Shown here in pieces: positions 1-64,000 of a DNA stretch of 64,000 bases (positions within the stretch are counted from its first letter, which is position 1; each line of letters opens with the position of its first letter). Under the pieces are notes generated by a model, which was not told the origin of the DNA, did not search any database, and worked only from the letters and a program-made list of their open reading frames with translations. Both the position numbers and the translations under genes were made by a program. The DNA lies in NCBI RefSeq assembly GCF_000284295.1, contig NC_017093.1:1426001-1490000 (forward strand). Reading direction: 5' to 3'. The DNA comes from Actinoplanes missouriensis 431. Its GTDB lineage: Bacteria > Actinomycetota > Actinomycetes > Mycobacteriales > Micromonosporaceae.

Positions 1-450
1 GAGCAGGTCGACCGTCTCCGCGCCGAGCGTGGTGAGCATCTGCGCCGCGGCCGTGTAGTCCCGCTCGTCGTCGGCGTGCCCCAGAGCCCGGTTCGCCTCG
101 TAGGTGTCCATCCCGAGGTCCTGGAGCGCGTACGCGTCGAGCTTCGCGTAGAGGCCGATGCCCCGGCCCTCCTGACGCAGGTAGAGCAGGTAGCCGCCGA
201 CCGTGGCGATCCGCTCGACGGCCTCGCGCAGCTGAGGGCCGCAGTCGCAGCGCTGCGAGCCGAAGACGTCGCCGGTCATGCACTCCGAGTGCATCCGGAC
301 CAGCGGGACATCCCCGGCAGCCGGGGAGCCGAGCGCGAGGGCCAGGTGCTCCTTGCCGTCGGCCAGGCCGGTGAAGGTGATCACCTCGGCGGTGGTGCGG
401 TAGCCATCGGCGAACTCGAGCGGAACGGTGACGCGCGTACGAACCGGCAT
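1..450 (-). CDS. ribA: GTP cyclohydrolase II (partial, 3' end outside window)
   Basis: This enzyme opens the imidazole ring of GTP, the first step of riboflavin synthesis, in the cytoplasm. The first 150 residues are visible and read without interruption to the window edge. They hold the zinc-binding motif HSECMTGDVFGSQRCDCG, with the three expected cysteines, and the catalytic region YLRQEGRGIGLYAK. The ATG at 448-450 follows a GGGGAGA ribosome site. There is no DHBP synthase domain in front, so this is a stand-alone RibA rather than a RibBA fusion, as far as the fragment shows. A perfect inverted repeat lies 13 bases upstream, so the gene may be controlled separately from the membrane-protein gene that ends 59 bases away. 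Confidence 0.93.
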   Translation of the reverse strand, partial: MPVRTRVTVPLEFADGYRTTAEVITFTGLADGKEHLALALGSPAAGDVPLVRMHSECMTGDVFGSQRCDCGPQLREAVERIATVGGYLLYLRQEGRGIGLYAKLDAYALQDLGMDTYEANRALGHADDERDYTAAAQMLTTLGAETVDLL

Positions 451-463
451 GCCTTCTCCCCTG

Positions 464-481
464 CACTTGATGCTTCAAGTG
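464..481. promoter_or_regulatory. Inverted repeat upstream of ribA, candidate operator
   Basis: The site is a perfect 7-4-7 palindrome, CACTTGA-TGCT-TCAAGTG, just 5' of the ribA ribosome site. Its size and symmetry suit a dimeric regulator such as a MarR-type protein, but no regulator is encoded beside it. It could instead form a small leader hairpin. Confidence 0.4.
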
Positions 482-508
482 AGGTACGGATCGACCGCAC
501 GTTCCGGT

Positions 509-1594
509 TCATGAAGAGGCGGAGGTTGCTTTTTCGGTGATCCCGAGGTCGATCTCGGAGGTGCGGTCGCTGCGGTTCGGGAGGATGTTGGTGACCAGCA
601 CGATCAGGCAGCCGATCACCGCGTACAGGGTGAGGACGAGCAGGTGACTGCCGATCGGGGCGTCCGGGAAGTAGAGGTTGTCGCGGACCGCCTGGACGCC
701 GGCGCCGGTCGGCAGGTTCTCGCCGAGCACCCGGCCGAAGGTGGGCAGGAACTCCGGCAGGATGCTGGCGCCGGAGATCACCGTGCCGATCGTGAAGTAG
801 AAGATGCCGACCAGCGCGCCGGCCGGACCGATCAGGGCCACCGCGCCGGCCGTCGAGCCGGTGATCGCCAGCGAGATCAACGAGAAGATCAACAACATTT
901 CGGTACGGTCGGCACCCTCACCGACGTTGAACCAGCTCATCGACCACAGCACCGCGGCGGCCGAGCCGATCGCGTAAAGGATCAGCAGGCCGAGGTGGGC
1001 GACGCCGCGCTTCCAGGAGCGGCGGGCCTTCGGGATGAGCCGGCCCAGGCCCATCGAGGCGATCGAGCCGCCCAGCGACAGCGCCTGGGTGAGGAAGCCG
1101 AGCGAGACGCCGTTCACGTCGTCGGCGGGCAGCGGCACCACGTCGGTGACCGACGGCGGCGTGATCAGCGCCTTCGCCTGCGCCACGGTGATCTCGGTGG
1201 AGTCCTCGGCGAGCGCGGTCAGCTTGTTCGCGGTCTGCTGCTGCATCACGGTGGTGTAGGTGGTGCGCAGTAGGGTCGCGGCGGAGGCGCCGGCCGCGCT
1301 CGCCACGTAGAGCATCGGCTGGTCACCGGTGAGGTCGAGGCCGCCGTAGATGTCGCGTTCCTGGATCGCGGTGGTGAGCGCGCCGGCCGAGCCGAAGTCC
1401 CGGACCTCGAACCTGCCCTCCGCCTCCAGCATCGTGGTGACCTGCTCGGTCTGCTCGCCGCCGGCGAGCAGACCGACCGGAAGGTGATGCGGCGCGGCCT
1501 TGTGCCCCATGCCCAGGTAGTACGCGGTGAGCAGCAGCTGCACGAGCATCCCGACCACGCAGACCGCGAGGGCGAAGCGGCGGAAACTGGTCAC
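509..1594 (-). CDS. DUF3533 / YhgE-Pip-like membrane protein
   Basis: A 361-residue integral membrane protein. An N-terminal membrane segment (about residues 8-27) is followed by an extracytoplasmic stretch (about 30-165) and then about five hydrophobic helices to residue 340. This is the architecture of the YhgE/Pip, DUF3533 and ABC-2-permease-like group, which is often linked to export or drug tolerance. No ATP-binding subunit is encoded nearby, so a classical ABC transporter is not shown here. The gene starts 32 bases after the dehydratase gene ends, on the same strand, and probably shares its transcript. Substrate unknown. Confidence 0.65.
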   Translation of the reverse strand: MTSFRRFALAVCVVGMLVQLLLTAYYLGMGHKAAPHHLPVGLLAGGEQTEQVTTMLEAEGRFEVRDFGSAGALTTAIQERDIYGGLDLTGDQPMLYVASAAGASAATLLRTTYTTVMQQQTANKLTALAEDSTEITVAQAKALITPPSVTDVVPLPADDVNGVSLGFLTQALSLGGSIASMGLGRLIPKARRSWKRGVAHLGLLILYAIGSAAAVLWSMSWFNVGEGADRTEMLLIFSLISLAITGSTAGAVALIGPAGALVGIFYFTIGTVISGASILPEFLPTFGRVLGENLPTGAGVQAVRDNLYFPDAPIGSHLLVLTLYAVIGCLIVLVTNILPNRSDRTSEIDLGITEKATSASS

Positions 1595-1625
1595 GTCCGA
1601 AAGCTTCGCAGCTGGCGGGAGCGAA

Positions 1626-2534
1626 TCAGGCCAGATCGGAGGGATTCGTGTTCGCCCCGCAGAGCAGCACCGCGACCTTCTCGCCCGGCTGCGGCACGTA
1701 GGCCTCGGACAGCAGCGCCGCCTGGGCCGCCGCGGTGCCGTGCTCGACCACGATCCGGTAATCGTCCCAGAGCCGGCGACGGGCCTCGACGATCGCGTCG
1801 TCGGTCACCAGCACCGAGGTGATCTTCGCGTCGACGGCCAGCTCGAAGGCGATCCGCCCGACTCGCCGGGCGCCCAGCGAATCAGCCGCCACACCGGAGA
1901 CCGGCACGTCGACCGGCTCGCCCTTCTCCAGCGCGGTGTGCAGCGCGCAGGACGTCACCGGCTCGACCGCGACCACGTTCACCCGGTCGCGCAGAGCGGC
2001 GATCACGCCGGCGATCAGGCCACCGCCGCCGACCGCGACGAGCACGGTGTCGACATCCGGCAGCTGTTCGAGCAGTTCGAGCCCGATCGTCCCGTTTCCC
2101 GCGACCATGTCCGCATCGTCATAAGCATGGCAAAACATCGATTGGGTACGCGTGAGCGCCGCCGTATAGGCCTCGGCGTACTCGTTTCCGGTCTGCACGA
2201 CCCGCGCGCCCAGCTTGCCGAGCTTCGCCACCTTGACCGCCGGCGCGGTGACCGGCACGAACACCTCCGCCGGGACGCCGAGCTCGCGCGCCGCGTAGGC
2301 AGCCGCCAGTCCCGCGTTGCCACCGGACGCCGCGACCACCCCGGCGGCCGGCAGGTCACCCCGCTCGGCCCCGGCGAGGATCTGGTTGAACATGCCGCGG
2401 GTCTTGAACGAGCCGGCGTGCTGCAGGTATTCGAGCTTGAACCAGCGGTCCGGCCCGGCGGCGGCCACCGGGGTACGCCGAATCCGGCCGTCGACGCGCT
2501 TCGCAGCAGCCCGCACATCCTCCAGGTTGATCAT
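1626..2534 (-). CDS. PLP-dependent serine/threonine dehydratase family
   Basis: This fold-type II PLP enzyme probably deaminates serine or threonine to a 2-oxo acid. The PLP lysine lies in SFKTRGMFN, near residue 52. The phosphate-binding loop is ASGGNAGLAAA, and the Gly-rich cofactor loop is VAVGGGGLIAGV. At 302 residues it is a catalytic domain only, without the ACT-like regulatory domain of biosynthetic IlvA, so a catabolic or racemase-like role is possible. I chose the ATG at 2532-2534 because the family begins at this point; the longer upstream reading has no family resemblance. It lies head-to-tail with the DUF3533-type gene. Confidence 0.85.
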   Translation of the reverse strand: MINLEDVRAAAKRVDGRIRRTPVAAAGPDRWFKLEYLQHAGSFKTRGMFNQILAGAERGDLPAAGVVAASGGNAGLAAAYAARELGVPAEVFVPVTAPAVKVAKLGKLGARVVQTGNEYAEAYTAALTRTQSMFCHAYDDADMVAGNGTIGLELLEQLPDVDTVLVAVGGGGLIAGVIAALRDRVNVVAVEPVTSCALHTALEKGEPVDVPVSGVAADSLGARRVGRIAFELAVDAKITSVLVTDDAIVEARRRLWDDYRIVVEHGTAAAQAALLSEAYVPQPGEKVAVLLCGANTNPSDLA

Positions 2535-2770
2535 GGCAGCAAGCCTAGGCCCGCTGGCGCAGCGAGGAGAATATGGAGGCATTCCCATCGTCAGGACTCC
2601 TCGGTTAAGACAAAGCGTCCCGCTGGACGGGGACGCGCGGGCCCAGCAGAACGGACTACCTGGGCCGACGGACCCATGGCTCAAGCCATCAGTGAATCCT
2701 CACGGGGTCCTGGCCACGACCGGCTTATCCGGCAAAGGATCTGGCACACCGGCATCTCTACATTCGGACG

Positions 2771-2995
2771 ATGTGTTGCTCGGTCACAAAGGCAGCCACC
2801 TTGCCCGGCGAGCTGACCGTTCCCGTGAACGTCTCTTCCCGCCAGCTCCGCTCGTTCGTCCCTGTCGACGGCGCGGACTCGTGGGCCACCGCGGACGCGG
2901 TGGTACGGAGGCCCGGGCGTTCGGCTTCCAGGCCGGTGGCGGAGGGCGTAGGGGCGGCCGGGCAGGCAGAGCGCCTGACCGCGCAGGGCTTCTAA
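2771..2995 (+). pseudogene. Possible EAL-domain remnant in a 457-base gap
   Basis: The gap 2535-2991 has no convincing gene. The only recognisable piece is a 74-codon frame with the block TVPVNVSSRQL, which resembles the VNVSARQL signature of EAL (cyclic-di-GMP phosphodiesterase) domains. Nothing before or after it continues the domain: no E-A-L motif and no metal-binding residues. It may be a decayed fragment or a chance match. I see no promoter or repeat in the rest of the gap. Confidence 0.22.
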
Positions 2996-3603
2996 TTTGA
3001 CCGCCCGACGCCGTCGGCCGACCTGCGCGCCTGCGTCGGCATTACCTTCACCAGCTGAGGAACATCCCCGGTCCCGGGGTCGTACCAGTGGAGACCCCGG
3101 ATCCTCCGGCTTTCCAGTAGGTGCAACTGCCATTCAAGCTGCCGGCGTTGCGAAACGAGTCGCCGGTACACCACAGCCGTGCCGAGCACATAAAGCCCGA
3201 AGGCAATTCCGAAGATGAAGAATCCACCGAGCCACCAGCTGTGGAGAACTACCTCAGAAGGGGTACCGATCGATCCGAACCCGCCGACACGGTTACCCAC
3301 CAGGCCTGCGCCGGCTATCAGGATGAACATTACGCCGGGGACCTCCGGCGGCAGATTCTCGACCTCGTTCTCACGGGTCCGCCGCACCTTCTGCCAGACC
3401 ACCACCAGCGCCGAGAAGATCCAGACAGGAATGCCGATCGCTGCGGCAAGAGCCAACCCGAGTGCCCGGGGGTCGGCGGGAAAGACGCCGATCAGCGCAC
3501 CGCCGAGGTAGATGATCGAAGCCGCCATCAAGTTCGCCAGAACATTTATGCCGACATCTGACGCGAAGCTACGCCTCGGTGCCGGCCGCGAAGGTTGGTT
3601 CAC
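2992..3603 (-). CDS. Four-helix membrane protein of unknown function
   Basis: Not recognised. About 203 residues from the GTG at 3601-3603; a TTG at 3621 is an alternative start. Four hydrophobic segments are visible. The first two are near the N-terminus (about residues 18-40 and 50-70), separated from the third and fourth (about 88-105 and 125-145) by a basic loop, KVRRTRENE. The C-terminal 55 residues are polar and basic and probably cytoplasmic, containing LEWQLHLLESRRIRGLHWY. The gene begins 55 bases after the GAPDH-like gene ends, on the same strand, so the two may be co-transcribed. Confidence 0.6.
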   Translation of the reverse strand: MNQPSRPAPRRSFASDVGINVLANLMAASIIYLGGALIGVFPADPRALGLALAAAIGIPVWIFSALVVVWQKVRRTRENEVENLPPEVPGVMFILIAGAGLVGNRVGGFGSIGTPSEVVLHSWWLGGFFIFGIAFGLYVLGTAVVYRRLVSQRRQLEWQLHLLESRRIRGLHWYDPGTGDVPQLVKVMPTQARRSADGVGRSN

Positions 3604-3658
3604 TCCTGGATATTGCCCCAATCGTCCGCCGCCCCGAGGGGTGCAGCCAAGAAGGCCA

Positions 3659-4717
3659 TCAGGCCGCGCTCCAGCTCACCTGGCTTGACGGGACGGGTAA
3701 GCGTTCTCCCACCAGCTGGGCCAGATCGAGTAATCGGTTCGAGAAGCCCCACTCGTTGTCGAACCAGCCGCGCACCTTGACCCCGCCGTCCGCGGTGGTC
3801 TGCGTGCCGGACGGGTCGAAGAGGCAGGACGCCGGGTTGTTCTTCACGTCGATCGAGACGGTCGGGTCCGGGTCGTAGGCCAGGATGCCCCGCAGCGGGC
3901 CGGCTGCCGCCTCGGCCATCGCCCGGTTGACCTCCTCGACCGTCACCGGGCGGTCGGTCTGCCCGGAGATCTCGGCGAGCGAGCCGATCGGGGTCGGCAC
4001 GCAGTAGTAGCTGTAGCGCATCTCGCCGATCTCGGGGAGCGCGACGCGTACCAGGTCACCGACTACGTAGTTGTGCGGGATGATGCTCTCCCCGGTGGCC
4101 CGGCCCAGCCGCGGGTCGTCCCGGGACGTGCCGATCACCGAGTCCTGCACCCGCTGCCAGCCCTGGGTCGCGAGCATTACCGAGGTGTGCACGGACCGCA
4201 GGCCGAACCGGTCGAGCAGCACCTTCGCCATCACGGTCAGCGCGTTGACCCCGCACGAGGCCGGCGAGACGACGTCGTGCACGGCCGGGTCGTAGCTGTT
4301 GTGGTTCGCGCCGAACACCAGGAACGCGTCCGGGTCGTCGGCCGACGCGCTGATCACCACCTTGCGGGCGCCGCCGTGGGTGATGTGCGACCGCGCCGCG
4401 GTCCCGGCCCGGAATCGGCCGGTCGCCTCGATGACGACGTCCACCCCCTCCTCGGCCCAGGGGATCCGTTCCGGCCGCTCGTGGTGATACGCGCGGATCG
4501 CGTGGTCGTTCACCACCAGGTACTCGCCGCGGGCGGTCACCGTCCCCGGGAACGCGCCGCGGACGCTGTCCCTCCGCAGCCCGTAGGCCAGCTTCTCGGT
4601 CGACGCGATGTCGTTCACCGCGGCGATCTCGACGTCGGCTCGCGGCAGAGCAGCCACGATCCGGGTCAAGCTTTTTCCGATTCGCCCGAGCCCGTTGATA
4701 CCGATCGCGACAGTCAT
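3659..4717 (-). CDS. Glyceraldehyde-3-phosphate dehydrogenase-like protein with altered active site
   Basis: The 352 residues align along the whole length of type I GAPDH. They start with the NAD-binding GINGLGRIGKSL, and the C-terminal WFDNEWGFSNRLLDL is intact. The active site is not standard. The SCTTNC motif reads SCGVNA, keeping only Cys155 and the Asn. The segment that normally carries the catalytic His, TTVHAYT, reads TSVMLAT. The phosphate-binding Arg of the RVPTP motif is Cys in YCVPTPIG. The protein probably still binds a dinucleotide but is unlikely to be an efficient glycolytic GAPDH; another substrate or a regulatory role is possible. It is divergent from the TIR gene and heads a two-gene unit with the membrane protein. 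Confidence 0.8.
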   Translation of the reverse strand: MTVAIGINGLGRIGKSLTRIVAALPRADVEIAAVNDIASTEKLAYGLRRDSVRGAFPGTVTARGEYLVVNDHAIRAYHHERPERIPWAEEGVDVVIEATGRFRAGTAARSHITHGGARKVVISASADDPDAFLVFGANHNSYDPAVHDVVSPASCGVNALTVMAKVLLDRFGLRSVHTSVMLATQGWQRVQDSVIGTSRDDPRLGRATGESIIPHNYVVGDLVRVALPEIGEMRYSYYCVPTPIGSLAEISGQTDRPVTVEEVNRAMAEAAAGPLRGILAYDPDPTVSIDVKNNPASCLFDPSGTQTTADGGVKVRGWFDNEWGFSNRLLDLAQLVGERLPVPSSQVSWSAA

Positions 4718-4822
4718 CGAGCGCTCCTCGACTCCGGATGCTTTGTCAGCATTTCCCCCGTGACCAGGTCGCCCCGTTCTACCTAGGGTCTACCCCGCGT
4801 CACGACATCGACACTATGAGTT

Positions 4823-4835
4823 GTGCAAGTTGCAC
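4823..4835. promoter_or_regulatory. Inverted repeat between GAPDH-like and TIR genes
   Basis: GTGCAAGTTGCAC is a perfect palindrome with 6-base arms around one base. It is centred 40 bases before the TIR start and 112 bases before the GAPDH-like start. It is a plausible shared operator for the divergent pair. No cognate regulator is recognised. Confidence 0.35.
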
Positions 4836-4868
4836 GTCAACGCACGACATTCTCACACCCCTCCAGCG

Positions 4869-5273
4869 ATGGACATCAAAGCCTCCACAGCACTGTGGAC
4901 TGAGTTACGGCATGCTGTGGACGTGCCTATCCTCGTCTCGCACGCTGTCCCCGACGGGCCATGGGCGCAGTGGATCGCCGTCGAGCTGCGCGCGGCAGGC
5001 TACCCGGTGGAGGTGCACTGTGCACGTTCCGACTTCGCCGATCGGCTGACGCTCGCGCTCTCCGGCTCGGATCCGGTGATCGTCCTCCTCTCCGCCGAGC
5101 ACCCCGGAACCCCTGCGGACTGGCAACGGGTGTCCGCCGCCGGCGGCCGGTTGATCCTGCTGCGGGTGGACGCCTCGGCACCGCCGCTGCCCGGCTCGCA
5201 CGGGCTGGACGGGCTCGGTGAGGACGAGGTCCGGGAGTTGCTGCACACCCTCGTCGTCATCCGATCGGGTTAA
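4869..5273 (+). CDS. Small stand-alone TIR-domain protein
   Basis: About 134 residues from the ATG at 4869. The first beta strand and box-1 region, VPILVSHAVPDGPWAQWIA, is followed by a helix and a second strand (AAGYPVEVHC). The strand and box-2-like region is DPVIVLLSAEH, and the strand GGRLILLRVD comes next. This is the order found in bacterial TIR (TIR_2) domains that act in NAD cleavage or signalling. The catalytic glutamate of NADase TIRs, expected a few residues after the Trp of PADWQRVS, is not obvious, so enzymatic activity is uncertain. There is no effector or sensor domain and no partner in the same transcript. The family is inferred from pattern, not from a search. Confidence 0.6.
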   Translation: MDIKASTALWTELRHAVDVPILVSHAVPDGPWAQWIAVELRAAGYPVEVHCARSDFADRLTLALSGSDPVIVLLSAEHPGTPADWQRVSAAGGRLILLRVDASAPPLPGSHGLDGLGEDEVRELLHTLVVIRSG

Positions 5274-5366
5274 TCGACGGCGGCAGGTTTGAAGACGCTT
5301 CGAACCCGGTACTCGCGGCGCACAGGACCGCACCTCTCGGCCGGATGGCGACCGGCCGGTCGGTGG

Positions 5367-5397
5367 CCCGGCGGCGGACCGCACCCCCGCCGCCGGG
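5367..5397. terminator. Hairpin terminator between convergent genes
   Basis: A perfect 11-base stem (CCCGGCGGCGG / CCGCCGCCGGG) with a 9-base loop lies between the ends of the TIR and TauE/SafE genes. There is no T-run, as is common in high-GC actinobacteria. Confidence 0.55.
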
Positions 5398-5409
5398 CTC
5401 CCGGCCGAA

Positions 5410-6177
5410 CTACCCGAGGAACGCCCGATAAAACAGCACCAGGCCGATGGCCGTGCCGAACGTGACGATCACGTACCGCAGGATGTGCGCCGGCATCCGG
5501 CGGGCCAGGCGGGCCCCGGCGTACCCGCCGACCACCGTGGCCGGGGCGAGCGTCAGCACCGCCGCCCAGTTCACGTCCGCGAAGAGGGCGAAGACCAGCA
5601 CCGTTACCAGCCCGACTGTCGCGGAGAGGACGTTCTTCAAGGCGTTGATCCGCTTCAGCGGCTCGTCCAGGATCAGCGCGAGCGCCGCCACGTACATGAC
5701 GCCCAGCGCCGCTCCGAAGTAGCCCCCGTAGATCGCGCCGACGAACACCACCAGCTGCAGCGTGATCGCCGCGCGCCGCGGCGACATCGCCCGGGGATGC
5801 CCGACCAGGCCGCGCAGCCGCTCCTGGAACGCCAGCGTCGCCGCCGCGCCGAGCACCAGGAACGGCACCACCACCTCGAACGCCCGGGCCGGGGTGAGCA
5901 GCAGCAGCGCGCACCCGGCCACCGACCCGAGGGCCGCCGCGACCAGGGCCCGGCGCACCCGGCTGCCCTGGCCGGCGAGGTCCGCGCGGCTGCCGGCCAC
6001 GCTGGAGACGTAACCCGGGAAGACCGAGACCGAGTTGGTCACGTTCGCGTCGATCGACGGCAGGCCGGTGGCGATCAGCGCCGGGAACGTGATCAGGGAG
6101 CCGCCGCCGGCGATCGCGTTGACCGCACCGGCGGCGACACCGGCGGCGACCAGCAGGAGGATGTGCGTGAGATCCAT
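5410..6177 (-). CDS. Sulfite exporter TauE/SafE family membrane protein
   Basis: A 255-residue multi-pass permease with about seven to eight hydrophobic helices. It begins with the family hallmark AGVAAGAVNAIAGGGSLITFP, in which the Gly-rich re-entrant loop AIAGGGSL is diagnostic. The second half carries the duplicated motif GAIYGGYFGAALG. The family moves sulfite, sulfoacetate or other small organic anions across the cytoplasmic membrane. Nothing nearby identifies the substrate. The ATG at 6175-6177 starts directly at the first helix. It is transcribed as a single gene on the minus strand. Confidence 0.88.
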   Translation of the reverse strand: MDLTHILLLVAAGVAAGAVNAIAGGGSLITFPALIATGLPSIDANVTNSVSVFPGYVSSVAGSRADLAGQGSRVRRALVAAALGSVAGCALLLLTPARAFEVVVPFLVLGAAATLAFQERLRGLVGHPRAMSPRRAAITLQLVVFVGAIYGGYFGAALGVMYVAALALILDEPLKRINALKNVLSATVGLVTVLVFALFADVNWAAVLTLAPATVVGGYAGARLARRMPAHILRYVIVTFGTAIGLVLFYRAFLG

Positions 6178-6188
6178 GGTGCGAGTGA

Positions 6189-8183
<1,995 letters not shown>

Positions 8184-8202
8184 TTGCACTCCGTCGTTTG
8201 TG

Positions 8203-8237
8203 AACTGCCCCGGTTTCGGCCGGGGCAGTTCTTTTTT
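8203..8237 (+). terminator. Rho-independent terminator of asd
   Basis: A perfect 11-base stem, AACTGCCCCGG / CCGGGGCAGTT, with a 6-base loop (TTTCGG) is followed by CTTTTTT. It is the clearest classical terminator on the plus strand of this window. Confidence 0.92.
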
Positions 8238-8305
8238 GCATGGAAATTTGGGACTTTTTGCCCGAATCGGTAGCGCATGGCCGGTTTTAGCGGCACAGTG
8301 ATGGA

Positions 8306-8512
8306 ATGAACGACAGTGGGCTCGGCGGGGCAGGGTACTTCTGGTGCCTCCGCGACCACCGGGTTGAGAGCGGCGACCAGGTGTGTCCCGCCCAATACCG
8401 GCTCGGTCCCTACGCCACGGCCGACGAAGCGACGCGGGCACTCGACACCGTCGAGAAGCGCAATGCCGAGTGGGATGCCGAGGATGCCCGCTGGACAGGG
8501 GAAGCCAGCTGA
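8306..8512 (+). CDS. Small SPOR-like hypothetical protein
   Basis: A 68-residue soluble protein of a kind common in actinobacteria and often labelled SPOR-domain or hypothetical. The core YFWCLRDHRVESG, then CPAQYRLGPYATADEATRAL, fits a short beta-alpha-beta unit; DEATRALDTVEKRNAEWDAED is a helical tail. The conserved-looking Cys pair (CLRDHR, VCPAQ) could be structural. No signal peptide is seen. It is a lone gene between the asd terminator and the histone-like gene. Function unknown. Confidence 0.7.
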   Translation: MNDSGLGGAGYFWCLRDHRVESGDQVCPAQYRLGPYATADEATRALDTVEKRNAEWDAEDARWTGEAS

Positions 8513-8608
8513 ATGCACGGACTACTCCGGCCGTCGAATCGTTGAGTCGCGGTAGAGCCGTCTCCGGCGCAGACGTGCCCGCAGTCATTCGCAAGGAGGA
8601 ACACCTCG

Positions 8609-26061: not shown

Positions 26062-26067
26062 CCGGCG

Positions 26068-27639
26068 TCAGATCAGGCTGCTGCTGAGCGTGTAACGGCC
26101 GGGGCCCGGCACGCGTACCCGGGTCCACCGCCCCTCGGCTGCCACCGCGGCCCCGCCCGAGGCGGTCAGCGAACGGTGGTGCCGCACCCGCACGAGCACG
26201 TCCGTGCCGCCGGAGCCGGCGGCCGGGACGTCGAAGACCACCGAGGCGGCGTCCTGCCGGACCAGCACGGCCGGCGCGGTGACGAGCGGGCGGGCGCCGG
26301 TCACCGCGTACAGGCGCCAGTGGGCGTCGGTCCAGACCAGTGACAGGTACGGCAGACCACCCGTCACCAGCCGCGCCTCGGCCCGTCCCGGCCAGGCCAG
26401 TTCCGCGTCCGGCACCGCCACGAACGCGACGGCCTGCTCGTCCAGCCACTGCTGGTAGCTGGCCGCGGTCAGTTCGACGCCCGTGCCGAGCGCGCCCGGC
26501 ACGGTGGTGAAGAAGAGCGGGTTCCGGTCGATGTCGGCCTGCCGCAGCCAGCCCCGGGCCAGCGGCACGTCACCCATCGAGGCGGCCTCCCAGTAGGCCC
26601 GGGTCGGCGGGATCTCCACTCGTCCGGTCAGGCCCTCGGCGGCGAGCCGGTCGCGCAGCGGCTGGAAGTAGGCGGGGTCGGCCGTCGGGTTCCCGATGTC
26701 CCGCACGTCGTCGATCACCACCGGCGGCTGCCACCAGACCATCGCCGCGAGCAGGGCGACAAGAATCCCGGCGTGCTGTTTCTTACCGGCGTCCGGGATC
26801 TTCTTACCGGCGTCCGGGATCGCATAGGCGGCCAGGACCGGAATGCCGAACATCACCGCGAGACGTGTCGCGTTCAGCCCGACCGGCGTGTGGACCAGAG
26901 CGGCGGCGAGCACCCCGGCCGAGGAGAGCAGCGCGCCGGCCCGCACCGCGCGGATCGGCACCAGCGCGGCCACGACCAGGCCGGTCACCACCGCGCGGAT
27001 GGTGTCGGTGCGGCTGATGTTCATCCACCCGCCGTCACCGAAGAGCAGCGAGATCAGCGCCAGCGGGACGGCGGCCAGCACGGCCAGCAACAGCCCGTCG
27101 CGCCGGCGCCGGTCCAGCATCAGCGCCACCCCGGCGAGCCCGGTGAAGAGGCCGGCGACCGGGCTCGACGCGCCGGCCAGGAACGCCGCGAGCGCCGCGA
27201 GGCGGCGCAGCCTCGGCACGGTGAGCAGGACCAGCGCGGCGATGGCGAAACAGACCCCGATCCCGTACGTCACCCGCCCGCTCACCAGGTTTCCGGCGAA
27301 CCCGGCCGTCCCGAAGGCGGCGCCGAGCCACGGCCGGGCCGCTCCGGTCCGCCGGAACAGCACGGCGAGCAGCACCGAGCCCACCACCAGGGTGAGCACG
27401 CCCGTCACGCGCACGCCGAGCAGGACCATCACCGGCTGTGACACCAGGCTGTAGCCGAACTGCTCGACACCCGCGTACCAGCGCAGGTCGACCGGGGTGA
27501 AGCCGTGCCCGGCGAAGAAGTCGGCGCGCGCCACCTGGGCGGCCAGGTCCGAGCCCATCCGGGGGAGCATCAGGTAGACGACGCCGAGGATCGCCGCCAC
27601 CAGCGCGGTGATCCACTCCAGCCGGTGCCGGGCCCACAT
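26068..27639 (-). CDS. Large multi-pass membrane protein (GT-C-like)
   Basis: 523 residues: about ten hydrophobic helices in residues 8-320 and a soluble C-terminal domain from about 325 to the end (DDVRDIGNPTADPAYFQPLR, VEIPPTRAYWEAASMGDVPL). The layout, with an early extracytoplasmic loop after helix 1 and a periplasmic-type C-terminal domain, resembles polyprenyl-phosphate-sugar-using glycosyltransferases. No catalytic motif is certain. A 7-residue stretch IPDAGKK is duplicated in tandem in the loop before the last helix. It is divergent from the two GT-C genes at 27.7-30.1 kb, which suggests a shared envelope-glycan role. Confidence 0.6.
   Translation of the reverse strand: MWARHRLEWITALVAAILGVVYLMLPRMGSDLAAQVARADFFAGHGFTPVDLRWYAGVEQFGYSLVSQPVMVLLGVRVTGVLTLVVGSVLLAVLFRRTGAARPWLGAAFGTAGFAGNLVSGRVTYGIGVCFAIAALVLLTVPRLRRLAALAAFLAGASSPVAGLFTGLAGVALMLDRRRRDGLLLAVLAAVPLALISLLFGDGGWMNISRTDTIRAVVTGLVVAALVPIRAVRAGALLSSAGVLAAALVHTPVGLNATRLAVMFGIPVLAAYAIPDAGKKIPDAGKKQHAGILVALLAAMVWWQPPVVIDDVRDIGNPTADPAYFQPLRDRLAAEGLTGRVEIPPTRAYWEAASMGDVPLARGWLRQADIDRNPLFFTTVPGALGTGVELTAASYQQWLDEQAVAFVAVPDAELAWPGRAEARLVTGGLPYLSLVWTDAHWRLYAVTGARPLVTAPAVLVRQDAASVVFDVPAAGSGGTDVLVRVRHHRSLTASGGAAVAAEGRWTRVRVPGPGRYTLSSSLI
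26780..26821 (-). repeat. 21-base perfect tandem duplication
   Basis: Two identical 21-base copies encode IPDAGKK twice in the membrane protein. Perfect identity suggests a recent event. Confidence 0.95.
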
Positions 27640-27696
27640 CCCGCTGACCCTACCGGTTTCTCATAGGTAGCAGCCTGTCACGGTAGGGTCTTCGCC

Positions 27697-29103
27697 ATGC
27701 CCCGTCCGTTCCTCGTCCGATACGCGGGACTGGCAGGCAGTCTGCTGCTGGCGGTGGCCGCCTGGCTCGGCGGCGCCTCCAGCCCGTGGAAACCGAACGT
27801 GACGCCGGGCACCATCTTCGCGGGTGCGAACGGGGTGCTGCTCCCGGTCAGCTGGCTGGTCGGGACGCTGCTGCTGATCGGCGCGTGGTGGGCCGGGCGC
27901 CGGCACGTCCCGTCGGTGCGGTGGGCATTCGTGACGGCGGCCCTCTGGGCGGCGCCACTGCTGCCGTTCCTGCCACTGGCGAGCTACGACGTCTACTCGT
28001 ACGCCTGTCAGGGGTGGCAGCAGGCGGCGGGTCTCGACCCGTACCAGGGCGGTCTTGATCTTTTGGGTTGCCCCTGGCCGGACGCCGTCTCGCCGACCTG
28101 GCGGCAGACGCCGGCGCCCTACGGCCCGGTGTTTCTCGTGCTGGCGGCGCTGGCCGCGAAGCTCGGCGGCGGCTCGCTCCCGTTGACCGTCGCGCTGCTG
28201 CGGCTGATCGCGGTGATCGGCGTCGCGGTGATCGGCTGGTGCCTCCCGGTGCTGGCCCGGCGCGCCGGTGTGCCGCCGGAGCGGGCGGTCTGGTTGGTGC
28301 TGGCGTGTCCGCTCGTGCCCATTCACCTGATCTCCGGTGCGCACAACGACGCGGTCATGATCGCGCTCATCGTGGCGGGCCTGACAGTCGCCCAGGCCGC
28401 TACCACTTGGCCGAAAATGGTCGCTGCGGGCGTTCTCCTCGGGCTCGCCGTCGGGGTGAAGGCGACGGCCGTGGTGGTGCTGCCGTTCGCGCTGCTGCTC
28501 CTGCCCGGCCGCCTGTGGCAGCGGGTCCTGGCGCTCGGCGGATCGGCCCTGGCGGCGCTCGCGGGCGTCTCGCTGGTCGCCGGCCTCGGTCTCGGCTGGG
28601 TGACGGCCCTGTCCGGAAGTGGCGTGTCGGTGCAGTGGACCTCGCCACCCACCGCGGTCGGCCTCACCCTGGAGCTGCTCGGCGTGCCGAGCGCCGTGCC
28701 GGTGACCCGGGTGCTGGGAGTGATCACGCTGGCCGTGGTCCTCGTGGTGCTCTGGGTACGCGCCCTGACCCGTTCCCCCCTGCATCACGCCGGGCTGGCC
28801 CTGGCCGCGACGGTCCTGCTCGCCCCGGTGTTCCATCCCTGGTACGCGATCTGGCCGCTCGCCGTGCTCGCCGCGACGCTGCGCACCGAGACCCGCTGGC
28901 TGGTCGCCCCGTGCGCGGTGGCGGCTGCTCTCTGCCTGCCGGACGGGTACAACCTGGCCCTCGTCACCAAGGCGCAGGGTGCCGTCGGCATGACCGTGCT
29001 CGCCGGTTTTCTAGCGTGGAAAGTCCTGCATGAAGCGAAAAATAACCCTCGTCGGCCTGGTGTTGCTCACGGTGGGGGCGATCGTCCTCACCGGGCTCCG
29101 TAA
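27697..29103 (+). CDS. Polyprenol-phosphate-mannose-type mannosyltransferase (MptA/B-like, GT-C)
   Basis: A 468-residue integral membrane protein with about eleven to twelve helices. The first large loop holds SYDVYSYACQGWQQAAGLDP, matching the catalytic DxY region of MptA/MptB alpha-1,6-mannosyltransferases, which extend lipomannan cores on the outer membrane face. Later blocks ISGAHNDAVMIALIVAG and LLGLAVGVKATAVVVLP are also family-like. The 3' end overlaps the next gene by 74 bases, so the two are translationally linked. The acceptor in this organism is unknown. Confidence 0.75.
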   Translation: MPRPFLVRYAGLAGSLLLAVAAWLGGASSPWKPNVTPGTIFAGANGVLLPVSWLVGTLLLIGAWWAGRRHVPSVRWAFVTAALWAAPLLPFLPLASYDVYSYACQGWQQAAGLDPYQGGLDLLGCPWPDAVSPTWRQTPAPYGPVFLVLAALAAKLGGGSLPLTVALLRLIAVIGVAVIGWCLPVLARRAGVPPERAVWLVLACPLVPIHLISGAHNDAVMIALIVAGLTVAQAATTWPKMVAAGVLLGLAVGVKATAVVVLPFALLLLPGRLWQRVLALGGSALAALAGVSLVAGLGLGWVTALSGSGVSVQWTSPPTAVGLTLELLGVPSAVPVTRVLGVITLAVVLVVLWVRALTRSPLHHAGLALAATVLLAPVFHPWYAIWPLAVLAATLRTETRWLVAPCAVAAALCLPDGYNLALVTKAQGAVGMTVLAGFLAWKVLHEAKNNPRRPGVAHGGGDRPHRAP

Positions 29104-30148
29104 CGAGTTCTTCGACTCCAAGGTCTACCACGGCGCGGTCCAGTACTGGTTCCGCGACGGTGGCATGGTCTACGACTTCCTGCGACCGGGGACGCCGTAC
29201 GGATTCACCTATCCGCCCTTCGCCGGCCTGGTCATGGCCCCGATGGCGTACCTGCCGATCCTCGCGGTTGCGATCATCGCGACGCTGGCCACGGTCGGGA
29301 CCACGGTGCTGCTGGTGAAGTGGCTGGGCGGGTCGATCGTCAAACGGATCGGGTTCGGCGCGGCGGTCTGCCTGGCGCTGCTCTTCGAGCCGGTCCGCGA
29401 GACGATCACCTTCGGACAGGTGAACGTGCTGCTGCTCACGCTTGTCACCGCCGACATGATCTTCGGCGTGGCGCGCGGGCGGAAGTGGGCGGGCGTGGGC
29501 ATCGGCCTGGCCGTGGCGATCAAACTGACCCCCGGCGTCTTCATCCTCTATCTGCTGGTCACCCGGCGCTGGCGGGCGCTCGCCACGGCGATCGGCTCGG
29601 CGGCCGGGGCGACGCTGCTGGCCGGGGCGCTCTTCCCGGACGAGTCCCGGGAATTCTGGACGTCGGCGCTGTGGGACACCAACCGGGTGGGGCTGCTCTA
29701 CTACCTGTCCAACCAGTCCGAGCGAGGGCTGCTGGCCCGGTTGCCGATCGAGACCGTGGAGTCCAAGGTCTGGCTGGTCTGCGTGCTGGCGACGCTCGCG
29801 GCCTGGGGATGGCGGGTCTTCCGGTCGCCGGACGACGTCGTCGGCGGGCTGGCCCTCACCGGCGTGCTCGGCTGCCTGATCAGCCCGGTCACCTGGATCC
29901 ACCACTGTGTCTGGCTGCTGCCGGCGCTGATCCGCTGTGTCGACCACGGCCGCCCGTACCTCGGCATCTCCGGTTATGTCCTGATGACCTCCCACCTCAC
30001 CTGGTGGTGGGAGAAACGGCCCCGGCCGCCCCTGGAGCTGCTCGGCGGCAACATTTATGTCTGGTTCAGCCTGGCTCTGCTCTTCTGGACACCCCTCGGC
30101 ACCCGCCGTTCGTCTGAAATCCACGAGACGGACAAGATCATCGCGTAG
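29030..30148 (+). CDS. Glycosyltransferase 87 family membrane protein
   Basis: 372 residues with about nine to ten helices. It carries the GT87 (DUF2029) pattern: an acidic site in FFDSKVYHGAVQYW, then YGFTYPPFAGLVMAP, then GQVNVLLLTLVTADM and GIGLAVAIKLTPGVFILYLL. Family members (PimE-like) add alpha-mannose from polyprenol-phosphate-mannose. The start lies inside the end of the preceding GT-C gene. SPVTWIHHCVWLLPA is another typical motif. It and the previous gene probably act in consecutive glycan steps. Confidence 0.82.
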   Translation: MKRKITLVGLVLLTVGAIVLTGLRNEFFDSKVYHGAVQYWFRDGGMVYDFLRPGTPYGFTYPPFAGLVMAPMAYLPILAVAIIATLATVGTTVLLVKWLGGSIVKRIGFGAAVCLALLFEPVRETITFGQVNVLLLTLVTADMIFGVARGRKWAGVGIGLAVAIKLTPGVFILYLLVTRRWRALATAIGSAAGATLLAGALFPDESREFWTSALWDTNRVGLLYYLSNQSERGLLARLPIETVESKVWLVCVLATLAAWGWRVFRSPDDVVGGLALTGVLGCLISPVTWIHHCVWLLPALIRCVDHGRPYLGISGYVLMTSHLTWWWEKRPRPPLELLGGNIYVWFSLALLFWTPLGTRRSSEIHETDKIIA

Positions 30149-30157
30149 TCAGTGGCC

Positions 30158-32281
30158 ATGTCCATTCGCCGTACCACCTCGGCGGTTGTCTCCGTAGTGG
30201 CGGTAGCCGCGGTCGGCAGCGTGCCCACCGCGGCCGCCGCGCACGGTTACGCCAACAGCTTCGAGCGCCTCTCCACGTTCCCCGCCTACCTGAACACGTC
30301 GATCGACGACACGGCGGCCGCCGAGATCTCCACCGTCACCGAGGACGGCCGCACGGTCGTCTACACCGACAGCCCCGGCAAGCGCCTCGGCTTCGTCGAC
30401 ATCACCAACCCGTCCAAGCCGCGGCCCGCCGGTGTCCTGAGCGTCGGCGGCGAGCCCACCTCGGTCGCGCACCTGGGCCGCCTGCTGCTCGCCGGGGTCA
30501 ACACCCGGACCAGCTTCACCGAGCCGTCCGGCAAGCTCGTCGTGATCGACTCGGTCACCCGTAAGGTCGTCCGTGAGCTGGACCTCGGCGGTCAGCCGGA
30601 CTCGGTCGCGGTCGCGCCGAGCGGTCGCTACGTCGCGGTCGCCATCGAGAACGAGCGCGACGAGGACGTCAACGACGGGGCCCTCCCGCAGGCGCCGGGC
30701 GGGTGGCTCTCGGTGATCGACACCAAGACCTGGAAGGTTTCCAAGGTCTCGCTCGATGGGCTGTCGGAGGTTGCGCCGACCGACCCCGAGCCCGAGTACG
30801 TGAGCATCAACTCCCGTGACGAGGCTGTGGTGTCGTTGCAGGAGAACAACCACCTGGCCGTCGTCTCCCTCGCTTCGAAAAAGGTCGTTTCCAACTTCTC
30901 CGCTGGAAGCGTCACGGTCAGCGGTGTTGACAGGCTGGATGACGACACCATTGCGCTGAACGGCACGATCACCGCGAAGCGCGAGCCGGACGGCGTCGCC
31001 TGGATCACCGACGACCTGTTCGCCACCGCCAACGAGGGTGACTACGAGGGCGGCTCCCGCGGCTGGTCGATCTTCAACAAGAAGACCGGCAAGGTCGTCT
31101 GGGACGCCGGCAACACCCTCGAGCACATCGCCGTCGAGCACGGCCAGTACCCGGACAAGCGCTCCGACGCCAAGGGCATCGAGGTCGAGAACGTCGCGTT
31201 CGGCAAGCTCGGCGGTGTCCCGTACGTCTTCGTGAACTCGGAGCGCGGCAACTTCACCGCCGCCTACGACGTCTCCAAGCCGTCGAAGCCGAAGTTCAAA
31301 CAGCTCATGCCGACCAGCAACGCCCCCGAGGGCGTCGTCGTCGTGCCGAACCGGAACCTCGTCGTCGTCTCCAGCGAGGAGGAGGACCCGTCGATCGGCA
31401 TCCGCGGCTCTATCCAGATCTTCAAGCTGGACAACCCGGACTCCGACACTCAGATCTCCTCCACCTCCTCGATCCCGTGGGGTGCGCTCTCCGCGCTCTC
31501 CCCGGTCCCGGGCAGCTGGGACAAGCTGGTCTCGGTGACCGATTCGGTCTACACCCCGACCCGCATCCTCACCCTCTCCACCGAGGGCGTGATCTCCAAG
31601 CAGCTGACCGTGACCAAGAACGGACAGCCCATCGGGTACGACGCCGAAGGTCTCGTGGCTCGCAAGGGCGGCGGTTACTGGCTGGCCGTGGAGGGCTCCT
31701 CCTCGACGCCGAACCTTCTGGTGCGCCTCAACGCCGCCGGAGCCGTCCAGGAGGAGATCCCGCTCTCCGCCGACGTCGCCGCCACGATCACCAGCAACGG
31801 CCTGGAGGGCGTCGCCGAGACCGGCAAGTACGTCTGGGTGGCCGTCCAGCGCGCCATCAAGGGCGACCCGGCGAACACCGCCCGGATCGGCCGTTACGAC
31901 ACCACCACGAAGACCTGGTCGTGGCTGCTCTACCCGCTCGACACCGCCCCCACCGGCTGGGTCGGCCTCTCCGAGCTGGTCGCCGTCGACGGCAACACCT
32001 TCGCGGTGATCGAGCGCGACAACCAGCGCGGCACCCTCGCCGCGGTCAAGAAGATCTACACCTTCGACGTCCCGTCGTCGTGGACCGGCCTGCCGACCGT
32101 GACGAAGAAGCTGCGCAAGGACCTGCTGCCGCAGCTGAAGGCGACGAACGGCTGGGTGCAGGACAAGGTCGAAGGGCTCGCGGTGGCCGGTAACGGTCGC
32201 ACGTACGCGGTCACCGACAACGACGGCCTCGACGACGCCACCGGCGAAACCGTCTTCCTGAACCTGGGCCGCCTGCTCTGA
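30158..32281 (+). CDS. Secreted esterase-like phytase-family beta-propeller protein
   Basis: About 707 residues. A signal peptide (MSIRRTTSAVVSVVAVAAV, cleaved after AAAA) is followed by a beta-propeller. There are blocks resembling SMP-30/YVTN repeats (LDLGGQPDSVAVAPSGRYVA) and the C-terminal esterase-like activity of phytase domain (VQDKVEGLAVAGNGRTYAVT, then DNDGLDD). Many acidic loops (NERDEDVND, SSEEEDPSIG) could bind calcium. It may hydrolyse phosphate or phosphodiester bonds outside the cell; the activity is not shown. The start is either ATG 30158 or GTG 30152, directly after the GT87 gene. The signal favours either equally. A strong hairpin follows. Confidence 0.78.
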   Translation: MSIRRTTSAVVSVVAVAAVGSVPTAAAAHGYANSFERLSTFPAYLNTSIDDTAAAEISTVTEDGRTVVYTDSPGKRLGFVDITNPSKPRPAGVLSVGGEPTSVAHLGRLLLAGVNTRTSFTEPSGKLVVIDSVTRKVVRELDLGGQPDSVAVAPSGRYVAVAIENERDEDVNDGALPQAPGGWLSVIDTKTWKVSKVSLDGLSEVAPTDPEPEYVSINSRDEAVVSLQENNHLAVVSLASKKVVSNFSAGSVTVSGVDRLDDDTIALNGTITAKREPDGVAWITDDLFATANEGDYEGGSRGWSIFNKKTGKVVWDAGNTLEHIAVEHGQYPDKRSDAKGIEVENVAFGKLGGVPYVFVNSERGNFTAAYDVSKPSKPKFKQLMPTSNAPEGVVVVPNRNLVVVSSEEEDPSIGIRGSIQIFKLDNPDSDTQISSTSSIPWGALSALSPVPGSWDKLVSVTDSVYTPTRILTLSTEGVISKQLTVTKNGQPIGYDAEGLVARKGGGYWLAVEGSSSTPNLLVRLNAAGAVQEEIPLSADVAATITSNGLEGVAETGKYVWVAVQRAIKGDPANTARIGRYDTTTKTWSWLLYPLDTAPTGWVGLSELVAVDGNTFAVIERDNQRGTLAAVKKIYTFDVPSSWTGLPTVTKKLRKDLLPQLKATNGWVQDKVEGLAVAGNGRTYAVTDNDGLDDATGETVFLNLGRLL

Positions 32282-32289
32282 CGTCCTCC

Positions 32290-32323
32290 GACATGGCGCC
32301 GGTGTCTCCGCCGGCGCCATGTC
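32290..32323 (+). terminator. Hairpin terminator after the phytase-like gene
   Basis: A perfect 13-base stem, GACATGGCGCCGG / CCGGCGCCATGTC, with an 8-base loop starts 8 bases after the stop. Its right arm contains the ATG at 32319, which argues against that ATG as the start of the next gene. Confidence 0.75.
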
Positions 32324-32345
32324 GCCCGTGCTTCACTGGTGGATC

Positions 32346-32987
32346 GTGGATGTCGAGGTGCTTCCCGGGACGCCTGGCCTGACACTGGACTCGGTCGCGC
32401 ATGTCCTCGTCCCTGGTCACGGGCGTGACGCCACCGGAGCCGGCCTCAACCCGGGCGGAGCGGATCGCTGCCGGGTGGCCGCCGCCCTGGGCGTGCCCGG
32501 ACGCATCGTCTGCTCCGGGTACAAGTCGCCGATCGATCACAAAGGGACACAGTGGACGACGACGGAGGCGCCCGGTGAGATCTTCCAAGGTGTGCCCGAA
32601 GCCGACCTGATGCGCGCCTGGCTGATCGAGGCCGGCGTAGCACCACATGTCATCCGGGTGGAACGGCACTCCGTCGACACCGTGACGAACCTGCTCCGCG
32701 CCGAGCACGAGGGCCATTTCGGCGACGACCGTCCGGTGGCCGTCGTCGCCCAGCGCGGACACCTCCGCCGCATCCTGTCGGTGGTGGCGCCGCGCACGCT
32801 GCGTCGTCCGTACCTCGGGGTCGTGGTTCCCGGCGCCACTCGCGAAACCCCGCTGGCCGCGCTGGTGAGCCGCCTGATCAGCGCACGCCTGCCACCCGAT
32901 CCAGCGGCGGCAATCACCACCGCAACCCGAAGATCCCAACTGCTGTGGCGTACGGCCGAACAACTCGGCAAACGCACCTACCACTGA
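32346..32987 (+). CDS. DUF218 (YdcF/ElyC-like) protein
   Basis: About 213 residues from GTG 32346; the ATG at 32319 lies in the preceding terminator and is less likely. DUF218 blocks are VAHVLVPGHG, RCRVAAALGVPGRIVCSGYK, EADLMRAWLIEAGVAPHVIR, VERHSVDTVTNLLRA with the conserved Glu and Thr/Asn, and VAVVAQRGHLRRIL. The fold is Rossmann-like. Relatives are linked to envelope or nucleotide metabolism without a firm reaction. There is no membrane anchor, unlike SanA/ElyC. It is convergent with glnA1 across a 63-base repeat array. Confidence 0.72.
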   Translation: MDVEVLPGTPGLTLDSVAHVLVPGHGRDATGAGLNPGGADRCRVAAALGVPGRIVCSGYKSPIDHKGTQWTTTEAPGEIFQGVPEADLMRAWLIEAGVAPHVIRVERHSVDTVTNLLRAEHEGHFGDDRPVAVVAQRGHLRRILSVVAPRTLRRPYLGVVVPGATRETPLAALVSRLISARLPPDPAAAITTATRRSQLLWRTAEQLGKRTYH

Positions 32988-33010
32988 CCCCGGTTCCCCG
33001 CCCGGCGGCG

Positions 33011-33199
33011 CCCGGCCGTAGCTGAGCCACGTGATCGAGCCGGGATAGGCGTGATGGTCTACGGCTCGCAGCACCCGGCCGTAGCCCAGCCATGTGATCA
33101 AGCCGGGTTAGCCGTCGTCGTCTACGGCTCGGAGCGCCCGGCCGTTGCTTAGCCAGGTAATCATGGCGGGAGACCTGCGTGGGCTACGGCTCGCGGCTC
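33011..33199. repeat. 63-base tandem repeat, three copies
   Basis: This occupies the 364-base gap between DUF218 and glnA1. Three degenerate copies begin at 33011, 33074 and 33137. Copies 1 and 2 contain two nested inverted pairs, CCCGGC...GCCGGG and CCGTAG...CTACGG, so each can fold; copy 3 is more divergent. The array is not CRISPR-like because there are no unique spacers. It may end transcription from both sides. I see nothing else in 33200-33351. Confidence 0.85.
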
Positions 33200-33351
33200 G
33201 CTGCCCGGCGCTCGAACGGGCCAGCCGGATCGAGCGCCCGGTGCGGTCGGCTGACGCGAAACAGCGGCCACGTCGGCTGGGAGCCGAGCATGACCGCCGT
33301 TCCTGGCGTCGTGCGCACGATCAGATCAACAGGCGAACCTGCTGGTCGTCA

Positions 33352-34776
33352 CTAGACGTTGTAGTACATCTCGAACTCGTGCGGGGTCGGGCGCAGCCGG
33401 ACCGGGTCGATCTCGTTGGTGCGCTTGTAGTCGATCCACGTGGAGATCAGGTCGTCGGTGAAGACGCCACCGGCGGTGAGGAACTCGTGGTCGGCCTCGA
33501 GCGAGTTGAGCACCGCGTCGAGCGAGCCCGGCACCTGCTTGACGCTGCCCCACTCCTCCGGCGGCAGGTCGTACAGGTCCTTGTCGATCGGCGCCGGCGG
33601 CTCGATCTTGTTCTTGATGCCGTCGAGGCCCGCCATCATCTGGGCGGAGAACGCCAGGTACGGGTTCGACGACGGGTCCGGCACGCGGAACTCGACGCGC
33701 TTCGCCTTGGCGTTGCTGCCGGTCACCGGGATGCGGGTGCAGGCGGAGCGGTTGCGCTGCGAGTAGACCAGGTTGACCGGAGCCTCGTAGCCGGGCACCA
33801 GGCGCCGGTAGGAGTTGACGGTCGGGTTGGTGAACGCCAGCAGCGACGGCGCGTGGTGCAGCAGGCCACCGATGTACCACCGGGCGGTGTCGGACAGGCC
33901 CGCGTAGCCGGTCTCGTCGTAGAACAGCGGCTCGCCGGCCAGCCAGAGGCTCTGGTGGGTGTGCATGCCCGAGCCGTTGTCGCCGAAGAGCGGCTTCGGC
34001 ATGAACGTCGCCGTCTTGCCGTGCTCCCACGCGGTGTTCTTGATGATGTACTTGAACAGCTGCATCTGGTCGCCGGCGTGCAGGAGCGTCGAGAACTTGT
34101 AGTTGATCTCGCCCTGGCCCGCGGTGCCGACCTCGTGGTGCGAGCGCTCGACGGTGAAGCCGGTGTCGATCAGGCGGCGCACCATGGCGTCACGCAGGTC
34201 GGAGTAGTGGTCGACCGGGGAGACCGGGAAGTAGCCGCCCTTGTACGCGGTCTTGTAACCGCGGTTGCCGCCCTCTTCCTCGCGGCCGCTGTTCCAGGCG
34301 CCCTCGATCGAGTCGATGTAGTAGTACGCCTGGTGCGCCGAGGTCTCGTGACGGATCGAGTCGAAGATGTAGAACTCCGCCTCGGCGCCGAAGTAGGCGG
34401 TGTCGGCGATGCCACTGGAAGCCAGGTACGCCTCGGCCTTCTTCGCCACGTTCCGCGGGTCACGCGAGTAGGCCTCGCGGGTGAACGGGTCGTGGATGAA
34501 GAAGTTGAGGGCGAGAGTCTTCTGGATGCGGAACGGGTCGACGAACGCCGTGGCGACGTCGGGCAGCAGCATCATGTCGGACTCGTGGATGGCCTGGAAG
34601 CCGCGGATCGAGGACCCGTCGAAGGCGAGGCCGTCGGTCACCACACTGTCGTCGAACGACTCGACCGGGATGTTGAAGTGCTGCATCACACCCGGGAGGT
34701 CACAGAACCGTACGTCGACGAACTTGACGTCCTCGTCTTTGAGGTATCGCAGGAGTTCCTCGGGATTGGCGAACAC
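33352..34776 (-). CDS. glnA1: Glutamine synthetase type I (GlnA1), adenylylation-controlled
   Basis: The main ammonia-assimilating enzyme, a dodecamer in the cytoplasm. It has 474 residues starting at GTG 34774-34776, placed just after GGAGGA; the longer reading is untranslated leader. GS motifs are [26 protein letters not shown] (metal), [38 protein letters not shown] and [18 protein letters not shown]. Tyr402 in [11 protein letters not shown] is the adenylylation target of GlnE. A GlnR box lies about 83 bases upstream. It is divergent from the RDD gene, as I recall for M. tuberculosis Rv2219A/glnA1. Confidence 0.97.
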
Positions 34777-34858
34777 ACGTCCTCCTGGCACAGTTTTCCG
34801 ATACCGGGCGGCATGGGCCGCCACCTGGCAAGGCTGGTCGCGACGTTATGGGTCGGCG

Positions 34859-34896
34859 GTTGCCCCGGCGTATCCCTATTGTTTCTGCCGTGTTAC
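34859..34896 (-). promoter_or_regulatory. GlnR box upstream of glnA1
   Basis: Read on the glnA1 strand: GTAAC-6-GAAAC-6-GATAC-6-GCAAC. This matches the actinobacterial GlnR operator (gTnAC-n6-GaAAC, repeated once) with exact 6-base spacers; only the last half-site is weak. It implies nitrogen-dependent control of glnA1. Confidence 0.82.
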
Positions 34897-34967
34897 GGAC
34901 TGGGCCGGGAGCGCACGGCTAGAGCGCGCGCTGATCACTCGGACACTATCGCGTAACCTCGGAAGAC

Positions 34968-35363
34968 GTGGCTGCTTCCGTCAACGAGTCCCCCGTCGCG
35001 CCCACGGGCCTGGAGCCTGCCGGGCTCGGCCCGCGACTGGCCGCCATTGTCATCGACTGGGTCCTCTGTCTGCTGATCGCCAGCATCTATGCCAGCCCGG
35101 CTGAGGCGGCCTGGCCGCCGGTCGTGATCCTGGTCGTGGCCAACACCTTCTTCCTCGGGCTCTTCGGCCAGACGCCGGGGATGCGCCTCACGCGCATCCG
35201 CTGTGCTTCATATCCGGACGGGGGAGTGATCGGTCTGCGCCGCGCCGCGATCCGTGGCGTGCTGCTCGGCCTTTTCATCCCCGCGATGATCATGGATGGG
35301 CAGGGGCGTGGCCTGCACGACCGCGCCGCCGGATCCATCGTGGCAGCGATCCGGCGCGGCTGA
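34968..35363 (+). CDS. RDD-family membrane protein
   Basis: 131 residues from GTG 34968. The RDD signature starts at LGPRLAAIVIDWVLCLLIAS (Arg and Asp in place). There are three helices (about 23-42, 48-66, 90-108) and the polar C-terminal motif GRGLHDRAAGSIV, which carries the usual HDR. The family's role is unclear; some members are ion exchangers. In mycobacteria an RDD gene sits at the same place beside glnA1, so this is part of the conserved block. It is followed after 46 bases by the end of the convergent collagen-like gene. Confidence 0.88.
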   Translation: MAASVNESPVAPTGLEPAGLGPRLAAIVIDWVLCLLIASIYASPAEAAWPPVVILVVANTFFLGLFGQTPGMRLTRIRCASYPDGGVIGLRRAAIRGVLLGLFIPAMIMDGQGRGLHDRAAGSIVAAIRRG

Positions 35364-35409
35364 CACCCCCGCAGCCATGAAAAGAACTGATGGCTGCCAC
35401 AAGCAGATT

Positions 35410-38073
35410 TCATTGGCGGTCGCGGTCTTCCTCGGCGGATTCTGAAGCGGACGAACCACCGACCACGCCTCCTCCCGGCGTCCGCACTCCGAAGGCCTGC
35501 TCATGCGTGACCAGATCGTCCGGCTCCCGCACCGGGACCGGCTCCCCGCCGAAACGCCGCCTGCCCAGCTCGGGCGCCACAGTCCCATCCGGTCTGGTGG
35601 CAGCCGGGCTGCGCAGCCCCCACAGTCCTTCACTCGGCCGAGCTCGTTCCGGCGCGCCGATCACACCGGGCGCCACAGGCGGCCGCTGCTCCTCGCCGCC
35701 GAGCCAGTCAGCCCAGGGCGTGCCACGATCCCGCCGTGACGGTTGCGCCGGCTGCACGCCGGGCCCCGCGGGCGAGACCGGCCGGTTGAGGACCGGTGGT
35801 GTGGCTCCGGGCCGGTTCCCGGCGCCTCGGCCTGCGGCCGGGCGCGTCTCTTCCGCGCTGCCAGGCTGTGCCGCGCGCTCCCCGGCAGGATTTTTGAGTA
35901 CGGGGGGAGCAGCGGAACCCGGCGTCCGTCCAAAGGTGTCGTAGCCGGTCCGAGCAGCGGTCCCGGAGTTCAAGCCCGGGAGCCGGTCGGGCGAGGTGGA
36001 CGGCCGGTCCCCATGGGGCGGCACCGGACCAGCAGGCGCCCTGCCGGGTCCGCCGGCCCGTCCCGTTCCGCCGGGCGTCGCCGGTCCGTTGCCCGGAGGA
36101 GTGCCCGCGCGTCCGCCGTCTGGCAGGTTCCCGGCTCGCCCGCCACCCGGCGCGCCGGGCAGGGGTCCGCGTCGGCCACTGTCGGGGGCGCCCGGGATGC
36201 CGGTCCTGCCCGAAGCGGCGGGCCTGCCGGGGAAGCCCGGGGTGCCTGGCCTGCCGGTTTTTCCGGGGCCGCCGGGCGTGCCAGCTCTGCCGGATGTTCC
36301 GGGAGAACCTGGCGTGCCGGCTCTGCCTGCGGGCCCGGATGCGCCGGGGGTGCCTGCTCGGCTCGTTGTGTCGGGCGTGCCGGGCCTGCCGGACGGGCCC
36401 TGAGCACCGGGTCGGGTTGACGGGGGTACGCCGGGGATTGTGCCCGGTGTGGTGCCGGGGCGTCCGGGCTGTTGGGTGACTGGCGTGGTGGGCCGGGTGC
36501 CGGGGCGGCCCGGCTGTGGGGTTTGCCGCGCCTGCTGCGGAAACGGCAGAGGCGGTTGCCCCGGGCGGCGGATGTCCCGGCCCAGGGGCGACTGACCTGC
36601 GGGTGTCTGGCCTGCGGGTGCCTGGCCTGCGGGTGCCTGACCGGTGGGTGTCTGGCCGGCGGGGCGGCGCAGGGAACGGCCCGGTGGCGGGGCGCTGCCG
36701 GGCGGGGGGACTACACCCGGGGCTCTGCCGGGGCGGCCGAACTGTCCGGGCAGGGGCGGGCGGATCGTGGTGGGAGGGAGGTTGCCTGGGCCGGTGTGTC
36801 CGGGCGGGATGACGCTCGGCGGGACGGTTCCGGGCACGGTGCCGGGTGGAACGGTTCCCGGGGGCGTCACTCCGGGCGGGATGACGCCGGGTGGGAACGT
36901 GCCGGGCGGGAAGCCACCGGGGGTGGGGATCTGGCCGGGTGGTTGCACGCCGGGAGGTACCGCGCCGGGCGGCAGCGTGCCGGGTGGCGTGAGTCCGGGC
37001 GGGATGGATCCGGGCGGAGTCAGGCCGGGCGGGCGCAGGCTGGGCGGGACGGTTCCGGGCGGCTTGAGGCCGGGCGGGACGGCGCCGGGCGGGGTCACGC
37101 CGGGCGGCCTCAGGCCGGGGGGAGTCTGTCCAGGCGGGATCACACCCGGCGGGGCAGCGCCAGGCGGGAGAGCGCCGGGAGGAAGAGCGCCGGGCGGGAT
37201 CGCCGGCGGGTTGGCTCCGGGGACGTTCTGGCCCGGTGTGTTCTGGCCCGGTGCGTTCTGGCCGGGCTGGTTGATGCCGGTCTCGTTGGAGACCGGTGAC
37301 GTGGTGAAGCCGGGGCCGTTCTGGCCCGCCGAGTCGGCCGGCAGGTTGCCGGTGGGAGGGAGGGCTATGGGTTGACTGAGCACGGCGTTCATGGGCTGGA
37401 CCGGCGGGCCTACGCCGCTGGCGACCACGGCGATGTAGTCGAAGAACTGGTCGGCGTAGCGCTGCGCCAGGACCTGGGCTTCGCGGCGGTAGCGTTCGCG
37501 GATCTCGGTCTGGTCCTCTTTGACATCTTCGGCGCGGGCGGCGTTCCAGCTCACGCCGCTGGTCAGGAACGAGCCCAGGTTCTCGCCGAAGCTGACGTTC
37601 TCGGCGTCGCGGAGTTCGCGTTCGTAACGGGCCAGGAGCAGGTCCAGGTCGCGGCGAGCGTCCAGCGAGACGTTGACCATGTGGCGGAGGGCGGTGATGT
37701 TGTTCTGGGCGGCGTCCATCCAGACGTCGAGGTAGGTGAGGGTCTCGCCGGGACCGCGGCGCAGGAACGCGTCGCGCGCGGCCGGGGACTTCCAGTGTTC
37801 GTCCTGCAGGACGGTGCTCTGCTGGACGACGAAGGTACGGACGTCGGCCATCAGTGACCAGGCGTTCTGCCACTGGTCGGCGAGGGCGGCCATCTGTTCC
37901 GGGTGCAGGTTCCGGATCTTGGTGGCGACGGCCTCGACGGTGAGGGGGTTGCCTGGGCCGGGCCTCGGTGTGGCCGGCATCGGTGACGGCGGGTGCGTGC
38001 CGTAACGCAGCTGGCCGCTGTACGGGCTGTACCCGTAGTTCGGATCGGCGGTGGCGCCCCAGTACTCGCCCAT
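35410..38073 (-). CDS. WXG-related ESX protein with long Pro/Gly collagen-like region
   Basis: 887 residues. Residues about 45-235 are helical and resemble WXG100/PPE-type substrates, with the turn motif as HWKSPAARDAF (Trp94). Residues about 265-430 are PPGxx pentapeptides. Residues about 520-680 include Gly-X-Y runs such as GRAGTPGGPGKTGRPGTPG, as in collagen. The C-terminus has a conserved-looking DRGTPWADWLGGEEQRP and an acidic end. No signal peptide or membrane helix is seen, so the type VII system next door is the likely exporter; this is inferred. It may be a surface or wall-spanning fibre. It follows the 327-residue gene by 4 bases. Confidence 0.7.
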   Translation of the reverse strand: MGEYWGATADPNYGYSPYSGQLRYGTHPPSPMPATPRPGPGNPLTVEAVATKIRNLHPEQMAALADQWQNAWSLMADVRTFVVQQSTVLQDEHWKSPAARDAFLRRGPGETLTYLDVWMDAAQNNITALRHMVNVSLDARRDLDLLLARYERELRDAENVSFGENLGSFLTSGVSWNAARAEDVKEDQTEIRERYRREAQVLAQRYADQFFDYIAVVASGVGPPVQPMNAVLSQPIALPPTGNLPADSAGQNGPGFTTSPVSNETGINQPGQNAPGQNTPGQNVPGANPPAIPPGALPPGALPPGAAPPGVIPPGQTPPGLRPPGVTPPGAVPPGLKPPGTVPPSLRPPGLTPPGSIPPGLTPPGTLPPGAVPPGVQPPGQIPTPGGFPPGTFPPGVIPPGVTPPGTVPPGTVPGTVPPSVIPPGHTGPGNLPPTTIRPPLPGQFGRPGRAPGVVPPPGSAPPPGRSLRRPAGQTPTGQAPAGQAPAGQTPAGQSPLGRDIRRPGQPPLPFPQQARQTPQPGRPGTRPTTPVTQQPGRPGTTPGTIPGVPPSTRPGAQGPSGRPGTPDTTSRAGTPGASGPAGRAGTPGSPGTSGRAGTPGGPGKTGRPGTPGFPGRPAASGRTGIPGAPDSGRRGPLPGAPGGGRAGNLPDGGRAGTPPGNGPATPGGTGRAGGPGRAPAGPVPPHGDRPSTSPDRLPGLNSGTAARTGYDTFGRTPGSAAPPVLKNPAGERAAQPGSAEETRPAAGRGAGNRPGATPPVLNRPVSPAGPGVQPAQPSRRDRGTPWADWLGGEEQRPPVAPGVIGAPERARPSEGLWGLRSPAATRPDGTVAPELGRRRFGGEPVPVREPDDLVTHEQAFGVRTPGGGVVGGSSASESAEEDRDRQ

Positions 38074-38077
38074 CGGA

Positions 38078-39061
38078 TCAGCCGCTCACAACCGGGCCGG
38101 AGGTGCGCGTACCGGTCGACACCCGGTTCGTCTCCTCCAGCAGGCCGCTCTCGTCCGGCTGGAACGTGCTGGTCGTGCTCTCCCTCGTGACGGGATCGAC
38201 CTTCTCCGTGGTCAGGCTCGTCGTCCTGCCCTCGGCGTCGACCGTTTCGGTGGTCTGCTCGGTGACGGTCGATCCCTCGTACCGGGATCGGGTCTCGGTC
38301 GTGGCAGTGAGCTTGCCGTCCGCGCCGAAGGTCTCCACCGTCGTGGTCCGGATCGGGCCGTCGACGCGGTGCGATGTGCGGGTGGTGGTGGCCGACACCG
38401 TCTCGCCGCTGCGATCGACGATCGTGGTGGTGGCTGTCGTGACTCCGCCCGGCACGGACACTGTGGACACCTCGCGCCGTTCGCCGTTCGGGCCGGTCGA
38501 CGTCTGCACGGTCTGGTACGCGGAGACCGGGGTGACCGGGCCGTCCCGCCAGAGCGGGCTGTTTGCCGGAGGAGGCGCGGACGCACCGGCGGAGCCTGCC
38601 ATCTGCTGCTCGACGTACGTGGCACCGAGGTTCTCCGGAAGCCCGGCCGGGCGGGGCACGCTCTTGTCGCCGAACGCGAACAGCACGTCGTTCAGGGACG
38701 CTGCGGAAACCGCGTCGCCGGACCGGTAGCTCTCCGCGATCGTCTGTGCGGCGCTCGCCACGTTGCCCAGCGACTCGGCCAGCTTGCTCAGGTAGACACC
38801 GAGCTCGGCGGCGTTCCCCTGCAGACCGGCCCGGACGGCGTCGGCTTCACCGAGGACATCGCCGTTGAAGGCGCCGTCCGGCATCTCGCTCAGCGGAGTG
38901 AGATATCGGGAGCGTGCCGCTATGTCGGCTTGCTGACTGGCGAGGAGCCGCGCGTATTCGCGGAGACCGTCGAGATCGACGTCCACGGCGGGGCCGCCGC
39001 GCAGCCAGGGCGTGGCCGTGTTCGCCGACGTCTGCTGCGGATACGGGTTCTCGGTGCCCAT
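38078..39061 (-). CDS. ESX-associated protein with helical N-terminus and Thr-rich beta-repeat tail
   Basis: Not a named family. 327 residues from ATG 39059-39061, behind GGGGAGG. Residues about 20-140 are helical (VDVDLDGLREYARLLASQQA, LGVYLSKLAESLGNVASAAQ), like the Esx-fold proteins in such loci. From about 200 the chain alternates Thr/Val/Glu in YD/RHS-like strands (ETVSATTTRTSHRVDGPIRT, RSRYEGSTVTEQTTETVDAE). It heads the operon with the collagen-like gene and is divergent from the esx pair. It is probably a secreted partner or effector. Confidence 0.6.
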   Translation of the reverse strand: MGTENPYPQQTSANTATPWLRGGPAVDVDLDGLREYARLLASQQADIAARSRYLTPLSEMPDGAFNGDVLGEADAVRAGLQGNAAELGVYLSKLAESLGNVASAAQTIAESYRSGDAVSAASLNDVLFAFGDKSVPRPAGLPENLGATYVEQQMAGSAGASAPPPANSPLWRDGPVTPVSAYQTVQTSTGPNGERREVSTVSVPGGVTTATTTIVDRSGETVSATTTRTSHRVDGPIRTTTVETFGADGKLTATTETRSRYEGSTVTEQTTETVDAEGRTTSLTTEKVDPVTRESTTSTFQPDESGLLEETNRVSTGTRTSGPVVSG

Positions 39062-39203
39062 CACGCCTCCCCGTTCTCGATCGCTGGTAGTGATCGGGTG
39101 ACGCTGGAGAGTACGCACTCCTCCGGGAACCGGTTCGAACCGTCTCCGTCCGGCCGGCGTACGGGAGGGCATAACCCACTTCCGAGGGCTGGGGAGAAAG
39201 GCA

Positions 39204-39551
39204 ATGGCAGGTTTCGGGCAAGTCCACGCCACACAGGAACAGCTCACCGCGATGGCGAACCGCTGCGGTGAGACCGGGCAGAGCATCTCGCAGGGCATGA
39301 ACCGGGTGATGGGCCAGATTCAGGCTCTCAGCGGCGGGGCCTTCGCCGGTACTGCGAACAACGCGCTCCAGGACGTCTCGGTGCAGCTCAACGACGGCCT
39401 GTCGAAGATCATGAGCGCTCTCGACGAACTGGCGGGCAAGATGTCCGCCGCGTCCACGACCTACGGCGTGAACGACGAGGAGGCAGCGTCGTCGATCCGC
39501 GGTGCCGCCGCCGGCGCCGACAGTTCCGTCGTCAGCATCCTTCGCGGCTGA
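39204..39551 (+). CDS. WXG100-superfamily ESX protein (Trp replaced)
   Basis: A 115-residue helical-hairpin protein. The turn reads GGAFAGTANN: the Trp of WxG is Phe47, with Gly49 kept. A general type VII export signal YxxxD is present as Tyr87-Gly-Val-Asn-Asp91 near the C-terminus. It is probably secreted as a heterodimer with the next gene's product. The ribosome site GGGGAGAAAGG precedes the ATG. It is divergent from the 327-residue gene. Confidence 0.85.
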   Translation: MAGFGQVHATQEQLTAMANRCGETGQSISQGMNRVMGQIQALSGGAFAGTANNALQDVSVQLNDGLSKIMSALDELAGKMSAASTTYGVNDEEAASSIRGAAAGADSSVVSILRG

Positions 39552-39582
39552 GTGCGCGCGACCGAGATCGGGGAGAACCGAC

Positions 39583-39867
39583 ATGAACATCACCTACAAC
39601 TTCGGCCAGATCACCGAGACCTCCGCGGCCATCAACACGTTCCAGAACCAGATGGACCAGCAGCTGAACGACCTGTACACGGCGTTCACGCAGCTCTTCG
39701 CCGCGGACTGGACCGGCGCCGCCGGCACCGCCTGCGACGAGGCGCGGCAGAAGTGGAACCAGGGCGCCACCGAGATCAAGGCCGCGCTGGCGGGCGTCGG
39801 CGTCAAGCTCGGTGCGTCGTCCGAGCGGATGCAGCAGGTCGACCAGCAGATCGCCGCCAACATGTGA
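39583..39867 (+). CDS. WXG100-family ESX protein
   Basis: 94 residues from ATG 39583, behind GGGGAGA. The classic turn Trp43-Thr-Gly45 lies in AADWTGAAGTACDEA between two helices (residues 8-38 and 50-88). It has no YxxxD tail, so it is likely carried by its partner, as EsxA is by EsxB. It lies 31 bases after the partner gene and is followed by a strong hairpin. Confidence 0.92.
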   Translation: MNITYNFGQITETSAAINTFQNQMDQQLNDLYTAFTQLFAADWTGAAGTACDEARQKWNQGATEIKAALAGVGVKLGASSERMQQVDQQIAANM

Positions 39868-39884
39868 GTTCCGCACGGACGGAT

Positions 39885-39916
39885 GACCGGCCGCCGGTGA
39901 TTGCCGGCGGCCGGTC
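39885..39916 (+). terminator. Hairpin terminator after the esx pair
   Basis: A perfect 13-base stem, GACCGGCCGCCGG / CCGGCGGCCGGTC, with a 6-base loop. It could reduce read-through into the mycosin gene and so keep esx transcripts in excess. Confidence 0.7.
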
Positions 39917-39959
39917 CGCATCCGGCGGGCTGTCAGGACCGCCCCACCCGAGTCGGAAC

Positions 39960-40051
39960 GCCGCCGGCGAGGAAAGCCGCCGACCAGGCAAGCCGCCGAC
40001 CCCGGGAGCCGCCGGTCGGAGGAGCCGCCGGTTGGAGGAGCCGCCGGCGGG
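39960..40051. repeat. 16-base tandem repeats between esx pair and mycosin gene
   Basis: Three close copies of GGAGCCGCCGGTYGGA (40005-40051), preceded by more decayed GCCGCCGA units. Non-coding as far as I can see. Confidence 0.8.
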
Positions 40052-40106
40052 TGGGGGGCGGCGCTGAGAACCGGCCGGTGTGGACAGGGCTTCGGAGGTG
40101 GTCGTC

Positions 40107-41315
40107 ATGAGGAAAGCGGCATTCGTCGCCGTCGCGGCGCTGGCCGGCGCGCTCACACCCGGGGCGGCCGTCGCGGCCCCCGGCGTCAACTGCGCCCCGC
40201 CGGGGGAGAGCGAGGTCGCCGCCTCCTGGGCACGTTCGGTTCTCCGGGCCGACGCCCTCGGGACCGTCGCGGACGGGAGCGGGGTGCGGGTCGCGGTCCT
40301 GTCGACAGGGGCGGACGCGGGCCAGCCGCTGTTGCGGCAACGGGTCCTGAACGGCGTGGACGCGGTGGACGGTGGCTTCGCCAACGACGACTGCACGGGT
40401 ACGGGTACGCAGGTTGCCGGCGTGATCGTGGGCCGGCCGGGGGATGCCGGCATGGCGGGGCTGGCCCCGAATTCGCGGGTTCTGCCGATTCGGGTGCAGC
40501 TCGACGACCCGCTCGGATCCGAGGCCGACCCGGATGCGCTGGCACGTGGCATCAACCAGGCCGCCGGAAACGGCGCGGACGTCGTGGTGGTGGTCAGCCC
40601 GGTCTACCGGGACGACACCGACCTGGCGAACGCCGTCGAGGCCGCGATCGACCAGGGCGTCGTCGTGGTGGCGGCAGCCGGTGATCAGGGCGGGGCCGAT
40701 GAGGGGAACCCGACGCCGTACCCGGCGGCGTACCGGGACGTGATCGGGGTCGGCGCCATCGATCAGAACGGGCGGATCTGGCCGGATTCGCAGCGCGGTG
40801 ACTTCGTCGATCTGGTGGCGCCCGGCGTGGCCGTGCCCACTCCGCAGACCGGTCGCGGACTCGTCGAGGTGAGCGGCACCGGGGTGGCGGCCGGGTTCGT
40901 GGGCGCTGCGGCGGCGCTGGTTCACGATCGGCGGCCGAATCTGAGCGCGCGGGAGGTCGGGCGGCTGCTGACCGGTACGGCCGGGCCGGCGCCGGCGGGA
41001 CCCGCATTCGGCGCCGGGGTGGTGGATCCGTATGCGGCGATCACCAGTCAGCTGGTTCCGGCGGAGCGCCGGGCGCTGCCGGGGGTCGAGGCAGTGCCAC
41101 CGCCGGACACCGCTGCGGAGGGCCGGCGGCGTGCCTACGCGTTGAGCGGGGCCGGGGTTGCCGGGGTTCTTGTCGTGATGGTGATCGTCATGGCTGCGGC
41201 GATGCGGCGGAGCCGGCGACAGCGGTGGCGGCCGGGGACGGCGTCCGTGTTGCCGGTGCGCGAGGAGCCGCTGGAGCCGGGCCCGCCGGTGATGTTGCTG
41301 GACGAGCGCAGATGA
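40107..41315 (+). CDS. mycP: Mycosin-like subtilase with all catalytic residues replaced (pseudo-mycosin)
   Basis: 402 residues from ATG 40107, behind GGAGG. It has a signal peptide (1-24), a subtilase-type domain (about 35-315) and one C-terminal membrane helix (about 346-366), the exact layout of MycP. Cys29 and Cys96 match a mycosin disulfide. The active site is gone. The Asp of VIDTG is Ser66 (VAVLSTGA), the His of GHGT is Thr99 (CTGTGTQVAG), the Ser of GTS is Gly259 (VSGTGVAAGF), and the oxyanion Asn is Asp193. The fold is otherwise intact. As MycP is known to stabilise ESX complexes apart from proteolysis, a structural role is likely. Confidence 0.88.
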   Translation: MRKAAFVAVAALAGALTPGAAVAAPGVNCAPPGESEVAASWARSVLRADALGTVADGSGVRVAVLSTGADAGQPLLRQRVLNGVDAVDGGFANDDCTGTGTQVAGVIVGRPGDAGMAGLAPNSRVLPIRVQLDDPLGSEADPDALARGINQAAGNGADVVVVVSPVYRDDTDLANAVEAAIDQGVVVVAAAGDQGGADEGNPTPYPAAYRDVIGVGAIDQNGRIWPDSQRGDFVDLVAPGVAVPTPQTGRGLVEVSGTGVAAGFVGAAAALVHDRRPNLSAREVGRLLTGTAGPAPAGPAFGAGVVDPYAAITSQLVPAERRALPGVEAVPPPDTAAEGRRRAYALSGAGVAGVLVVMVIVMAAAMRRSRRQRWRPGTASVLPVREEPLEPGPPVMLLDERR

Positions 41316-41379
41316 TGCGGCGGCACGTCCGGAAGCTTCCAAGATCGCGGAGATAAGGGGAGCGCGACGGAGACGGGGT

Positions 41380-41420
41380 GCGGAGGCGGCGCGCGGAGGT
41401 GGCGCGCGGAGGCGGGGCGC
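41380..41420. repeat. 13-base tandem repeat (3 copies) between mycosin and eccB
   Basis: GCGGAGGCGGCGC, GCGGAGGTGGCGC and a third copy with a 2-base insertion lie between convergent genes. Confidence 0.8.
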
Positions 41421-41536
41421 AAAGCCCGGGCGCAAGGCGGGGTCGCATAGGCGGGCCGCGTGGAGGTGGAGCGCGCTCCAGAGCGAGAGGCCGTGCGGCG
41501 TCTGGCTGACCCGTGGGAAACCGGGAAGCGTCCGTC

Positions 41537-42901
41537 TCACTCCACTGTGGTGGCCGCCGGCTTCAAGGCTTCCGCCGGGTCCAGCGTCACCCCCGCCGGG
41601 ATCGCGTTCACGAGGGCCGTCGGCACGTCGATCGCGCTCTCCGGCGCGTAACCCAGGAGACTTGCCACGTCCGGGTCGGAGAGCGCATGCCGTACCCCCG
41701 AATCGGTTATCAATTGGACGCCACCGGCGGCCCGTACCAGCTCGAATCGCCCCGCGGGAACCTGGACCGCGTCGGCCAGCGCGCGTCCCCCCTGCGTCGC
41801 GCCGCCCGTCGGCACTGCCGCGTTCAGATCGGCCACCGGCACGCCGACGGTCAGTGACGGCGGGGCAGTCGCGTCACCGGTGACCGCGCACGCTGCTTCA
41901 CCGGCGCCGAGCGTGGACAGTTCCGGGACGGACGGCGGGCCCTGGACGGCCGGGTCGGCGTCCGGGTCGAGTGGCTGCGGGTCGAAGCGGGCCACGTCGG
42001 CGGCGGAGATCTCCTGCGGGTCGGCGGGGAACGCGGCTTCCAGCACAGCCTGTTGCAGCGCGGTGATCGGCGCCAGCCGGTCGTCCAGCACCAGGTAGAA
42101 CTGGCGTCCGCCGGCCGTCTCGTTGAACAGCACGTCACCGTTGTCGAAGCCGTCGACGGCGCCCGAGTCGTCGCCGCGGTCGTCCACGTCGATCGGCTCG
42201 ATGTCGGCGCCGGCCGGCAGGGCGTTGAGCCAGGCCACCCCGACGCCGGTCGGCTGCACCGCGCCGAACAGCGCGGGGACGGTGACCCGGGCGTTGCGGA
42301 TCAGGTGTCTGCGGCCCTGCCAGATCAGGTTGGTGCCGCCGGCCGGGTCGCCCGCGACGAGCAGCCCGCGATCGCCGAGCGGGTCGCCGCCGGGGCTGCC
42401 GGCGCCCACGAGCAGCACCGACCGTGGTGGGTCGCCGGGCGCGGCGCACATCGTCCACGGCAGGCGGGCCTGCTGTTTCGCGTCGGGCAGGGAGGCCGGG
42501 GCGCCGGCGATCCCGATCGTCACGCCGCGGGGCACGTCGGTGAGCGATTTCGCGGCAACCCGGTAGACCTGCGGGTTGGGGCGGCCGGCGGCGAGTTTCG
42601 CGGACGTGAAGTTGAGTGCGGGGTGCAGCTTGTCGCGCAGGTAGACGAAGCTGGCGCCGGACTCGCGCTCGACGACCACCGAGCCGTCGGTCTGCCAGCG
42701 GTCCGGGCCGGTGCGGGTGAGCACGCCGTAGATGCCGAAGCCGGCGGCGACCAGGATCGCGACCATCAGGCCGCCGAACAGCGCGCCGATGCCGCGGCGC
42801 AGCGGGGATTGCGCCGGATCGGTTTCCCGCATCACGAACGCGGAGATCACCCGCTGGTTCATGAACTGGTAGGACTGGAGCTGGTCGCGGCGGGACGGCA
42901 C
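41537..42901 (-). CDS. eccB: Type VII secretion core protein EccB
   Basis: 454 residues. EccB is a bitopic part of the ESX membrane complex. The N-terminus MPSRRDQLQSYQFMNQRVIS is the family hallmark. One helix follows (about 41-61, GALFGGLMVAILVAAGFGIY), then a large outer domain with repeats R1-R4 around a beta core (GSVVVERESGASFVYLRD, FTSAKLAAG). The C-terminal YAPESAIDVPTALVNAIPAG is typical. It is expressed from the minus strand just after eccD (4-base gap), so the pair is co-transcribed. Confidence 0.95.
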   Translation of the reverse strand: MPSRRDQLQSYQFMNQRVISAFVMRETDPAQSPLRRGIGALFGGLMVAILVAAGFGIYGVLTRTGPDRWQTDGSVVVERESGASFVYLRDKLHPALNFTSAKLAAGRPNPQVYRVAAKSLTDVPRGVTIGIAGAPASLPDAKQQARLPWTMCAAPGDPPRSVLLVGAGSPGGDPLGDRGLLVAGDPAGGTNLIWQGRRHLIRNARVTVPALFGAVQPTGVGVAWLNALPAGADIEPIDVDDRGDDSGAVDGFDNGDVLFNETAGGRQFYLVLDDRLAPITALQQAVLEAAFPADPQEISAADVARFDPQPLDPDADPAVQGPPSVPELSTLGAGEAACAVTGDATAPPSLTVGVPVADLNAAVPTGGATQGGRALADAVQVPAGRFELVRAAGGVQLITDSGVRHALSDPDVASLLGYAPESAIDVPTALVNAIPAGVTLDPAEALKPAATTVE

Positions 42902-42905
42902 GGTG

Positions 42906-44288
42906 TCAGCCGCCGATCGAGGCGAACAGGCCGCGGATGTCGTCGAACACCCCGATCACCGCGCAGGCGAGCGGGATCAACGCCATGATCGCGACGACGT
43001 CGAGGATGTCGGCGGCCCGGCCGAGGTAGGGCGACGGCGGGCGGCGGCTGAAGGTGAGCGCGGCCGGCAGGGCGATCGCGGCGACCAGCAGCGCGCCGGC
43101 GAGCAGCGCGAGACCGGGCAGCGCGCCGGTGACCACCGGGCCGGCGCCGAGCCCGGCGAGCCCGGCGAAGCCGGCCACCAGCAGCGGCACCCGTTGCGGC
43201 GGGGTCGGCAGCAGGCGGGCGCGCAGCAGCAGGGCGGCCACCGCGGCGACCATGAGAAGCACGGCGGAGACACCCGGGTCGTTCAGGGCGAGGAACGTCA
43301 TCGCGGCGAAGCTGCACAGGGCGGCGGAGAGCAGCAGGCCGCTCAGTACCTCGCCGGCCCGGACCACGGCGGCGAAGACGTCCTCGCGGCGGGGCGCCGG
43401 CTTGTCGTTGAGGATCTCCTCGGCCCGGCTCGGCAGTTCCGGGAACGGCAGCCGGCCCAGCCAGCCGGCCAGCACCGGGTACGCCGGGAGCAGCCCGATC
43501 GCGGCGGTCAGCGCCACCGCGGCGCACCCGTCGGGGGACATCCCGGCGAGCGCGAGCGCCGAGGCGAGCAGACCGGTCAGCCCGGCCGCCATCCCGGCCA
43601 CGAAGAGGCGGGTCAGCCCGGCGACGCCGACGTGGCCGAGGACGCTGAGGACCAGCAGTGTGGACGAGCCGAGGAGCAGGCCGGGCGCGGTGATGCCCGG
43701 CGCGGCGAGCAACCAGGCGCCGCCGAAGAACGCGTACGGCAAGCCGGCGGCCGCCACGATCGCTCCCGCGGCGGCGTCGCTGAACGCCCGGGACAGCAGG
43801 ATGCCGGCCACCGTGAGCGCGAGGGCCACGGCGAGGGCGGCGACCGCGGTGACCACCCACGGTGGGCCGTCGGCGGCCAGACCGGCGAGACCGAGCAGCA
43901 GCGCGCCGGCCGCGACGGCCAGGCCGCACCGGCGGGTGGCGGTGTCGCTCCAGGTTCGCCCGGCCCGCCGGGAGCCGCTGGCGATCACCTCGACCACGTC
44001 GTCGTACGCCAGCTCGGGCCAGTCCTCGCGGGCCGGGCTGAGGTGCAGCAGCTCGCCGTCGCGGACACCCTGGGCGGCGAGGTTGCGACCCGGCTCCAGG
44101 ACGGTGCCGGTGGCGCGGCGCAGCACCCAGCCGCCGGTGAGGTCGGCCGGTTCCTCGGGCGAGGCATGCCGCAGCAGGTGGGGCAGCAGCTCGGCGACGA
44201 GCATGTTGTCGGGCAGCGCGAGATCCATCCGGCGGGTCGGTGCGGCGACGGTGACCCGGGCCAGGCTCGGCCCGCCCGGTGCGGTCAT
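42906..44288 (-). CDS. eccD: Type VII secretion core protein EccD
   Basis: EccD forms the membrane vestibule of the ESX channel. About 460 residues from ATG 44286-44288, 5 bases after AGGAGG. Residues about 8-88 are the ubiquitin-like cytoplasmic domain (LARVTVAAPTRRMDLALPDN). Eleven hydrophobic helices follow from about 120 to the end, with the linker LPSRAEEILNDKPAPRREDV in the middle. Divergent from eccC, with about 110 bases that must hold both promoters. Confidence 0.93.
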   Translation of the reverse strand: MTAPGGPSLARVTVAAPTRRMDLALPDNMLVAELLPHLLRHASPEEPADLTGGWVLRRATGTVLEPGRNLAAQGVRDGELLHLSPAREDWPELAYDDVVEVIASGSRRAGRTWSDTATRRCGLAVAAGALLLGLAGLAADGPPWVVTAVAALAVALALTVAGILLSRAFSDAAAGAIVAAAGLPYAFFGGAWLLAAPGITAPGLLLGSSTLLVLSVLGHVGVAGLTRLFVAGMAAGLTGLLASALALAGMSPDGCAAVALTAAIGLLPAYPVLAGWLGRLPFPELPSRAEEILNDKPAPRREDVFAAVVRAGEVLSGLLLSAALCSFAAMTFLALNDPGVSAVLLMVAAVAALLLRARLLPTPPQRVPLLVAGFAGLAGLGAGPVVTGALPGLALLAGALLVAAIALPAALTFSRRPPSPYLGRAADILDVVAIMALIPLACAVIGVFDDIRGLFASIGG

Positions 44289-44399
44289 GATCACCTCCTG
44301 CTGTCCAGTGCCTACTCAACGTAGCAGCTGTCACCGGACAGCACTGATCAAAAAGGACCGATAGGATTGACGCGATCCGTCACCACCGGGGAGCCCAGT

Positions 44400-47300
44400 G
44401 TGACCGTCACGATCATCAAGCGTCCGCCCCGCCGGCCGGCGCCCGTCATGCCCGCCGGCGAGCTGATGCTGGAAGCGCCGCCCGAGGTGCCGCAGCCCAG
44501 CGGCAAGGCCTGGACGCGGATGCTGATGATCCTGCCGATGGGCGCGGGTGCGGCGGCGATGGCCCTGATGATGGGCGCCCAGCGCGGCGGCCCGATCACC
44601 TATGTGGCCGGTGCGATGTACGGCGTCTCGATGCTGGGCATGATGGGCATGATGGCCGCGAACACCAGCGGTCCCGGCAAGCGCGAGATGATCGAGGCCC
44701 GTCGGCAGTACCTGCGGCATCTCTCCCAGCTGCGTGCCCAGTTGCGCACCACGATCCGGCAGCAGCGGGAGGCGCTGTACTACCACAATCCGGACCCGGG
44801 GACGCTCTGGAGCTTCCCCGACAGCGGGCGGCTCTGGGAACGCCGGCGCGGCGACGCCGACTTCGCCGTGATCCGGATAGCGGTCGGCCCGCAGGAGGTG
44901 GCGACCCGTCTCGTGCCGCCGCAGACCCGGCCGGTCGACGAGCTGGAGCCGCTCTGCGCGACGGCGCTGCGGCGATTCCTCAACGCGTACGCGATCGTCC
45001 CTGATCTTCCGGTCTCGGTCTCCCTCCGGGACTTCTCGCACCTCTACATCAGGGGCGGCCCGGTCCGCGATTTCACTCGCGCGCTCGTCGCCCAGATGGC
45101 GGTCTTCCACGCGCCCGACGACCTGCGGATCGGGGTGTGCGTGCCGGACGACAGGCGGTCCGAGTGGGAGTGGGCGAAATGGCTGCCGCACTCCCAGCAC
45201 CCCGGCAAGACCGACGCGGTCGGCCCGGTGCGGCTGGTCGCGCCGAGCGTGCCCGCGCTGGAGGCGATGCTCGACGACGTGCTGGTCAACCGGCCCCGCT
45301 TCGACCCGTCGGTGACGCCCGGCGGCGCGCACGTCGTGGTGATCATCGACGGCGGCTCGACCGCCGGCTCCGACCACCTGATGACCGAGGGCGGGGTCGC
45401 CGGTGTCACCCTGCTCGACCTCTCGGTGCCGCCGCCCAGGCTGCTCGACGACAGCTCGGTGGTGCTCGAGATCGCCCCGGACGGGACGGTCACCGGCACC
45501 ACGATGGACGGTCCGACCGAGGTGGGCCGGGCCGACGCGCTCGGTGTCGAGCAGGCCGAGGTGCTGGCGCGGGAGCTGGCGCCGCTGCGGCTCTCCGCCG
45601 CCTCCTTCAACGACCAGCCGGCCGTCAACCAGGACATGGGGCTGGCCGAGCTGCTGGAGGTCACCGATCCGTACGCTCTGGAGCTGTCCGAGCTCTGGGC
45701 GAGCCGGCCCAACCGGGACCGGCTGCGGGTGCCGATCGGCGTGGGGCTCGACGGGCGGCCGGTCGAGCTCGACCTGAAGGAGTCCGCCCAGGACGGCATG
45801 GGCCCGCACGGGCTGCTGGTCGGCGCGACCGGGTCCGGCAAGTCCGAGCTGCTGCGCACGCTGGTGCTCGCGCTCGGGCTCACCCACGACCCGGAGATCC
45901 TCAACTTCGTGCTCGTCGACTTCAAGGGCGGCGCCACGTTCGCCTCGCTGGACCGGTTGCCGCACACCGCCGCGATGATCACCAACCTGGAGGATGAGCT
46001 GCCGCTCGTCGACCGGATGCTCGGCGCGATCTCCGGCGAGCTGAACCGGCGGCAGGAGCTGCTGCGCAAGGCCGGCAACTACGCCTCGCAGCGGGACTAC
46101 GAGCGGGCCCGGTCGGCGGGGGTGCCGCTCGCGCCGCTGCCCAGCCTGCTCTTCATCGTCGACGAGTTCTCCGAGCTGCTCAGCGCGCGGCCCGACTTCA
46201 TCGACATGTTCGTCCAGATCGGACGCGTCGGGCGGTCGCTCGGCATCCACCTGCTGCTCGCCTCGCAGAAACTGGAGGAGGGGCGGCTGCGGGGCCTGGA
46301 GTCGCACCTGTCCTACCGGATCGGGCTGCGGACCTTCTCGTCGATGGAGAGCCGGGCTGTTCTGGGTGCCCCCGATGCTTATGAATTGCCGCGCTCTCCG
46401 GGACATGGCTATCTCCGTACCGGAACGGAGGGTTTGATCCGGTTGAAAGCGGCCTATGTCTCGGGACCGGTTCGCCGGGACGGGGCGCCCGTCGCCGGCG
46501 GGATGAAAGCGGGCAATCCGATCCGGGAGTTCTCCACGTTCTACGCCGTGCCCCCGCAGAAGCCGGTGGAGGAGGCGCCCCAGCCGGACGAGGACAAGGT
46601 GGTCGGCGACACGCTGCTGGAGGTGCTGGTCCGGCAGATGGAGGGAACGGGCACCCCGGCGCACGAGGTGTGGCTGCCGCCGCTCGACACGGCGCCCACC
46701 CTCGGCCAGATGCTGCCGCCCGTGATCACCATGCCGGACCGCGGACTCACCGTGGACGCGGCCGACCGGTTCGGCTCGCTGCATGCGCTCGGCGGCATCG
46801 TCGACAAGCCCTACGAGCAGCGCCGCGACCCGCTCTGGCTGGACCTCTCCGGCGCCGGCGGGAACGTGGTGGTGGTCGGCGCCGCCCAGTCCGGCAAGTC
46901 CAACCTGCTGCGCACCCTGATCACCTCGCTCGCGCTCACCCACACCCCACGGGAGGTGCAGTTCTACGGCCTCGACTTCGGTGGCGGGCCGCTCAGCGCG
47001 CTCACCGATCTGCCGCACGTCGGCGGGGTGGCGAACCGGCGGGACACCGACCGGGTCCGCCGGACCATTGCCGAGCTGCACGGACTGATGCGGGCCCGGG
47101 AGGACCTCTTCGCCCGGCAGAACGTGGAGGGCGTGGCCGCCTACCGCCGGGCCAAGGCGCAGGGCGGTTTCGCCGAGGACCCGTTCGGCGACGTCTTCCT
47201 GGTGGTGGACGGCTGGGCCACGCTGCGATCCGAGTTCGAGGACCTGGAAGGCACCGTCCACGAGCTGGCCAACCGCGGTCTCGGCTTCGGCATTCACGTG

Positions 47301-48329
47301 CTCACCGCGACGAACCGCTGGATGGACATCCGGCCGCAGATCCGCGACGTCTTCGGCACCCGGCTCGAACTGCGGATCGGCGAGCCCAGCGACTCGGCGA
47401 TCAACCGGCGGGAAGCGGTGAACGTGCCCGAGGGCTCACCCGGCCGTGGCCTCACCCCGGACGGGTACCACTTCCTCACCGCGCTGCCCCGGATCGACCG
47501 GGAACAGCGCGTCGACGACCTCGCCGACGCGGTGGCCGAGCTGGTCAAGCACTCCACCGAGCAGTGGACCGGCGCGCCGGCGCCTCGGGTGCGGCTGCTG
47601 CCGGCCGAGCTGCCGTACGCGGCGCTGCCGCCCGCCGAGGGCGAGAGGATCCCGATCGGCATCGCCGAGGCCGACCTGCAACCGGTCTGGCTCGACTTCG
47701 ACAACGAGCCGCACGCCCTGCTCTTCGGCGACGTGGAGTCCGGCAAGAGCTCGTTCCTGCGCGGCCTCGCGACGTCGATCGCGGCCAGTCACACCCCGGC
47801 GCAGGCCCGGATCCTCCTGGTCGACCTGCGGCGCAGCCTGCTCGGCTGCGTGCCGCGCGAGCACACCCTGGGGTACGGGACGTCGGCGCAGGTCACCACC
47901 GACCTGATCAACCAGGTGGCGGTCGCGATGCGGGAGCGGCTGCCCGGACCGGACGTCACCCCGGAGATGCTCGCCGACCGCAGCTGGTGGAAGGGCCCGC
48001 AGCTGTACGTGCTGGTCGACGACTACGACCTGGTCGGGCAGACGCCGCTGCAACCGCTCGTCGAGTTCTTGCCGCAGGCGAGGGACATCGGACTGCACGT
48101 GGTGCTGACCCGGCGGACCGGCGGGGCGAGCCGAGCCCTCTTCGAGCCGATGGTGAGCCGGATCCGCGAGCTGGCCTCACCGGGCATCCTGATGTCCGGG
48201 CCGCGCGAGGAGGGCCCGATCTTCGGCACGCTGAAACCGCAGCCCCTGCCGCCGGGCCGGGCCTGGATGGTGACCCGCAAGCACGGCGCCCGCCTGGTCC
48301 AGCTGGCCTGGACGCCGCCGAGCCGCTAG
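44400..48329 (+). CDS. eccC: Type VII secretion ATPase EccC
   Basis: The motor of the ESX system, an FtsK/SpoIIIE-type protein. 1309 residues from GTG 44400; the start VTIIKRPPRRPAP followed by GEL is typical. Two membrane helices lie at about 40-85. Three ATPase domains have Walker A motifs GATGSGKSELLRTL (about 476), GAAQSGKSNLLRTL (about 826) and GDVESGKSSFLRGL (about 1110). Walker B regions are VLVDFKGGATF, GLDFGGGPL and ILLVDLRRS. It is unsplit, unlike EccCa/EccCb of ESX-1. Its stop shares CTAG with the stop of the convergent gene. The C-terminal domain binds substrate signals in known systems. Confidence 0.97.
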   Translation: MTVTIIKRPPRRPAPVMPAGELMLEAPPEVPQPSGKAWTRMLMILPMGAGAAAMALMMGAQRGGPITYVAGAMYGVSMLGMMGMMAANTSGPGKREMIEARRQYLRHLSQLRAQLRTTIRQQREALYYHNPDPGTLWSFPDSGRLWERRRGDADFAVIRIAVGPQEVATRLVPPQTRPVDELEPLCATALRRFLNAYAIVPDLPVSVSLRDFSHLYIRGGPVRDFTRALVAQMAVFHAPDDLRIGVCVPDDRRSEWEWAKWLPHSQHPGKTDAVGPVRLVAPSVPALEAMLDDVLVNRPRFDPSVTPGGAHVVVIIDGGSTAGSDHLMTEGGVAGVTLLDLSVPPPRLLDDSSVVLEIAPDGTVTGTTMDGPTEVGRADALGVEQAEVLARELAPLRLSAASFNDQPAVNQDMGLAELLEVTDPYALELSELWASRPNRDRLRVPIGVGLDGRPVELDLKESAQDGMGPHGLLVGATGSGKSELLRTLVLALGLTHDPEILNFVLVDFKGGATFASLDRLPHTAAMITNLEDELPLVDRMLGAISGELNRRQELLRKAGNYASQRDYERARSAGVPLAPLPSLLFIVDEFSELLSARPDFIDMFVQIGRVGRSLGIHLLLASQKLEEGRLRGLESHLSYRIGLRTFSSMESRAVLGAPDAYELPRSPGHGYLRTGTEGLIRLKAAYVSGPVRRDGAPVAGGMKAGNPIREFSTFYAVPPQKPVEEAPQPDEDKVVGDTLLEVLVRQMEGTGTPAHEVWLPPLDTAPTLGQMLPPVITMPDRGLTVDAADRFGSLHALGGIVDKPYEQRRDPLWLDLSGAGGNVVVVGAAQSGKSNLLRTLITSLALTHTPREVQFYGLDFGGGPLSALTDLPHVGGVANRRDTDRVRRTIAELHGLMRAREDLFARQNVEGVAAYRRAKAQGGFAEDPFGDVFLVVDGWATLRSEFEDLEGTVHELANRGLGFGIHVLTATNRWMDIRPQIRDVFGTRLELRIGEPSDSAINRREAVNVPEGSPGRGLTPDGYHFLTALPRIDREQRVDDLADAVAELVKHSTEQWTGAPAPRVRLLPAELPYAALPPAEGERIPIGIAEADLQPVWLDFDNEPHALLFGDVESGKSSFLRGLATSIAASHTPAQARILLVDLRRSLLGCVPREHTLGYGTSAQVTTDLINQVAVAMRERLPGPDVTPEMLADRSWWKGPQLYVLVDDYDLVGQTPLQPLVEFLPQARDIGLHVVLTRRTGGASRALFEPMVSRIRELASPGILMSGPREEGPIFGTLKPQPLPPGRAWMVTRKHGARLVQLAWTPPSR

Positions 48330-49204
48330 CGACGCGGCGGCCCCAGGTACTGCTGTTCGATTCCGGTCTGGTTCAGGGAGACGAAACGGTCCGGCCCCTC
48401 GCCGACCAGCGCCACCATGTCGTCGGTCATGAACTGCAGCAACTGGCCGTTCTGCTGACTCAGCCGCAGCGTCGCCGCGGCCAGCGTCGACTCGTCGCCG
48501 CCGAGCCGCTGCATCAGGGTCAGGTCGGCCTCCTGCAGCGCCGCCACACCGGGCCGGTCCAGCTGGCGCAGCACGGTCAGCGCGGAGGTCCAGGGTCCGA
48601 GCGGCGGCGCGGTGGCCGGGCCGGTCACGCCCAGGTCGTAGACGATCAGCGAGGGGGTCTGCGCGGTGCCCGGCGGCAGCGCGTCCGGTTCGCCGCCGAG
48701 CACGGTCAGCCGCTGGTACTGCCCGGTCGCGCGCTCGCCGAAGCCGGACCAGGCCCGCTGCTCGGTGGTCACCACCATCGCGCGGGCGCCGATCGCGAAC
48801 GCCCGGAAGATCAGCAGCTGAGCGGCCCAGACCCCGCCGACCAGGGCGACCCGGACCGGGTCCGGATCGAAGAGCCTCAGGGGTACGGGCACCTGCTGCT
48901 GGTTGCGCCCCAGCAGCAGACCGGCTCCGGTCGCCGGCCAGACCGTGAGCCGGCGCAGCCCGGTCCGCGGCACCGCGTGCCAGCCGATGCGCAGCCGGGA
49001 GACGCGTCCCGAGGGGCCGGTGTGGTCGGGGTGGTAGGGCGCGGGCGGGTCCTGCGGGGGAGGGCCGGGCCGGTGTGGCGCGCGTGGCGCGGCGGCGGCC
49101 CGCGGCGCGGGGGATGCGATCACAGCGGGCGCGGTCTGGGTCGTCTGGGCAGGTTGGGGTGCCGCTTCCGGTGGAGGTGCCTGTCGCTTCTCGGGAAGGG
49201 TCAT
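48326..49204 (-). CDS. ESX-locus protein of unknown function
   Basis: Not recognised. 292 residues from ATG 49202-49204, overlapping the eccE stop (ATGA). A disordered Pro/Ala-rich N-terminus (1-75) is followed by beta-rich segments (GRVSRLRIGWHAVPRTGLRR, LTVWPATGAGLLLGRNQQ) and a C-terminal half with VALVGGVWAAQLLIFRAFAI and SLIVYDLGVTG. No clear membrane helix. Translational coupling to eccE suggests a cytosolic accessory of the secretion complex. EspG-like chaperones are an alternative, but I see no EspG motif. Confidence 0.6.
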   Translation of the reverse strand: MTLPEKRQAPPPEAAPQPAQTTQTAPAVIASPAPRAAAAPRAPHRPGPPPQDPPAPYHPDHTGPSGRVSRLRIGWHAVPRTGLRRLTVWPATGAGLLLGRNQQQVPVPLRLFDPDPVRVALVGGVWAAQLLIFRAFAIGARAMVVTTEQRAWSGFGERATGQYQRLTVLGGEPDALPPGTAQTPSLIVYDLGVTGPATAPPLGPWTSALTVLRQLDRPGVAALQEADLTLMQRLGGDESTLAAATLRLSQQNGQLLQFMTDDMVALVGEGPDRFVSLNQTGIEQQYLGPPRR

Positions 49205-50361
49205 CCGGCGCCACCTCCGGTCGGGGCCGTCGCATAGGCCGCCGGACCGTGCTCGCCGTCGAGCGGGCGCAGCTCGCCACCGGCCCGGCGCACCCCTTCC
49301 AGCAGCACCCGGTCGAGGGCCGTCAGATCCACGTCCGGCCTGGTCGCCAGCCTGATGAAGGCGCGGACCGGCACCTCCTCGGCGCCCGTCGCGTCCACGA
49401 TCAGCGCCACGCTGGTCTGCGCGGCCGGGGCGGTCGAGGCCCAGGCGAACAGCGGTCCCAGCTCGGCGATCGACCGCGGCCAGCTCTCCAGCCAGTAGGT
49501 GCGGTGGACGAGGTGGTGGGAGCGCCAGTGCGTCCACTCCTCCACCGCCACCGCCGGGGTGCCCGGCGCGACGTCGCAGGACCGGGCGAGAAGTTCCAGC
49601 AGCTCACGGCCGCTGAGCACCCGGCCGGGCAGACCCAGGCGGCGCAGCGCGGTCGCGATCCTGCGGGTCAGCGCGGCGGCCAGGGCGGCCGCCGAGGCGG
49701 GATCGGTGGTGTGGTCGAGAACGGACTCGGCGAGCGCCTGGGCGTCGACCCGGACGCTGATCGAGGACTCCCGGTGCGCCGGGATCGGGGCGATCGCCAT
49801 CGCCTCGGTCAGCCGGCGGTACGACGCGCCGGCTGGTGAGGCGGCCGGAAGATCGGGGCTCGGTGCCGGGACGGTGTGCGTGACGAGAGCCAGCACCACG
49901 CCCGGTTGCTCGGTGGCCGCCAGGCTGCTGACCAGGGTGTCCAGGGGCACCGAGGAGTCCAGGGACACCACGCCGAACCAGCCGGCGTCGTCACGGGCGA
50001 CCCCCGTCGCCTCCTGCGAGCTCTTCCCCGGGACGTCGGTGACGGTCAGACCGGGGGCGATCGTGCGGAGGGCGGCCAGGACCGGGCCGGAATCCGTCTC
50101 CGGTCGCGCGGCCCGCCGCCGCCGATGCTCGCGGGTGAGCGCGGAGTGCTCCAGCCACCAGCGGTTCTGCCGGCGGGCGAACGCGATGACCAGCATCACG
50201 GCGGCGGCGGCCGCGGCGATCAGCGCGGGCAGGACGCCCTGGGTGGCGGCGGCCGCGACGGCGAAGACCGCGGCCTCGGCGATCAGGATCTGGGGGAGGC
50301 GCAGCGGGCCGAGGTAGCCGCGGCGGGGAACCGGAACCGCGCCCTCTGATGTCACGTCCAC
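49201..50361 (-). CDS. eccE: Type VII secretion core protein EccE
   Basis: 386 residues from GTG 50359-50361. Two N-terminal helices (about 24-62, LPQILIAEAAVFAVAAAATQ and the next) are followed by a cytosolic domain with VEEWTHWRSHHLVHRTYWLE, SWP and FIRLATRPDVDL, which match EccE. EccE flanks EccC in the hexameric complex. The gene is upstream of, and overlaps, the unknown gene and lies 47 bases downstream of the EccA-like gene, so the three form an operon. Confidence 0.88.
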   Translation of the reverse strand: MDVTSEGAVPVPRRGYLGPLRLPQILIAEAAVFAVAAAATQGVLPALIAAAAAAVMLVIAFARRQNRWWLEHSALTREHRRRRAARPETDSGPVLAALRTIAPGLTVTDVPGKSSQEATGVARDDAGWFGVVSLDSSVPLDTLVSSLAATEQPGVVLALVTHTVPAPSPDLPAASPAGASYRRLTEAMAIAPIPAHRESSISVRVDAQALAESVLDHTTDPASAAALAAALTRRIATALRRLGLPGRVLSGRELLELLARSCDVAPGTPAVAVEEWTHWRSHHLVHRTYWLESWPRSIAELGPLFAWASTAPAAQTSVALIVDATGAEEVPVRAFIRLATRPDVDLTALDRVLLEGVRRAGGELRPLDGEHGPAAYATAPTGGGAG

Positions 50362-50408
50362 CCCCTACGATCCGTAGTGGACACATCCTATCGACGTAAT
50401 CATGATCG

Positions 50409-52049
50409 TCAGGGTCCCGTTCGGGTGGCCGTCCTGAGATCGTCGACCATCAGCGTCCGGAGATCATCCCGGCTGGGCATCCGGCCCATCGCCCGCAGCC
50501 GCCCGGACTGCGCCTTCCGCATCCCTTCGAGCAGCTTGCGGGCCTCCCGGGCGTTGCCGAAGTTGCGGTCCCGTTCCAGGCCGGAGAAGTACGCGTGCAG
50601 CGCCGTCGGCAGTCCCGCCGCGAAGATGTAGTCGTCGTTGCGCGCGATCCGGTCGGCGATCATCACGAGCTCGTCGGCGCCGTAGTTCTCGAACTCCAGG
50701 GTCTTCGCGAACCGGGACGCCAGACCCGAGTTCGCGTCCAGGAAGTCGGCCATCTCCCGGGTGTAGCCGGCGACGATCACCGCGACCTGGTCCCGGTGGT
50801 CCTCCATCAGCTTCACCAGCGTGTCGATCGCCTCCTGGCCGAAGTCGGCGGCCGTGCCACCGGCCCGGGCCAGCGTGTACGCCTCGTCGATGAAGAGCAC
50901 CCCGCCCATCGCGTCCTCGAAGACCGAGGTGGCCTTCTCCGCGGTGTGCCCGATGTACTGCCCGACCAGGTCACGGCGGGACACCTCACGGAACTGCCCG
51001 TTCGGCAGCACGCCCAGCGCCTTGAGCAGCTGACCGTAGATCCGGGCGACGGTGGTCTTACCCGTACCCGGAGCGCCTGTGAAGATCAGGTGGTGGCTGA
51101 CCGCGCCGACGCTGAGCCCGGCGCTGCGCCGCCACTCGTTCACCTGGATCTCGTCGATCAGCGCGCGGACCTCGCCTTTCACACCCGCCAGGCCGATCAT
51201 CGAGTCGAGCTCGGAGAGCAGCCGCTCCACGTCGGCGTCGTCGTGCGCCCCGGCTTTCGACAGCCCGCCGCTGCCGGTCAGGTCCACCGTCGCGGTCGCC
51301 GTCGGGTCGATGTGGACGGACGGCTCGCCGGTCTGCTCCACCCGGCATCTCTCGATCGTCGCGGTGCAGCCCGGCCCCACCACGATCCCCGGCCCGATCG
51401 TCTCGTGCACCCGGGTCTCCACGATCCGCGGTGCGCTGCCGTGCGCCACCACGATGCCCGCGTCGCCCGCGCCGGAGACGTCACAGCGCTCGATCACCGG
51501 GCGACTCGACTGGTAGATGTAGATCCCCCGATAGCCGCACTCGGCCACCGTCGTGCCGCGCAGCACCGGGTCCGCGCCGAGCCGCACGATCACCCCGTCG
51601 TCGGAGATGCCGCGCACCTCGCTGGACTCCACGGTGCCGCCCGCGTCGGAGAAGACGAAGCCGTACTGCGCGCGCAGCACGCGGACCTCGGAGGCCTCCA
51701 CCGTCGCGCCATCGGCCGCCTGCAGCCCGGCGCCGAACCCGGCCTGCAGCTCGCACTTGCGCAACGTCAGCCGCCCGCCGGTGACGACGACCGCCGGATA
51801 GTCACCCGACGTGAAGCTCACGCCCTCCACGTCGACCCGGCCGCCGGTGATCGCCAGCGCCGGGCCGTCCAGCTCGGACGCGTCGACGATCACCTCACCG
51901 AGCGCCCGCAGGGTCAGATCACGCCGGTCCAGCTCCAGACGCTCCCGATAGGTCCCGGCCGCGAGCGTCACGATCGCCCCGTCCGGAGCCACCTCCAGGG
52001 CGTCACGCACGGTGGGATAGCTGCCGGGGACCGCCAGGGTGCTGACCAC
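50409..52049 (-). CDS. eccA: EccA-like AAA+ ATPase fused to a parallel beta-helix
   Basis: 546 residues from GTG 52047-52049, behind AAGGAGT. Residues about 1-250 are right-handed beta-helix rungs of the pectate-lyase type (YPTVRDALEVAPDGAIVTLA, RGIYIYQSSRPVIERCDVSG, DAGIVVAHGSAPRIVETRVH). Residues about 285-546 are a CbxX/CfqX AAA+ domain with Walker A FTGAPGTGKTTVARIYG, Walker B GGVLFIDEAYTLA and sensor GYTREMADFLDANSGLASRF. Mycobacterial EccA has a TPR-like N-terminus instead. It may unfold or detach chaperones from substrates. It heads the operon with eccE. Confidence 0.88.
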   Translation of the reverse strand: MVSTLAVPGSYPTVRDALEVAPDGAIVTLAAGTYRERLELDRRDLTLRALGEVIVDASELDGPALAITGGRVDVEGVSFTSGDYPAVVVTGGRLTLRKCELQAGFGAGLQAADGATVEASEVRVLRAQYGFVFSDAGGTVESSEVRGISDDGVIVRLGADPVLRGTTVAECGYRGIYIYQSSRPVIERCDVSGAGDAGIVVAHGSAPRIVETRVHETIGPGIVVGPGCTATIERCRVEQTGEPSVHIDPTATATVDLTGSGGLSKAGAHDDADVERLLSELDSMIGLAGVKGEVRALIDEIQVNEWRRSAGLSVGAVSHHLIFTGAPGTGKTTVARIYGQLLKALGVLPNGQFREVSRRDLVGQYIGHTAEKATSVFEDAMGGVLFIDEAYTLARAGGTAADFGQEAIDTLVKLMEDHRDQVAVIVAGYTREMADFLDANSGLASRFAKTLEFENYGADELVMIADRIARNDDYIFAAGLPTALHAYFSGLERDRNFGNAREARKLLEGMRKAQSGRLRAMGRMPSRDDLRTLMVDDLRTATRTGP

Positions 52050-52238
52050 GAGCGGGACTCCTTCGTTCGGCCTGCTGCACCGAGGCTATCCCGCACACCC
52101 ATCTTTCCGGTACGCGTCATCGGCCCCACAGAAGCAGCTGAACCGCCCGGGGATGACATCGCGATCCAATGCCTCGGGTCACGGCCGCAGCGCGCCTCCC
52201 GCTCAGCGCGGGCAGCATCCCCCTATCGGGGCATTGAC

Positions 52239-52931
52239 CTAGCGGGGGCGCTGCTGGCGGAAGGCGCCCTTGCTGGGACGCATGTTCTTCGGGATCGCGC
52301 CCTTCGGCATCTGCGGGCGGGCCATCAGGGCGCCGAGACGCTTGTCCAGGGCGTTGACGTCCTTGCCGGTGAGGTTGCGCGGCAGCTTCAGCATCGTCGA
52401 CCGCAGCTTGCGGACCGGGAGCTGACCCTCCTCGGAGCCGATGATGTAGTCGTAGAGCGGGGCGTTGCCGATCACCTTGACCAGGCGGCGCTTCTCCTGG
52501 CCGAGCAGGGAACGCACGCGCTGCGGGTCACCCTCGGCCAGCAGGATCACGCCGGGCCGGCCGATCACCACGTGGACCATGTCGAACTGGGTGGTGGAGC
52601 TGGCCGCGGGCCGGACCCGCCAGTCGCCGCGCATGTTCTCCATCAGCGAGGCCGCCGCGCCGGGCTGGCCCTCCGCGACGTTCATCATCGCGGTGTTCGA
52701 GCGCAGGTTGAGCACGATCAGGACGGCCAGCAGCGTGAAGAGGACGCCGACCGGGATCCAGACCCAGGACCCGGTGAGAAGCACGACGAGAACGGTGAGC
52801 GCGATCGGGATCGCGACCGCTCCGATGACCAGCGGGACGAACCACTTGTCCTGCTTCGCCGTGAACGAGAACACCTGGCCGATCTGCTTCAGGCGCTCGC
52901 GAAACGACACCTTCTCCTGGGGCTTTGCCAT
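52239..52931 (-). CDS. DUF4191 membrane protein
   Basis: 230 residues. The N-terminal SFRERLKQIGQVFSFTAKQD is followed by two helices (about 33-75), LRSNTAMMNVAEGQPGAAAS and a cytosolic domain with [20 protein letters not shown]. This is the DUF4191 (Rv2219-like) family found next to lipA in many actinobacteria. Function unknown. A basic C-terminus, RPSKGAFRQQRPR, closes it. It is divergent from the small gene at 53102. In mycobacteria the RDD gene is its neighbour; here the ESX locus intervenes. Confidence 0.85.
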   Translation of the reverse strand: MAKPQEKVSFRERLKQIGQVFSFTAKQDKWFVPLVIGAVAIPIALTVLVVLLTGSWVWIPVGVLFTLLAVLIVLNLRSNTAMMNVAEGQPGAAASLMENMRGDWRVRPAASSTTQFDMVHVVIGRPGVILLAEGDPQRVRSLLGQEKRRLVKVIGNAPLYDYIIGSEEGQLPVRKLRSTMLKLPRNLTGKDVNALDKRLGALMARPQMPKGAIPKNMRPSKGAFRQQRPR

Positions 52932-53101
52932 AGCCGCAAAGTGTAGTGGTGCTCAGGTACCTTACGGCGTCCCGGGCACCTCAGCCGTGCCGGTAAGGAG
53001 GGGCGGGGCTTCTCGGAATCGGTCATCGTCCCCATGACCGGCGGCTGCCTTCGGGCGAAGAGTCAGTGGTGTTCCAGTCGTCCGACGCCGAGGAGCACCC
53101 G

Positions 53102-53266
53102 ATGATTCCGTTCACCAACCCGGAGATCCAGCTCGAGCTCGTGCACGCGCAGGCCGCCGAGCTGGTCCGGGAAGCCGACGACTACCGGCGGGCGAAGGCT
53201 CTCCGGCCGAAAGAACCACGCCACTGGCCGCGACTCAGACGGGCCGCCAAGCAGTCGATCGCGTGA
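53102..53266 (+). CDS. Small hypothetical protein
   Basis: 54 residues from ATG 53102. One amphipathic helix, IQLELVHAQAAELVREADDY, is followed by a basic tail (RRAKALRPKEPRHWPRLRRA). Short proteins of this pattern (NPEIQ...HAQAAELVREA) are common in actinobacteria and remain uncharacterised. Its stop overlaps a GTG in frame with the LuxR gene. Confidence 0.6.
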   Translation: MIPFTNPEIQLELVHAQAAELVREADDYRRAKALRPKEPRHWPRLRRAAKQSIA

Positions 53267-53310
53267 TCAGGCCGGAAAATCTGTCGTACTCGCATGGCAT
53301 GCTCGACCTC

Positions 53311-56274
53311 ATGACGGCAAGCACTCCGAGCACCGTCCTGGTCGGCCGCGAGGCCGACCTGGGCGTGCTGCGCGAGGCGCTCAAGCGGGTGCGCGGCGAC
53401 GAGCCGGCCGCCGTGCTGGTCGGCGGTGAGGCCGGGGTCGGCAAGACGCGTCTGGTCGAGGAGTTCTGCCGCTCGCTCGACGGCGAGCCGGTCCGGGTGC
53501 TCCAGGGCCAGTGCCTGGAGCTGGGGGAGGAGGGCCTGCCGTTCGCGCCGTTCGCGGCCGCGCTGCGGGAGCTGGCCCGGCATGAGGGCCGCGCGGTGTT
53601 CGACGGGCGGGAGGCCGAGTTCGCCCGGCTGCTGCCCGAGCTGGGCCCGCCGCCGGACTTCCAGGAGGCCCGCCGCGGCCACCTGTTCGAGCTGGTCGGC
53701 GCGCTCTTCGCCCGGCTCGCCGAGGAGCAGCCGGTGATCCTCGAGATCGAGGACCTGCACTGGGCCGACCGGTCCACCCGTGACCTGATCGGCTTCCTCC
53801 TGCGCTCGGTCCGGGTCCGGCGGCTGCTGCTGATCGCCACCTACCGGACCGACGAGCTGCACCGCGGGCATCCGCTGCGGCCGTTCCTCGCCGAGCTCGA
53901 CCGGGTCCGCGGCGTGCAGCGGCTCGAGGTGGACCGGCTCGACCGCGACGGCACCGCCGAGCTGCTCGGTCACCTGCTCGGCCTGGAGCCCGACCCGGCC
54001 ACCGTCGACGCGGTCGCCGAGCGGGCGCAGGGCATCCCGTTCTTCATCGAGCAGTTCGCGTCCTCCGCCGACCCGGGCTGCGGCGACATCCCGGAGACGC
54101 TGCGCGACCTGCTGCTCTCCCGGGTCGACCAGCTGCCGGAGGCCGCGCAGCGGGTGCTGCGGGTGGCCGCGGTCGGCGGCACCCAGTTCGGCCACGAGCT
54201 GCTGGCCCGGGTCGCCGGGGTGGACGAGGCGACGCTGGAGTCCGCGCTGCGCGCCACGGTCGCCGCCCAGCTGATCGTCTTCGACCCCACCGGTGGTTAC
54301 GAGTTCCGCCACGCGCTGGTCCGCGAGGCGGTGCACGACGACCTGCTGCCCGGCGAGCACGCTCGGCTGCACGCGCGCTACGCGCAGACCATCGAGTCCG
54401 AGCCGCACCTGGTGGCGCCGGACCGCGCGCCGGCCGAGATCGCCCACCACTGGCACGCCGCCCACGACCATCCCCGGGCGCTCGTCGCCGCGCGTCGCGC
54501 CGCCGAGTCTGCGAGCTGCCGCTATGCGTTCGCCGAGCAGGCGCGCCTGCTGGAGCGCGTGCTCGAGCTCTGGGAGCAGGTGCCGGAGGCCGCCACCCTG
54601 CTCGGCACCACCCACCTCGACCTGCTGGAGGAGACGGCGCTCGTCGCGATCGACGCCGGCGACCACCTGCGGGCGCTCAGCCTCACCCGGGCCGCGATCG
54701 GCGACCTGGACTGCGAGGCGGAGCCGCTGCGCGCCGCGCGGCTGCTGATCCGGCGGGCCAAACTGCTGCGCAACGCCGGCAAGAGCGACGGCGCGGCGGA
54801 GGCCCGCGAGGCGTACCGGCTGCTGCAGTCGGCGCCGCGTGACGCCGCCTGGCTGCGACTCGTGGGCGACGTGGCCTACCAGACGGCCGGCATCGACGGT
54901 GAGGCGGCGGCGCGGATGGCTGGGGAGCTCCGGTCGGCGGCGGCCGACCTGGGTGACGAGGCCTCCCAGGTCCATGCCGAGATCACGTTCGGGCAGGTGT
55001 GCGGCGGCCGGCTCCCCGCCGACCAGGCTGTGCCCACCATGCGGCAGGCGGTCGAGCGGGCCCGCGCGGCCGGTGACGTCTCGAACTGCTCGCACGGCGT
55101 GGTCAACCTCTCCGACTCGCTGTTCGAGCTCGGCGACTATGCGGAGTCCGCCGCGGTCGCCGCCGAGGGCATCCCGGACGCCGACCGGGTCGGGGTGAGC
55201 CGGACCACCGGGGTCTACCTGCTGGTGAACTACGCCGAGGCGCTGATGGCCCTGGGCCGCTGGGACGAGGCGGACGCCCGGCTGGCCGAGGCCGCCCGCC
55301 AGGACCCGCCCGGCGTCCTGGCCGTCGCGTGGCTGCGGCTGCGGGCCCGGATCCGCCTGGCGCGCGGCCACGACGGCGCGGCCGCCCTGGTGACCCGGGC
55401 GGTCGGATTCCTCGCCAAGCCGTTCCTCACCGCCGAGCACCGGGTGACCCTGCTCGAGCTGCGCCTCCTCGCGGCGCTGGCCTCGGGCGACACGGCCGCC
55501 GCGCTGCAGTTCGCACGGGCGTCGGTGCACGACAAGGGGGTGTTCGAGCGGCCGCGCTACGGGTGGGCGCTGCTCGTGGCGGCCTCCCGCGCCGCGGACG
55601 AGCCGCTGCGGGCCGAGATCCGCGAGCTGGCGGCGGCGCTGCCGGCCCGTTACCCGGCGGAGCGCGCGGCGGCAGCCGAGGTGGCCGCCCTGATCGGCAC
55701 CGCGCCCGACGACGGTGGGCCGGTTGATGCGTGCTTCTCGGGCGGTCCGTCAGCTGGCGCGGGTGCCTCCGGCGGTGGGTCGGGCGCCGGCGGGTCCGCC
55801 GGCGGCGGGGCGGGGCTGGGCGGGGTTGAGGCGTGGCGGGCGGCGGTTGCGGCTCGGCGGGTGGATGGGCAGCCCTATCAGCTGGCCGGGGCGTTGCTGG
55901 GCTATGCGGAGGCGGTGGCCGGGGATCGGCAGGCGGCTTCCGAGGCGCTGCAGGAGGCGGCTGAGATCGCCGAGCGGCTGGGCGCCGGGCCGATGCTCGC
56001 GGCAGTCGACGTCCTGGGGCGGCGGCTCGGTGTCCGGGCCGGGGTGGCGCACGTGCCGGAGCAGCGCGGGGACGGTGAGGTGCTGACCGCGCGGGAGCGG
56101 GAGGTGCTGCGTCTCGTCGCCGAGGGGCAGAGCAACAGCGGGATCGCCCGGGAGCTGTTCATCTCGCCCAAGACGGCGAGTGTGCACGTGTCGCGGATCA
56201 TCGCGAAGCTGGAGGTGAGCAACCGGCTGGAAGCCGCAGCGGTGGCCCGGCGGCTCGGGATGCTGGAGTCCTAA
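53311..56274 (+). CDS. LuxR-family AAA+ transcriptional regulator (LAL type)
   Basis: About 987 residues. The start is uncertain: ATG 53311 fits best because the family begins just before VGREADL; ATG 53299 and GTG 53263 are alternatives, and none has a ribosome site. The N-terminal ATPase has Walker A GGEAGVGKTRLVEEF and Walker B VILEIEDLHWADRST. A long TPR-like helical middle follows, then a Gly/Ser/Ala linker at about 800-830, and a C-terminal LuxR helix-turn-helix (LTAREREVLRLVAEGQSNSG, ISPKTASVHVSRIIAKLEVS). It senses an unknown ligand. LAL proteins often control secondary metabolism or sugar use; no target is adjacent. Confidence 0.9.
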   Translation: MTASTPSTVLVGREADLGVLREALKRVRGDEPAAVLVGGEAGVGKTRLVEEFCRSLDGEPVRVLQGQCLELGEEGLPFAPFAAALRELARHEGRAVFDGREAEFARLLPELGPPPDFQEARRGHLFELVGALFARLAEEQPVILEIEDLHWADRSTRDLIGFLLRSVRVRRLLLIATYRTDELHRGHPLRPFLAELDRVRGVQRLEVDRLDRDGTAELLGHLLGLEPDPATVDAVAERAQGIPFFIEQFASSADPGCGDIPETLRDLLLSRVDQLPEAAQRVLRVAAVGGTQFGHELLARVAGVDEATLESALRATVAAQLIVFDPTGGYEFRHALVREAVHDDLLPGEHARLHARYAQTIESEPHLVAPDRAPAEIAHHWHAAHDHPRALVAARRAAESASCRYAFAEQARLLERVLELWEQVPEAATLLGTTHLDLLEETALVAIDAGDHLRALSLTRAAIGDLDCEAEPLRAARLLIRRAKLLRNAGKSDGAAEAREAYRLLQSAPRDAAWLRLVGDVAYQTAGIDGEAAARMAGELRSAAADLGDEASQVHAEITFGQVCGGRLPADQAVPTMRQAVERARAAGDVSNCSHGVVNLSDSLFELGDYAESAAVAAEGIPDADRVGVSRTTGVYLLVNYAEALMALGRWDEADARLAEAARQDPPGVLAVAWLRLRARIRLARGHDGAAALVTRAVGFLAKPFLTAEHRVTLLELRLLAALASGDTAAALQFARASVHDKGVFERPRYGWALLVAASRAADEPLRAEIRELAAALPARYPAERAAAAEVAALIGTAPDDGGPVDACFSGGPSAGAGASGGGSGAGGSAGGGAGLGGVEAWRAAVAARRVDGQPYQLAGALLGYAEAVAGDRQAASEALQEAAEIAERLGAGPMLAAVDVLGRRLGVRAGVAHVPEQRGDGEVLTAREREVLRLVAEGQSNSGIARELFISPKTASVHVSRIIAKLEVSNRLEAAAVARRLGMLES

Positions 56275-56336
56275 GGCCGGGGGCGGCGGTTCCGATACTA
56301 GGGGCCGATGTCGTTCTTCCCCCTCGGAGGCCGCTC

Positions 56337-56540
56337 GTGGACAACGCTCTTGATGTGACCTATCGGGTGGTCGAAGGCCTGTTCGGGCCGGAGTCCTCGA
56401 TTCCCTGGTGGGCCTGGGTTGCGCCGCTTCTGCTGATCTTCTGGACGATGCTGATGCCGTCGGTGGCGCCGGCCGCCGCTGGTGGCGGCAAGAAAGGCAA
56501 GAAGGGCAAAGCGGACAAGAAGCCGCCCAAGAGGAAGTGA
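56337..56540 (+). CDS. Small single-pass membrane protein with Lys-rich tail
   Basis: 67 residues from GTG 56337. One helix (about 24-45, WWAWVAPLLLIFWTMLMPSV) and a basic cytoplasmic tail (GGGKKGKKGKADKKPPKRK). Function unknown. The positive tail could bind nucleic acid or acidic lipid. The 3' end is the first unit of a stop-containing tandem repeat. Confidence 0.6.
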   Translation: MDNALDVTYRVVEGLFGPESSIPWWAWVAPLLLIFWTMLMPSVAPAAAGGGKKGKKGKADKKPPKRK

Positions 56541-56603
56541 AGCCGCGCAAGAAGCGGTGAAGCCGCCGCCCACGAAGACGTGACGCCGCCCGAGAAGAAG
56601 TGA
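56521..56603 (+). repeat. Four tandem copies of the gene tail, each ending in TGA
   Basis: Units 56521-56540, 56541-56560, 56561-56583 and 56584-56603 all run AGCCGC...AAG..TGA. The first is the true KPPKRK-stop end of the small membrane gene; the next three are degenerate copies after the stop. Confidence 0.8.
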
Positions 56604-56604
56604 C

Positions 56605-56638
56605 GAAAGCCCGGGAAGCAGCAGCTTCCCGGGCTTTC
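56605..56638. terminator. Strong hairpin terminator
   Basis: A perfect 15-base stem, GAAAGCCCGGGAAGC / GCTTCCCGGGCTTTC, with an AGCA loop. It lies between the small gene and the convergent lipA. Confidence 0.85.
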
Positions 56639-56642
56639 GTAC

Positions 56643-56702
56643 GGTGCTGGGCGGTGCTGGGTGGTGCTGGGTGGTGCTGGGCGGTGCTGGGCGGTGCTGG
56701 GC
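56643..56702. repeat. 10-base tandem repeat (6 copies) next to the lipA stop
   Basis: Six GGTGCTGGGY units, two with T and four with C at the last base; a partial copy (GGTGACTA) carries the lipA stop. Confidence 0.92.
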
Positions 56703-56707
56703 GGTGA

Positions 56708-57631
56708 CTAGCCGCGGGCCTCCAGGGCCTGCTTGTAGAGCCGGCCGGCGCGGTACGAGGAGCGGACCAGCGGCCCGGACATCACGCCGGCGAAACCGAT
56801 CTGCTCGGCCTCCTCGCGCAGCTCGACGAACTCCTCCGGCTTCACCCAGCGCTCGACCGGGTGGTGGCGCGGGGTAGGCCGCAGGTACTGCGTGATGGTG
56901 ATCAGCTCGCAGCCGGCCGCGTGCAGGTCGCGCAGGGCCGCGGAGATCTCGGAGCGCTCCTCGCCCATGCCGAGGATCAGGTTGCTCTTGGTGACCAGCT
57001 CGGCCTTACGGGCCTGAGTGATCACGTCGAGCGAGCGCTCGTAGCGGAAGCCGGGGCGGATGCGCTTGAAGATGCGCGGGACCGTCTCGACGTTGTGCGC
57101 GAGAACCTCGGGCGCCGCGCCGAAGACCTCGGCCAGCTGGGCCGGGTCGGCGTTGAAGTCGGGGATCAGCAGCTCGACACCGCAGCCCGGCTGAAGCTTG
57201 TGGATCTGGCGGACCGTCTCGGCGTAGAGCCAGGCGCCGCCGTCCGGCAGGTCGTCGCGGGCCACGCCGGTGACGGTGGCGTAGCGCAGGCCCATCGTGG
57301 CGACGGACTCACCGACGCGACGGGGCTCGTCCGCGTCGAACTCGGCGGGCTTACCGGTGTCGATCTGGCAGAAGTCGCAGCGTCGGGTGCACTGGTCGCC
57401 ACCGATCAGGAAGGTGGCCTCACGGTCTTCCCAGCACTCATAGATGTTGGGACAGCCGGCCTCCTGGCAGACCGTGTGCAGACCCTCTTTCTGGACGAGC
57501 CCGCGCATCTGCGTGTATTCCGGGCCCATCTTCGCCTTGACTTTGATCCACGGCGGCTTCCGCTCGATGGGAGTTTCGGCGTTGCGCGCCTCGATGCGCA
57601 GCATGCGGCGGCCCTCGGGAGCAATAGTCAC
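56708..57631 (-). CDS. lipA: Lipoyl synthase
   Basis: A radical SAM enzyme that inserts two sulfurs into protein-bound octanoyl groups. 307 residues from GTG 57629-57631. The auxiliary cluster motif is [12 protein letters not shown], the SAM cluster motif is [14 protein letters not shown], and the C-terminal RSSY Ser ligand ([14 protein letters not shown]) is present. The substrate includes the E2 protein encoded at 63 kb; LipB at 59.4 kb supplies the octanoyl group. Here the two lip genes are separated by the aspartyl-tRNA synthetase gene, unlike the direct lipB-lipA pair of mycobacteria. Confidence 0.97.
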
Positions 57632-57779
57632 AACCCGAAGATACGCCCGCGACGGCCGGTCGTATCGCATGGGCGACGAGGCTCACGTGGCGGGTCATGT
57701 GACGGCGGTCACGGTAAGCGCGGTAATGCGGATGCGGCCCTGTGAAGTGCGCTGTTAACCTGCCCGTCACGGCCGTGAT

Positions 57780-57910
57780 GGGAGTGACGCCCCGGAGCCG
57801 AGCACGACAAGAGGCGCTCTGAGCGAAGAGCGTGAAGGTGTGGTGGCACCGCGAGGTTCCCGCTCGCCCACACCTCCCTGGGGCCGCGTTGCAGACACCA
57901 GAGGAGGTCC
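57780..57910 (+). promoter_or_regulatory. T-box riboswitch, translational, probably tRNA-Asp responsive
   Basis: The antisequestrator is textbook. GGTGTGG (57837-57843) pairs with CCACACC (57868-57874). The 7-base bulge TGGCACC (57844-57850) is the T-box core. GCGAG (57851-57855) pairs with CTCGC (57863-57867). A stem III-like hairpin is GCGCTCT/AGAGCGT (57814-57833). ACCTCC (57872-57877) can instead pair with the ribosome site GGAGGT (57903-57908), so charged-tRNA state would gate translation. The bulge base C fits discriminator G73, as in tRNA-Asp and tRNA-Asn. AGTGA (57783-57787) and GAC (57806-57808) look like the two sides of a specifier loop for Asp. The exact stem I fold is not settled. 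Confidence 0.85.
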
Positions 57911-57917
57911 CACCGCC

Positions 57918-59177
57918 ATGCAACGCATCCTCTCCACCGAACTGACGGCGTACGCCGGTGAGAAAGTCACGATCGCGGGCTGGGTTCATCGCCTGCGGCA
58001 GCTCAAGAAGGTGGCGTTTCTGATCGTCCGGGACGCGGCCGGCTTCAGCCAGGTGGTGATCGAGCCCGGGCACGAGACGCCGGAGCCGGCGATCACCGAG
58101 GGCAGCGTCGTCGAGATCACCGCGACGGTCACCGCCAACGAGCAGGCGCCCGGCGGGGTCGAGCTCACCTCACCGGAGATCCGGGTACTGAGCTCTGTGG
58201 ACGTACCCCTGCCGTTTGAACTGCATCGACCCGCGCTGAGCGCGGGCCTTGCCGCCCAGCTCGACCACGCCGCTCTGGCGCTGCGGCATCCGTCGCGCGC
58301 GCGGAACCTGCGGATCGCGGCGGCCGCCACCGCCGGATTCCGTGCCGCCCTGGAGGCGCAGCGGTTCGTCGAGATCCAGACTCCGAAGATCGTGGAGTCG
58401 GCGACCGAGTCCGGCGCGAACGTGTTCGCGCTCGACTACTTCGGACGGCCCGGGTACCTTGCGCAGTCGCCGCAGTTCTACAAGCAACTGATGGTCGGCG
58501 TCTTCGAGCGGGTCTTCGAGGTCGGGCCGGTGTTCCGCGCCGAGCCCAGCGACACCGCGCGGCACCTCGCGCAGTACACGTCACTCGACGCCGAGATGGG
58601 GTTCATCGCCGACCACCGGGACGTGATGACGGCGCTGACCCGGACGCTGAGCGGGATGTTCGCCGAGATCACCGAGCGGACCGGGTTCGTGCCGCCGGCC
58701 GTGCCCGCCGAGATCCCGGCGGTGCACTTCGCCGAGGCGCTGCGGATCGCCGGCGCGCCCGCGGACGAACCCGACCTGGCACCCGCGCACGAGCGGGCGC
58801 TCGGCGAGTGGGCGCTGCGCGAGCACGGCTCCGAGTTCGTCTACGTGACCGGGTACCCGATGCGGAAACGGCCGTTCTACACGCACCCGTCCGCGGACCC
58901 GGCGTACTCGAACGGGTTCGACCTGCTGTTCCGGGGACTGGAGATCGTCACCGGCGGGCAGCGGCTGCATCGGTACGCCGACTACGTCGCCGCCCTGACC
59001 GCGGCCGGGGAGCCGCTGGAGGCGTACCGCGGGTACCTGGACGGTTTCCGGTACGGGATGCCGCCGCACGGTGGCTGGGCGATCGGCTTGGAACGGCTGG
59101 TGGCGCGGCTGGTCGGCGCCGCGAACGTGCGTGAGGTGACGGCCTTCCCCCGGGACCTGCACCGGATCGCGCCCTAG
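57918..59177 (+). CDS. aspS: Archaeal-type aspartyl-tRNA synthetase (probably non-discriminating)
   Basis: 419 residues from ATG 57918. The N-terminal OB fold is VTIAGWVHRLRQLKKVAFLI. The class II core has motif 2 FRAEPSDTARHLAQYTSLDAE and motif 3 GGWAIGLERLVARLVG. The absence of the bacterial GAD insertion and the short length mark the archaeal/eukaryal type, often annotated aspartate-tRNA(Asn) ligase. It charges Asp to tRNA-Asp and perhaps tRNA-Asn, for later amidation. A second, bacterial AspRS elsewhere is likely but cannot be seen. A T-box leader precedes it. The gene lies between lipA and lipB, as if inserted. Confidence 0.88.
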   Translation: MQRILSTELTAYAGEKVTIAGWVHRLRQLKKVAFLIVRDAAGFSQVVIEPGHETPEPAITEGSVVEITATVTANEQAPGGVELTSPEIRVLSSVDVPLPFELHRPALSAGLAAQLDHAALALRHPSRARNLRIAAAATAGFRAALEAQRFVEIQTPKIVESATESGANVFALDYFGRPGYLAQSPQFYKQLMVGVFERVFEVGPVFRAEPSDTARHLAQYTSLDAEMGFIADHRDVMTALTRTLSGMFAEITERTGFVPPAVPAEIPAVHFAEALRIAGAPADEPDLAPAHERALGEWALREHGSEFVYVTGYPMRKRPFYTHPSADPAYSNGFDLLFRGLEIVTGGQRLHRYADYVAALTAAGEPLEAYRGYLDGFRYGMPPHGGWAIGLERLVARLVGAANVREVTAFPRDLHRIAP

Positions 59178-59246
59178 AGCAGCCGCGAGCAGCCGAGCAG
59201 CCGTGAGCAGCCCTGAGCAGCGATGGAGCAGTCCTGGAGCTGCTCC
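59177..59246. repeat. GAGCAGCC tandem repeats and hairpin after aspS
   Basis: Five to six units of about 10 bases (GAGCAGCCGY) start inside the aspS stop. The last overlaps a hairpin GGAGCAG/CTGCTCC (59225-59246) that may end transcription from both convergent genes. CCCTAGAGCA occurs at both gene ends. Confidence 0.75.
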
Positions 59247-59255
59247 GAAGCAGCC

Positions 59256-59420
59256 CTAGAGCACGACCATCAGCGTCACGACGGCGACGATGACGAAGGG
59301 GACGACCGTGGTGCAGACCAGGATCGTCCAGGCGATGGGGTGGCCGAAGTTGAGGACCACCCCACCGCTCTTCGTGGGCACGAAGACGCGTTTGTCCTGA
59401 GGGTTGCGGTAGAGAGCCAT
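59256..59420 (-). CDS. DUF5808 small membrane protein
   Basis: 54 residues from ATG 59418-59420. The N-terminal [20 protein letters not shown] and VLNFGHPIAW match DUF5808; a single helix follows (about 31-53). Function unknown. The start overlaps the lipB stop by one base (ATGA type), so it is expressed with lipB. Confidence 0.75.
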   Translation of the reverse strand: MALYRNPQDKRVFVPTKSGGVVLNFGHPIAWTILVCTTVVPFVIVAVVTLMVVL

Positions 59421-60049
59421 CAGAGCAGCGTAGGGAGGTGCCGCTCGACCACCGGAAGCACCTCGGCGACCGGCACCGGGCGGCCCACCTCCGCGCTCAG
59501 CGACGTCACGCCGGCGTCGCGGATGCCGCACGGGATGAAGCGGTTGAAGTTCTCCAGGTCACAGTCGCAGTTCAGCGCGAAGCCGTGCAGCGTCACGCCG
59601 CGGGCGACCCGGATGCCGATCTGCGCGATCTTGCGGTCGAGGCCGCCGTCGGTGGCCTTGATCCAGGCGCCGCTGCGGCCCTCGACGCGCTCCGCGGTCA
59701 CGCCGAACTCCGCGCAGACGTCGATCAGCATCTGCTCGACGCGGCGCACGTAGGCCACCACGTCCACCGGGTCCGGCAGCTTCAGGATCGGGTAACCCAC
59801 CAGCTGGCCCGGGCCGTGCCAAGTGATCTTGCCGCCGCGGTCGACGTCGACCACCGGGGTGCCGTCGAACGGGCGGTCGGCGGGCTCGGTGCGCTTGCCG
59901 GCGGTGAAGACGCTCGGGTGCTCGAGGAGCAGGATCGTGTCCGCCCGGGAACCCTCGGCGACCGATTCGTGAATGCGCTTCTGCTCCTCCCACGCCTCGA
60001 CGTAGTCGACGAGGCCGGGACGGAGGACGGTCAGCACTTCGGTAGTCAC
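59420..60049 (-). CDS. lipB: Octanoyltransferase
   Basis: LipB moves octanoate from acyl carrier protein to the lipoyl domains of E2 proteins and GcvH. 209 residues from GTG 60047-60049 (GTG 60067 is an alternative). The family signature [18 protein letters not shown] is present. The Cys of the Cys/Lys dyad lies in NRFIPCGI and the Lys in [17 protein letters not shown]. It lies 14 bases after the GT-C gene and is co-transcribed with DUF5808. Confidence 0.96.
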
Positions 60050-60063
60050 GTCCGCAAGCCTAC

Positions 60064-61932
60064 TCACCGGCTGACCGGGTCGACTCCCGGGCGGATTCGC
60101 CACAGGAGCACGTCGTCGACCCGTTCCGGCTGGCCGAAGAGCTGGATCGCGGTGGTCAGGACCGCTTCCCGGAACAGGATCTTGTGGTCCGAGCCGGTGA
60201 TCTCGTCGGCCAGGAAGATCGCCTCGACACCCCAGTACGCGAGGTCGGCGCGAGCCTGTTCCCGGTCCGCGTTGGTGAGCCGCGGAACGTACCCGTAGAG
60301 GGCCGCCCGGGTGAACAGCCAGTCGGTGGCACGCGGCGGGGCGCCGATCTGCCCCATCTCCTTGCGGCCCTGGACGCCGTGTTTCATCGGGCCGAGGAAG
60401 TAGCCGTCCGGGATCCGGAACTGGGCGCCGCCGCGGGCCATCGTGTACGCCTGCCAGCGCTGCCCGTCGGCGTGCACGTTGAGCGCGAACGGAAGGGCGG
60501 TCAGCACGCCGTTGTCGGTGACGTACTGCTGCCAGGTGCCGTTCGCGATGAAGGCCGGCTCGGCGGAGCGCTGCTGCACCCGTACCGGAAGGGGGAAGAT
60601 CAAGGTCAGGCTGAGCGCAAGCGACGCGGAAAGCGCGATCTTCTGATTCCTCGGGAATCTCGGCAGCTGATCGAGCAGAAGCGCCAGCAGGATGCCGAAG
60701 ACACCGACCAGCGCGAGAGCGAACCGCAGCGGCAGCGCCGAGTCGAACAGCGGCAGGTGGGCGAGCGCCGCGTAGGGCAGTGGCAGGGGCAGCTCGGCGT
60801 CCATCCAGTTCAGCCGCGGGCCCCAGGAGAACACCAGGAAGACCAGGCCGGTCACGCCGACCGCGCGCAGGGTGGCCCGCCGGCCCGGCTCGGCACGGGT
60901 CCAGAGGATCCGGAACGCGACGATCATGAAAAGGATCAGGGGTACGCCGAAGAAGGACGTCTCCTCCGTCCGGTTCGGGCCCAGTTCCGTGCCGAGACCG
61001 AGAAGCGCCGCGATCGACCGGCTCGGGAACGACAGGTACGCCGCCAGATCCTCGACGAAGAAGCGCTGGTTGAAGCCCGTGCCGGAGAACGTCTGCGGTC
61101 CGGCGAAGTGCATGTAGAGCGGGTACGCCAGCAGCGCCCCGGCGATCGTGGCGGCTACACCGAGCGCCTTGACCACGGTCCGGAACGCGGCCTTGGCCTC
61201 GTCGCGGACCGGGCGGGCCAGCGACCACACGCCGATGAACACGGCGCTCGCGATGGCGACGTAGAACAGGCCCTCCGGCGCGATCGAGAAGCCGATCGCG
61301 AGGGAGAGGCCGAGCAGCAGGCCGTTACGCAGCCAGCGGCCCTCCTCGCGCAGTTTCATGACCCGCCAGAGCACGAACGGCGCGACCCAGCCGGCCGACC
61401 AGTTCAGATGGCCGTTCGCATGCGCGACGAAACCCGGCGCGAACCCGCAGAAGAGACCGGCCAGCCCGGCGGCGAACGGGCGCACGGCCAGCCAGCGGAG
61501 GAAGAACATGTACCACGCGACGGCGGAGACGGCGAGGTTGAGCGTGAGGATCGTCACGAACGTGACCTGTGGCCCGGCCAGGTAGGTGAGCGGCGCGAAG
61601 ACCACCGTGTAGACCGTGATCGACGTGTTCGCCGCGAGGTTAACCCCGACCGGCGCGTTCATCAGGTGCGTGAAGTACGGGTCCGCGCCGTGACTCAGCA
61701 TGTAGACGCCGTATCCCAGGAGCCACTCGAACCACGCCTGGTCACCGACGTTGTCCGAGAGGACCTGCCGGTACGGGTCGCGCCACAGACCGCTCGTCAC
61801 GTAGACGGCGAGCCCGAGAGCGAGCACGACGAGGGTCAGATGCGCACGCCAGCGTCGCGATCTCGGCGGGGACACCGCGGGATCGGACGGGGGATCGGCG
61901 GACGCGGCGGGGGCGGGGGCGGCGACGGACAT
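60064..61932 (-). CDS. GT-C-type membrane glycosyltransferase
   Basis: 622 residues with about eleven to twelve helices. The first outer loop has [20 protein letters not shown], with acidic residues suited to a GT-C active site. The second has [20 protein letters not shown]. The last helix is near residue 440, followed by an outer C-terminal domain ([20 protein letters not shown]). The sugar donor is probably polyprenyl-linked; the acceptor is unknown. It is not part of the lip operon in mycobacteria as I recall it, so it may be an insertion. Close spacing suggests expression with lipB. Confidence 0.72.
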
Positions 61933-61996
61933 CAGGCGCAGGTTAGCAAGCGCCGGGTTGCGCTCCGGTGCCCGCGGAGTGGTTCACAAGTAATGC

Positions 61997-62914
61997 TCAG
62001 GAAACCGTTGCCTGTTCGGGGCGTAGCGCTGCGGCCAGCGCAGTCGTGATCGTGGGGTAGGTCCACGCGAAACCGGCGCCGGTGAGCACCGCCGGCAGCA
62101 CCCGCTGACTGCGCTGCGCCTCACCGGCCAGCTCGCCGAGCACCACGTCCAGCACCGGGCCGGGCACCGCGAGCAGCGCCGGCCGCCGCAGCTCCCGGGC
62201 CAGCGCCTTGGTGAAGTCGATGTTGCGGACCGGGTTCGGCGCGACCACGTTGACCGGGCCGGCCACGTCCTCGCGCTCCAGCAGGAACTCGGTGGCGTTG
62301 AGCCAGTCGGCGAGCGCGATCCAGGTCATCCACTGCCGGCCGCCGCCGATCTTCGCCCCCGCGCCCATCTTGAACGGCAGCAGCAGCGGCTTGAGCAGCG
62401 AGCCCGAGGCCTCGATGGTCGGCGCGGTGCGCATCAGCACCAGCCGCACCCCGGCGTCCTCGGCGGGGCGGGCGGCGGCCTCCCAGACCCGGCACAGGTC
62501 GGCGAGGAACGTGCTGCCGGCCGGGGTCTCCTCCGTGACGGCCTGCTCGCCGGTGTCGCCGTACCACCCCACGGCGGAGGACTGGAGCAGGGTGCGAGGC
62601 CGTTCGGCCTCGGAGAGCTGCTTGAGGGTACGGGCGACGGTGTCCGTCGTGTTGATCCGGCTGGACCGCAGCACCCGCTTGTAGCGATCGGTCCAGCGGT
62701 GGTCGCCGACGTTCGCCCCGGCCAGGTTGATCACCGCGTCCGCCCCGGCCAGCACGGCCGGGTCGAGACGGCCCTGCGCCGGGTCCCAGGTGGCCTCGTC
62801 CGGCCGCTGGGCCGGGCGGCGCACCAGTCGCGTGACGTCGTGGCCGCTCTGCCGCAGCCGGTCGGTGAGCCGGGTGCCGAGGAATCCCGAGGAGCCGGCC
62901 ATGACGATCCGCAT
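61997..62914 (-). CDS. TIGR01777-family SDR epimerase
   Basis: 305 residues from ATG 62912-62914. The NADP loop is MAGSSGFLGTRL. Other blocks are VINLAGANVGDHRWTDRYKR, SSAVGWYGDTGEQ with the Tyr, MRTAPTIEASGSLLKPLLLP and FKMGAGAKIGGGRQWMTWIA. The C-terminal DUF1731 domain has PALLAVPGPVLDVVLGELAG. The product's substrate is unknown. In mycobacteria the same family lies between the E2 and lipB genes, as here. Confidence 0.9.
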   Translation of the reverse strand: MRIVMAGSSGFLGTRLTDRLRQSGHDVTRLVRRPAQRPDEATWDPAQGRLDPAVLAGADAVINLAGANVGDHRWTDRYKRVLRSSRINTTDTVARTLKQLSEAERPRTLLQSSAVGWYGDTGEQAVTEETPAGSTFLADLCRVWEAAARPAEDAGVRLVLMRTAPTIEASGSLLKPLLLPFKMGAGAKIGGGRQWMTWIALADWLNATEFLLEREDVAGPVNVVAPNPVRNIDFTKALARELRRPALLAVPGPVLDVVLGELAGEAQRSQRVLPAVLTGAGFAWTYPTITTALAAALRPEQATVS

Positions 62915-62951
62915 GTCCTGATTCTTTCCCGAAGATCCCTCGCTCACAAAC

Positions 62952-62985
62952 AAACAGGGCACGCCTTTCGGCGTGCCCTGTTTTT
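62952..62985 (-). terminator. Rho-independent terminator of sucB
   Basis: A 14-base stem AAACAGGGCACGCC / GGCGTGCCCTGTTT with loop TTTC. On the minus strand a T-rich tract (TTTGTTTGTG) follows, and on the plus strand TTTTT, so it can act in both directions. Confidence 0.88.
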
Positions 62986-62989
62986 CACC

Positions 62990-63037
62990 TACCGGCTGTC
63001 ACAGCTACCGGCTGTTACAGCCACCGACCGTCACAGC
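62990..63037. repeat. 16-base tandem repeat (3 copies) covering the sucB stop
   Basis: Period 16, starting at 62990, 63006 and 63022. On the minus strand each copy reads GCTGTRACRGYCGGT. The copy nearest the gene holds the real Leu-stop of sucB. Confidence 0.85.
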
Positions 63038-64000
63038 CCGAGGTCGGCCTCGAAGTGGCCGCCCTCCAGCCGCTCCTTCAGCGTGCCCAGGAAGCGGGCC
63101 GCGTCAGCGCCGTCCACGATCCGGTGGTCGTAGCTGAGCGCCAGGTAGACCATCGAGCGCGGCGCGATGATCTCGCCCAGCTCCGGGTCGTTCACGATCA
63201 CCGGGCGCTTGACGACCGCGCCGAGACCGAGGATGCCGACCTGCGGCTGGTTGATGATCGGGGTGTCGAAGAGCGCGCCCCGGCTGCCGGTGTTGGTCAG
63301 CGTGAACGTGCCGCCGCCCAGCTCGTCCGGTCCGATCTTGTTGTTCCGGGTCCGCTCCGCGACGTCCGCGATGCGCTTGGCGAGGCCACCCAGGTTCAGG
63401 TCGCCGGCGTCCTTGATGACCGGGACGACCAGGCCCTTCGGCGCGTCCACCGCGATGCCCAGGTGCTCGGCGCCGTGGTAGGTGACCGTGCCCGCCTCGA
63501 CGTCGATCGAGGAGTTGACCACCGGGTGCTGCTGCAGCGCCTCGACCGTGGCCAGGGCGAAGAACGGCAGGAAGGTGAGCTTCACGCCGTGCTTGGCCTG
63601 GAAGTCGGCCTTCGCCTTGTTGCGCAGGTTGGCGATCTTGGTGACGTCCACCTCGACCACCGTGGTGAGCTGCGCCGAGATCTGCAGCGACTCCACCATG
63701 CGCCGGGCGATGGTGGCCCGGATGCGGGTGAGCTTCTCGGTGCGGCCCCGCAGCGGGCTCGGCTCCGCCTTGGCGGCGGGCTTGGCAGCGGCCGCCGCCG
63801 GGGCGGACGCATCTGCTGCGGGGGCCGGGGCCGCCTTGGCCGCGGCAGCCTTCTCCGCCGCGTCCAGCACGTCCTGCTTGCGGATCCGGCCACCGACGCC
63901 GGTGCCGGACAGCGTGGACAGGTCCACGCCCTTCTCGGCGGCCAGCTTGCGGACCAGCGGCGTCACGTAACCGGCGTCGCCGGCGCCGTTCGACTTGACC
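63031..64000 (-). CDS. sucB: 2-oxo acid dehydrogenase E2, dihydrolipoyl acyltransferase (partial, 5' end outside window)
   Basis: The frame is open to the window edge. The first visible part is the peripheral subunit-binding domain ([34 protein letters not shown]). An Ala/Pro/Lys linker follows, then the catalytic core with [36 protein letters not shown] and the active-site block [18 protein letters not shown] with its His and Asp. The lipoyl domains, the targets of LipB and LipA, lie beyond the edge. By its location (DlaT/Rv2215-like) it serves pyruvate or 2-oxoglutarate dehydrogenase; which of the two cannot be told. A clear terminator follows. Confidence 0.94.

Follow-up and report, generated by a model that had tools for sequence, protein, structure and literature searches.

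Among the actinobacteria, T-box riboswitches that act on translation are known from ileS (PMC1262725, PMC7583486, PMC10651847). In Actinoplanes missouriensis 431, a leader that could hide the ribosome-binding site in the same manner stands in front of a gene for an aspartyl-tRNA synthetase (AspRS), and the questions raised by this locus are whether an RNA with so little of a Stem I is a T-box, which tRNA it would read, and whether it could still sense that tRNA. We analysed a stretch of 64,000 nucleotides (NC_017093.1, positions 1,426,001 to 1,490,000 of the forward strand), designated the window, in whose coordinates all positions are given, and compared its leader with those of orthologous genes. 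Judged from sequence comparison, the leader is probably a translational T-box riboswitch specific for tRNA-Asp in a minimal form.

The aspS2 locus

The gene, aspS2, is flanked by lipA (56708-57670, minus strand) and lipB (59420 to about 60079, minus strand), and the space of roughly 250 nt on its 5' side contains the T-box elements.

57756-57761 (+), TAACCT, candidate -10 element, read by eye; implied transcription start near 57768
57918-59177 (+), aspS2, archaeal-type AspRS, 419 aa; NF003483 502.7 bits, cut-off 353

Against a second model, TIGR00458, the product scores 336.7 bits, which is under the cut-off of that model (368.4). The host genome, a single contig of 8.77 Mb, contains a gene for a bacterial-type AspRS (604 aa) as well, and the original prediction was right in calling the enzyme a second AspRS of archaeal type. 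The host proteins matching AspRS2 at E<=0.001 are this bacterial-type AspRS, LysX, and another lysine--tRNA ligase; an AsnRS is not among them. A sigma-70 consensus scan of the window leader gave no promoter-like site. At the position equivalent to the candidate -10 element, a TTAA-type element is present in the orthologous leaders L008, L089, and L091 (individual leaders are designated by L numbers).

Two observations concern the wider neighbourhood. A 1003-aa protein is encoded at 53263-56274 (plus strand). Its C-terminal 70 residues match response regulators of the LuxR/NarL type, and its N-terminal part has a subthreshold match to a kinase/cyclase fusion model; a link to the T-box was not seen. 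In two Paractinoplanes genomes, a c-di-GMP-II-GAG riboswitch (RF03169) is located about 1.6-2.1 kb upstream of aspS2 (L012, 841-930, minus strand; L027, 1325-1415, minus strand).

T-box core and predicted masking of the Shine-Dalgarno sequence

The T-box core and the remnant of Stem I together occupy positions 57770-57877. The core and the elements further downstream are as follows:

57815-57832 (+), Stem III hairpin CGCUCU-GAGCGA-AGAGCG, read from the sequence
57837-57843 (+), 5' strand of helix A1, GGUGUGG, 7 bp; read directly, located by script, supported by covariation
57844-57850 (+), T-box bulge UGGCACC; UGGC complementary to GCCA of tRNA-Asp
57851-57867 (+), helix A2 with loop, GCGAG (57851-57855) with CUCGC (57863-57867), 5 bp; script, covariation
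57868-57874 (+), 3' strand of helix A1, CCACACC, partner of GGUGUGG; script, covariation
57872-57877 (+), anti-Shine-Dalgarno sequence (anti-SD) ACCUCC, overlapping A1; complementary to GGAGGU
57886-57893 (+), GCGUUGCA, complementary to UGCAACGC at the start codon (57919-57926); pairing probability 0.90-0.99
57903-57908 (+), Shine-Dalgarno sequence (SD) GGAGGU, read directly and by script; start codon AUG at 57918

Direct reading and a script agree with the original prediction on the core and on the pairing that hides the SD. The antisequestrator is complete, with a 7-nt bulge of the form UGGNACC between A1 and A2, and the anti-SD overlaps A1, so that formation of A1 and masking of the SD are mutually exclusive. 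The duplex of anti-SD and SD is calculated at -10.7 kcal/mol in the window and at -9.9 kcal/mol on average in 169 leaders, compared with -5.8 after shuffling of the SD windows. An anti-SD other than CCUCC occurs in 44 leaders; there, the leader's own pairing (-8.7) is weaker than that of the typical anti-SD with the same SDs (-11.7), and the sequestrator is therefore not generally maintained through compensating changes. A terminator-like site was not found in 57671-57930. Having an alternative pairing that masks the SD and no terminator, the leader is of the translational type (class II), the layout originally proposed.

Nearest-neighbour folding places the predicted ON fold (-72.8 kcal/mol) and the predicted OFF fold (-70.0 kcal/mol) within 3 kcal/mol of each other. 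The predicted ensemble of the tRNA-free leader favours the antisequestrator (probability of A1 pairs 0.66-0.93, of sequestrator pairs 0.01), a preference which, as modelled, is not the expected default. The stability of the leader as a whole is no better than that of shuffled sequences, 38 of 200 being at least as stable (z -0.84). The ON fold is also predicted to contain a hairpin of GCGUUGCA and UGCAACGC, an eight-base complement at the start codon with the SD in its loop. Since the upstream arm of this hairpin, GCGTTGC, occurs within the last 60 nt of 129 of the 171 distinct leaders described below, the hairpin may provide a further lock on translation; it is not counted as a covarying element, the pairing being broken in some Micromonospora leaders.

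Orthologous leaders, covariation, and Rfam scores

A total of 190 leaders were collected, consisting of the window, the best 80 of 515 named loci, 29 family loci, and 80 regions. In the family search, the enzyme was matched at E<=1e-100 in 148 of 200 genomes, and leaders were read from 110 of them (the host included) and not from the other 38. Judged on the last 300 nt, 171 leaders are distinct. The T-box core is kept in 169 of these; L047 is without it, and L150 shows none over the only 427 bases read. At the variable base of UGGN, 136 of the 169 leaders have C and 33 have U; the U-type leaders would form a G-U wobble if their tRNA-Asp likewise has G73.

A full-length Stem I is present in 139 of the 169 core-bearing leaders and the elbow-binding motif is missing from the other 30. 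In a search independent of the specifier, this motif (AGAGA...UGxRA) was found in 138 leaders, and a variant of it in L152. The very short Stem I originally described for the window is thus not typical of the family. The linkers of the long forms are of two kinds: 62 of 135 are short, with an S-turn-like motif in 0/62, and 73 are longer, with the motif in 61/73. A supposed loss of Stem I in L064, L069, and L111 was rejected, because Stem I lies further upstream in these leaders, with a longer linker between. Apart from this, several tens of bases are inserted between AGAGA and UGxRA at the Stem I apex of L014 and L021, whose T-box is otherwise intact. By eye, a GC-rich palindromic repeat of about 60 nt was seen in the linker region of the Micromonospora leaders L048, L051, L060, L082, and L084; the repeat-bearing L082 has no Stem I, and L047, which has a similar repeat, has no core.

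For covariation, 28 divergent cores were chosen from 79 different core strings. The two core helices are paired in 98.5% of the cells of this alignment, and at 4 pairs, 17 cells are changed on both sides, compared with 4.7 in shuffles, of which 0/500 reached as high a number; the covariation that the original prediction had looked for in the two helices is there. The long Stem I was aligned in 21 divergent domains, L157 and L167 having been dropped from 23 for poor fit, and AGAGA and UGxRA are present in these 21 long forms. Here, 14 pairs contain 69 cells with double changes, compared with 24.3 after shuffling (0/500 as high), among them cells in the K-turn stem and in the helices on either side of the specifier; the structure was derived from the same sequences, so that slid controls favour it to some degree.

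Rfam model RF00230 gives no match in the window, either at the gathering threshold or at E<=10, and a scan of 12 relatives at gathering level gave no T-box. Two relatives were scored singly in searches of 441 bases, and both match the full model: L058 (Micromonospora yasonensis) with 53.6 bits (E 4.6e-11) and L026 (Actinoplanes sandaracinus) with 45.1 bits (E 7.4e-9), scores that lie below the gathering cut-off of 93 bits. A covariance-model hit is thus missing for the window leader itself and present, at a subthreshold level, for its orthologues. The alignment of L026, whose linker is of the window's type, skips 40 model positions at Stem II and the IIA/B pseudoknot. Together with the missing Rfam match in the window, the strong predicted hairpin of GCGUUGCA and UGCAACGC over the start codon could suggest an unrelated attenuator or start-codon hairpin whose likeness to a T-box is accidental, but homologous leaders align with RF00230 over its full length and show covariation, by which this explanation is already contradicted, and we give it practically no weight. 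Orthologues, covariation, and the matches of two relatives to RF00230 support the identification of the leader as a T-box.

Specifier and probable cognate tRNA

57786-57788 (+), GAC (Asp), specifier in a putative apical loop; counterpart, by alignment, of the GAC in the GAA-GAC-A motif of long relatives, at the specifier position of RF00230

In the database TBDB, GAC is the specifier in 94% of Asp cases (PMC7778990). A second GAC at 57806-57808 was rejected as specifier, as it lies in the linker and is unconserved in the leader alignment. The motif GAAGAC is found in all 139 long-form leaders (135 by script, plus L014, L021, L139, and L168), and in the RF00230 alignments of L058 and L026, GAC follows GAA directly at the specifier position. 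The automatic triplet count gave GAC in 135/138 leaders; the three others, L030, L133, and L157, are misplaced matches and are counted in the GAAGAC set. Upstream of the core, the leaders without elbow motif have UGAC in 29 of 30 cases (12.2 expected from shuffling) and GUGACG in 24 of 30 (1.8 expected), the latter hexamer occurring in 27 of 135 long-form leaders as well, so that it is no proof alone. UGAC was assigned to a short stem by visual inspection, with the least certainty in L142, L145, L155, and L166; L082, which has no Stem I, contains neither UGAC nor GUGACG. Invariance of GAC, which the original prediction had named as a check, was found in the long forms without exception.

A model of the T-box core, R1, was searched in 394 genomes of the class. 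With stricter filters, matches at E<=0.001 were obtained in 31 genomes. The 25 best matches (E<=6.7e-7, the window included) stand before 22 genes of the aspS2 type, two bacterial-type aspS genes, and one serS gene, where the aspS2 type was assigned by similarity to the enzyme of the window and for L238 also by NF003483. In the leader of serS (L235), the triplet between GAA and A is UCC, a codon for Ser (GAA-UCC-A), which is an independent check of the specifier position. The two leaders before bacterial-type aspS (L245 and L246), which like L235 come from other families of the class, have the same core with UGAC upstream. Seven matches are weaker than E 6.7e-7, and five of them (L255-L259) have no aspS2 nearby. 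In the host genome, the E-value of the window's own match (1.9e-17) gives no independent support, the window core being one of the 28 training rows, and the remaining matches are weak (E 0.0175 and worse).

RF00005 and ARAGORN gave 57 tRNA matches in the host genome, with one tRNA-Asp and one tRNA-Asn. The tRNA-Asp has the anticodon loop CUGUCAA, with GUC as anticodon, and the discriminator G73, to which the variable C of UGGC is complementary; GAC would form two G-C pairs with the anticodon. The tRNA-Asn has the anticodon GUU and, as was predicted from the variable C, G73 too. The bulge alone therefore fits both tRNAs and the specifier decides. That the leader reads tRNA-Asn and serves an AspRS annotated by NCBIfam as aspartate--tRNA(Asn) ligase would agree with the G73 of host tRNA-Asn, with the name of the enzyme, and with the lack of an AsnRS among the host matches to AspRS2 noted above; we nevertheless hold it to be very improbable, because the triplet after GAA is GAC in 139/139 long leaders and never AAC, and the anticodon of tRNA-Asn is GUU. 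Specificity for Asp, as originally assigned, is supported by the specifier of the long-form orthologues and by the GUC anticodon of the host tRNA-Asp.

The minimal Stem I and its origin

57770-57800 (+), minimal Stem I: CGGC/GCCG stem, putative K-turn (CGUGAU / GGA), GGG:CCC helix, small apical loop
57801-57814 (+), 14-nt linker, read by eye, at the site taken by Stem II and the IIA/B pseudoknot in other T-boxes

Relative to L008 and L089, about 75 nt of Stem I are missing from the window and L091 (genome G140); at the deletion junction of both, GAUGGGA is followed at once by GUGACGCCCC. As a result of this loss, GAC would be placed in a small apical loop on a K-turn, closed by GGG:CCC. The two helices of the minimal Stem I, as given by the alignment, also pair in the 21 relatives with long Stem I (91.7% and 100% of cells), and the K-turn is inferred from the sequence. 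The free fold of the window leader does not show an apical-loop specifier on a K-turn as such; the placement comes from the alignment. A Stem II with S-turn and a IIA/B pseudoknot are absent from the window, where the linker measures 14 nt by eye. With the triplet of the GUGACGC type taken as specifier, no other leader lacking the elbow motif has as short a distance between specifier and core as the window and L091.

A search for a 23-mer of the truncated form, with up to 2 mismatches allowed, found the exact 23-mer in 2 of 67 genomes of the genus, the host included. An assembly artefact was rejected, as the second genome is also a single contig and has a different upstream sequence. Over Stem I and linker, the window and L091 differ at 1 position in 49 nt, whereas the four-fold sites of the gene differ by 38.7%; the chance of so small a difference is 1e-9 by a naive estimate and 3e-7 if the third-position rate is used. 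In Stem III, both strands have changed between the two leaders and still pair. A1 and the bulge differ as well, and as the same variants occur among long-form relatives, these differences may predate the truncation. In a gene tree of 37 sequences, L091 groups with the long-form L008 (support 96/83), so that the conserved remnant could reflect exchange; a test of the alternative topology does not reject a clade of the window and L091 (p-AU 0.12). The truncation may have arisen once and been exchanged later, or it may have arisen twice in like manner.

The main rival of a functional T-box is a decayed one, in which the ability to sense tRNA was lost with the truncation and AspRS2 is made at a constant level determined by the hairpins that are left. 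Everything above the specifier in Stem I has been lost and Stem II is missing, the truncated form is confined to the two genomes among 67, outright loss has occurred in related leaders (L082 without Stem I, L047 without core), and the tRNA-free fold is already predicted to be ON. Against decay stand a remnant that is common to two species with 1 change in 49 against 39% at four-fold sites, and a Stem III changed on both strands with its pairing intact; moreover, 27 further leaders, all outside the genus of the window, have no elbow motif and yet retain UGAC. We consider decay unlikely, though of the alternatives it deserves the most attention, and maintain the reading of the window leader as a probable tRNA-Asp-specific T-box.

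Comparison with known T-boxes

By descent and anatomy the leader is a T-box, and its mode of action should be that of the translational T-boxes known from actinobacterial ileS. With the ultrashort Stem I form of these, it has in common the switch by SD sequestration; the putative placement of its specifier in an apical loop, derived from the alignment, would agree with the position reported for the specifier of a short Stem I (PMC7583486). The ileS T-box reads Ile and possesses a Stem II with S-turn and a IIA/B pseudoknot (PMC10651847), whereas the window leader has GAC and neither the Stem II S-turn nor IIA/B. Most annotated T-boxes act on transcription, and a long Stem I is described for a few translational ones (PMC7583486). 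Compared with the canonical RF00230 architecture, which two orthologues match over the whole model with GAA-GAC-A at the specifier, the SD is masked here, and the window lacks the upper part of Stem I. T-boxes without Stem II are known for glycine, and strong codons may dispense with this element (PMC7583486), in view of which a Stem II-less T-box with GAC is less surprising. The glyQS T-box combines a long Stem I with the absence of Stem II, and the 62 of 135 long-form leaders with short linkers and no S-turn-like motif resemble it; unlike glyQS, the present set is translational and specific for Asp, and the window additionally lacks the long Stem I.

Regulation of AspRS genes by T-boxes is known from Firmicutes, with one of three aspS genes of Clostridium acetobutylicum under such control (PMC2494555); the GAC specifier is the same, the phylum another. 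In the available text of this survey from 2008, ileS is the only gene named for Actinobacteria, and its table counts 32 actinobacterial T-boxes, distributed over 12 of the 19 genomes; Symbiobacterium accounts for 18 and the remaining 11 genomes for 14 (PMC2494555). The TBDB scan covered actinobacterial reference genomes with a model of its own (PMC7778990) and may list some of the leaders treated here. In the portion of the literature covered, we found no published report of an aspS T-box in Actinobacteria, which is no proof of absence, and none of a T-box having neither elbow motif nor Stem II. We lean, by a small margin, towards regarding the window leader as the smallest natural T-box known to us, one that would sense tRNA-Asp solely through a codon borne in a loop on a K-turn and the UGGN bulge, with both known affinity modules (the elbow-binding double T-loop motif and Stem II) shed, and as the end of a reduction series at one orthologous locus.

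Proposed mechanism and significance

When AspRS activity or aspartate is short, uncharged tRNA-Asp would make two contacts, one between its anticodon and the GAC of the small loop, the other between its GCCA terminus and the UGGC of the bulge. These contacts would stabilise the antisequestrator, keep ACCUCC off the SD, and permit more translation of AspRS2; charged tRNA would be unable to stabilise the antisequestrator, and the SD would be masked. The switch in this genome would thus operate without the elbow-binding double T-loop motif and without Stem II. By analogy with known T-boxes, we infer that switching depends on tRNA and that the enzyme would be induced by uncharged tRNA-Asp or by an AspRS inhibitor.

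The leaders described here represent an Asp-specific set of T-boxes before AspRS genes that, in both cases scored, lies below the Rfam cut-off. Full-length, Stem II-less, ultrashort, and nearly armless versions exist at one orthologous locus, so that the contributions of the individual modules can be compared in natural sequences. Since it has lost nearly all of the arm that holds the tRNA, the leader of A. missouriensis can serve to test how little a tRNA-sensing RNA needs.
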